DNA of 35,286 bases. It comes from Candidatus Saccharimonadota bacterium. Lineage in GTDB: Bacteria; Patescibacteriota; Saccharimonadia; Saccharimonadales; Saccharimonadaceae. The notes beneath the pieces were generated by a model. That model was not told the DNA's origin and ran no database searches. It saw only the letters and a list, made by a program, of their open reading frames with translations. The stretch spans positions 1 through 35,286 of the forward strand of contig JAFZBS010000011.1 in the NCBI GenBank assembly GCA_017561575.1, in the 5' to 3' direction. Position 1 is the stretch's first letter, and every line of letters begins with the position of its first letter. A program made the translations under genes and the position numbers. Below are positions 1-35,286 of the stretch, piece after piece.

Positions 1-275
1 CAGGCTCTGGATCGGGTTCAGGGGTTGGTATTGGTGTTGGGGTCGGGGTCGGTGTTGGTTCCGGTTCTGGTTCCGGTTCGGGCTCCGGTTCTGGTTCTGG
101 CTCTGGCTCTGGTTCTGGTTCGGGCTCTGGCTCTGGTTCAGGCTCTGGCTCTGGCTCTGGTTCAGGCTCTGGCTCTGGCTCTGGTTCAGGTTCGGGCTCT
201 GGCTCTGGTTCAGGCTCTGGCTCTGGCTCTGGCTCTGGTTCAGGCTCTGGCTCTGGCTCTGGTTCAGGAGTTGGA
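1..275 (-). repeat. Pro-Glu / Pro-Thr coding tandem repeat
   Basis: On the plus strand this is a run of GGCTCTGGCTCT-type hexamers with GGTTCA interruptions, forming irregular units of 18-30 bases. On the minus strand it encodes more than 20 Glu-Pro dipeptides, then Pro-Thr and a few other Pro-X pairs near the window edge. Such low-complexity repeats change length by slippage. The plus strand near 18-60 is G-rich with several GGGG or GG runs. It is part of the coding region of the partial surface protein. Confidence 0.9.
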
Positions 276-1516
276 TCAACATCTTCATTTGGCTGCAAGC
301 CACAGAGCACGTTGACATCCATCACTTTTTGCCATTTTCCATCAATAAGACGGTATAAATCGATTTGTGGATAATTATAACGATTGGAAATACGCCAAGA
401 AACTCTTAACTCATCCGGAGTAAACACGCCGTCGCCGTTTTTATCCTCAAAGCATACTACTTTGGATTTTTCTTTATCATTCTCATAATAGAAATCATAT
501 GAGGTATTATCTTTATCGTAGAATATTCCGCGAAGAGCATCGCTAATCTTTTGTTGCAACTCACCGCCATCAACGTTTTCTGCATTACTCAAGTAATTAT
601 CAATTTCTGTAGCACTCATTCCGGCAATGCCAAGCGCAGCTTTTTCTTCTGGAGTCAACATGTAGTGTGCATACGAGGCAAGATATTCTGGGCCTTTGTC
701 TGTCATTTCCATCAAGGCATCCGCAGCGGCTCCTCGATCACCGAAGCAAGCAGATTTATCGTAACCAAATGAAATATCGCTAAATTTATTTTCAAAGTCA
801 GCATATTCACGATAGTCATAGTGCACGCCGTTTGATAATTCGCCCACATTTGGAATTGCTTCTTCTTCGCCTGTATCTTCCAATACGAGACCATCTTCTG
901 ATGTTTCGTCATTAACTACGACTTCGTTGTTGTCATAATTATATTCAATTGGACCTTTATTGTCACCTGTTTCAGTGTTTACCGTTGCGGTGGCAACTGG
1001 CGTTGGTGGCGCAACTTCTTTTTGTGCATCTTTTTTGCCAAATAATTTTTCTGTTATTTTTGGGCCAAATATTGATGTGACGGCAAGGATGCCAGCCATC
1101 GCCACGGTGACGATTGGCACGGCGAGAGCCTTCATTTTCTTGTTTTTCTTGACGCTATCGATTCTTTCTGGTGACACGTCTGGGATAATTTCCACTGGAG
1201 GTTCTTCCTTTGTCTTTTCTGCGACTGGTTCTGGTTCACCGGTAAGTTCACGACGCCGACGCATCAATTCTTCGCGTTTTTTGAGCAATTCTTCTTTACG
1301 CTTAGTTCTTTCTTTTTCATCATCAGAAATAGACTTTAATTCGTCATCAATTTTACGTCGACGCTTGCTTAGTTCTTCCCTGGCGGCTTTTACGCTCATT
1401 TCGCCACGCCTTCTAATTGTTTCACGAGAAACCTCTCCGGCAGCCTCACCGCCTGCCTTCGGGTTTAGGTCATCATTCAAAATTTCATCAAATGTTAAAT
1501 CTTTTTCTCTTATCAT
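1..1516 (-). CDS. Membrane-anchored surface protein with EF-hand-like loop and Pro-Glu repeat stalk (3' end beyond window)
   Basis: The frame is open from an ATG at 1516 to the left edge, so the C-terminus is missing; about 505 residues are visible. In order: a highly charged N-terminus that looks like a coiled coil (about residues 45-100, rich in K/R/E), one hydrophobic segment near 130-150 ([17 protein letters not shown]) after a lysine cluster, a globular outer part, a perfect EF-hand type loop [12 protein letters not shown] at about 358-369, then from about residue 414 a long Pro-Glu dipeptide repeat passing into Pro-Thr. The topology suggests a cytoplasmic N-terminus and an outside domain on a rigid stalk. 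The start follows AGGGGGTG and overlaps the stop of the upstream DUF5663-like gene (ATGA), so translation is probably coupled. The family is not recognised; calcium binding is inferred from the loop alone. Confidence 0.8.
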
Positions 1517-1836
1517 TTGTCACCCCCTAAGAATTTTTGGCTGAATTCTTTCATAGCGTTAGTAACCTTTTCATCAAGGTTGATACCATTTTTTTCAAAC
1601 AGTCCTTTTAGATCGTCTGTGCCTGTTTCTGGTTTGGCAAGCATGGCTTCTAGCTCTTCGAATTGTTCTTTGTTGAGGCTACCAATGATAGTATTAAATA
1701 TTGTTTCATCCAATTGGTCAATTGTTTTTTCCCGAAGTTCCTCTAATTCTTCTTTGGGCTGACCAGGATATTTTTGAGCAATTAATGAATCTGCCATTTC
1801 GGCAAGATTCTCGCGCTCGACGAAATATTCTTTCAT
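1513..1836 (-). CDS. Small acidic helical protein, DUF5663-like
   Basis: This is a 107-residue, mostly helical and strongly acidic protein with no membrane segment or signal peptide. Its overall pattern (short N-terminal helix, AEMADSLI..., [18 protein letters not shown], then a Lys-rich end) resembles the small DUF5663 proteins found in Patescibacteria; this assignment is from memory of the family and is tentative. It lies directly before the Pro-Glu stalk protein and its TGA overlaps that gene's ATG, so the two are one operon and may act together. A TAAAAT box 9 bases before the ATG would give an almost leaderless transcript. Its function is unknown. Confidence 0.7.
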
Positions 1837-1921
1837 AATATTAGTATTTTAATGATTTGATGACCTTTCTGAAATCAATTTTAGCATAAGCTTTTGAAAA
1901 GGTCAAACATTTTTTACATTC

Positions 1922-1950
1922 AAAAAAACCGAACAACGTGTTCGGTTTTT
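1922..1950. terminator. Bidirectional rho-independent terminator
   Basis: An inverted repeat CCGAACA-acg-TGTTCGG is flanked by A and T tracts on both sides, so it can work on either strand. It lies between the small gene at 2093-2308 and the DUF5663-like gene, both on the minus strand, and would end transcription of the former. The rest of the 256-base gap (1837-2092) is AT-rich and shows no further gene. Confidence 0.85.
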
Positions 1951-2092
1951 GCAAAAAGGTTTATAACAGGCTTGTTAGAATTATGGCTAATTCATAGATA
2001 AGATCGAAGTGTTTTACATCGGTTATCTCCTTACTAAAATTATATATAGTATCTATCATGGTACCTCTACTTTAAACTTATTTATGGCTAGT

Positions 2093-2308
2093 TTAGGATA
2101 CCATTTTTTCAAAACGGCCAGTAAAGAGGCTGCCAATTTTTTGATTCCTGCGTTTGATCCTTGCAATACTCTCTTTACTGATTTTGTTAGGGGAGATATA
2201 CTCTCTTTCCCCTTTTTCGCTATCGCCATAGATGGCGTAGTCTATGTCGACATCGTCTCTCCAGTTAGTGTTGATTACTTGTTTTGGTAGGTTTAATTTT
2301 TCCGCCAT
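2093..2308 (-). CDS. Small hypothetical protein (71 aa)
   Basis: The frame is open further upstream to 2440, but the first part is AT-rich intergenic-like sequence coding mostly K, N, T and I. The ATG at 2308 follows AAAAAGGAAAAC, a good ribosome binding site, and gives MAEKLNLPKQVINTNW. The protein is hydrophilic, with an acidic centre (DDVDIDYAIYGDSEKGERE) and a basic C-terminus (SIARIKRRNQKIGSLF). I do not recognise a family. It stands alone, divergent from the EamA transporter, with a terminator at 1922-1950 behind it. The composition could fit a small nucleic-acid-associated protein, but nothing shows that directly. Confidence 0.55.
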   Translation of the reverse strand: MAEKLNLPKQVINTNWRDDVDIDYAIYGDSEKGEREYISPNKISKESIARIKRRNQKIGSLFTGRFEKMVS

Positions 2309-2496
2309 TTTTGTTTTCCTTTTTGTTTTTTGTTTGTTATTTGTTAGAATTTTTGTTTTATTTTCTAACTTAAAACCAGTATAGCACACATTGTGATTTT
2401 TGTCAATAGTATTTATGCTTATTTTTATTGTTTTTGTCAAATTACCTCTATAAAGTGTTGTGATATTCTCTACATTTTGCTATGGTGCTTATCTTT

Positions 2497-2507
2497 TATG
2501 ATAAAAT
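2497..2507 (+). promoter_or_regulatory. Extended -10 promoter of the EamA gene (leaderless)
   Basis: TATGATAAAAT fits TRTGn plus a TAAAAT -10 box. The box ends exactly 6 bases before the ATG at 2514, so transcription should start at or next to the A of the start codon. No ribosome binding site is present. Confidence 0.7.
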
Positions 2508-2513
2508 ATTGGT

Positions 2514-3437
2514 ATGAGTTGGCTGATATTCGTCGTCGTCACAGTTTTCTTTGATTCACTTAGAATTTATATTGATAACTACGTTTCGGACTATTATTTT
2601 AAAGGAAGGGGGGCGGCGTCACAAAAACTATTTTACGGAATAGCTTTTACGCTTTTTGGTGCCATATCTTTAGCTATCTCGCACACTGATATTGCCGCGA
2701 TGGGCTTTTCTACTGTGCTGCAATTTATTATTGCTGGGATTTTGTCTAGCTTTGCTGGGATTTTTTATTACAAGGCGCTTGAAAAAGATAACTCGACTAA
2801 TCTGGGGATTTTTATCCAGACTGCGCCGATTTTTTACCTAATTCTTGGCTGGTTACTGCTTGGTGAAACAATTACTTTAACTCAACTTGCGGCATTTGCT
2901 ATTATTTTATTTGCCTCTTTCTTAATCGTATTCACGGCGAGGAAACGCAGCCGTAAGATAAGAATTATGGCGGCATTTTATGCGTTTCTTTACGTTCTGA
3001 TATCCGTATTTGGTAATTTAATCTATGTGAAGGAATCTGCAGGAGCTGAATCTTTTTTTAGTGAAATGTCGTTGGTATTTATCGGGTTAGGAATTGGGAA
3101 TCTTTTAATAATTGCTTTGATGCCAAAATGGAGACGACGATTCCTTGCGGTTTATCGTTCTAGCCACCGCTTAGTGCTTAGACCACTTTTTGGCGGACTC
3201 GTTGTTAGCCTAGTAAAGAAATTTTCTTATCATGCGACTCTCATTTTAGCACCTTCGGTTGCGCTTGCGTCGGCAACGTCGGATTCTGCGGAGCCGATTG
3301 CAATATTTTTTATGGGTATAGTTCTCACGCTGATTTGGCCAAAGTTTGGGCGTGAAAAGATTGATCGCAAAAGTATCCTGGTACACTTAATTGCAATTAT
3401 TCTAGTGGTAATTGGTGTAGTATTGATTCAACAATAG
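2514..3437 (+). CDS. EamA/DMT-family transporter
   Basis: A 307-residue, very hydrophobic protein with about ten predicted membrane helices in two halves, typical of the drug/metabolite transporter superfamily. The helix 3-4 region (AGILSSFAGIFYYKALEKDNST) and the following QTAPIFYLILGWLLLGETIT segment match the conserved EamA pattern of a Pro in helix 4 and a LLLGE turn at helix 5. The substrate cannot be read from the sequence; family members export amino acids, nucleotides and other metabolites. The start is the ATG directly behind an extended -10 box. The gene converges on ileS with only 3 bases between the two stop codons and no obvious terminator in between. Confidence 0.85.
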   Translation: MSWLIFVVVTVFFDSLRIYIDNYVSDYYFKGRGAASQKLFYGIAFTLFGAISLAISHTDIAAMGFSTVLQFIIAGILSSFAGIFYYKALEKDNSTNLGIFIQTAPIFYLILGWLLLGETITLTQLAAFAIILFASFLIVFTARKRSRKIRIMAAFYAFLYVLISVFGNLIYVKESAGAESFFSEMSLVFIGLGIGNLLIIALMPKWRRRFLAVYRSSHRLVLRPLFGGLVVSLVKKFSYHATLILAPSVALASATSDSAEPIAIFFMGIVLTLIWPKFGREKIDRKSILVHLIAIILVVIGVVLIQQ

Positions 3438-3440
3438 TAA

Positions 3441-6400
3441 TTAGGAAATCTTTTCGAGTGAGATAGTTATACTGTCGCCGTTGATTTTAGCAATTTCGTC
3501 GTATGTAAAATTGGCAGACTTGCTAAATTCGTCAGTTAGAGTTTCGGACTTTATAAGGTCTTCAAAACCTTTTGGTAAATCAATTGAAAGAGAAAGTTTG
3601 ATGTGATCATCCATATTTAGCTTAGCATTCTTGCGAGCGGACTGGATAGCACGGATGAGGTCGCGGGCAAAGCCTTCAGCAGCAAGCTCTTTCGTGATTG
3701 TCTTATCGAGAGAAAGTTCTTTGCCATGTTTTACTTCCTTGACGTTGACCTCTTCGGAGATGATTTGCTCATAGAAACTTGGGAGCTTAGAGCCGGCATA
3801 TGTAAGTTTTTTAAGTGGTTGACGAACTTTGACTTGGTCTTCGGTGTCGGATTTTCGCATTCTAAGAGCTAGGGCGTCAGTAATTATCTGGCGAGTTTCG
3901 GACATCTTGTCTAAAATCTCTTGATTTATTTCTCCGGCCTCTGGCCATGGTTCGAGATGGACGGATTCATCTTCGCCAGTCATTTTTTGATAGAGCTCTT
4001 CTGACAAAAACGGAGTAAATGGAGCAAGGAGCTTTGACGTATACACCAATACATAATAAAGTGTAGCGTAAGCGCTAAGCTTGTCGTATTTGTCGTCATT
4101 TTTATTAAAACGGCGGCGAGAACGACGAACGAACCAGTTACTGAGATCGTCAATAAATGGCAGGACGCCTTCAAGTGCTTTTGGAATGTTATATTCGTGC
4201 ATGCCTTCGGTGATATCGTTGCGGAGTTCGTGGAGTCGAGAAATGATCCAGGTGTCGAGAGGGTTTGAAGTGTGGTTTCTCAACGTCCTCGGCGCGCAGT
4301 CGTCATTTTTACAACGGGTCAGTCGGTCTCGTCCCGGTATTTCAGTACCGGCTACTCGACCGTGACCGTTGTCAAAATGACTGCTGGCGCCTGCGGATTG
4401 TTTCGAAACCACACATTCAAACCCTTTCAAATCATTACTATCGATTCCGTCGATTTCGGCGTAGGTAGTAAAGAAGTCGTAGACATTCCAGAGCATAGCG
4501 AGTTTGCGGTTGACATCGGAGACATCTTTATCTAGTAAAGCGAAATCTTCACCAGATAGAACCGGACTGGAGAGCAAGAGAAAACGGAGGGCGTCGGCCG
4601 AATAAGTGTCCATTAAAATATTCGGGTCGGTGTAATTGCCGAGGGATTTACTCATTTTGCGGCCATCGTTACCGGCCAGTGTCCCGGTAGTAATGACGTT
4701 TTTGTAGGCATTTTTATGGCCTTTTTTGGCTTTTTCGCCAAAGGCGCCGATTTCAGCAAGAGTAGTATTGACGGTATGAACATAGTAGAACCAAGCGCGA
4801 ACCTGGCCAACATATTCGACAATGAAGTCGGCTGGGTAGTTTCGTTCAAATTTTTCCTTATTTTCAAACGGATAGTGGAGCTGAGCGAATGGCATAGAGC
4901 CAGATTCAAACCAACAGTCGAGGACTTTTTCGATACGAGTAAAGTGCTCGACATGGGCAGTATCTCTGGACGGGTCCTGCCGACTGCTGTCCTCCCCCAC
5001 CTCACAAGTTCGGCGGGGGTCCCCCTCCGCAGTCGTCACCCGTCCATGTTTATCTACATACGCATCGAATTCAATCTTGTCGACCCAAGGGCGATGATAG
5101 TCGTCGAGGCGCTTTCCAGAATACTTTTCGAGCTCTTCATACGAGCCTATGACAAGCACTGTGCCTTCTTTGGATTTCCAGACTGGCATGGCAGTAGCCC
5201 AGAAGCGGTCGCGAGACAAATTCCAATCTGGGGCCTGTTCAATATTGTTAGCAAAACGGCCATGCTTCAAATAATCTGGGAACCAGTTGATGTTTTCGTT
5301 TTCGGCAAGCATGAGGGATTTTTGGCCTTCAACATCAAAGAACCAAGATGGAAAAGCACGATACATGATGCGCTCTTTACTACGTGGATTGAACGGATAT
5401 TCGTGTTGAATGTATTCGATTTTGTAAATAATTCCCTTTTCTTCGAGACATTTGGCAATAAATTTGTTGGCTGCCCAGATTTGGATGCCGTGTTCGTCGG
5501 TATCACGAACGCCAAGGGCGTGGAGTTTGTCGGCGTATTCTTTGATATAATACCCATTCTCGTCGAGACAGTCGACAAAGCCAATGAGCCCGGGTCTCTC
5601 GACGGGTCCTGCCACCGCAGTTTCCCCCACCGTGCTCGCTTCGTTCCGCGCGGCGGGGGTCCCCCCAGCGGCGTCACCCGTCGATTCATTGTGCTTTTTG
5701 TATAATTCGTAGTCATCTTCGCCGTAGGCAGGAGCAATATGAACGATGCCAGTACCTTCTTCGTCGCCAACAAAATCGGCAGTAAAAACTTGGCAAACTG
5801 TGCCGTCCAAAGATTCGTACTTCAAACCTTCGAGGTCCTTGCCTTTCAAAGTTTTTTCGGGTTTTACGATATCACCAAAGAGTTTACCTGCGAGTTTTTT
5901 AGCAACGATGAGTTTGTCGCCGTCTATATTATATATACCGTAGTCGAGATTTTCGGAGACGGCGAGAGCTCTGTTTGCCATCAAGGTCCAGGGCGTGGTC
6001 GTCCAAGCTAAGAAATAAGTACGATTATCCGAAATGCTCCTTCCTCGGGACGGGTCGCTCGCGCCCGTCGTTACGGGGCTCGCGCCCTCATCCTCGGTCG
6101 TAACCTCCGGAAGCCCTCGGATAGGAGCATTTTCGGATTTTTGCGGCCTTATTTTAAACTTGACGTATGCGCTGGGGTCGGTGACGGTTTGGTAGGCGTC
6201 GTTGTCCATGGTAACTTCGGCTTTGGATACTGGGGTGGCGAATTTGGTATCGTACATCAAGACTTTACGACCCTCGTAAATCTTCCCTGCTTCATAGAGC
6301 TGCTTAAAGGCCCACCAAACGGATTCCATGAAATCTTTGTTCATGGTGCGGTAGCAGTTATCAAAATCAACCCAGCGACCGATGCGATCGATAGTGGAAC

Positions 6401-6797
6401 GCCAAGTTTCGGAATTTGCAACCATGGACTCGCGGGCTTTCGTGATATACTCCTCGAGTGACCACTTGGTGCCAATTTCGCGGCGATCGGTGATGCCAAG
6501 CTGTTTTTCAACAAAATTTTCGGCTGGAAGGCCGTGACAGTCCCAACCCCAACGTCTTTCAACATGGTAGCCATTCATGGTCCAAAAACGCGGGACGGCA
6601 TCTTTAACAATACTGGAGAGTAGTGTACCGTGGTGAGGATTGCCCGTAATAAACGGAGGGCCATCATAAAAAACGTAGGATTTATCGACGGGCCTTTCTT
6701 CAACTGACCGTTCAAAGGTTTTGTTCTTTTTCCACCACTCTACGATGGCTTTTTCGTATTCGATGGCCTTGCGGCGTTCTCCAGCTCTATATTTCAT
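3441..6797 (-). CDS. ileS: Isoleucyl-tRNA synthetase with four palindromic insertions
   Basis: Charges tRNA-Ile with isoleucine in the cytoplasm. Class I signatures are clear: HHGT (55-58, the HIGH motif in the context PPFITGNPHHGTLL), GWDCHGLP, the CP1 editing domain with TYFLAWTTTPWTLMANRAL, DCWFESGSMP, and KMSKS at 714-718, followed by the anticodon-binding domain starting near NPLDTWIISR. This is the large type-2 (eukaryote-like) form. At 1118 residues it is longer than usual because four segments are foreign: about residues 221-257, 372-400, 585-610 and 788-846. Each matches a palindromic GC-rich DNA element and keeps the frame open. None hits a recognised catalytic motif, though two lie within or at the edges of the editing domain. 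The start ATG lies 6 bases after a TAAAAT box without ribosome binding site. Confidence 0.97.
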   Translation of the reverse strand: MKYRAGERRKAIEYEKAIVEWWKKNKTFERSVEERPVDKSYVFYDGPPFITGNPHHGTLLSSIVKDAVPRFWTMNGYHVERRWGWDCHGLPAENFVEKQLGITDRREIGTKWSLEEYITKARESMVANSETWRSTIDRIGRWVDFDNCYRTMNKDFMESVWWAFKQLYEAGKIYEGRKVLMYDTKFATPVSKAEVTMDNDAYQTVTDPSAYVKFKIRPQKSENAPIRGLPEVTTEDEGASPVTTGASDPSRGRSISDNRTYFLAWTTTPWTLMANRALAVSENLDYGIYNIDGDKLIVAKKLAGKLFGDIVKPEKTLKGKDLEGLKYESLDGTVCQVFTADFVGDEEGTGIVHIAPAYGEDDYELYKKHNESTGDAAGGTPAARNEASTVGETAVAGPVERPGLIGFVDCLDENGYYIKEYADKLHALGVRDTDEHGIQIWAANKFIAKCLEEKGIIYKIEYIQHEYPFNPRSKERIMYRAFPSWFFDVEGQKSLMLAENENINWFPDYLKHGRFANNIEQAPDWNLSRDRFWATAMPVWKSKEGTVLVIGSYEELEKYSGKRLDDYHRPWVDKIEFDAYVDKHGRVTTAEGDPRRTCEVGEDSSRQDPSRDTAHVEHFTRIEKVLDCWFESGSMPFAQLHYPFENKEKFERNYPADFIVEYVGQVRAWFYYVHTVNTTLAEIGAFGEKAKKGHKNAYKNVITTGTLAGNDGRKMSKSLGNYTDPNILMDTYSADALRFLLLSSPVLSGEDFALLDKDVSDVNRKLAMLWNVYDFFTTYAEIDGIDSNDLKGFECVVSKQSAGASSHFDNGHGRVAGTEIPGRDRLTRCKNDDCAPRTLRNHTSNPLDTWIISRLHELRNDITEGMHEYNIPKALEGVLPFIDDLSNWFVRRSRRRFNKNDDKYDKLSAYATLYYVLVYTSKLLAPFTPFLSEELYQKMTGEDESVHLEPWPEAGEINQEILDKMSETRQIITDALALRMRKSDTEDQVKVRQPLKKLTYAGSKLPSFYEQIISEEVNVKEVKHGKELSLDKTITKELAAEGFARDLIRAIQSARKNAKLNMDDHIKLSLSIDLPKGFEDLIKSETLTDEFSKSANFTYDEIAKINGDSITISLEKIS
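4260..4435. repeat. Family C palindromic element inside ileS
   Basis: A 176-base imperfect palindrome. The outer arms GGGTTTGAAGTGTGGTTTC (from 4261) and the reverse complement of GAAACCACACATTCAAACCC (ending 4434) pair. Further in, GTCATTTTTACAACGGGTCA pairs with TGACCGTTGTCAAAATGAC, and CCGGTATTTCAGTACCGG forms the tip. It adds about 58 residues (VVSKQSAGASSHFDNG... to ...CAPRTLRNHT) just before the NPLDTW segment of IleRS. It is the longest element here and the only copy of its type. Confidence 0.85.
4968..5045 (+). repeat. Family A palindromic element inside ileS
   Basis: 78 bases (26 codons). Outer arms GGACGGGT/ACCCGTCC, conserved CCTGCC, inner arms GACTGC/GCAGTC, then CCTCCCCC ... GGGGGTCCCCCT. 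It codes on the minus strand for residues near GDPRRTCEVGEDSSRQDP. It is read in a different frame from the other ileS family A copy. Confidence 0.85.
5600..5683 (+). repeat. Family A palindromic element inside ileS
   Basis: 84 bases (28 codons). Outer arms CGACGGGT/ACCCGTCG, conserved CCTGCC, inner arms CCGC/GCGG, then TTTCCCCC ... GGGGGTCCCCCC. It adds TGDAAGGTPAARNEASTVGE and following residues to the editing-domain region of IleRS. It is read in the same frame as the lipid-kinase copy (compare GDAARGTP-like GDARRGTP there). Confidence 0.85.
6027..6138 (+). repeat. Family B palindromic element inside ileS
   Basis: 112 bases. Outer arms ATCCGAAATGCTCC and GGAGCATTTTCGGAT pair. The core (GGGTCGCTCGCGCCCGTCG, ACGGGGC, ATCCTCG, CTCCGGAA) matches the cores in polA and argS with some divergence. 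On the minus strand it codes for the segment around APIRGLPEVTTEDEGASPVT of IleRS. Confidence 0.8.
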
Positions 6798-6803
6798 AAA
6801 AAT

Positions 6804-6814
6804 ATTTTATCACT
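6804..6814 (-). promoter_or_regulatory. Extended -10 promoter of ileS (leaderless)
   Basis: Read on the minus strand: AGTGATAAAAT, a TGn extension with a TAAAAT box. Six bases separate the box from the ileS ATG at 6797. No ribosome binding site is visible. Confidence 0.65.
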
Positions 6815-6894
6815 TTTTGGTGAGAATGTCGAGGTTAAGTATTAAGGTTTATACAGGGTTAAAAAAGCTTTATCTATTGATTTTTTATTATGTT

Positions 6895-6905
6895 TATGGT
6901 ATAAT
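6895..6905 (+). promoter_or_regulatory. Orphan extended -10 promoter upstream of the HD hydrolase
   Basis: TATGGTATAAT is a perfect copy of the motif used across this window. It is followed after exactly 6 bases by ATG at 6912, which opens only a five-codon frame (MGSFL, stop). It may drive a small leader or a short RNA, or be a second promoter for the HD gene 120 bases further on. Confidence 0.5.
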
Positions 6906-6976
6906 TGTAGGATGGGGTCTTTTTTATAAACAGATACGACTGCGTTAGAAAAAGACTTAAGGTATTCTTCAGAGAC

Positions 6977-6987
6977 TGTGGTATAAT
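6977..6987 (+). promoter_or_regulatory. Extended -10 promoter of the HD hydrolase gene
   Basis: TGTGGTATAAT ends 40 bases before the ATG at 7028. This transcript therefore has a leader of about 34 bases, with AGAAAGGTGG as ribosome binding site, unlike the leaderless genes nearby. Confidence 0.75.
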
Positions 6988-7027
6988 AACCATACAGGTG
7001 GGAGAACTTTAGAAAGGTGGCGAAAAG

Positions 7028-7651
7028 ATGTCTAGTGTTTATGAACCGGACGGAGCGACGATGTTTACCTATCTTAGAGGCAGGTTGGATGGCCCTGGGT
7101 TTGAACAGTCGCGTGCGGCACTGGTTTTTGCAAGGAAGGCCCATGCCGGGCAAACGCGCAAGAATGGAGCGCCGTATATCGTGCACCCCCTATCGATGGC
7201 GTGCGACGCTATAGCCTGTAAGGGGGCGACGGATGAGATTGTGGCAACAATTCTCTTACACGACGTTTGCGAGGATTGCAACATCCCGCTGTCAGCTTTA
7301 CCGGTGAATGATGTGGTACGCCAAGGTGTAAAGCTGATGACGATACGACCCTTTGATGGCGAAGAAAAGCCCGAAACGAAGCGAAGGTATTTTCATGAGC
7401 TACTGGACTCCAAGGAAGCAATCATTTGCAAAGCTTTTGACCGATATGCAAACCTAAACGATGCTGATGGAGCTTTGACAGAGGAAGCGATTGTAAAAAA
7501 CATCGTTGAAACACATACGCTTTTAATGCCGATGCTTAAAGAGGCGAAGTATGAGTATCCGGAGTTGTCGGATATGTTACATACTATCCGAACTGCACTG
7601 AAACGAACGCTCAACATGATGGCAAAATATCATCACGTGGAGCTGAGGTGA
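7028..7651 (+). CDS. HD-domain small alarmone hydrolase-like protein (SpoT/MESH1 type)
   Basis: A 207-residue soluble protein resembling the hydrolase domain of RelA/SpoT enzymes, which removes pyrophosphate from (p)ppGpp. Visible motifs: ARKAHAGQTRKNGAPYIVHP (the R-K-G-x-PY-x-x-HP motif), LLHDVCED (the metal-binding HD plus ED), and KAFDRYANLND (compare KxADRxxN). No synthetase or regulatory domain is fused, so it fits a stand-alone alarmone hydrolase. The start is set by AGAAAGGTGG 7 bases upstream and by a promoter at 6977-6987. The gene ends at a strong terminator shared with the convergent mscS. Other HD hydrolases of nucleotides remain possible. Confidence 0.85.
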   Translation: MSSVYEPDGATMFTYLRGRLDGPGFEQSRAALVFARKAHAGQTRKNGAPYIVHPLSMACDAIACKGATDEIVATILLHDVCEDCNIPLSALPVNDVVRQGVKLMTIRPFDGEEKPETKRRYFHELLDSKEAIICKAFDRYANLNDADGALTEEAIVKNIVETHTLLMPMLKEAKYEYPELSDMLHTIRTALKRTLNMMAKYHHVELR

Positions 7652-7664
7652 TTTTCCCACCAGT

Positions 7665-7690
7665 GAAACCCCCGAGTAATCGGGGGTTTC
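7665..7690. terminator. Strong bidirectional terminator
   Basis: GAAACCCCCG-agtaat-CGGGGGTTTC is a perfect 10-base-pair stem, followed on the plus strand by GTCATTTTTT. It sits between the convergent HD hydrolase gene and the mscS-like gene. Confidence 0.92.
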
Positions 7691-7691
7691 G

Positions 7692-8378
7692 TCATTTTTT
7701 GGCGTGAAAGTCAATCTGGTTGTAAGGAAGAAGTATCTTATGCGAAGCGAGGACGGAAACAATACAACCAAGTGAGTCGCGACGGGTCTGAAGTTGATTC
7801 ATGGGGTCGCAAGTAATTTGGAGCTGATAGTTTAGAGATGAGTTGGTAATGGCGGTAACGCCTTGATTTATGACTGAAGTAACGGTGGGGATTTTTTGAA
7901 TTTCCTTGGCGATTTCATCCATTACCGAATCGGCAGCAGCGGGTTTAATGCGCAATGGTAAAGGGGCGCTTAAATAAATGTATCCCGTAACAATTTCTAC
8001 CTGGTCGATGTTGCGGTTGGCGATTGAAACAATATTCATTGAATTGATATCTTGAATCTTGGTCGTTCTGAGGTTAATAGAGAGCACCTGACCAGTATTG
8101 TCGCCAAATTTGATAACATCGCCAATGTCATAATAATTATCTGAGACGATTTCAAGACCGCGGAAAATGTCTTTCATGGCATCTTGAAGAGCAAAACCGA
8201 TAACAATGCTAGCAATGCCGACGCCAGCAAGCATGGAGCTAACATTTATGCCAAATAATTGTAGTACGATAAGTATTATAATTATAACAATTGCAGCCCC
8301 GATGATGCTTTTTAGCATCCTGAGGTAGGTTTTGCGCTTTTTATTATTAGTAAAAACCTTCAGCTTTTTATCGCTCAT
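7692..8378 (-). CDS. Small-conductance mechanosensitive channel family protein (MscS)
   Basis: 228 residues. After a basic N-terminus there is a hydrophobic helix (IIGAAIVIIIILIVLQLFGI), then the pore-lining helix and beta domain of MscS: SSMLAGVGIASIVIGFALQDAMKDIFRGLEIV, then YYDIGDVIKFGDNTGQVLSINLRTTKIQD and IANRNIDQVEI. The family opens under membrane tension to release solutes. It is near the shortest form, with only about two membrane helices per subunit. It follows the thioredoxin-like gene by 2 bases and is the last gene of the ftsZ-nrdR run. A separate mscL lies at 29505, so both channel types are present. Confidence 0.93.
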   Translation of the reverse strand: MSDKKLKVFTNNKKRKTYLRMLKSIIGAAIVIIIILIVLQLFGINVSSMLAGVGIASIVIGFALQDAMKDIFRGLEIVSDNYYDIGDVIKFGDNTGQVLSINLRTTKIQDINSMNIVSIANRNIDQVEIVTGYIYLSAPLPLRIKPAAADSVMDEIAKEIQKIPTVTSVINQGVTAITNSSLNYQLQITCDPMNQLQTRRDSLGCIVSVLASHKILLPYNQIDFHAKK

Positions 8379-8380
8379 GT

Positions 8381-8635
8381 TTATATTGTATAATAGGAGA
8401 CCTCATTTATCAACGGCAAGTTGCGACCTCGCCACATTGAGACTACCTCGCCACGTTCGCCGAGTACAAGAATGGTGGGGTATTCTACGATGTCGTATGC
8501 CTTACAAAAACCCGTATCTACGTCTGGATCCATGGTTTCGATTTGCTTGCCGGTTTGGCGATAAAAGTTTTCAAGCCACTCGTTGACGCTACGAGTGTAA
8601 TCTTGATTATCTCGATAAATACAAATCGTTCTCAT
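8381..8635 (-). CDS. Thioredoxin-fold protein without a CXXC site
   Basis: 84 residues. The second half has the thioredoxin signature around the cis-proline: YDIVEYPTILVLGERGEVVSMWRG. The usual CXXC motif is missing; the only cysteines are a single one in the first strand (TICIYRD) and one before the YDIVEYPT segment (GFCKAYD). So it is probably not a normal disulfide reductase; it could be a binding or scaffold version. The start ATG overlaps the nrdR stop (ATGA), implying coupled translation and a tie to the ftsZ-nrdR operon. Confidence 0.75.
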   Translation of the reverse strand: MRTICIYRDNQDYTRSVNEWLENFYRQTGKQIETMDPDVDTGFCKAYDIVEYPTILVLGERGEVVSMWRGRNLPLINEVSYYTI

Positions 8636-9081
8636 TTTTTGGCTTTTTGCTCTTTTAATATTTTTTCAAAATCTTCTAATGTTTTAAACTCACGAAAAAC
8701 GCTAGCGAAACGAACATAGGCAACTTCATTAACTTTGGCCAAGACATCTAAGACCGCCTCGCCAATTTGCTTACTAGTAATCTGGTCGGTGCCGTAGCTA
8801 TATAATATATCGCTAGCTTTATTAACTACATCTTCGATTTCTAGTTCGGAATTAAAGAATTTGCCTACGCTACGTTTTACCGCTAAAAGGAGTTTGTCTC
8901 GGTCATAGATTTCCTTATTGCCACTACGTTTAGTAACGGTAAGCTGTGGCATTTCGATACGCTCATAGGTAGTAAAACGACGGCCATCTGAAGCCTCGCG
9001 ACGACGGCGAATCATGGTCCCATCTACCGTCTCGCGACTTTCTAGGACTTTGCTGTCACCGATACGAAAGTTGAGATCCAT
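8632..9081 (-). CDS. nrdR: NrdR-like repressor lacking the zinc-ribbon cysteines
   Basis: 149 residues, the normal NrdR length. NrdR binds NrdR boxes and represses ribonucleotide reductase genes. The ATP-cone is intact (LTVTKRSGNKEIYDRDKLLLAVKRS ... VAYVRFASVFREFKTLEDF). The N-terminus aligns along its length with the DNA-binding ribbon (SKVLESRETVDGTMIRRRRE ... GRRFTTYERIE), but the four zinc cysteines are gone: the CPYC position reads NFRI and the second CxxC reads ASDG. The basic RRRR and RFTTYE parts remain. It lies 15 bases after ftsZ and overlaps the next gene by 4. Confidence 0.88.
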   Translation of the reverse strand: MDLNFRIGDSKVLESRETVDGTMIRRRREASDGRRFTTYERIEMPQLTVTKRSGNKEIYDRDKLLLAVKRSVGKFFNSELEIEDVVNKASDILYSYGTDQITSKQIGEAVLDVLAKVNEVAYVRFASVFREFKTLEDFEKILKEQKAKK

Positions 9082-9096
9082 GGGTAAATTGCTCCT

Positions 9097-10251
9097 TTAA
9101 TCTTTTTTCTTTTTTCCGCGCAGACGTTCACGGAGTGATGGCGGAACATCCATTTCGTCATCGCTCATGGTTGGCTCAGGTTCAGGTTCGTTTTTGATGG
9201 AATCCCACATATTGGATTTATTCTCGACGGCAAAATCTTTGGGTTCGGATACTGGTTGGCTATTTTCTTCTGTAGCTGGTTCTTCTGGGAGCGGTTCGTT
9301 GTAATAATCTGAATCAAAACCGGTAGCAACTACAGTTACAACGATTTCGTCTTCCAACTCTGGGCGAATAGATGCGCCAAAGATAATGTTGGCATCCGGA
9401 GAAACTGCACCAGTGATAACCTCGGCAGCCTCTTGTACCTCGCTCATAGACATATCGTACCCGCCAGCGACTGAGAAGAGCACGCCGCGTGCACCTTCAA
9501 TCTTGACTTCGATAAGCGGAGATTCAACAGCTTGTTGTGCAGCTAATACCGCACGATTTTCGCCAGATGCACGGCCGATACCCATGAGAGCAGAACCGGC
9601 ATTTTTCATAATGGCTTTGACATCTGCAAAGTCTAGGTTGATGAGTGAGTGCTCGGTGATAAGCTCGGAAATCCCTTGCACACCTTGACGTAAGACATCA
9701 TCGGCAATCTTAAATGTCTCGAGAAGAGGAGTGCGTGGGTCGATGGTCTGAAGTAAACGGTCATTTGGAATAGTAATAAGTGCGTCCACCTGGCGAGAAA
9801 GCTTGTCAATAGCGAGATCGGCATTAGCACGACGACGAGCACCTTCAAAGGTGAATGGCTTAGTCGCAACGCCTACGGTTAAAATGTCTTTTTTGCGAGA
9901 CTCTTCGGCAACAATTGGACCTGCACCAGAGCCGGTACCACCACCGGCGCCAAGCGTAATGAAGACCATGTCGGCTCCATCTAGAGCTTTATCGATAGCT
10001 TCCCTGCCCTCCTCGGCAGCTTCGCGCCCTTTTTCCGGATCGCCACCAGCACCAAGGCCCTTACCAATGTGAACTTTGACATCCGCAGTGGAATGATGAA
10101 GAGCCTGTGCATCAGTATTAATAGCCACAAATTCCACTCCTGTGAGGCCTACTTCTTTCATGCGTTCGACTGCAGAGCCGCCGGCACCGCCGACGCCAAC
10201 AACCTTAATGCTTGCTTTACTTTCCACCTCTGTCGGTTTAATTTCTGGCAT
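9097..10251 (-). CDS. ftsZ: Cell division GTPase FtsZ
   Basis: The tubulin homologue that forms the division ring. The glycine-rich nucleotide loop VGVGGAGGSAVERM is near residue 20 and the tubulin signature GAGGGTGSGAGP near 105. The T7 loop NLDFADVKAIM is present, and the C-terminal peptide DVPPSLRERLRGKKKKD follows an acidic linker and is the likely site for FtsA contact. Length (384 residues) is normal. The start is set by GAGGAA 6 bases upstream, with a -35/-10 promoter at 10278-10306. ftsA lies just upstream with its own promoter; nrdR follows at 15 bases. Confidence 0.98.
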   Translation of the reverse strand: MPEIKPTEVESKASIKVVGVGGAGGSAVERMKEVGLTGVEFVAINTDAQALHHSTADVKVHIGKGLGAGGDPEKGREAAEEGREAIDKALDGADMVFITLGAGGGTGSGAGPIVAEESRKKDILTVGVATKPFTFEGARRRANADLAIDKLSRQVDALITIPNDRLLQTIDPRTPLLETFKIADDVLRQGVQGISELITEHSLINLDFADVKAIMKNAGSALMGIGRASGENRAVLAAQQAVESPLIEVKIEGARGVLFSVAGGYDMSMSEVQEAAEVITGAVSPDANIIFGASIRPELEDEIVVTVVATGFDSDYYNEPLPEEPATEENSQPVSEPKDFAVENKSNMWDSIKNEPEPEPTMSDDEMDVPPSLRERLRGKKKKD

Positions 10252-10277
10252 AATAATTCCTCGCTTTATATATCCCT

Positions 10278-10306
10278 AGTATACTCCTAAAACGTATTAT
10301 TATCAA
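10278..10306 (-). promoter_or_regulatory. ftsZ promoter with -35 and -10 boxes
   Basis: On the minus strand TTGATA, 17 bases, TATACT. It lies between ftsA and ftsZ; the -35 box abuts the ftsA stop codon. The leader is about 20 bases long and carries GAGGAA. Unlike most promoters here it lacks the TGn extension and has a recognisable -35 box. Confidence 0.7.
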
Positions 10307-10308
10307 GA

Positions 10309-11547
10309 CTAAAATTTGGAGAAGAGTTTTTTGAAGAAACTAGGAGCTTTTAATGTTTTTATTGGCTTTTTTGATTTTTTTGTAGTAGAAGGCATGTCGA
10401 GATTTATCTGGTCGGCAGCAAGAAGAGCTAACCCGACAGCGACGGAATATTCCGGTTTTTCAACTGCTTCAGATACGCCGCCAAGGCTTTGTGGTACTCC
10501 AATTTTAACAGCAGCTTCGAGAGTCTCTTTGGCGAAAACTTCAATGTCACGCATCTTGGCGCCACCACCGGTCAAGATGATGCCCTCCGGCAAGCGTTGA
10601 TCGTATTTTGCGGTTTTGAGTTTCTTGCGTACTTCGGAGAATATCTCATCAAGACGAGCTTTAACCACCTCTTCAACTTCTTTACGCTCAAAAGTGCGCT
10701 CAGCTTTTCCCTCTTTGCCGATACGGATTAGAGGATTCTTGTCCGAGCCAAAACCACCGGTAACAAAACGAGTTTTGATTTCTTCGGCCATGTCAGGACT
10801 GATTGCAAGAACAATTGCAAGATCATTGGTTATATTATTGGAACCAGCAGGCACAACGCCAACATATTGAAGATCACCCTCTTCGTATACGGCTATTGAC
10901 GTAGTTGCTGCGCCCATATCAATCACCGCAACACCGTTTTCTTTTTGGCGCTCAGTGAGTACTGCTCTAGCGGCTGCAACGGCGGTGGGAATTAAGCGTT
11001 TTGCCTCAACATCAGCTGCCATAGTAGTCTTTTTTAGGTTTTCACAGTTTGGGGTGAGAGCAGAAATGACGTTGGCGCGAATTTCCAACCTTGCGCCAGA
11101 CATACCGATAGGATCTTTGATGCCACCTTGGCCGTCTAGAGCATATTCGAGCGGAACAACATCTAGAACGTCACGATTGGCCGGAATGCGACCAGTCACA
11201 GCTACGTCTTCTACGCGATCTAAATCTTTGTCGTCTATCTCGTGTTCTACGGTACCGACAGCAATCATGCCTTCAGTACGAGTGGACAGAATCTGTGAAC
11301 CATTTATTGAGACATAAGCGCTTCGGACCTCAATACCACCCATACGTTCAGCTTCACCAAGCATTTTGTCAATACTGCTCGCTGGGCCAGTAAGGTTAGC
11401 CGGAACACCTTTGCGCATGCCGGCAGATTTGCCTTCATTATAACCAACTATAGCAACGGCGCCTTCTTTGGTGACGGTTGCAACAACGGCACGGACGTTT
11501 TCTGTGCCAACATCAAGTCCTGTGACGAAACGCTTATCGTTATCCAT
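10309..11547 (-). CDS. ftsA: Cell division protein FtsA
   Basis: Actin-fold membrane tether for FtsZ, 412 residues. The N-terminal phosphate loop VTGLDVGTENVRAVVA, the 1C subdomain and the second nucleotide loop VAVIDMGAATTSIAVYEEGD are present, as are ILTGGGAKM and an amphipathic C-terminal helix (PSFFKKLFSKF) that would bind the membrane. The open frame continues upstream to 11628, but that part translates a palindromic element and the promoter. The ATG at 11547 lies 6 bases after TGTGTTATAAT and gives the normal N-terminus MDNDKRFVTGLDVG, so the transcript is leaderless. Next gene is ftsZ. Confidence 0.97.
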   Translation of the reverse strand: MDNDKRFVTGLDVGTENVRAVVATVTKEGAVAIVGYNEGKSAGMRKGVPANLTGPASSIDKMLGEAERMGGIEVRSAYVSINGSQILSTRTEGMIAVGTVEHEIDDKDLDRVEDVAVTGRIPANRDVLDVVPLEYALDGQGGIKDPIGMSGARLEIRANVISALTPNCENLKKTTMAADVEAKRLIPTAVAAARAVLTERQKENGVAVIDMGAATTSIAVYEEGDLQYVGVVPAGSNNITNDLAIVLAISPDMAEEIKTRFVTGGFGSDKNPLIRIGKEGKAERTFERKEVEEVVKARLDEIFSEVRKKLKTAKYDQRLPEGIILTGGGAKMRDIEVFAKETLEAAVKIGVPQSLGGVSEAVEKPEYSVAVGLALLAADQINLDMPSTTKKSKKPIKTLKAPSFFKKLFSKF

Positions 11548-11553
11548 AGTTTT

Positions 11554-11564
11554 ATTATAACACA
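11554..11564 (-). promoter_or_regulatory. Extended -10 promoter of ftsA (leaderless)
   Basis: TGTGTTATAAT on the minus strand, 6 bases before the ATG at 11547. A palindromic family A element begins only 5 bases further upstream, in the place of any -35 box. Confidence 0.8.
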
Positions 11565-11568
11565 CAAG

Positions 11569-11642
11569 CGCGGGTCCTGCCAGCTTTTCCTCCCCCATTT
11601 TTTGCAAGCAAAAAAAGGGCCCCTCCAAAGCTGTCGCCCGCG
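11569..11642 (+). repeat. Family A palindromic element between map and ftsA
   Basis: 74 bases filling the gap from the map stop codon to the ftsA promoter. Outer arms CGCGGGT/GCCCGCG, conserved CCTGCC, inner arms AGCTTT/AAAGCT, then TCCTCCCCC ... GGGCCCCTCC, with an inner TTTTTTGCAAGCAAAAAA loop like the lipid-kinase copy. It may also end map transcription. Confidence 0.85.
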
Positions 11643-12419
11643 TTAGTCTGGTAGGGTCAAAACTTCATAACCATCCTCAGTGACGAGGACAGTATGCTCG
11701 CAATGACAAGCAATGGAGCCATCGCTCATCTTAACGGTCCAGTTGTCGTCTTTGTCGGTAAAATTGGTGGGTTTGCCGAGACAGGACATCGGCTCAATGC
11801 AAATAGTATCGCCTTCGACAAGCTTGTAGCCGTGACCTTTTTTGCCGTAGTTTGCAACTTCTGGCGAGCAGTGCATTTTGGTGTCAATACCATGGCCTAC
11901 ATAGTTTAGAATAACGCCAAGATGGTCTTGTTTTAGAACTTTTTCTACTGCTGCACCAATGGTACCAACCGCTACTCCAGGTTTAACTTGTTCAATTCCC
12001 TCCCACATAGATGACTCGGTGACGCTAATCATTTTTTTAATAGCAGGCGAACCCTCACCGCCAACCAGCATGGTGAAAGCGGAATCAACAAAGTAACCTT
12101 TGTAATAAATGTCCAGGTCAAAACTGACTTTATCGCCCACCTCTAGGGGTTCGTCTTTTGGTGCACCATGAACTAGCTCCTCATTGACCGAGATGCAAAT
12201 AGCACCCGGAAAATCTTCGTCGAGCATGTCGTAGGCAACTCCGGCTCCGCGCCTAGTAATCTCTTTACGTACCCAGGCATCAATTTCTTTACCAGTCATG
12301 CCTGGTTTAACGTATTCTTTGAGATCCCTAAGAAGATTGCCGAGAATTTTACCACCTTCCCGCATGGCGGTAATCTTTTCTTGCATCTTTTCTGGTGAAG
12401 TGTTGTTGACGTTTAGCAT
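11643..12419 (-). CDS. map: Methionine aminopeptidase
   Basis: Removes the initiator methionine from new proteins. The type I fold is clear: ICISVNEELVHGAP with the substrate His, DKVSFDLDIYYKGYFVDSAFT with the two metal Asp, NYVGHGIDTKMH with the metal His, and IEPMS and HCEHTVLVTEDG with the metal Glu residues. The frame is open to 12461, inside adk. The ATG at 12419 (MLNVNNTSPEKM) follows GGAGAATAGC, a good ribosome binding site, and lies 1 base after the adk stop, so 258 residues is preferred. It forms an operon with adk. Confidence 0.95.
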   Translation of the reverse strand: MLNVNNTSPEKMQEKITAMREGGKILGNLLRDLKEYVKPGMTGKEIDAWVRKEITRRGAGVAYDMLDEDFPGAICISVNEELVHGAPKDEPLEVGDKVSFDLDIYYKGYFVDSAFTMLVGGEGSPAIKKMISVTESSMWEGIEQVKPGVAVGTIGAAVEKVLKQDHLGVILNYVGHGIDTKMHCSPEVANYGKKGHGYKLVEGDTICIEPMSCLGKPTNFTDKDDNWTVKMSDGSIACHCEHTVLVTEDGYEVLTLPD

Positions 12420-12420
12420 G

Positions 12421-13014
12421 CTATTCTCCGTAGCTTTTTTCAATTTCTTCGCCGTTGACATCGTTAATCTGCTTTGTGGCGTCAGGGTTGATTTTTTGAA
12501 AAACTGCTACTAGACGATCCGTAACTTCATCAATTGAGCCAACACCATTTACATGTTCTACTGGGATATTATTGGCCTCAAACAGAGGTAAAATTGAACA
12601 AATATTTTGTTCAAAAAGTTCAAAACGGCGGTCGATAGCGGATTTTTCTTTATCATCATCACGACCGCGAAGAGCAAGGCGGTCATATAATTCCTCTTTG
12701 GGGACATCAAGTATAATGGCGCCGTCAATTTTGTCAGCCATATGTTCCATTAACCACTCGGTTTGAGCTTTGTTACGCGGAAAACCATCTAAAATCGTAT
12801 CATAGCCCTCGGCCTCATTGACTTCAATTTTGTTTTGTATGAGCTTAATGACATCTTCGTCGGGAATCATTTTACCACAATTAATAATGTCATCATATTT
12901 ACCAGCATCACGAATGGCTTGCCCGACCGACAAAGTACGCCACCCAAAAATTTCTGAGAGCGCCTTGCCCTGAGTGCCTTTGCCTGAGCCTGCTAAACCA
13001 AATAGAATTACCAT
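12421..13014 (-). CDS. adk: Adenylate kinase
   Basis: Interconverts ATP+AMP and 2 ADP. P-loop GLAGSGKGTQG at residues 6-16, then the AMP-binding part (SVGQAIRDAG, LDGFPRNKAQTEWL) and LALRGRDDD at the lid. The lid is short and lacks the zinc-binding insertion of long bacterial forms; total length is 197 residues, with a charged C-terminal tail of about 25. The frame is open to 13074, but the ATG at 13014 has AAGGAG upstream and gives the canonical start MVILFGLAGSGKG. It leads the adk-map operon from a TGTGGTATAAT promoter. Confidence 0.95.
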   Translation of the reverse strand: MVILFGLAGSGKGTQGKALSEIFGWRTLSVGQAIRDAGKYDDIINCGKMIPDEDVIKLIQNKIEVNEAEGYDTILDGFPRNKAQTEWLMEHMADKIDGAIILDVPKEELYDRLALRGRDDDKEKSAIDRRFELFEQNICSILPLFEANNIPVEHVNGVGSIDEVTDRLVAVFQKINPDATKQINDVNGEEIEKSYGE

Positions 13015-13032
13015 GATATCTCCTTTTGTATT

Positions 13033-13043
13033 ATTATACCACA
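13033..13043 (-). promoter_or_regulatory. Extended -10 promoter of adk-map
   Basis: TGTGGTATAAT on the minus strand, directly after the T-tract of the rpsU terminator. The leader is about 12 bases and holds AAGGAG. Confidence 0.8.
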
Positions 13044-13071
13044 AAAAATCTCCCTTAGGAGGGGGAGATTT
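13043..13071 (-). terminator. Terminator of rpsU
   Basis: On the minus strand AAATCTCCC, an 8-base loop, GGGAGATTT, then TTT. It begins 7 bases after the rpsU stop codon and runs straight into the adk promoter. Confidence 0.85.
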
Positions 13072-13077
13072 CATTTG

Positions 13078-13296
13078 TTATTTGAGACCAAGTTTGATGC
13101 GTTCGGTCTTTTCGGCCTTCCTGGCTTCACGAATGATTGCCTTGAGGCGACGCTCGCGCTTAGAAATAGGTTTTGCAAAACGCATTTGCGACTTCTTCAA
13201 AGGCATAATACCACTCTGAAGAACTTTGCGGTTGAAGCGACGGATAATGTTTTCGTTGGCTTCACCTTGATCTTTTCTAGTAACTTTAATTGCCAT
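13078..13296 (-). CDS. rpsU: Ribosomal protein bS21
   Basis: Small-subunit protein, 72 residues, very basic, with the family pattern IKVTRKDQGEANENIIRRFNRKV and a C-terminal KRERRLKAIIREARKAEK helix. The frame is open to 13416, but that stretch overlaps the end of the surface-protein gene; the ATG at 13296 gives the canonical MAIKVTRKDQ start. A TGTGTTATAAT box ends 10 bases before the ATG, so the leader is only about 3 bases. Confidence 0.93.
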   Translation of the reverse strand: MAIKVTRKDQGEANENIIRRFNRKVLQSGIMPLKKSQMRFAKPISKRERRLKAIIREARKAEKTERIKLGLK

Positions 13297-13306
13297 ACTG
13301 AGGAAC

Positions 13307-13317
13307 ATTATAACACA
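13307..13317 (-). promoter_or_regulatory. Extended -10 promoter of rpsU
   Basis: TGTGTTATAAT on the minus strand, identical to the ftsA promoter element, with 10 bases between box and ATG. Confidence 0.75.
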
Positions 13318-13339
13318 GATAGGGTAAAAAGACAAGACT

Positions 13340-15571
13340 TTAAGAGCCAGATGGCAACGTGGCGACACAACGAATTGAGTTGCCATAATAAGTATTGATA
13401 GTATTAACACTGACACCGGTAGAAGTGCTCACACGCATATAATATATACCATTATTACTACTGCCCCGCCTGGATGCTGACCAATACTGGCCGTATGTCC
13501 CACCATTATTGAAGTTGCCGTTGTAATAGTACCCGGAGTGGACGGCACTAAATGGACTACCAGTCATTGCTGCGTCACTATTATAACTGCTCCTTAAGGC
13601 GTTCAGTTCACCTTGGGTTGGCAACCGCCAGTTCTTTGGGCAAATATCATGTGCGCCAGTAGTGCCAGCAGTAGCGGTGTACCAAGTATAATACGCGTAG
13701 CAGGGGCTGTTGTTGCCACATGTAGTACTGTTGCTATTATAAAGATTGCGTGCGGACGCACTGGAAAAGCCGGAAGTTGAAGAAGCTGGAAGGGTGAATG
13801 TGCTCTCTATGTTGGTGTTTGTGGATGATAGTTCCACGGTGGTTGATACACCTAAGGCCAGATTTGTCGTCATCCAACAAAGACTATTAATCGTGGCGGT
13901 ATTATATGCACGTTCTACGCCGTCGCGGTTATCATATAAGGTGCTCCCACAATCTGAGGAAGTTGCTTCCCACATATAGATACGTCGCACTTTACTTGCT
14001 AAGGTAATCGCGCCATTTCCTGCCCCTACTGTGTAATAGGCATTTTCGGTACTGGTGCTACTGAGGGCCGAATTAGTGGCAGAATCGGTCTTTTGATAAC
14101 TATCAAATTCATAGCCATTTGCAAAGACTGGGTACAAATAATAATTCGTGCCATAAGAAAGGTCAGCGCAAGTAAACGTGGTGCTTGATTTATTGCATGC
14201 GATGCTGGTACCAGTAGTAGAGCCGGCTTTGACACTAAAAGATGATACATTGGCATCCGCTGTGACTACTAGATTATAGATATTTGCTTTACTAGTAATT
14301 GTAACGGTATTGTTCCCTGTGCCCATGGTAAAGGTTGGGTTTGCTACGGTTGTCGTAGTATTGACCGCGGTATTTCCTGCCAGTGCGCCGGAAGTGCTAG
14401 TTTTTTCCCAATTGTCTACTGTATATCCTGGCGCAAATGTAGCAAATAGATAGTAGGTGGTGCCATTTACGAGATCAGTAATCGTGTCGCCACTAGTAGA
14501 AATAGTACCTTTTAGATTTGTCCCTGTGCAATCGCCGGCGACAGCACATACTTTCACGCTAGATACACCAGTACCGGCAAACGTAGCGGAAAAGTTATGG
14601 CTGGTCGCTGTCCAAGTCGCGTACAAGACTACGTTCATATTGTCGACTGTTTGGTCTATACCAAAGGTTGCACCACTATTAAACTCGGTACCAGTGCAAA
14701 CCGTACCGTCATTTGATACTGTACCGAGGCACCATGATTTAAAAACATAATTTGTGCGGGTTGGTATTACATTAGACAAAATTGTACTGGTTTGAGTAGT
14801 GGAGCCCGCGGTTGGCGTGCTTGGTATGCCGGAGATTGAACTGTCTCCAGTATTGTCGTCGTAAGCAATTGAATAAGCAATTGGATTTGCTACAATTTCT
14901 AGGATAAATGTATCGTTGGTATAGGTGCCGGATGGGCTGTTAAAATCCATTCTAAACCCGATGCCTATAGTATAGCTATCGGGATTGTCTACACCATTGG
15001 CGCTGTTAGCAGTGCTGGTGGTTCGTAAGGTGGCAGTATTTGCGCTGGTTGGAGATGGATAATAGTTTGTAGTGTTGATAGCCGAATTATAGTAGTTTGG
15101 TATATAACCCCACTTATTGTTCAGGGCTTGGCCGGTAGCACTAGATGACGAAAACGCTTCGAGAGTAGTTGAACTTGGTATTGTGCTAATCGTATTGTTG
15201 TTTCCATCCGAAAGAGCCGTATTGGTGCCACTTGATTTGAGAGTTAGAGTGTAACCGGTATAATTATTGGTACTAACACTAAAGGCGACTTTTTGGTTAT
15301 TATCGGATGTAGCAAATGTACCGGTCGAAGAATCGACTGTAAGACTAGCAGAGGCTACTGAGTTGGTGCTAACAAAACTTAGCGTGGAAGGTGCCGAAGT
15401 GCCAGCGGCGGCCTCCGCATATTTGGCGGTGTTGTATATCGGCGCAAAAGTAGCAACAATAATCCCAATTAGTATTATGGACGAAAATGAAGCGATAGTG
15501 CGAAAAACATATCTAATTCCAATTAGCCCACAAAAACGACAACTCCTTATCTTAATAGATTCTCTCAACAC
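13340..15571 (-). CDS. Secreted surface protein with InlB-type repeats and FISUMP-like C-terminal domain
   Basis: 743 residues. A basic N-terminus and one hydrophobic helix (about 29-50, FSSIILIGIIVATFAPIY) act as signal or anchor, with AEAA as a possible cleavage site. Then come Ser/Thr-rich beta domains, a segment like the Listeria-Bacteroides (InlB B) repeat ending VFKSWCLGT ... NVVLYATWTAT (about 270-350), two further short beta repeats (FSATFAGTGVSSVKVCA, LVVTADANVSSFSVKAG), and a C-terminal domain of the FISUMP type: LYDNRDGVERAYNTATINSL, CWMTTNLALG, CPKNWRLPTQGELNALR, YWSASRRG, SIRCVA. The C-terminal domain is a lectin-like fold in related families, which suggests binding to a host or neighbouring cell. 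The start is GTG (15571) or TTG (15568); the nearby ATG is out of frame. Confidence 0.85.
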   Translation of the reverse strand: MLRESIKIRSCRFCGLIGIRYVFRTIASFSSIILIGIIVATFAPIYNTAKYAEAAAGTSAPSTLSFVSTNSVASASLTVDSSTGTFATSDNNQKVAFSVSTNNYTGYTLTLKSSGTNTALSDGNNNTISTIPSSTTLEAFSSSSATGQALNNKWGYIPNYYNSAINTTNYYPSPTSANTATLRTTSTANSANGVDNPDSYTIGIGFRMDFNSPSGTYTNDTFILEIVANPIAYSIAYDDNTGDSSISGIPSTPTAGSTTQTSTILSNVIPTRTNYVFKSWCLGTVSNDGTVCTGTEFNSGATFGIDQTVDNMNVVLYATWTATSHNFSATFAGTGVSSVKVCAVAGDCTGTNLKGTISTSGDTITDLVNGTTYYLFATFAPGYTVDNWEKTSTSGALAGNTAVNTTTTVANPTFTMGTGNNTVTITSKANIYNLVVTADANVSSFSVKAGSTTGTSIACNKSSTTFTCADLSYGTNYYLYPVFANGYEFDSYQKTDSATNSALSSTSTENAYYTVGAGNGAITLASKVRRIYMWEATSSDCGSTLYDNRDGVERAYNTATINSLCWMTTNLALGVSTTVELSSTNTNIESTFTLPASSTSGFSSASARNLYNSNSTTCGNNSPCYAYYTWYTATAGTTGAHDICPKNWRLPTQGELNALRSSYNSDAAMTGSPFSAVHSGYYYNGNFNNGGTYGQYWSASRRGSSNNGIYYMRVSTSTGVSVNTINTYYGNSIRCVATLPSGS

Positions 15572-15612
15572 ACTCTGTTTCCATAAATAAACACTACTAC
15601 TTTACTATCATA

Positions 15613-15641
15613 ATTATACTTAATTACTATAAAATTAACAA
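15613..15641 (-). promoter_or_regulatory. Promoter of the surface-protein gene
   Basis: On the minus strand TTGTTA, 17 bases, TATAAT. The box lies about 40 bases before the GTG start, giving a leader of about 35 bases with only a weak ribosome binding site. Confidence 0.6.
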
Positions 15642-15650
15642 TATTATTCG

Positions 15651-15680
15651 AAAAAAATAAGACTTTTTCAAGTCTTTTTT
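15651..15680 (-). terminator. Terminator of tRNA-Asp
   Basis: AAGACTT, a 4-base loop, AAGTCTT, with ATTTTTTT following on the minus strand, 7 bases beyond the CCA end of tRNA-Asp. Confidence 0.8.
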
Positions 15681-15686
15681 ACTATT

Positions 15687-15763
15687 TGGCGGATCCGACG
15701 AGACTCGAACTCGCGACCTCTGCCGTGACAGGGCAGCGCTCTAACCAACTGAGCTACGAATCC
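15687..15763 (-). tRNA. tRNA-Asp (anticodon GTC)
   Basis: On the minus strand the acceptor GGATTCG pairs with CGGATCC, followed by G and an encoded CCA. The D-arm GCTCAGTTGGTTAGAGC and the T-loop GTTCGAGTC are canonical. The anticodon loop CTGTCAC between CTGCC and GGCAG gives GTC, aspartate. A TATAAT box lies at 15777-15782, 14 bases upstream. Confidence 0.96.
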
Positions 15764-15801
15764 AATTAGTGAGGTAATTATACATCACTTTTTAGCAAAA
15801 A

Positions 15802-17664
15802 TCAAGGGTTTGTGGGGATTTGATAGGAACCTGGCTTTGCTTCTGGAGCTATAACAACTGGATTATTTTCTAATGCCGGGCCGGATGTTGGAGCTGGGCT
15901 GGATGGAGTTGCGCTAAAATCTGGCATCGCTCCCATGGGCGCTGGCGAGCTAAAGTCAACTGGTGGAGTTGGTGGAGGAGGCAACAAATCACCTCCCGCT
16001 GGGGCATAATTGATTTCTGGCACTCCGTTAATTTCTGGTGCAGAGGCAACTGGCGGCGCCATAGACATTGCTGGATTACTGATTGGGTCAATTGTGGCGC
16101 TCGGAGAAGAAATTGAGTCGGGCGCAGCTAATGGCGTAACAGGTGTAGCGGCGGCATTTGCTTCAGCTAGAGCTTCTTCTAGCATTTTGCCATATTTGTT
16201 ACTGGATGTTTCGCTGGTAAAATCGAAAGACGGGGCAATGGTCTTTTCTTGCTTTGTTTCAGGAACTTCCGCATCGGTCGAATCAGCAGGCTCGGTGGAG
16301 ACATCGGGAGCAATCGGAGAAACGTCTGCCGCAGTAATTGGTGGCATGACCGTGGTGGCAGGTTCTTCTGCAGGCTTTGATTCCCCACTCGGCGACGCTT
16401 CGTCACCAATGCGAACTGGGCCGTCTTCTGCTTCTGGCGTAACTTCAGCGCCAGCTTTTGACAAACTTTCTGCTGCAGCTTGAAGATCTGCTAACAAAAC
16501 AGAATCTTTTGGCGCACCGTCGTCGGATGATTCCTTCGGCTCTTTTTTGGGCTCTTTTTCTTCTTTAGTTTCTTCCTTCGGCCCTTTTTTGGGCTCTTTT
16601 TCTAGTTCTTCTTCTGGCTTTTCTTCCTTTAGGGTGAGGGTGACTTCAGACTTTTTGGTCTCACCAGAATCCTTTTCTGACTCTTCTTCATCATTTTTGT
16701 CGTCTTCGTGTTCGATTTCAAGTTTGCTCTTTGTATCAGCCTCTTCTTCTTCAGAATCTGCATTAGGCTCCTTTACTGGATTATTAAAGAACATATTTTG
16801 AACATCTAACCCAATGTTTTCGGAAACTAGTTCGCGGTTTGCGTGGGAGTCAATCAGGCGGGCAGCCATTTCAAGTGAGTCGGCGGTAGTTGAATTGTTT
16901 GAAAAATGCTCTGTTGCAGCAACAATGCCGGTAAGGAGCGCTGTAGCTTCTTCGCTACCAATCACTCCATCTTTGTCTAGGCTAAAAATTAAATCTGCGC
17001 ACATCTCAGAAACTGAGCTTTTGGTCTTGTCGCTCCATTCAATATCACCAAATTTGCCTGGATTGCCTTTGGTTATATTTATAACAACAGCATCGTGCAT
17101 GACACGACCATGTTCGCGAAGAGCATCATCAAGATCAATGCCACTTGCAACATTAAGAGCGAGTACTAGTTCGATATTAAAATCTCCATAAGAGAATTCA
17201 AGATCTTCTTCGTCGATGACTGATTTGTATGGCGTAATAAAAATTTTTACGTAGTCGCCGTCTAGTTTATAGCGAAGATGGTCGGCTTTGTCTTTACTGA
17301 GGGCAACTACAAAATCACGAAGAACATCAGAATTGGTTTCAAAAGTGTTTTGCGGGTTCAAAAACTCAAGAGCGTTAGGAGTCCTACCAGAGTAAATCGC
17401 TGTAGCACGTTTACCCATGCGATCTAAATAAAGCGAAAGGCCGATTGCTGCGGCAATATCATCTACGGACGGGTCAGATGATAATGCAATCAAAATATTG
17501 TGAACTTCTTTTATCTTGTCACTGACATTCTCCATAGCACCTACTGCACCTTGACCGGTGATTTCATCGGTCGGCACTGGGGTATCAGCTAGAGTACCGG
17601 CATTACTTACTGGAGCCGGAGCTTGTGCATCAGTGGTAGGGTTTGCTTGATTTTGATCAGACAT
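15802..17664 (-). CDS. Degenerate DHH/NrnA-like domain with long acidic, Pro-rich tail
   Basis: 620 residues. Residues about 50-300 follow the layout of DHH phosphoesterases (NrnA-like): HNILIALSSDPSVDDIAAAIGLSLYLDRMGKRATAIYSG, then LLTGIVAATEHFSNNSTTADSLEMAARLID. The metal-binding Asp and DHH signatures are not intact (SVDDIAAAIG for the usual DGDAIGS; VVINITKGNPG where DHH is expected), so catalysis is doubtful. The rest is acidic (runs such as EKPEEELEKEPKKGPKEE) and then Pro/Ala-rich, likely disordered. The ATG at 17664 follows AAGGAA; an earlier ATG at 17697 lacks a better site. No signal peptide. Possibly a nucleotide-binding or scaffold pseudoenzyme. Confidence 0.75.
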   Translation of the reverse strand: MSDQNQANPTTDAQAPAPVSNAGTLADTPVPTDEITGQGAVGAMENVSDKIKEVHNILIALSSDPSVDDIAAAIGLSLYLDRMGKRATAIYSGRTPNALEFLNPQNTFETNSDVLRDFVVALSKDKADHLRYKLDGDYVKIFITPYKSVIDEEDLEFSYGDFNIELVLALNVASGIDLDDALREHGRVMHDAVVINITKGNPGKFGDIEWSDKTKSSVSEMCADLIFSLDKDGVIGSEEATALLTGIVAATEHFSNNSTTADSLEMAARLIDSHANRELVSENIGLDVQNMFFNNPVKEPNADSEEEEADTKSKLEIEHEDDKNDEEESEKDSGETKKSEVTLTLKEEKPEEELEKEPKKGPKEETKEEKEPKKEPKESSDDGAPKDSVLLADLQAAAESLSKAGAEVTPEAEDGPVRIGDEASPSGESKPAEEPATTVMPPITAADVSPIAPDVSTEPADSTDAEVPETKQEKTIAPSFDFTSETSSNKYGKMLEEALAEANAAATPVTPLAAPDSISSPSATIDPISNPAMSMAPPVASAPEINGVPEINYAPAGGDLLPPPPTPPVDFSSPAPMGAMPDFSATPSSPAPTSGPALENNPVVIAPEAKPGSYQIPTNP

Positions 17665-17740
17665 ACTTTCCTTCTTATTCAATATTAGCATAAGCATTTG
17701 GCTTTGGCAATACCCCCTTTACTTTTTAGAGAAAATGCGA

Positions 17741-17746
17741 TATAAT
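17741..17746 (+). promoter_or_regulatory. -10 box of rpsT
   Basis: TATAAT, 40 bases before the ATG of rpsT. The leader of about 34 bases carries TAGGGAT 5 bases before the start. No clear -35 box. Confidence 0.6.
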
Positions 17747-17786
17747 TATCAAAAGTCATTAATTTTTAATCTATATAGGGATATAA

Positions 17787-18041
17787 ATGCCAATTATTAA
17801 ATCCGCCAAAAAGGCAGCTCGCCAAGCGACGAAACGCAAAGAGCATAATGTAGAAATCAAGAAGGATATTAAGGCAGCCGTAAAGGCTTTTAAAACGAAG
17901 CCAAGTGCTGAGACTTTATCGAAGGCTCAGTCTGAGTATGATAAGGCTGTCAAGAAAGACCTCCTTAAGAAAAATACCGCTGCGCGTCGCAAAGCAAAGC
18001 TTCATGCCTTCGCAAAGAAGAATAGTATCAAGCTAGCCTAA
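17787..18041 (+). CDS. rpsT: Ribosomal protein bS20
   Basis: 84 residues, the usual length, forming a basic three-helix bundle: MPIIKSAKKAARQATKRKEHN, IKKDIKAAVKAFKTKPS and KKNTAARRKAKLHAFAKKNS. It binds 16S rRNA early in small-subunit assembly. The last 14 bases overlap the end of the convergent holA gene, and the terminator lies inside holA. Confidence 0.95.
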   Translation: MPIIKSAKKAARQATKRKEHNVEIKKDIKAAVKAFKTKPSAETLSKAQSEYDKAVKKDLLKKNTAARRKAKLHAFAKKNSIKLA

Positions 18042-18627
18042 GCAAGAATGATTCAACGAGCAACCAAGGTTCCACCTTGGTTGTTTTCATTTGTAAATCA
18101 GTTCTGGCTAGTTCTCTAAGGATGCGTTTTTCCGTAATTCCCTGGTGAGCGGCATAATCTTTTATTGCTTGAGAAACTAGAAGTCCAGTAAATTGAATCG
18201 GGTCTTCATTTAATTTGATTTTTTCCAACATTTTGATTGCTTTTTTGCCGTCTTTTTTGGCGGTGCGATAGATATCGAAAACAATTCTAAAGTCGGTGTT
18301 TTCTGGTAATTTGAATTCACGGAATTCAAGTTTATCTTTGAGGGCTTTGTAAGTGGTTGAGCGTTTATCCAATTTGGTTTCGAATAGAATAATATCATGC
18401 GGTGTATCAAGATATTTTTCGAGTTCGCTAAAGATTTGTTTGTTAGCGGTAAAATCATGAATTAGAATTTTACGCTTGTCAACAAAAAGCGAAGCGCCTA
18501 AAAATATCGTTGGAAGATTATTTTTTTCAATATCGTTACCATCGAGCACTTCATAATCGTTGCCTAGGTTTTTGATAATTTCTTGTTTGGCACGGACACG
18601 ATCATCGCCGTAAAAAATCTTAATCAT
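18028..18627 (-). CDS. holA: DNA polymerase III delta subunit-like protein (short form)
   Basis: 199 residues, much shorter than the usual 330-350. The N-terminal part resembles HolA (IKIFYGDDRVRAKQEIIKNL; KLDKRSTTYKALKDKLEFREF), and the C-terminal helices (DPIQFTGLLVSQAIKDYAAH, RILRELARTDLQMKTTKVEPWLLVESFLLRL) fit the collar domain of the clamp loader. The reduced length suggests loss of the middle helical domain. In the clamp loader delta opens the sliding clamp. The start overlaps the end of mutM by 8 bases. The last codons also encode the rpsT terminator. Identity rests on pattern, so other clamp-loader-like proteins remain possible. Confidence 0.65.
   Translation of the reverse strand: MIKIFYGDDRVRAKQEIIKNLGNDYEVLDGNDIEKNNLPTIFLGASLFVDKRKILIHDFTANKQIFSELEKYLDTPHDIILFETKLDKRSTTYKALKDKLEFREFKLPENTDFRIVFDIYRTAKKDGKKAIKMLEKIKLNEDPIQFTGLLVSQAIKDYAAHQGITEKRILRELARTDLQMKTTKVEPWLLVESFLLRLA
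18061..18087 (+). terminator. rpsT terminator embedded in holA
   Basis: CAACCAAGGT-tcc-ACCTTGGTTG then TTTTCATTT: a 10-base-pair stem with a 3-base loop, 20 bases after the rpsT stop. On the other strand the same bases code for TKVEPWLL near the C-terminus of holA. Confidence 0.88.
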
Positions 18628-19471
18628 TTTTTAGCTCCTGGCAATGTGGACAAATATGGGTGCCGCGACCAGCGACCCGAATTTTGACGATTTTGGTGCC
18701 ACAGTATGGACATTCTTTACCTTCGCGGCGAAATACCTGAGCGAACTTTTCGAGATAATCACCACGAGTGCCGTCGGCTTTAACATAAGTAGCCATGGTG
18801 GAGCCACCAGAATCAATCGAACTGTCCATTACTTCGCAGGCGGATTTCAAAAGTAAATCCGACTCTTTTCTGGTGATGGTGGCACATTTTCTAGATGGAT
18901 GAATATGACTCTTAAAAAGCGCTTCGTCGGCATAGATGTTGCCAAGCCCACAAATAATAGTTTGGTCAAGAATTGTAGCTTTGATACAAGATTTGGAGTG
19001 GTGTTGTAATTTCTTATAAAATTCATCTTTCGGCATTGTCCAGGGTTCTGGTGCAAGTTTTTTAATGAAAGCGTCGTTTTCTACTTCTTTCGTCGGCAAG
19101 GCTTTGATAAAACCAAACTTACGTTGGTCGTTAAAATAGAGAATTCCATCATCAAAGTGCAATACGACCCTGGTTTGTTTATTGGGGAGGCTCGCAACAA
19201 AGTTTTCACTCGGATGGCCGGCGGCATAACGTTTTTTTGCACCGTCATAGATGAGCTGCCCGGTCATCCTAAGGTGAATCATCAGGGATTTTTGATTGTC
19301 AAAGTCAATAATTAGCGCCTTGCCGAAACGACGAATATTTTTCACATTGCCGGTGATTGGTGTGCCAATAAAAGATTTTTCGCACAAAATATCGGTCTGA
19401 GTAAGTTTTTTGTTCATAATAAACTTGCTCAGACCGCGTTTAATTGTTTCTACCTCTGGTAACTCTGGCAT
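18620..19471 (-). CDS. mutM: Formamidopyrimidine-DNA glycosylase
   Basis: Base-excision repair enzyme that removes oxidised purines such as 8-oxoguanine. 283 residues. The N-terminus MPELPEVETIKRGL carries the catalytic Pro (after Met removal) and Glu. The helix-two-turn-helix region includes QTIICGLGNIYADEALFKSHIHPSRK, and the C-terminal zinc finger CPYCGTKIVKIRVAGRGTHICPHCQ is intact. The open frame runs 51 codons further upstream, but Pro must follow the initiator Met, and a TGTGGTATAAT box sits 6 bases before this ATG. So the 19471 start is firm and the mRNA leaderless. A decayed family A element lies just upstream. Confidence 0.97.
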   Translation of the reverse strand: MPELPEVETIKRGLSKFIMNKKLTQTDILCEKSFIGTPITGNVKNIRRFGKALIIDFDNQKSLMIHLRMTGQLIYDGAKKRYAAGHPSENFVASLPNKQTRVVLHFDDGILYFNDQRKFGFIKALPTKEVENDAFIKKLAPEPWTMPKDEFYKKLQHHSKSCIKATILDQTIICGLGNIYADEALFKSHIHPSRKCATITRKESDLLLKSACEVMDSSIDSGGSTMATYVKADGTRGDYLEKFAQVFRREGKECPYCGTKIVKIRVAGRGTHICPHCQELKND

Positions 19472-19477
19472 AACACC

Positions 19478-19488
19478 ATTATACCACA
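19478..19488 (-). promoter_or_regulatory. Extended -10 promoter of mutM (leaderless)
   Basis: TGTGGTATAAT on the minus strand, 6 bases before the ATG. Because the mutM start is fixed by its catalytic N-terminal Pro, this is the best anchored case of a leaderless start in the window. Confidence 0.85.
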
Positions 19489-19491
19489 TCT

Positions 19492-19555
19492 GGGCTATCC
19501 TGGGCGCGCTGTTCTCCCCAATGGGACCCCCTCCGCGACCGTCACCTGCCCGTGT
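19492..19555 (+). repeat. Decayed family A element upstream of mutM
   Basis: The layout of family A is recognisable: ATCCTG, TTCTCCCC, GGGACCCCCT and GTCACC occur in the right order, with GGGC/GCCC outer and GCG/CGC inner pairing. It is less symmetrical than the other copies and abuts the stop of the gene at 19557. Confidence 0.6.
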
Positions 19556-19556
19556 T

Positions 19557-19988
19557 TTATCTGGCGTAGGCGATGTTTTGCTCCATAGCCTGAGTCTCGA
19601 GAGCGGCGAGACGAGTAGCGTCATCTACTGCAGAATTGACACAGTGTTTGACGCGAGCCTTTTCCTCGGCTTTTTTGGCGTCATTCCAGCGATCTAATGT
19701 GCCAACTAGGTAGCCGGTAATACGGCGCAAGCGTTCAAATTTGCCCTCATCAAAGTACTCGGAATGAGCATCGAAGTATTCTTTGGCATCACCTTTTTTC
19801 TCGGCAATAAGCCTCATGCCAACCTCGACGAGACATGAAACGTGCATGGTTTCGTATTGTTCAAATTCTTCTAAAGCGTCTTTTACTTCCGCTTCGGAGA
19901 TTTTAGCATACTTATTCAAAGATTTAACGAAGCGTTTGAGATCAAAGTTTTCGGCATCATTAGAGCTTCTGTAAATAATTTTCTTCAT
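19557..19988 (-). CDS. Small protein with ATP-cone-like N-terminus and NrdD-tail-like C-terminus
   Basis: 143 residues with no membrane segment. The C-terminal stretch RLRRITGYLVGTLDRWNDA followed by KARVKHC resembles the glycyl-radical end of anaerobic ribonucleotide reductase NrdD (RICGYLG ... RVKH), with Thr where Cys is common. The N-terminus (KIIYRSSNDAENFDLKRFVKSL) loosely resembles an ATP-cone. The catalytic barrel of NrdD is absent and the neighbours are not nrd genes. It may be a stand-alone tail or a diverged regulator; both readings are inference. The gene has its own consensus promoter at 20051-20079 and a leader of about 56 bases. Confidence 0.6.
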   Translation of the reverse strand: MKKIIYRSSNDAENFDLKRFVKSLNKYAKISEAEVKDALEEFEQYETMHVSCLVEVGMRLIAEKKGDAKEYFDAHSEYFDEGKFERLRRITGYLVGTLDRWNDAKKAEEKARVKHCVNSAVDDATRLAALETQAMEQNIAYAR

Positions 19989-20050
19989 GATTTCTTTCTT
20001 TCTGCCCTTCCAGGCGGTTATTTGTTGTTTATAAGCATTACCTGGAATCT

Positions 20051-20079
20051 ATTATAGACGCTATATACGGGGGTGTCAA
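20051..20079 (-). promoter_or_regulatory. Consensus sigma-70 promoter
   Basis: On the minus strand TTGACA, exactly 17 bases, TATAAT: a perfect consensus, the only one in the window. It drives the gene at 19557-19988. In the leader TTCCAGG (complement of 20041-20047) can pair with CCTGGAA (complement of 20008-20014) around a 26-base loop, which may affect translation. Confidence 0.85.
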
Positions 20080-20118
20080 GTAGATTATGACGCTAAATGT
20101 GGAGATTATTGTGGAAAA

Positions 20119-22602
20119 CTATAGTTCTCCCCAATTTTGGCCGATGGTTACTTCTGCGGCTAATTTAATGCTGAGTTCGGGGGCTACAGATTCCATTTCG
20201 CGCTTTAAAATCTCGGCAACGGACTCAGCGTCTTCTTTATCGCATTCGATGATTAGTGAATCGTGAACTTGCAATACCATTGCGGCATTTTTTGGCAAGG
20301 CCTTATCAACATTTATCATGGCTCGTTTCATCAAGTCAGCTTCGGTGCCCTGAATTGGCATATTCTGAGCGGCGCGCTCGGCTGCCTGGCGGATGATGAA
20401 ATTAGGGGATTTAACATCTGGGGTTGGGCGACGGCGACCATAGAAAGTTTCAACATAACCATCCTCTCTCGCTTGACGTAGAATGCTATCAAGTTTTTGC
20501 TTAATTGGGGCGCGAAGGGTAAAATAATTATCGATAAACTGCTTTGCTTCAGATATGGACATGTCGGCAGCTTCGGCGAGTCCTTTTACGCTCATACCAT
20601 AGAGAATGCCAAAATTAATAACTTTAGCGGCGCGACGTTGATTCTTGGTAACATTTTCGATTGGCACACCAAAAGCTTCGGATGCGGTTTTGGTATGAAT
20701 ATCTACATCGTTATTAAAATCATTAATAAGTTCTTTGTCGCCACTTAAAATAGCGGCGAGACGAAGTTCGAATTGAGAATAATCTGCTGAGACCAGGACT
20801 TTGCCCTCTGGCGCAATGAAGCCAGCGCGGATGCGTTTGCCCTCTTCGGTGCGAACTGGGATATTTTGTAAATTTGGATTGATACTTGAAAGACGCCCGG
20901 TGGCAGTGACATTTTGAGTAAATGTAGTATGAACCCTGCCATCTTTGTCGGCAAGATTTGGCATAGGAATTACATATGTGGATAATAATTTTGCCGCTTC
21001 ACGGTATTCTATTATTTTGGTGATGATTGGGTGCATGTCTTTCAATTTATCCAGCTCTTTAGCACCAGTAGAATAGCTGCGCGAAGTTTTTTTAATGCCT
21101 TTGGTTGGAAGTTGTAAATCTGTAAAAAGGATTTCCGATAGTTGGATTGGCGAGTTGATGTTAAATTCCTTGCCGGCAAGTTTATAAGCATCTTGTTCAA
21201 GTTTTTTTACTTCTTCGGTGTATTCTTTCTGGAGTTCATCGAAATAATTGCGGTCAATCAGCATGCCATGCTTTTCCATTTTATAGAGAACTGGGATGAG
21301 AGGTAGGTCTAGCTTAGTTAAAACTTGACTAAGTTTCGGAGTTTTTGCTAATTCTTTTATCTGGCGTTCGTATTCTTCTTCGGGGACGACAAGTTGGGGT
21401 TGTTCCCTTTCTAGCGGATTTATCAAAAAGGCGGCCTGAGATAAGTCCCAAAAGGTTTCGCCGCTCAAGATTGCTTCTGCGGTTTTGCCGTCGGAGTGCA
21501 TGAGGGATTTGATGTCCCAAGCAATTATCCTTGGGGACAATTCTTCATTGGCCTTCGGGTCGCGTCGCTCGCGCCCGTCGCCACGGGGCGAGCGCGCTAA
21601 TCCTCGCGCTGCCGCGCTCCGGAATCCCCTCAAGCCAATAGAAGAATTGTCACCCGTCTCGGTGTGAACTTCTGGATGCTCTTCCCTCAAACCAATGGAA
21701 GAATCATCTCCTGAGGACTCTCGAGAAGTGCCGTTTTCGAAATCGCTGGCGCTAATCTTTCGGATGAGAGAGTTAAATTGGAGTTTTTTTAGGCCGGCAA
21801 TGATTTGATCTTTGTTAAAGTGGAAATCTGGAATATCGGCGAGATTGATTGGCGCATCAAACATAATTTTTGCAAGTTTTTTAGATAGATAAGCACTATC
21901 CTTGCCCGCTTCGAGCTTTGTACGGGTGGAGCCGGCGATACTGTCTATATTGTTATAGATATTATCTAAGTCACCATAGTCACTTAAGAGTCTTGCGGCG
22001 GTTTTTTCACCGATGCCAGGGACACCGGGAATATTGTCGGATGAATCACCCTTCAATGCTTTGAGATCAAGGAATTGAGATTTTAATATGCCGTATTTTG
22101 CTTCAACTTCGGGAATATCGATTTTTTCGATATTTGTGAAACCTTTTAAGATACGCCACATGTGAGTATTGTCATCGACAATTTGAAGCATATCAAGATC
22201 AGAAGAGATGATAAAGGTTTCCCAGTCGCCGGTCTCATCGGCCTGCCTTGCAAGAGTGCCGATAATGTCGTCAGCTTCGTAATCGTCTAATTCCACAAAG
22301 CTCCAGCCAAGATCTTTGATTAACGTTTCAAGTAAAGGGATTTGGGCGTAGAAATCATCGCCTGGTTTGATGCGACCGGCTTTATAATCTTGATAGAGTG
22401 CGCGGCGTTTGGAAACTGAAGTACGAGAGTCCCATGCCACAACAACTTTGGTGGGGTTTAACTTTCGGACGATTTCCATAGCGATGGCAGCAAAACCATA
22501 GATACCACCAGTAGGGGTGCCATCTGGTAAACTGAGTGCGCCCATGGCATAATAGCCCCGGTAAAAGACTGATTTGCCATCAATTAGGACTAGGCGTTTC
22601 AA
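20119..22602 (-). CDS. polA: DNA polymerase I
   Basis: 827 residues. Residues 1-290 are the 5'-nuclease (DGKSVFYRGYYAM, DDYEADDIIGTLA, LKGDSSDNIPGVPGIGEKTA). A 3'-5' exonuclease remnant (SPRIIAWDIKSL ... FWDLSQAAFLINPLE) lacks the DxE metal site, so proofreading is probably lost. The polymerase part has motif A VSADYSQFELRLAAILSGD, motif B RRAAKVINFGILYGMS and motif C LQVHDSLIIE. It works in lagging-strand maturation and repair. The linker at about 318-356 contains a family B palindromic element plus a duplicated segment. The start is TTG, overlapping the upstream stop (TTGA), with AAGGGAG as ribosome binding site. Confidence 0.97.
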   Translation of the reverse strand: MKRLVLIDGKSVFYRGYYAMGALSLPDGTPTGGIYGFAAIAMEIVRKLNPTKVVVAWDSRTSVSKRRALYQDYKAGRIKPGDDFYAQIPLLETLIKDLGWSFVELDDYEADDIIGTLARQADETGDWETFIISSDLDMLQIVDDNTHMWRILKGFTNIEKIDIPEVEAKYGILKSQFLDLKALKGDSSDNIPGVPGIGEKTAARLLSDYGDLDNIYNNIDSIAGSTRTKLEAGKDSAYLSKKLAKIMFDAPINLADIPDFHFNKDQIIAGLKKLQFNSLIRKISASDFENGTSRESSGDDSSIGLREEHPEVHTETGDNSSIGLRGFRSAAARGLARSPRGDGRERRDPKANEELSPRIIAWDIKSLMHSDGKTAEAILSGETFWDLSQAAFLINPLEREQPQLVVPEEEYERQIKELAKTPKLSQVLTKLDLPLIPVLYKMEKHGMLIDRNYFDELQKEYTEEVKKLEQDAYKLAGKEFNINSPIQLSEILFTDLQLPTKGIKKTSRSYSTGAKELDKLKDMHPIITKIIEYREAAKLLSTYVIPMPNLADKDGRVHTTFTQNVTATGRLSSINPNLQNIPVRTEEGKRIRAGFIAPEGKVLVSADYSQFELRLAAILSGDKELINDFNNDVDIHTKTASEAFGVPIENVTKNQRRAAKVINFGILYGMSVKGLAEAADMSISEAKQFIDNYFTLRAPIKQKLDSILRQAREDGYVETFYGRRRPTPDVKSPNFIIRQAAERAAQNMPIQGTEADLMKRAMINVDKALPKNAAMVLQVHDSLIIECDKEDAESVAEILKREMESVAPELSIKLAAEVTIGQNWGEL
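21536..21651 (+). repeat. Family B palindromic element inside polA
   Basis: 116 bases. Outer arms GACAATTCTTCATTGG and CCAATAGAAGAATTGTC pair. The core shares nearly all positions with argS (GGGTCGCGTCGCTCGCGCCC, TCGCCA, GGGGC, GCGCGCTAATCCTCGCGCTG, CGCGCTCCGGAATCCCC). On the minus strand it encodes GLARSPRGDGRERRDP, nearly identical to the argS insert. Confidence 0.9.
21626..21707 (-). repeat. Imperfect direct repeat next to the polA element
   Basis: CCCCTCAAGCCAATAGAAGA (ending ATTGTC) is repeated about 55 bases further on as TCCCTCAAACCAATGGAAGA (ending ATCATC). In the protein this is DDSSIGLR followed later by DNSSIGLR. One arm of the palindrome is thus a copy of adjacent polA linker sequence. 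Confidence 0.75.
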
Positions 22603-23159
22603 AACTCTATCTCCCTTAAAATGTCGTCCAACTTCGCTTCCAGCTCGGCAATCGTACCGTTGTTTAATACAAAATAATCTGATGCTACGATGGGGCCTCC
22701 TTTTTCGAGGTTTTCAATTTCGGCGGTATCACGCTTTCTGATTGCTTCCCCGTCTAATGGTCTTATCGGTCTTTTGGCTACTCGCTCATAGCGCGTAGCT
22801 TTATTAGTTATAATCGCAATAAAGGTGAGACTTTTAGGAAATTCTTTTTTTAGGATTTTATATTCAGTCCAAGAATAGACCCCGTCTAAAACAATACGTT
22901 TTTGACCAGCACTAATTAGGTCTTTCATTTCAGCGACAACTTGATTAACGACCCAGTCCTTTCCTTCTTTTTCACGGATTTCTTCGCGGAACTTTTTCTC
23001 GTTGTCTGGCGTAATTTCAATTCCGCGTCGTTCCATTTCGTTTAAAATCATGCCGCCAAAATAGACTTTGGGATAGCCTTTATCAGTTAAATAATCTACG
23101 GCGACAGACTTGCCACTGCCACTCATACCTACAATTGCTAGAATCTTTACGTTTTCCAT
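22599..23159 (-). CDS. P-loop nucleotide kinase-like protein (UPF0200 / dephospho-CoA-kinase-like)
   Basis: 186 residues. Walker A VGMSGSGKS at about 8-16, then KGYPKVYFGGMILNEMERRGIEITPDNEKKFREEIREKEG and LDGVYSWTEYKILKKEFPKSLTFIAI, with a lid-like RYERVAKRPIRP and a DYFVLNNGTIAELEAKLDDIL end. This order matches the UPF0200 group of adenylate-kinase-fold proteins best known from archaea; the substrate is unknown. The open frame extends upstream to 23423, antisense to the APH gene, but the ATG at 23159 lies 6 bases after TATACT and gives the expected N-terminus. It overlaps polA by 4 bases, so both are co-transcribed. Confidence 0.8.
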   Translation of the reverse strand: MENVKILAIVGMSGSGKSVAVDYLTDKGYPKVYFGGMILNEMERRGIEITPDNEKKFREEIREKEGKDWVVNQVVAEMKDLISAGQKRIVLDGVYSWTEYKILKKEFPKSLTFIAIITNKATRYERVAKRPIRPLDGEAIRKRDTAEIENLEKGGPIVASDYFVLNNGTIAELEAKLDDILREIEF

Positions 23160-23165
23160 ATCATA

Positions 23166-23193
23166 AGTATAACATACTATTATATGGTATAAT
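23166..23193. promoter_or_regulatory. Back-to-back leaderless promoters
   Basis: TATGTTATACT (minus) and TATATGGTATAAT (plus) stand back to back. Each -10 box ends exactly 6 bases before a start codon: 23159 on the minus strand and 23200 on the plus strand. The whole regulatory space between the two genes is 40 bases. Confidence 0.8.
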
Positions 23194-23199
23194 ATAGAT

Positions 23200-24012
23200 A
23201 TGAGTGGTTTTTTTACTACCTCCGATCCGTTGGATAAAATAATTAAAGAGACTTTTTCTGATAAGAAGGTGCTAGAGATAAAGCATATTTTGACGGGTTG
23301 GACAAATATCGTGATGGAAGTGACGACCGACAAAGGCGCGTATTTTTTCCGTTTTCCGCGTAACCCATTTTGGTCGAAGATGATCGTAAAGGATGCCGCG
23401 GTCTGTAATTTTGTGGATGGCAAAACAAGTTATTATACTCCTCAAATGAAACTCTATTATGATGACAAAAAACGTCCGTTTTCGGTGCATAAAAAAATCG
23501 AAGGCTACACGCTTGGCGATAGAATATATCATCTATCTCATACAGCTTTGATGGGCGTAGCATACGATACGGCGAAGTTTATAAAGGAACTTTCCGGCAT
23601 TGATTTAAGCGATGCGCCGAAGATTGTAAAATATCCGCTTTCAGATTTTTTGCATGAACTCGATTATGAACACTACAAAGAACATATTGATACAGACCAC
23701 GAATATATCAAATCTACTGAAATGGATAAATTGGTACACGGCGATTTAAACCTTGGCAATATTTTACTCGACGAAAAAGACCATGTGGTTGGCATAATTG
23801 ATTTTTGTTTTGCGGGGACTGGCAACCCCAATATGGATGTGGCGAGAATAGTATCTCGACCGGCACCAAAAGATTTTGAAGATGCCTTTCTTTCCTATTT
23901 TGATAATATGAGTGAGATCAAGCGCATGAAGACAGCTTGGCAGCACATTGATAATGGCTACGCAGAGCACATTCGTGAGAAGTTCCCAGAAATTAATTTA
24001 AATCAATTGTAA
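23200..24012 (+). CDS. APH/choline-kinase-family phosphotransferase
   Basis: 270 residues of the aminoglycoside-phosphotransferase-like protein kinase fold. Catalytic loop HGDLNLGNILL (HGDxxxxN) and metal-binding IIDFCFAG at about 185-210. The N-lobe has HILTGWTNIVMEVTTDKGAYFFRFPR, with the Arg in the place of the usual ATP-binding Lys of some families. Members phosphorylate small molecules (choline, ethanolamine, sugars, antibiotics); the substrate cannot be told here. Resistance should not be assumed. The mRNA starts 6 bases after a TATAAT box. Its last 20 bases overlap the end of the convergent zeta-like gene. Confidence 0.85.
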   Translation: MSGFFTTSDPLDKIIKETFSDKKVLEIKHILTGWTNIVMEVTTDKGAYFFRFPRNPFWSKMIVKDAAVCNFVDGKTSYYTPQMKLYYDDKKRPFSVHKKIEGYTLGDRIYHLSHTALMGVAYDTAKFIKELSGIDLSDAPKIVKYPLSDFLHELDYEHYKEHIDTDHEYIKSTEMDKLVHGDLNLGNILLDEKDHVVGIIDFCFAGTGNPNMDVARIVSRPAPKDFEDAFLSYFDNMSEIKRMKTAWQHIDNGYAEHIREKFPEINLNQL

Positions 24013-24799
24013 GATATTTGATTTTTGCTTCGCGACGTTCATCGTCGTCATTTTTGGGAAGTGCAGTGCGAGAAGAGTAATCCTTGAAAGGGCCAAGACA
24101 ATCTTTAACTGGACCATCGTAAATTGGTGGTTTGTCATAGACGCTCCAAAGGATGATTCTTAGATCGCCGGCGTTTTTGGCATAATAATCTAGGGCTTTA
24201 GTAGTGGCGCGGATAAACTCCTCTTCCGTCTCTTTGCTGTGCCGCCAGGCGCGATCTTTCAAAAAATGCTCCGTAACGGTTGGAGAAGTCGCAATCATGA
24301 GCAAAAGGCATTCGTACTTTTCTTTTTGGAGCATGTTTAGCAATAGCTGTTCAATAACAGGATCAAGCAATGTAACGTCTAGAATTATATCGTAGCCACC
24401 TTCGATGATATAGTCTAGGGTTAAAAACATCATTATGGTACTAAACTCGTCAGTCATTTTACGCAAGTTTTCATCACCATAGTAGTCTTTGATTTCTTGA
24501 TAGTGCGGATGGTATTCCACAAAACGACGTGCAGCAATTAAAACTGGATTAAAATTGTTTTTCGCACAGTACGCCTCTACGGCCGGAAGAATCTGAGTTG
24601 TCTTGCCGGAGCCAGACAAACCAGCAACTCGGATGAAATGATGGTTTTTGGTGGCATTTTGTGTAAAATCCACAGCTACCCGTTTTAGCACCACTGGGTA
24701 TTCTTCTGGGGCGACTTGCCACTCTGCTTTGACTTGGCTCGGCCAATGGGCTTTCATGTATTCAACAACTTTGGCAAGTGCGGCTTTTTTGTCCATCAT
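23993..24799 (-). CDS. Zeta-toxin-like P-loop kinase
   Basis: 268 residues. A helical N-terminus (about 1-50), then Walker A IRVAGLSGSGKTTQILPAV near 60, and GGYDIILDVTLLDPVIEQLLLNML where zeta-type kinases carry the conserved DxT after the second strand, followed by RAWRHSKETEEEFIRAT. Zeta toxins phosphorylate UDP-N-acetylglucosamine and related sugars. There is no epsilon-like antitoxin beside it, so a housekeeping kinase is as likely as a toxin. The start overlaps the upstream gene's stop (ATGA) with AAAGGA as ribosome binding site, making it the last gene of rpoD-pilin-lipid kinase-zeta. Confidence 0.7.
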   Translation of the reverse strand: MMDKKAALAKVVEYMKAHWPSQVKAEWQVAPEEYPVVLKRVAVDFTQNATKNHHFIRVAGLSGSGKTTQILPAVEAYCAKNNFNPVLIAARRFVEYHPHYQEIKDYYGDENLRKMTDEFSTIMMFLTLDYIIEGGYDIILDVTLLDPVIEQLLLNMLQKEKYECLLLMIATSPTVTEHFLKDRAWRHSKETEEEFIRATTKALDYYAKNAGDLRIILWSVYDKPPIYDGPVKDCLGPFKDYSSRTALPKNDDDERREAKIKYLTIDLN

Positions 24800-25791
24800 A
24801 ATCCTTTCTTTTTGATGAAGACTTTAAGATGCTTATCCGGCTTTATTACTTCAATGGTTTTAACTTTTTCAAAAGTTTTATACTCTCCTTCAGCTTGAAG
24901 CGAAACGGTTGAAGGAATTGTAAATTCTAGGATGTCACCTTTGGTCTCGGTGCCAGGAGTGCGAACGAGAATGCTTTTTGTCATTAGTTTAGATAAACGC
25001 CAAAAATTTGCAAGACGATCGGTCATGCTACGAAAAATAGTCGGTACAAGAAAGTCTTCACCGCCCTTCATAACGCGGCACATGGATTTGCCGTTGACGG
25101 CGGCGTAGTCAGAAGTCTTTTTGGGCTGCAATTTGCCATTGATTTTAAACTCGGGAATGAATAGCTTTTTGTGGCGATTTTTGAAATACCATTTCATTAA
25201 TTGAATATAGGAACGCCAGGAACTTTTGTGCCCTTTTTGAAGGTTTTTGCGGATTTTTGGGTCATCAAAAAGTTCAACGGCTTCAGCGGTCATACCCATG
25301 GTGACATAACAAGTAGCGTAGCGCCAGTGCTTGCCGTTCACAATAATATCGAGAGGGTAAAAATGTTCTACACTGGCGGGTCCTGCCGCGCGTTTCCCCC
25401 AAAACTTTTTGCAAGCCAAAAAGGTTTTGGGGGTCCCCCTACGCGCGTCACCCGCCATGTTGACTACATCGCTCAATGTTTTTGTGCCGAGGGTGCGAGC
25501 GAGATCATTAAAATTACCGTATGGTAATACTCCAAGAGTGACGTCCTTGCCGGATTCTAGGATTGCGTTAGCGGAGACGGCGGCAGTTGCGTCACCACCG
25601 GCCGCTATGACCAAGTCGCCGTTTTTCAAAAATTGTTTCAGGGCTTTGAGATTGTCTTCAAAGGGGATTTTTTTGATGGCGAACTTACCAACCATATAGC
25701 CTTTGATTTTGGTTAAATCTGGAAAAACTTCATCCTTAACATGAATATACTGCGAAGAATGTGGATTGTAGACAATTATAAGACGTCGCAT
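24796..25791 (-). CDS. Diacylglycerol/lipid kinase family protein with a palindromic insertion
   Basis: 331 residues of the DAGK/YegS/LCB5 family, which phosphorylates lipid alcohols. The nucleotide loop VIAAGGDATAAVSANAI (GGDGT type) is at about 60-75 and VLPYGNFNDLARTLG (LPxGTxND type) at 87-100. Note Ala for Gly at the fourth GGDGT position and Phe for Thr in the second motif. Residues about 112-139 (AGDARRGTPKTFLACKKFWG and following) are encoded by a family A element and are not part of the normal fold. The start follows AAGGTACACC, 8 bases after the pilin gene, so it is in the rpoD operon. Confidence 0.9.
   Translation of the reverse strand: MRRLIIVYNPHSSQYIHVKDEVFPDLTKIKGYMVGKFAIKKIPFEDNLKALKQFLKNGDLVIAAGGDATAAVSANAILESGKDVTLGVLPYGNFNDLARTLGTKTLSDVVNMAGDARRGTPKTFLACKKFWGKRAAGPASVEHFYPLDIIVNGKHWRYATCYVTMGMTAEAVELFDDPKIRKNLQKGHKSSWRSYIQLMKWYFKNRHKKLFIPEFKINGKLQPKKTSDYAAVNGKSMCRVMKGGEDFLVPTIFRSMTDRLANFWRLSKLMTKSILVRTPGTETKGDILEFTIPSTVSLQAEGEYKTFEKVKTIEVIKPDKHLKVFIKKKGL
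25374..25457 (+). repeat. Family A palindromic element inside the lipid kinase gene
   Basis: 84 bases (28 codons), the most regular copy. Outer arms TGGCGGGT/ACCCGCCA, CCTGC, inner arms CGCGCGT/ACGCGCG, then a third stem CCCCCAAAAC/GTTTTGGGGG around a TTTTTGCAAGCCAAAAA loop, and GGGGGTCCCCCT on the right. Confidence 0.92.
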
Positions 25792-25799
25792 GGTGTACC

Positions 25800-26192
25800 T
25801 TATACCGATGGATTAAAGTCTGGCACGAGGAAATAGAGTATGGCGTATATGAGGACAAAAACGGCAACACCGATGACGATTTCTATAATGCGGCGTTTAG
25901 CTTTGCGAGTTTTTTCCTCGTTGCCACCCGCAGTAAGATATTGAACACCCGAGATAGAAATACCGATGACAGCGAGAATTCCGACGCCGATTGACATAAT
26001 ATCAACGACGAGCCTTAATACACTCTTGACGCTCGATCCGTGACCATCATCGCAGGAGCAACCATTATTTAAAATAGCAGTGCTTACACAGCCTCTGTCA
26101 AGCTGTTCTTGACTACATTCCGCAAAAACTGGTCTAGCCAGAATAAACCCACTTATTGCGATTGTCAAGATGCTAATTAATAGTTTTTTCAT
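25800..26192 (-). CDS. VirB2-like type IV secretion pilin family protein
   Basis: 130 residues. Signal peptide MKKLLISILTIAISGFILARPVFA with cleavage likely after FA, a short Cys-rich loop (CSQEQLDRGCVSTAILNNGC), then two hydrophobic helices (SVLRLVVDIMSIGVGILAVIGI and IIEIVIGVAVFVLIYAILYF) joined by a basic turn SGVQYLTAGGNEEKTRKAKRR. This helix-turn-helix membrane hairpin is the layout of VirB2/TrbC pilins common in Patescibacteria, used for DNA uptake or cell contact. No other secretion genes are near. It follows rpoD by 8 bases with AGGAG, so it is expressed with the main sigma factor. Confidence 0.85.
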   Translation of the reverse strand: MKKLLISILTIAISGFILARPVFAECSQEQLDRGCVSTAILNNGCSCDDGHGSSVKSVLRLVVDIMSIGVGILAVIGISISGVQYLTAGGNEEKTRKAKRRIIEIVIGVAVFVLIYAILYFLVPDFNPSV

Positions 26193-26200
26193 AACGACTC

Positions 26201-27172
26201 CTATTTTAAATACTCATGTAACTTTTTGGTGTCTTTATTCTTGCGAAGCTTTGATAAGGCTTTAGCCTCAATCTGACGAATACGCTCACGAGTAACATCA
26301 AATTCGTTGCCAACTTCTTCCAAAGTGTGCGGACGACCACCGCCTATACCAAACCTCAAACGAATAATTTTTTGTTCACGATCGGTCAGTGTTGCAATAA
26401 TTTCGGATAATTGCTCTTTTAATATTTGATTAGCGGCGGAATCCTCTGGCGAATCACGTTCTTCATCTTCGACAAAATCGCCTAAAACAGAATCCTCGTC
26501 GTCGCCCTCACGACCAACCGAGGCATCAAGCGATGCAATGTCTTGTTTGATGCGCATGACATAGTCAATTTTTTCAGGCTCAAGACCGAGCTCTTCGGCA
26601 ATTTCTTCGTTGGTTGGCTCACGATTAAGTTCGGACGTAAGTTTGCGCGTGGTTCTTAAAACTTTGTTTATAGTCTCTACCATGTGCACCGGGATGCGAA
26701 TCGTGCGTGCTTGGTCGGCGATGGCGCGCGTAATAGCTTGGCGGACCCACCAAGTTGCATATGTCGAGAACTTAAAACCTTTGTCAGGATCAAATTTTTC
26801 GACGGCGCGGAGAAGGCCAGTGTTCCCTTCTTGAATCAAATCAAGAAAGTCAAGACCACGACCACCGTAGCGTTTGGCAATAGATACCACGAGACGCATG
26901 TTTGATTCAACCATTTTGTCTTTGGCGGCTTTGTCACCTTTGACGATGCGGGCGGCAAGGTCGGCTTCTTCTTCTGGAGTAAGGAGTGGGATTTTGCCAA
27001 TTTCGCGTAAGTATAGACGTACGGAGTCGTCTGCAAAGGCATCGACATTTTCGGTGGTGATTGCTAGATCTTCATCAGAAAACTCTTCCTCGTTTTCGAG
27101 GTCGTCGGTTTCTGGTTCATCGAAATCAAGTACTAAATCTTTTACATTCAAAATATCATCTTTAGAGCTCAT
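26201..27172 (-). CDS. rpoD: Primary sigma factor (sigma-70, RpoD/SigA)
   Basis: 323 residues, a short group 1 form. An acidic N-terminus is followed by region 1.2 ([21 protein letters not shown]), region 2 ([61 protein letters not shown], the -10 recognition helix), region 3 ([14 protein letters not shown] ...) and region 4 ([27 protein letters not shown], the -35 recognition helix). It should recognise the extended -10 promoters seen across the window. A TATACT box lies 8 bases before the ATG, within the gap and the end of dnaG. Confidence 0.98.
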
Positions 27173-27188
27173 TAAAAATAAGTATAGC

Positions 27189-28829
27189 CTATTTTGACGA
27201 ATTTTGCAACTCTACAATTTGTGCTAGGATATTTTCATACTCATCACTATCCTCATCTAGGTCGGCTAGTTTTTGATTTAGTTCGGCAATCTTTTGCTTG
27301 TTTAATTCTGATTGGTAGCGTTTCAAGAGGTCGGCAGCTTCCTTTTCATAATCTGGGTCTTTTATCCCCTGGTGGTCTTGGTTAAAAACTAGTTCTAATT
27401 CATCTGCCCGTGCATCATCTTCTGGAGTGTCAAGTGGAATCTTAACTTTTGTGATGCCGCCAAAGAGTTTGAGCGCGAGTAATGAATCCTCAAGCTTTTT
27501 TATATGGTCTGGAACAATAGTAGTCTTTGGTTTTTTTAGATACTTTCGATGTGTGGACTGCTCTAATTTTTTATTCAAGCGATCGCCTTTCTCACGAAGG
27601 ATTGCCACTTCTACACCAAGCTTTTTGGCGACTTTGGTTTCGTAGGCGGCACGTTCGACTTCGTCTTTGACATAACTTAGTAGTTTTAGCGCGATGTCGG
27701 AATACTGTTTTTTATCAGGAGCTTCACGAAGATTGAGGTTCTCTTCGTATTTTTGGAGAAGCCAGTCAACAGCCGGAATGTGATTCTTTACAGCCTGCTG
27801 CCAGAGAGCGGGGTCTTTTTGAATAAGCTCGTCTGGGTCTTTAGCGCCATGATAATCAGAAATTACCGTCAAATTTATGCCGAGGTCGCCAGCGAGCATG
27901 ATGGCACGCTCGGTGGCTTTAATACCGGCAGCGTCCCCATCATAGGCGAGACGAATATCGTTTGTGAGGTTAGACAGGGCTTTTAGATGTTGTTCAGTCA
28001 TGGCAGTGCCACTGGTTGCCACAGCCTCTTTAACACCGGCTTGGTGGCTAGAAATGACGTCCATGTTGCCTTCAACAATTACGACAAAACCGCTACGCCT
28101 TATTGACTCTTTGGCATTATGCAAGCCGAAAATAAAGCGCGATTTGTTGAAAAGTAGAGTTTCGGGGGTATTGAGATACTTCGGTTCACCTTTGTCCAAA
28201 ATACGCGCCGTAAAACCGATGACATTGCCGGTGGTGTCAATAAATGGCACCATCATGCGATGTTTGAATAAATCTTTTTTAAAACGATTGAGCAAGCCGG
28301 CTTCATCTAATTCCCTTTCGGTAAAACCGCGCTTTTTTAGAACTTCAATAAGCGCTTGACCGGAAGCTGGTGAATATCCGATTCTGAACTCGCCGACTGT
28401 ACCACGATTTAAACCGCGTTTATAAAATACATATTCACAAACTTCGCGATTGCGAACAAGGCAAGCTTGATAATATTTAGTGGCAAGTTCTAGCGCTTCT
28501 TTGGCGCGAAGTTTTCTTTTGGTAACTGCAGGATCGCCGCCACGAAATTTCGTAAGGTCCACCCCAGCTTGAGCGGCGAGTTTTTCGAGTGCTTCTTTAA
28601 AACTGATACCCTCAACTTCCATAATAAAAGTAAAGATGTCTCCACCTTTGTTGGCAGAAAAATCGTGCCAAATACCTTTTTCTGGTGAAACCATGAAACT
28701 AGGGGTTTTGTCGACACCCCAAGGTGAATGGCCTTTGAGATTACGCCCAGCGCGTTTTAATTCTACATATTGGCCAACTACGTCCTCCACCGCGAGACGA
28801 GATTTAATTTCTTCTTTCGCGTCTTGCAT
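27189..28829 (-). CDS. dnaG: DNA primase with zinc ligands lost
   Basis: 546 residues. Makes RNA primers for replication. The N-terminal zinc domain is recognisable ([39 protein letters not shown]), but the metal ligands are replaced: the CPFH site reads SPWG and the CFGCG site reads DFSANKG. The TOPRIM core is intact ([17 protein letters not shown], the Glu; [18 protein letters not shown], the DxD), as are the RNA-polymerase-like motifs ([17 protein letters not shown]). The C-terminal helicase-binding domain is short and charged. The gene precedes rpoD by 16 bases, as in the classical macromolecular synthesis operon. Confidence 0.97.
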
Positions 28830-28840
28830 AATATATTTTT

Positions 28841-28867
28841 ATTATAGCATACCTAGTGTGGTATAAT
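28841..28867. promoter_or_regulatory. Back-to-back promoters for dnaG and the 28876 gene
   Basis: TATGCTATAAT (minus) and TGTGGTATAAT (plus) are separated by only CCTAG, forming a near palindrome of 27 bases. The minus box lies 11 bases before the dnaG ATG; the plus box lies 8 bases before the ATG at 28876. Confidence 0.8.
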
Positions 28868-28875
28868 TATCTTAT

Positions 28876-29490
28876 ATGGACGGGCAAGAATACTTAAACC
28901 AGATTTCAGCTTCGGTGAGACCGGTAAAACAAAAAGCTGACGGGCTGATGGGCTCTGGGATTTTTAAGTTGGCTATTGGCGGTGTTATTGGTTTTATTTT
29001 GCTTGCAATTATCGGTGGTATGCTGGGCGGTGGTGACGCAATTAACACCAGAAATTTATCCTTTAAATATCGCCTAGATAATATACTAAGCGTGATTTCC
29101 TCTTATCAGCCTGTCGTAAAATCTTCTCTCCTTCGCTCTGACTCTGCGACACTTTATTCGGTACTTGCTAATACAAATCGGGATTTTTCTGATTATATTG
29201 TTGCGAAAGATAAAATAAAACTAAATGATAAAAAATTTGCCAAAATCGCCGATGAAGCAAGAGAGGAAGGCGACGAAATTAAAAATGACTTATTTGAAGC
29301 AAAAATCAACGGTATTTTGGATAGGGTATATGCAAATAAAATGACTTATATCGTATCGTTGGTTATGTCAAAAGAAGCCGATTTAATAAATAAGTCTAGC
29401 GATGCGGACTTGAAGGCAATTTTAGCCACCTCTTATAATAGTTTGGAAAATCTTTATGATAAATTCAATGATTTTTCAAAAGTAAAATAA
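28876..29490 (+). CDS. Single-pass membrane protein of unknown function
   Basis: 204 residues. One hydrophobic segment (about 31-50, [22 protein letters not shown]) after a hydrophilic N-terminus, then a helical domain of about 150 residues rich in Asp/Lys/Ser ([53 protein letters not shown]) that is probably outside the cell. No known motif is recognised. It is the first gene of an operon with mscL, 14 bases away, so a role at the membrane under stress is possible but not shown. The transcript should be nearly leaderless. Confidence 0.75.
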
Positions 29491-29504
29491 TAAAGGAGTT
29501 ATTT

Positions 29505-29927
29505 ATGGAAAAGACTAGCGAAAAGTCTAAGGGTGAGAAGGCAAAAGAAGCGTTGAAAAAAACTCGCGAAAAAAGCTCTGGATTTCGAAAAGAGTTTATT
29601 GAGTTTATTAATCGTGGGTCTGTAGTGGACCTCGCTGTAGGTGTTGCAGTAGGCGGAGCTTTTACGGCTATTGTTAATTCCCTGGTAAATGATATCGTCA
29701 TGCCAGTCGTAGGTTTGATTGCTGGCGGTGTAGATTTTACCAATCTCTCAATTACAATTCCAAATTTCTTTGGCGGGAATGATGCGGCGGTGATTGCGTA
29801 TGGTAATTTTATCCAAAACGTGATTCAATTCCTAATTATTGCTTGGGTCATCTTCATGATTGTAAAGGCAATGAATAGAATTAATCGCCGCAAAGATGCT
29901 AAAGCAGCAAAAGCGGAAGCTAAATAG
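29505..29927 (+). CDS. mscL: Large-conductance mechanosensitive channel
   Basis: 140 residues, close to the usual length. After a charged extension of about 25 residues the family core follows: [52 protein letters not shown] (pore helix 1), a short outside loop, then [25 protein letters not shown] (helix 2) and a basic end. It opens at high membrane tension to release solutes. AAGGAG lies 7 bases before the ATG. Followed by a weak terminator. Confidence 0.97.
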
Positions 29928-29930
29928 TAT

Positions 29931-29955
29931 TTAAGTGTGGGTGGGCACTTTTTTA
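29931..29955 (+). terminator. Weak terminator after mscL
   Basis: AAGTG, an 8-base G-rich loop, CACTT, then TTTT. The stem is only 5 base pairs (7 with flanking A-T pairs). It touches the stop of the convergent YjbR-like gene. Confidence 0.55.
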
Positions 29956-30258
29956 AGATAAATTATAACTTAAGCGAACGAGGTCATAGAGTTCATCTAT
30001 CGTGAATTGGTTTCCGGCAAGGACGATTTCAATGCCGCCGCGACCAAAGTAGCGTGATTCCATGACGGATTCGTATTTACTTTTAAGAAGTTTGGCAAGT
30101 TCATGATCGGTGCGAAGTTCGATGGTGTTTTTGTTTTCAACGAGAAAAACTTTATCATCTTTTTCAAAAAGTGTACGGGATTTGGAAGGATCCTCATTTT
30201 TTTCAATCTTTTTTTCATATTCGCCGATACCGGCTACTTCAGAAATGTCAAATACCAT
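29953..30258 (-). CDS. MmcQ/YjbR-family protein
   Basis: 101 residues, the family's usual size. The pattern DKVFLVENKNTIELRTDHELAKLLKSKYESVMESRYFGRGGIEIVLAG and the C-terminal IDELYDLVRLSYNL fit the double-wing DNA-binding-like fold of YjbR proteins, whose role is not settled. The start ATG lies inside the end of orn (25-base overlap) and follows GAGGAGCTTAA, so it is translated with orn. Confidence 0.75.
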   Translation of the reverse strand: MVFDISEVAGIGEYEKKIEKNEDPSKSRTLFEKDDKVFLVENKNTIELRTDHELAKLLKSKYESVMESRYFGRGGIEIVLAGNQFTIDELYDLVRLSYNLS

Positions 30259-30758
30259 TTAAGCTCCTCTATGCTACCATTAATATCATCGAGGGCACGA
30301 TGATTTTCTGGCTTAATAAATTTTTTATTCAGGGCGTTTTCAAAATAGATTTTCCAGGCGGAAACATCTAGCATGCGGTAATGCAGACGCTTGTTTAATT
30401 CGGGCATTTCTCTTTCAATAAACTTGCGGTCTTGGTGGATGGAATTGCCAGCAAGGTAGATTTCGTTGCCAAAATTGTTGTCCAAAAAATTGATTAGTTC
30501 CTTTTCGACTTCCGCCACGTCTTTGCCATCTTTGTTTTGCGACATCAAGGCTTCTCTAGACTTACTGTTTGTGTCCCAGAATTCACCAACCATACGTTTT
30601 TTCATTAAGTCTTCGTCGACCCTGACGACCGCTTCGAAAGTAGCAATTTGGCTAAGATCCATATCGGTCGCAATCGCAGCAACTTCGAGAATTTTGTCTT
30701 TTTCGGGATCTAGACCGGTCATTTCAAGGTCGATCCAAAGTAGCTTGGCTTTTTTCAT
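30234..30758 (-). CDS. orn: Oligoribonuclease
   Basis: 174 residues, DEDDh 3'-5' exonuclease that degrades 2-5 nucleotide RNAs, the last step of mRNA decay. Motif I LLWIDLEMTGLDPEKDKILEVAAI (D and E), motif II around NSIHQDRKFIEREMPEL, motif III HRALDDINGSIEEL with the catalytic His and Asp. The start ATG is 6 bases after GGTGGTATAAT, so it is leaderless. It overlaps the YjbR-like gene downstream. Confidence 0.96.
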   Translation of the reverse strand: MKKAKLLWIDLEMTGLDPEKDKILEVAAIATDMDLSQIATFEAVVRVDEDLMKKRMVGEFWDTNSKSREALMSQNKDGKDVAEVEKELINFLDNNFGNEIYLAGNSIHQDRKFIEREMPELNKRLHYRMLDVSAWKIYFENALNKKFIKPENHRALDDINGSIEELKWYLTFLK

Positions 30759-30764
30759 AGTAAT

Positions 30765-30775
30765 ATTATACCACC
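30765..30775 (-). promoter_or_regulatory. Extended -10 promoter of orn (leaderless)
   Basis: GGTGGTATAAT on the minus strand, 6 bases before the ATG; it overlaps the stop codon of the gene at 30766. Confidence 0.8.
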
Positions 30776-31551
30776 TTAAACTGTATATTATATATATCGT
30801 GTTTTTTGCCGCTCTTAATGGCTTTCCAGTTCCCGGTTACGATATTTTCGAGAAAAAGGCGTGATTTCTTGCCGGTCTTTTCTCTATTTAAATCTGTGAT
30901 TAAGCCTTCTTTTTGCGCGTTGCGAAGCAGGGCGTATGTCATAGAGTGGCTTCTGGTAGTATATGTTTCACCAGGTTTTAACCCTTCAAATAATCTTTTA
31001 GTTTCGTCTTTGAAGATTTCGGAACTACTTTCTCCACGGTGCCTTAATAAAACAGGAAAAGGATTTATGCGTTGCATGATGCGATTCCCGGGATTAACTC
31101 TAAACATGGAGCCGTTAACACCTCTGATATTGTAGATGACTGAATCTGCAGCACAGAGCGCCACTGGCAAAGCAAGTGGGATTGATGGTGGCGCAAAAAT
31201 CATTGCAGATGCGGACGCAACAAGTAGGGCGGTACTGCCTGTGCCCACTGCCGTTCTTTTTAAAACTTGTCCTGCTGTTACTTTGTGATGAATAATTTGC
31301 GGTCTAGACGATTGTACCTTGGCATCTGGAGTGTTTTCGGATAAAGCCATTTTCGGATAGACATCTTTGACGCGTTCGCGGGCCTCTTCGAGCGCTTCTT
31401 CTTTTTCTTGTTGTTTTAAGGATGGATCTTTTTCAAGATTTTCTGTATTATCCCCCCGGTCGCTCTCTTGGTGAAATGGTTCAACTTCGCTCATATCCCA
31501 ACGGGAATCTTCGTGAGATTCACGTTGTGATTCCCCAATATCTTTGTTCAT
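30766..31551 (-). CDS. Hypothetical protein with a hydrophobic central hairpin
   Basis: 261 residues. A very acidic N-terminal 75 residues (many E and D, likely disordered), a basic patch (IIHHKVTAGQVLKRTAVG), then a hydrophobic pair of segments (TGSTALLVASASAMIFAPPS and IPLALPVALCAADSVIYNI, about 100-140), and a basic C-terminal half (FKDETKRLFEGLKPGETYTTRSHSMTYALLRNAQKEGLIT) that could be a small winged-helix-like domain. No family recognised. The ATG lies 2 bases after the argS stop, so it belongs to the argS transcript. Confidence 0.7.
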   Translation of the reverse strand: MNKDIGESQRESHEDSRWDMSEVEPFHQESDRGDNTENLEKDPSLKQQEKEEALEEARERVKDVYPKMALSENTPDAKVQSSRPQIIHHKVTAGQVLKRTAVGTGSTALLVASASAMIFAPPSIPLALPVALCAADSVIYNIRGVNGSMFRVNPGNRIMQRINPFPVLLRHRGESSSEIFKDETKRLFEGLKPGETYTTRSHSMTYALLRNAQKEGLITDLNREKTGKKSRLFLENIVTGNWKAIKSGKKHDIYNIQFKVV

Positions 31552-31553
31552 TT

Positions 31554-33278
31554 CTACATTTCCTCTGGAATGTTAATGCCGAGTAAGTTTAGACCATGAG
31601 TCATGACGTTTAGATAAACTTGGACTAATTTGACACGTTCTACTTCTTCGTTGCTACCGGTGACTTGGCAGTTTTCATAGAAGCGCGAAAAGTCTTGGGC
31701 GAGTTCGTATAGATAATTTGCAAGTTTGTGCGGAGCCAGTTCGTTTACTGCTTCACATAGGAGCGATTTATATTCGAGCATCTTTTTGACAAGATTTTTT
31801 TCATACGAAGTCCAGTCGCTCACGCCGGGGTCGCGTCGCTCGCGCCCATCGCCATGGGGCTCGCGCGCTAATCCTCGCGCTGGCGCGCTCCGGAATCCCC
31901 CTTGCGTGAGCGATTGGACTTCAGTTGACGCTAAAATTTTCTTGGCGCGAACGCAGCTATAAAGCAGATACGGCCCGGAGTTACCGGTCATTTTGACGGA
32001 CTCTTTGGGGTCAAAAATGATGTCACCGCCCATTTTGTATTTCAAAAAGGCGTATTTAGTGGCAGCGAGGGAGACTACTTGGTCCGTAGAATCGTAGGCT
32101 TCCTTTAGTTCTTCGTTTACCATATCAAGAACATCAATAGCTTTAAGAAAATTTCCTTTTCTAGACGACATTTTGACATTGCCAGGGAGTTTGACGAGAC
32201 CATGCGTCAAATGTGTGGTTTTTGCAACTAGCTCGGGAGCATACTGCTCAACGGATTTTAAAACAACTTTCATATATTCGAGCTGCTCGCCGCCAGTAAT
32301 AACAACGGATTTGTCAAAATGATAGTCGGCGTCTTTTTGGAAAATGAGTCCGACGTCTTTGGCTTCGTAAGTCGGGACGCCTTCCTTGTTAATGAAGACG
32401 CGGGTGTGAAGACCAAATTTGTCGCCGTTAAAGATTACGGCGCCTTCGCTCATCTCATAAACGCCTTTTTCTAATTCTTCCTTGACCTTTTTAAGGCCTA
32501 GATTTGCAACGGTGGATTCCGGATAGTACTTGTCAAACTTGACGCCAATTTTGGCATAAAAGTTATTGAAGTAGTCGTAGGATAATTCCCTGCCGCGCCA
32601 GTAGGTTTCGGCTAACTTAGTGTCGTGAAGATTCTCTGCGTTAATTTTGTAAATATCTTTGTTGAGTTTAGTTATCTCTGCGTGCGCTTTTTCGTCCTCG
32701 TCGTAGAGCGCAGTACCTTCGACATAACATTTTGCTATATCTTCTATTTGGAGATCCTTAATATCCTTTTGCATCAAAACATACATAGTTTTGGCAACAT
32801 GGAGGCCAACATCGCCGCCAAAATTGGCGCGGATGACTTTGGCACCGGCATATTCATATAATCTTGATATTGAATCGCCGACAATGCTGGTATAAAGATG
32901 ACCGACGTGGAGGACTTTGAAAGGATTTGGATCGCTAAATTCGCAAATTATCATCTTGCCATCATATTCGTGCGAGGCAATTTCCTTGTCAAAATCTTGA
33001 GAAAGGTGGTCGATTTTTTCTGATAAATAAGCATTTGACAAAGTAAAATTCAGAAAACCCGGTGCGGAGAAGGCTAAAGTTGCTACGGGGTCGAGTTTTT
33101 CTGCTAGCTCTTCGGCAATTTGCATGGGGGATTTATGGAGGTCTTTTGCAAGCTTTAATGGGGTGTTCGAGGAATAATCTGCATCAATATTTTCGGGAGA
33201 GGGGGTGATTTCGGGGTCAAAATCTAGACCATAAAGGTCTTTTATTGTCTGAGTGAGCTTTTCCCTGATTTCTTCCAT
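31554..33278 (-). CDS. argS: Arginyl-tRNA synthetase with a palindromic insertion
   Basis: 574 residues. Charges tRNA-Arg. N-terminal Add-1 domain, then the class I HIGH motif as HVGH (124-127, in DPNPFKVLHVGHLYTSIVGD), the family's TYEAKDVGL and a KMSKS-like VKMSSRKGNF near 370. The anticodon-binding helical domain (GPYLLYSCVRAKKIL ... LYELAQDFSRFYENCQVTGS) is interrupted at about residues 453-490 by a family B element coding GLAREPHGDGRERRDP. The insertion sits between helices before SDWTSYEKNLVKKML. The start ATG is 6 bases after a TATAAT box in a palindromic shared promoter. Confidence 0.97.
   Translation of the reverse strand: MEEIREKLTQTIKDLYGLDFDPEITPSPENIDADYSSNTPLKLAKDLHKSPMQIAEELAEKLDPVATLAFSAPGFLNFTLSNAYLSEKIDHLSQDFDKEIASHEYDGKMIICEFSDPNPFKVLHVGHLYTSIVGDSISRLYEYAGAKVIRANFGGDVGLHVAKTMYVLMQKDIKDLQIEDIAKCYVEGTALYDEDEKAHAEITKLNKDIYKINAENLHDTKLAETYWRGRELSYDYFNNFYAKIGVKFDKYYPESTVANLGLKKVKEELEKGVYEMSEGAVIFNGDKFGLHTRVFINKEGVPTYEAKDVGLIFQKDADYHFDKSVVITGGEQLEYMKVVLKSVEQYAPELVAKTTHLTHGLVKLPGNVKMSSRKGNFLKAIDVLDMVNEELKEAYDSTDQVVSLAATKYAFLKYKMGGDIIFDPKESVKMTGNSGPYLLYSCVRAKKILASTEVQSLTQGGFRSAPARGLAREPHGDGRERRDPGVSDWTSYEKNLVKKMLEYKSLLCEAVNELAPHKLANYLYELAQDFSRFYENCQVTGSNEEVERVKLVQVYLNVMTHGLNLLGINIPEEM
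31807..31922 (+). repeat. Family B palindromic element inside argS
   Basis: 116 bases, the same length as in polA. Outer arms GAAGTCCAGTCGCTCACGC and GCGTGAGCGATTGGACTTC pair with one mismatch; they share nothing with the polA arms. The 70-base core is nearly identical to polA. Confidence 0.92.
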
Positions 33279-33284
33279 AGGATA

Positions 33285-33316
33285 ATTATACCATAATCCT
33301 AGGATTATGGTATAAT
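33285..33316. promoter_or_regulatory. Perfect 32-base palindrome: divergent promoters of argS and tRNA-Gly
   Basis: ATTATACCATAATCCT followed by its exact reverse complement. Each half carries an outward TATGGTATAAT extended -10 element. The left one ends 6 bases before the argS ATG, the right one 10 bases before tRNA-Gly. No -35 box can be separate from the opposing promoter. Confidence 0.9.
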
Positions 33317-33326
33317 AAGAGAAGTT

Positions 33327-33401
33327 GCGGGTATCGTATAGCGGCTATTATGTATCCTTCCCAAGGATGAGATGCCAGTTCGACCCTGGCTACCCGCACC
33401 A
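33327..33401 (+). tRNA. tRNA-Gly (anticodon CCC)
   Basis: Acceptor GCGGGTA pairs with TACCCGC, followed by A and an encoded CCA. The anticodon stem TATCC/GGATG encloses TTCCCAA, giving CCC. T-arm GCCAG-TTCGACC-CTGGC is canonical. The D-arm (GTATAGCGGCTATTATG) is typical of glycine tRNAs. Confidence 0.94.
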
Positions 33402-33466
33402 TTAGGGTCCGCTCGCCGAAGGCGAATTGGCGAGCAAAGTGAGCCAAACTCCCTGTACCCGCACCA
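33391..33466 (+). repeat. Duplicated tRNA-Gly 3' end around a hairpin
   Basis: TACCCGCACCA, the last 11 bases of the tRNA, is repeated exactly at 33456-33466. The 54 bases between hold inverted repeats: GCTCGCC/GGCGAGC, plus AGGG/CCCT near the ends. It looks like the footprint of a small element inserted at a tRNA end. Confidence 0.75.
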
Positions 33467-33476
33467 GGATTGATAA

Positions 33477-33502
33477 ACAGCCTCTTTAGGGGGTGTTTTT
33501 TA
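33477..33502 (+). terminator. Terminator of tRNA-Gly
   Basis: ACAGCCTC, TTTA, GGGGGTGT with one mismatch, then TTTTTT. It ends at the stop codon of the convergent rdgB gene. Confidence 0.65.
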
Positions 33503-34153
33503 TTCTAAACTATTTTCGTATTGTTTGATCAGCTCCTGAATCACATCTGCTTGCAAATTCCAATAGGCTTTCCAGCTTTCTTCTTCGGTGAGCTCAGAGT
33601 CATATTTCCACTCGCCATCAATGAGCACTTGCATGACCGGTGCGAAGCAGAAGCCTGGGATTTTTTGGGGCGAGATTTTGTCGACAATTTTGACTTTGGT
33701 TATATCGGTGGCAGCAAGCCCGGAGGCGACTTTTATTTCACCATTTTTGTCGTGCCAGGCGATGGCATAGCCCCAGTCAAAACGAGTGGGTAGTTCGCCA
33801 CCATATTTATGGGCAATGCTGGCGAAGACTTTTTCGCCATTTGCGTCGGTATATCTACCGGCTTTTCTAGCTACAAACTCTTTGTTGTGATTTTTGGGGT
33901 CATCTTCTTCCCTTACGCCGATAAGAGTATTGGTGTCATCGCGAGCGAGAACTGGTAAATCCTTGTATTGTTTGGCGTAACCGATTGCTTTTTCTGCGGC
34001 GATTTCCTCAGCGGTAAGTTTGGTTTCGTCGGGCTCATCTAAGGTGAGGTTAAGATCGCCAAAAGACAGGCCTTCGTAGCCGAGACGACGCAAAATCTTC
34101 TTTGCGGTCATGATTTTGCCTGGATTGGTGGTGGCGATAAGAATTTGCTTCAT
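33500..34153 (-). CDS. rdgB: RdgB/HAM1-like non-canonical purine NTP pyrophosphatase
   Basis: 217 residues. Cleans the nucleotide pool by hydrolysing ITP, dITP and XTP. N-terminal ILIATTNPGKIMTAKKIL matches the family's TxNxxK motif. The acidic AEEIAAEKAIGYAKQYKDLPVLARDDTN corresponds to the active-site region, although ARDDTNTL replaces the usual ADDSGL. GFCFAPVMQV and ELTEEESWKAYWN resemble the F-x-P and E-K-N-x-x-S-HR region but are diverged, so substrate range may differ. The frame is open 12 codons further up; the ATG at 34153 gives the canonical MKQILIATTNPGK. Confidence 0.82.
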   Translation of the reverse strand: MKQILIATTNPGKIMTAKKILRRLGYEGLSFGDLNLTLDEPDETKLTAEEIAAEKAIGYAKQYKDLPVLARDDTNTLIGVREEDDPKNHNKEFVARKAGRYTDANGEKVFASIAHKYGGELPTRFDWGYAIAWHDKNGEIKVASGLAATDITKVKIVDKISPQKIPGFCFAPVMQVLIDGEWKYDSELTEEESWKAYWNLQADVIQELIKQYENSLE

Positions 34154-34236
34154 TGGTATTATTATTACATTAGTATCTGGTTTTTGCAAGAGGTGTAGAT
34201 ATCATAATCAATAATAGGCTTAATGAAATAGTCCGA

Positions 34237-35286
34237 TTAGCTACCCAGGACGCATCTAACGGAAATAGCAGCGTTACGGCTGATGGTAGACTCGAGGTTG
34301 GCTTTATTTGTTTCAATAATAACACTATACGCACCACGATAGTTGTCATCACTGTCTCCAGTGGAAGTCCATAAATCACTTTGCGAACCGAGATAAAGCA
34401 CTGAACCACTAGATAGCATTCTGCCCGAAAAAGAAACAGAAAGAGCATTACTATAAGTGGCAATGTCACTATTAATAGCAGAACTAGTATAAAGAGTTTT
34501 AAATTCGCTTGAAGCACCTCCAGTAGGCATTCGCCAACCAGCCGGACAGGCATCATAAACGCCGCCAGAACCATCGGCCGATGAACTGTTATTAAAACAA
34601 TAGTAGCCCACGCTGGCAGCACAGTAGTTATAATATGCACCGATTTTGCCTTGGCCGAGGCCATAGGCTCCGGCAATAGAGTCTGTGTAGTTCGTGGCAG
34701 TAGATGGGCGCAATATAATGTCCTTGTTAGTCGTATAAGTGAGTGGTTGAGAATAGCTACCAGTAGAGCCGAATGTACCATAAGCAACAGTTGGGTAGCG
34801 GTCTGAAGTTGTACCACCGCCATTCTTGAAGTAAGTGAGTGAGGTAGCATCTAGATGGGTGTTGGTAGTGGAGAGAGCGTTTACGATGGTGGAGCTGGTT
34901 AAGTCTAGAGCGAGGTTATCTAGCATCCAGCAGTTATTGTCTGGGAGCTTTTGAATCCAGTAGACTGTGTTGTCACGGTTATCGTAGACTGGGCGAGCGG
35001 TGGTGGTACAACTAGAGGCAGAGAGATTTTGCATCGCAGTACTCACATATTGTCCAGTTAGGGTAATAGTAGCATCGCCAGTTACAGTAAAGGCTGTATT
35101 CTGATAGTTCTGGTTCTCAAAGGTACCAGCTGTAGTAGACCAGGACGAGAATGCATACCTCGTGCCGTAAGTGCCATAAATATGATATTTATTAACGGCC
35201 GCTTCATCTTTGGGTATTTTTAATGTTTGCCCATTTGTATAGGTTACGCCATTAAAGACGATGCCAGTGGCATTATTGGTCTTAAA
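34237..35286 (-). CDS. Surface protein with FISUMP-like domain (5' end beyond window)
   Basis: The frame is open to the right edge, so the N-terminus is missing; about 349 residues are visible. The first 80 residues are a beta repeat region (VTYTNGQTLKIPKDEAAVNKYHIYGTYG ... YAFSSWSTTAGTF ... ITLTGQYVS) like an InlB-type repeat. Then a FISUMP-type domain follows: VYDNRDNTVYWIQKLPDNNCWMLDNLALDL, YDACPAGWRMPTGG, DLWTSTGDS, ISVRCVLGS. It is the same architecture as the protein at 13340 with low sequence identity, so the genome carries a diverse family of these. A GTG at 35046 is not the real start because coding sequence continues upstream without break. Confidence 0.85.
   Translation of the reverse strand, partial: FKTNNATGIVFNGVTYTNGQTLKIPKDEAAVNKYHIYGTYGTRYAFSSWSTTAGTFENQNYQNTAFTVTGDATITLTGQYVSTAMQNLSASSCTTTARPVYDNRDNTVYWIQKLPDNNCWMLDNLALDLTSSTIVNALSTTNTHLDATSLTYFKNGGGTTSDRYPTVAYGTFGSTGSYSQPLTYTTNKDIILRPSTATNYTDSIAGAYGLGQGKIGAYYNYCAASVGYYCFNNSSSADGSGGVYDACPAGWRMPTGGASSEFKTLYTSSAINSDIATYSNALSVSFSGRMLSSGSVLYLGSQSDLWTSTGDSDDNYRGAYSVIIETNKANLESTISRNAAISVRCVLGS

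Follow-up and report, generated by a model that had tools for sequence, protein, structure and literature searches.

A repeat in the polA linker of a Saccharibacterium is one copy of a small dispersed mobile DNA hairpin with site-specific inverted arms

The repeat in the polA linker is one copy of a small dispersed mobile DNA hairpin present in one genus of gut Saccharibacteria. The explanation that we favor, at a probability of about 0.6, is that a core inserts by fold-back template switching with no transposase of its own, so that the native flank X is followed by the core and then by X', a copy of X in inverted orientation, before the gene resumes, and that polA was hit twice on the same arm. 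As part of this explanation, the element probably inserts into genes and survives where the reading frame stays intact.

The window, which is the whole stretch of 35,286 nucleotides that was analyzed, is one (C8) of the 11 contigs of a host genome of 622,696 bp, designated G000. Relatives by PolA came from Candidatus Saccharibacteria of gut and rumen, including Ca. Nanosyncoccus alces (NZ_PRLM01000005.1). The gene and the parts of its linker are the following.

Positions 20119 to 22602, minus strand: polA open reading frame of 827 aa with an in-frame TTG start, encoding a 5'-nuclease, a variable linker, an exonuclease remnant and the polymerase.
Positions 21533 to 21555, no strand assigned: X', the outer arm (left on the plus strand), inverted relative to X2 and X1 in the arm alignment.
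Positions 21556 to 21631, plus strand: element core with a closing GGG/CCC stem, hairpin A, hairpin B and a three-way junction, defined by genome search, folding and covariance.
Positions 21631 to 21654, no strand assigned: X2, the right arm, whose coding strand reads SSIGL; two mismatches and one extra nucleotide relative to X'.
Positions 21655 to 21687, no strand assigned: spacer of 33 nt, whose best match is the right end of the putatively older element subfamily of the IleRS copy, a match not significant alone (53 of 300 shuffles as good).
Positions 21688 to 21711, no strand assigned: X1, the putatively older arm copy with the second SSIGL, preceded by CCCT as is X2; five mismatches and one extra nucleotide relative to X'.

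The double occurrence of SSIGLR in the PolA linker, noticed in an earlier sequence-only reading of this DNA, was confirmed in the translated frame (GDDSSIGLREEHPEVHTETGDNSSIGLRGF). The inverted arms at 21533-21555 and 21632-21654 are separated by 76 nt and are 78% complementary without gaps; they scored above the mismatched-flank control, and the hairpin folded much better than shuffled sequence (z of -8.1, coding strand). The direct repeat was weaker than the inverted arms, its score being 10.5 where the 99.5th percentile of the control was 9.5. That reading had also described the linker as joining the 5'-nuclease to an exonuclease domain without its metal site, which stands in the looser form that the domain is not recognizable by Pfam and that the intervening region is short. 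The Pfam search of PolA found 5_3_exonuc_N, 5_3_exonuc and DNA_pol_A and no 3'-5' exonuclease domain, and the alignment with the Taq polymerase (PDB) covered only residues 3-283 and 426-824, leaving a region between residues 283 and 426 that cannot hold a complete exonuclease domain. The short exonuclease region was a genus-wide feature in the alignment of relatives, and nothing connected it with the insertion of the element.

In the polA genes of relatives, SSIGL(R/K) was found at none of 109 loci (one match lay in another frame), and the case of both repeats in a relative lacking the element was not encountered. The linker was hypervariable in the alignment of relatives, so that no clean empty site was found at polA itself. 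Among the polA linkers of loci L230-L309, the element was present in at least 14 loci, and arrays of truncated elements occurred, for example in L249.

The core between the polA arms (21556-21631) was repeated at 18 further places in the own genome, 19 including itself (E ≤ 1), and profile searches recovered 22 to 25 copies there, varying with model and threshold. The core measures about 75 to 80 bp, and its fold consists of a pair of hairpins at a three-way junction that a GGG/CCC stem closes. Standard pairs filled 93.3% of the pair cells and both sides had changed in 13 of 24 pairs, a result that 0 of 500 shuffles equaled. A covariance model built from 21 cores matched 57 of the 60 genomes of the genus, with a maximum of 27 copies per genome. 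Across the order, 19 of 197 genomes had matches; 14 of these were again from this genus, whereas the other 5 came from two further genera of the family and gave few or weak matches. The Rfam search of the window at 21400-21850 gave 0 matches at E ≤ 1. Two further copies in the window carry arms of their own.

Positions 31807 to 31922, plus strand: in-frame copy (core 31826-31902) within the ArgRS gene argS (31554-33278, minus strand), flanked by arms of its own (GAAGTCCAGTCGCTCACGC ...).
Positions 6020 to 6143, plus strand, ends approximate: in-frame copy of the GTAACC subfamily (core about 6045-6119) within the IleRS gene ileS (3441-6797, minus strand), flanked by arms of its own.

Most own-genome copies (22 of 25) lay in a long open frame with an ortholog in genome G001; three had no such frame. 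The pairwise alignments showed an in-frame insert, mostly of about 30 residues, in conserved protein genes whose G001 orthologs lack the element, as is the case for Rickettsia-type palindromic elements (RPE); the exception was TrmD, whose G001 ortholog bears its own element at the same place. In a wider and gene-biased set, 71 of 75 copies were in frame. The identities of PolA, ArgRS and IleRS were confirmed with Pfam, and the other host genes of the own genome, by family resemblance, are presumably those of AlaRS, MnmA (twice), TatD, LepA, TrmD, an IscS-like protein, DnaX, QueA, Dus, LeuRS (twice), a BipA-like protein and others. The element was found in both orientations relative to the host gene, and action as one particular mRNA strand is therefore unlikely.

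The arms were analyzed by reverse-complementing each right flank and aligning it with the left flank of the same copy, with mismatched flanks as the control. They measured about 21 bp and exceeded the 99th percentile of the control in 47 of 48 copies, in 55 of 64 copies of a widened set scored with another gap cost, and in 88 of 99 nonredundant copies drawn from 3.74 Mb. The polA and TatD copies have identical cores and unrelated arms, and some cores were 100% identical between copies although their arms were copy specific. Only the short closing stem was common to the copies and the 21-bp arms were specific to the site, so that the shared inverted ends of RPE-like elements were not found. A de novo scan for ungapped inverted repeats was too strict, returning 12 matches, mostly other structures, against 0 in one simulated genome, and a genome-wide scan for direct repeats was dominated by tandem repeats and masked N. 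Tandem-repeat DNA of a coding type, rich in Ser-Gly or Pro, was observed in the window at 56-268 and in G000 at C10 1-135 (both contig ends) and internally at C6 87244-87413; an exact direct repeat with a 66-bp period and TTGGTGAGCCGGGTGGGACTCGA units occupies C6 72769-72923.

The origin of the arms was best seen in trmD. Empty sites in relatives read AREFARDAHYIILC (L154) and ARTFAQSEHYIILC (L148), with further examples in L151 and L152, and lacked the second arm. At the filled site L135, AREFAFHSG...NQNANSHYIILC, the upstream arm consists of native codons and the downstream arm is its inverse, followed by native HYIILC; across filled sites, the native upstream arm reads AR(E/K)FA. In L124 and L139, within a gene that we take to be Obg, the native arm seems by eye to be the downstream one. 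The native arm was clear only at TrmD and Obg, and assignment by ungapped protein alignment was ambiguous, with 28 left and 35 right of 63. A trmD tree built without the loop, from 27 of 30 loci (the motif was not found in 3), mixed filled and empty sites and required at least three changes for one orientation and at least two for the other, with low support (7 of 24 branches starred), so the loop was either entered repeatedly or left cleanly.

A single TrmD insertion followed by inversion of the core was also considered and is not favored, the tree with its low support needing those three and two changes or more. The trmD loop before HYIILCPHYEG (L130-L143 and L156) is a hot spot in its own right, where many species have elements of several kinds, in both orientations, only a few codons apart; L134, L142, L143 and L156 contain inserts of other types.

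Insertion sizes gave the same picture as TrmD. Over 42 copies outside polA, the insertion exceeded the core by 0.79 of one arm length (95% CI, 0.66 to 0.91), which excludes both insertion between two old arms (0) and an element bringing both (2); the missing 4 to 5 nt may be microhomology or a small loss. Values for single copies spread from -1.24 to 2.23 because loop length varies between orthologs, and the test failed for the 10 polA copies (median, -0.58) because their hypervariable linker has no stable length. An earlier version with lenient arms gave a ratio of 0.63 (interquartile range, 0.16 to 0.91) in 57 copies including polA; the final one used stricter arms, dropped duplicates and kept polA apart, which left the 42 and 10 copies. 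One arm was thus found to be an inverted copy of the native flank, as in template-switch hairpins, and the empty TrmD sites together with the insertion sizes point to an inverted target duplication made at insertion. The proposal of the first reading that an arm was copied from the insertion target, and that its duplication accompanies the element, holds where relatives allow testing, namely at TrmD and in the sizes.

Two readings in which the arms are not made at insertion are affected by these results. In an ordinary RPE, the whole hairpin would move with its arms, which would diverge later; the in-frame position in conserved genes, the palindromic form and the lack of a detected transposase all fit such an element, but unrelated arms on identical cores, arms that match the host gene at TrmD, and insertions about one arm too short make it very improbable. 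Entry into preexisting inverted repeats or hairpins, with both arms old, accords with the inverted-repeat arms at nearly every site and with the often ambiguous native side. It is nonetheless highly unlikely given the empty TrmD sites without a second arm and a size-ratio interval of 0.66 to 0.91 that excludes 0.

The arms were rarely perfect. Among the 88 pairs, a set from which copies with subthreshold arms are excluded, only 4 were perfect, so that the perfect arms at birth expected of template-switch hairpins were not seen. An extra base was confined to the element's right arm in 49 pairs and to its left arm in 7, and was present in both arms in 12 and in neither in 20 (P = 7e-9, a value somewhat too small because related sites were counted separately). 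With gaps closer than 13 nt to the model core discarded, the right-arm excess was still 42 to 8, and a laxer count gave 41 to 4; the quartiles of the distance of the bulge from the model core were 14 and 19 nt. The side of the bulge followed the element and not the gene, with 17 and 11 right-side and 3 and 2 left-side bulges for the two gene orientations.

Arm mismatch was about 4 to 8% in all classes of core divergence (rho = 0.09, P = 0.57; 40 copies from three genomes, all with arms above the threshold). Nine copies with an identical sister core had 13 mismatches in 217 arm positions and 1.1 gaps each, and in 18 young copies pooled, the arms differed at 24 of 421 positions compared to 24 of 1,134 in the nearest cores (P = 0.0007), a difference to which gene conversion among cores could contribute. 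The arms thus seem to have been imperfect from birth and then kept. An alternative is that a bare core came first and that the arms grew afterward, with quasi-palindrome template switching or selection for pairing maintaining them. Hairpins can be created and maintained by template switching (PMC8794818), and the absence of a rise of arm mismatch with core age agrees with this alternative. We consider it unlikely, as full-length arms (24 pairs each) were already present in copies with identical sister cores, and such repair should erase bulges, yet most pairs have one.

The target sequence was biased as well. Of the 88 copies, 65 could be anchored, and on the left side of the core these were A rich at -13 to -11 and pyrimidine rich at -6 to -1, a bias conditioned by selection because most sites lie in genes.

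Replication template switching with fold-back copying is, we infer, the best mechanism. During replication, the growing strand would halt at a pyrimidine-rich stretch, switch to a copy of the core elsewhere and copy it. The strand would then fold back on the self-complementary core ends, copy its own flank X, about 20 bp of native gene, into the inverted X', and rejoin the original template through microhomology of a few bases. The element would need no transposase of its own. Such a route explains the inverted copy, the size of one arm, both orientations, the pyrimidine bias and the absence of an obvious enzyme. Two observations count against it: fold-back copying should give perfect arms, which only 4 of 88 pairs were, and simple template switching does not predict the extra base in the right arm (49 versus 7). 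As a guess, a nonproofreading polymerase could be the source of the copying errors, the own PolA having no recognizable 3'-5' exonuclease domain.

A dedicated enzyme acting in trans (a transposase, HUH protein or reverse transcriptase) that recognizes the bulged hairpin and a target motif and makes the inverted copy is a serious rival to the fold-back route, if a rather unlikely one. It would account for the target motif and for the fixed side and zone of the bulge, and a reverse transcriptase domain was detected in 40 of 60 genomes of the genus (in G000 at C3 20292-20837), many of the frames in the genus being about 390 aa long. The Y1 transposase domain (PF01797) was found in 2 of the 60 genomes and not in the own genome, with 5 of 14 control genomes positive. 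Copy number, judged by eye across the genus, did not follow the presence of the reverse transcriptase. Against such an enzyme stand several high-copy genomes, 96 to 100% complete, that lack both tested domains (PF01797 and PF00078); G004, G025, G069, G078 and G035 carry 11 to 21 copies each with neither. An enzyme of another family may still act in trans.

The direct repeat in polA had been read as a target sequence copied once as a direct repeat and once inverted in a single event. This was not borne out: a direct repeat of the arm near the core was found in just 5 of the 88 copies with good arms, namely polA here, the polA loci L249, L255 and L262, and dnaX, the remaining copies showing only the inverted arm. 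The search covered arm-length repeats as MITE-type direct target duplications, repeats of 2 to 10 bp being outside its scope. Both dnaX spacers matched the right end of the IleRS-type subfamily (0 of 300 and 9 of 300 shuffled spacers as good), and the polA spacer aligned to the same part at the level of 53 in 300 shuffles; in L262 and L255, the element's own start comes after the first arm.

For the polA direct repeat, the better reading is a pair of successive insertions into a single arm, of which the older is now truncated. The older element would have left X1 as its right arm, and the newer one would have entered beside X', made X2 and deleted half or most of the older core, so that X1 and X2 would now resemble a direct repeat. 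The five mismatches of X1 and two of X2, each against X' with one extra base, are as expected if X1 is older. Counting against two insertions, the direct copies in dnaX agree better with each other than with the opposite arm, which carries three extra bases, and they were possibly made from an existing arm. For polA only, a single event that copied the arm both directly and inverted, or a later tandem duplication of the right arm, would fit a direct repeat that is real and the lack of SSIGL(R/K) in polA of the 109 relative loci. Such an origin is doubtful in view of the small number of copies with a direct repeat (5 of 88), the apparently truncated element that forms the first dnaX spacer and the greater distance of X1 than of X2 from X'.

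Another core family (GACTTGTT...TATTTTTACAAC...ACAAATCTGGTCTAAATCTCATTA), unrelated to the first and containing an inner terminator-like hairpin, was also observed; its inverted arms are locus specific, 20 to 27 nt long and perfect or nearly so. Its copies are located as follows.

G000, C4 10079-10262 and C3 91881-92043: second-family copies in the own genome.
G001, C2 about 49595-49712: second-family copy.
G071, L208 about 4857-4994: second-family copy.

Other long inverted repeats with arms of 26 to 27 nt and structured loops were seen in G000 at C3 5232-5337, C6 48326-48498 and C5 47559-47706, where no Rfam family reached the gathering level. Two or more unrelated core families with locus-specific inverted arms in the same genomes suggest that the route is perhaps a general one of the lineage and not a trait of one element. 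The existence of a class of transposase-free mobile hairpins that enter genes by fold-back replication, with an inverted rather than a direct target duplication, is put forward tentatively, at somewhat less than even odds. If it does exist, the fixed bulge would be a trace left by the copying machinery.

Mobile DNA normally leaves direct target-site duplications, and an inverted one of about 20 bp in most copies points to another way of joining DNA. Essential proteins of a streamlined bacterial lineage have been repeatedly lengthened by about 30 residues, some of which come from reading their own gene in antisense. The many filled and empty sites among near relatives make it possible to test how RPE-like palindromes move when no enzyme is known for them.

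REP and REPIN sequences are dispersed structured palindromes like the present element, are extragenic and are associated with a RAYT transposase. In contrast to their extragenic position (see also PMC3733652), the elements described here lie in frame in genes, and the Y1_Tnp domain is lacking in 58 of 60 genomes, including the own one. The palindromic elements of Rickettsia and Wolbachia, as described in PMC2229807 and PMC3767692, are palindromes of about 100 to 150 bp that lie in frame in conserved protein genes and have no known mobility enzyme, all of which they have in common with the present element. By the same descriptions, their hairpin and inverted ends belong to the element, whereas here the long stem is host sequence specific to the site.

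Mitochondrial repetitive hairpin elements and GC clusters likewise have no known enzyme, and those of Allomyces insert without flanking duplication; the portion of PMC2800124 consulted places them usually between genes and makes no mention of locus-specific inverted arms, whereas the present copies are mostly genic. In mitochondria of Nematomorpha, inverted repeats lie in coding genes and template switching has been proposed; their arms are perfect and a repeated core is not mentioned in the part of PMC6649704 consulted, in contrast to the imperfect arms and repeated core found here. Template-switch mutations, as outlined in PMC8794818, place an inverted copy of adjacent sequence during replication and so generate hairpins. 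The inverted copy of the flank is held in common, but each event here also imports a conserved foreign core. A literature search that covered few subscription journals returned no description of the present element or of an inverted target duplication by a mobile element, and the mode of insertion as such stands a fair chance of being new.
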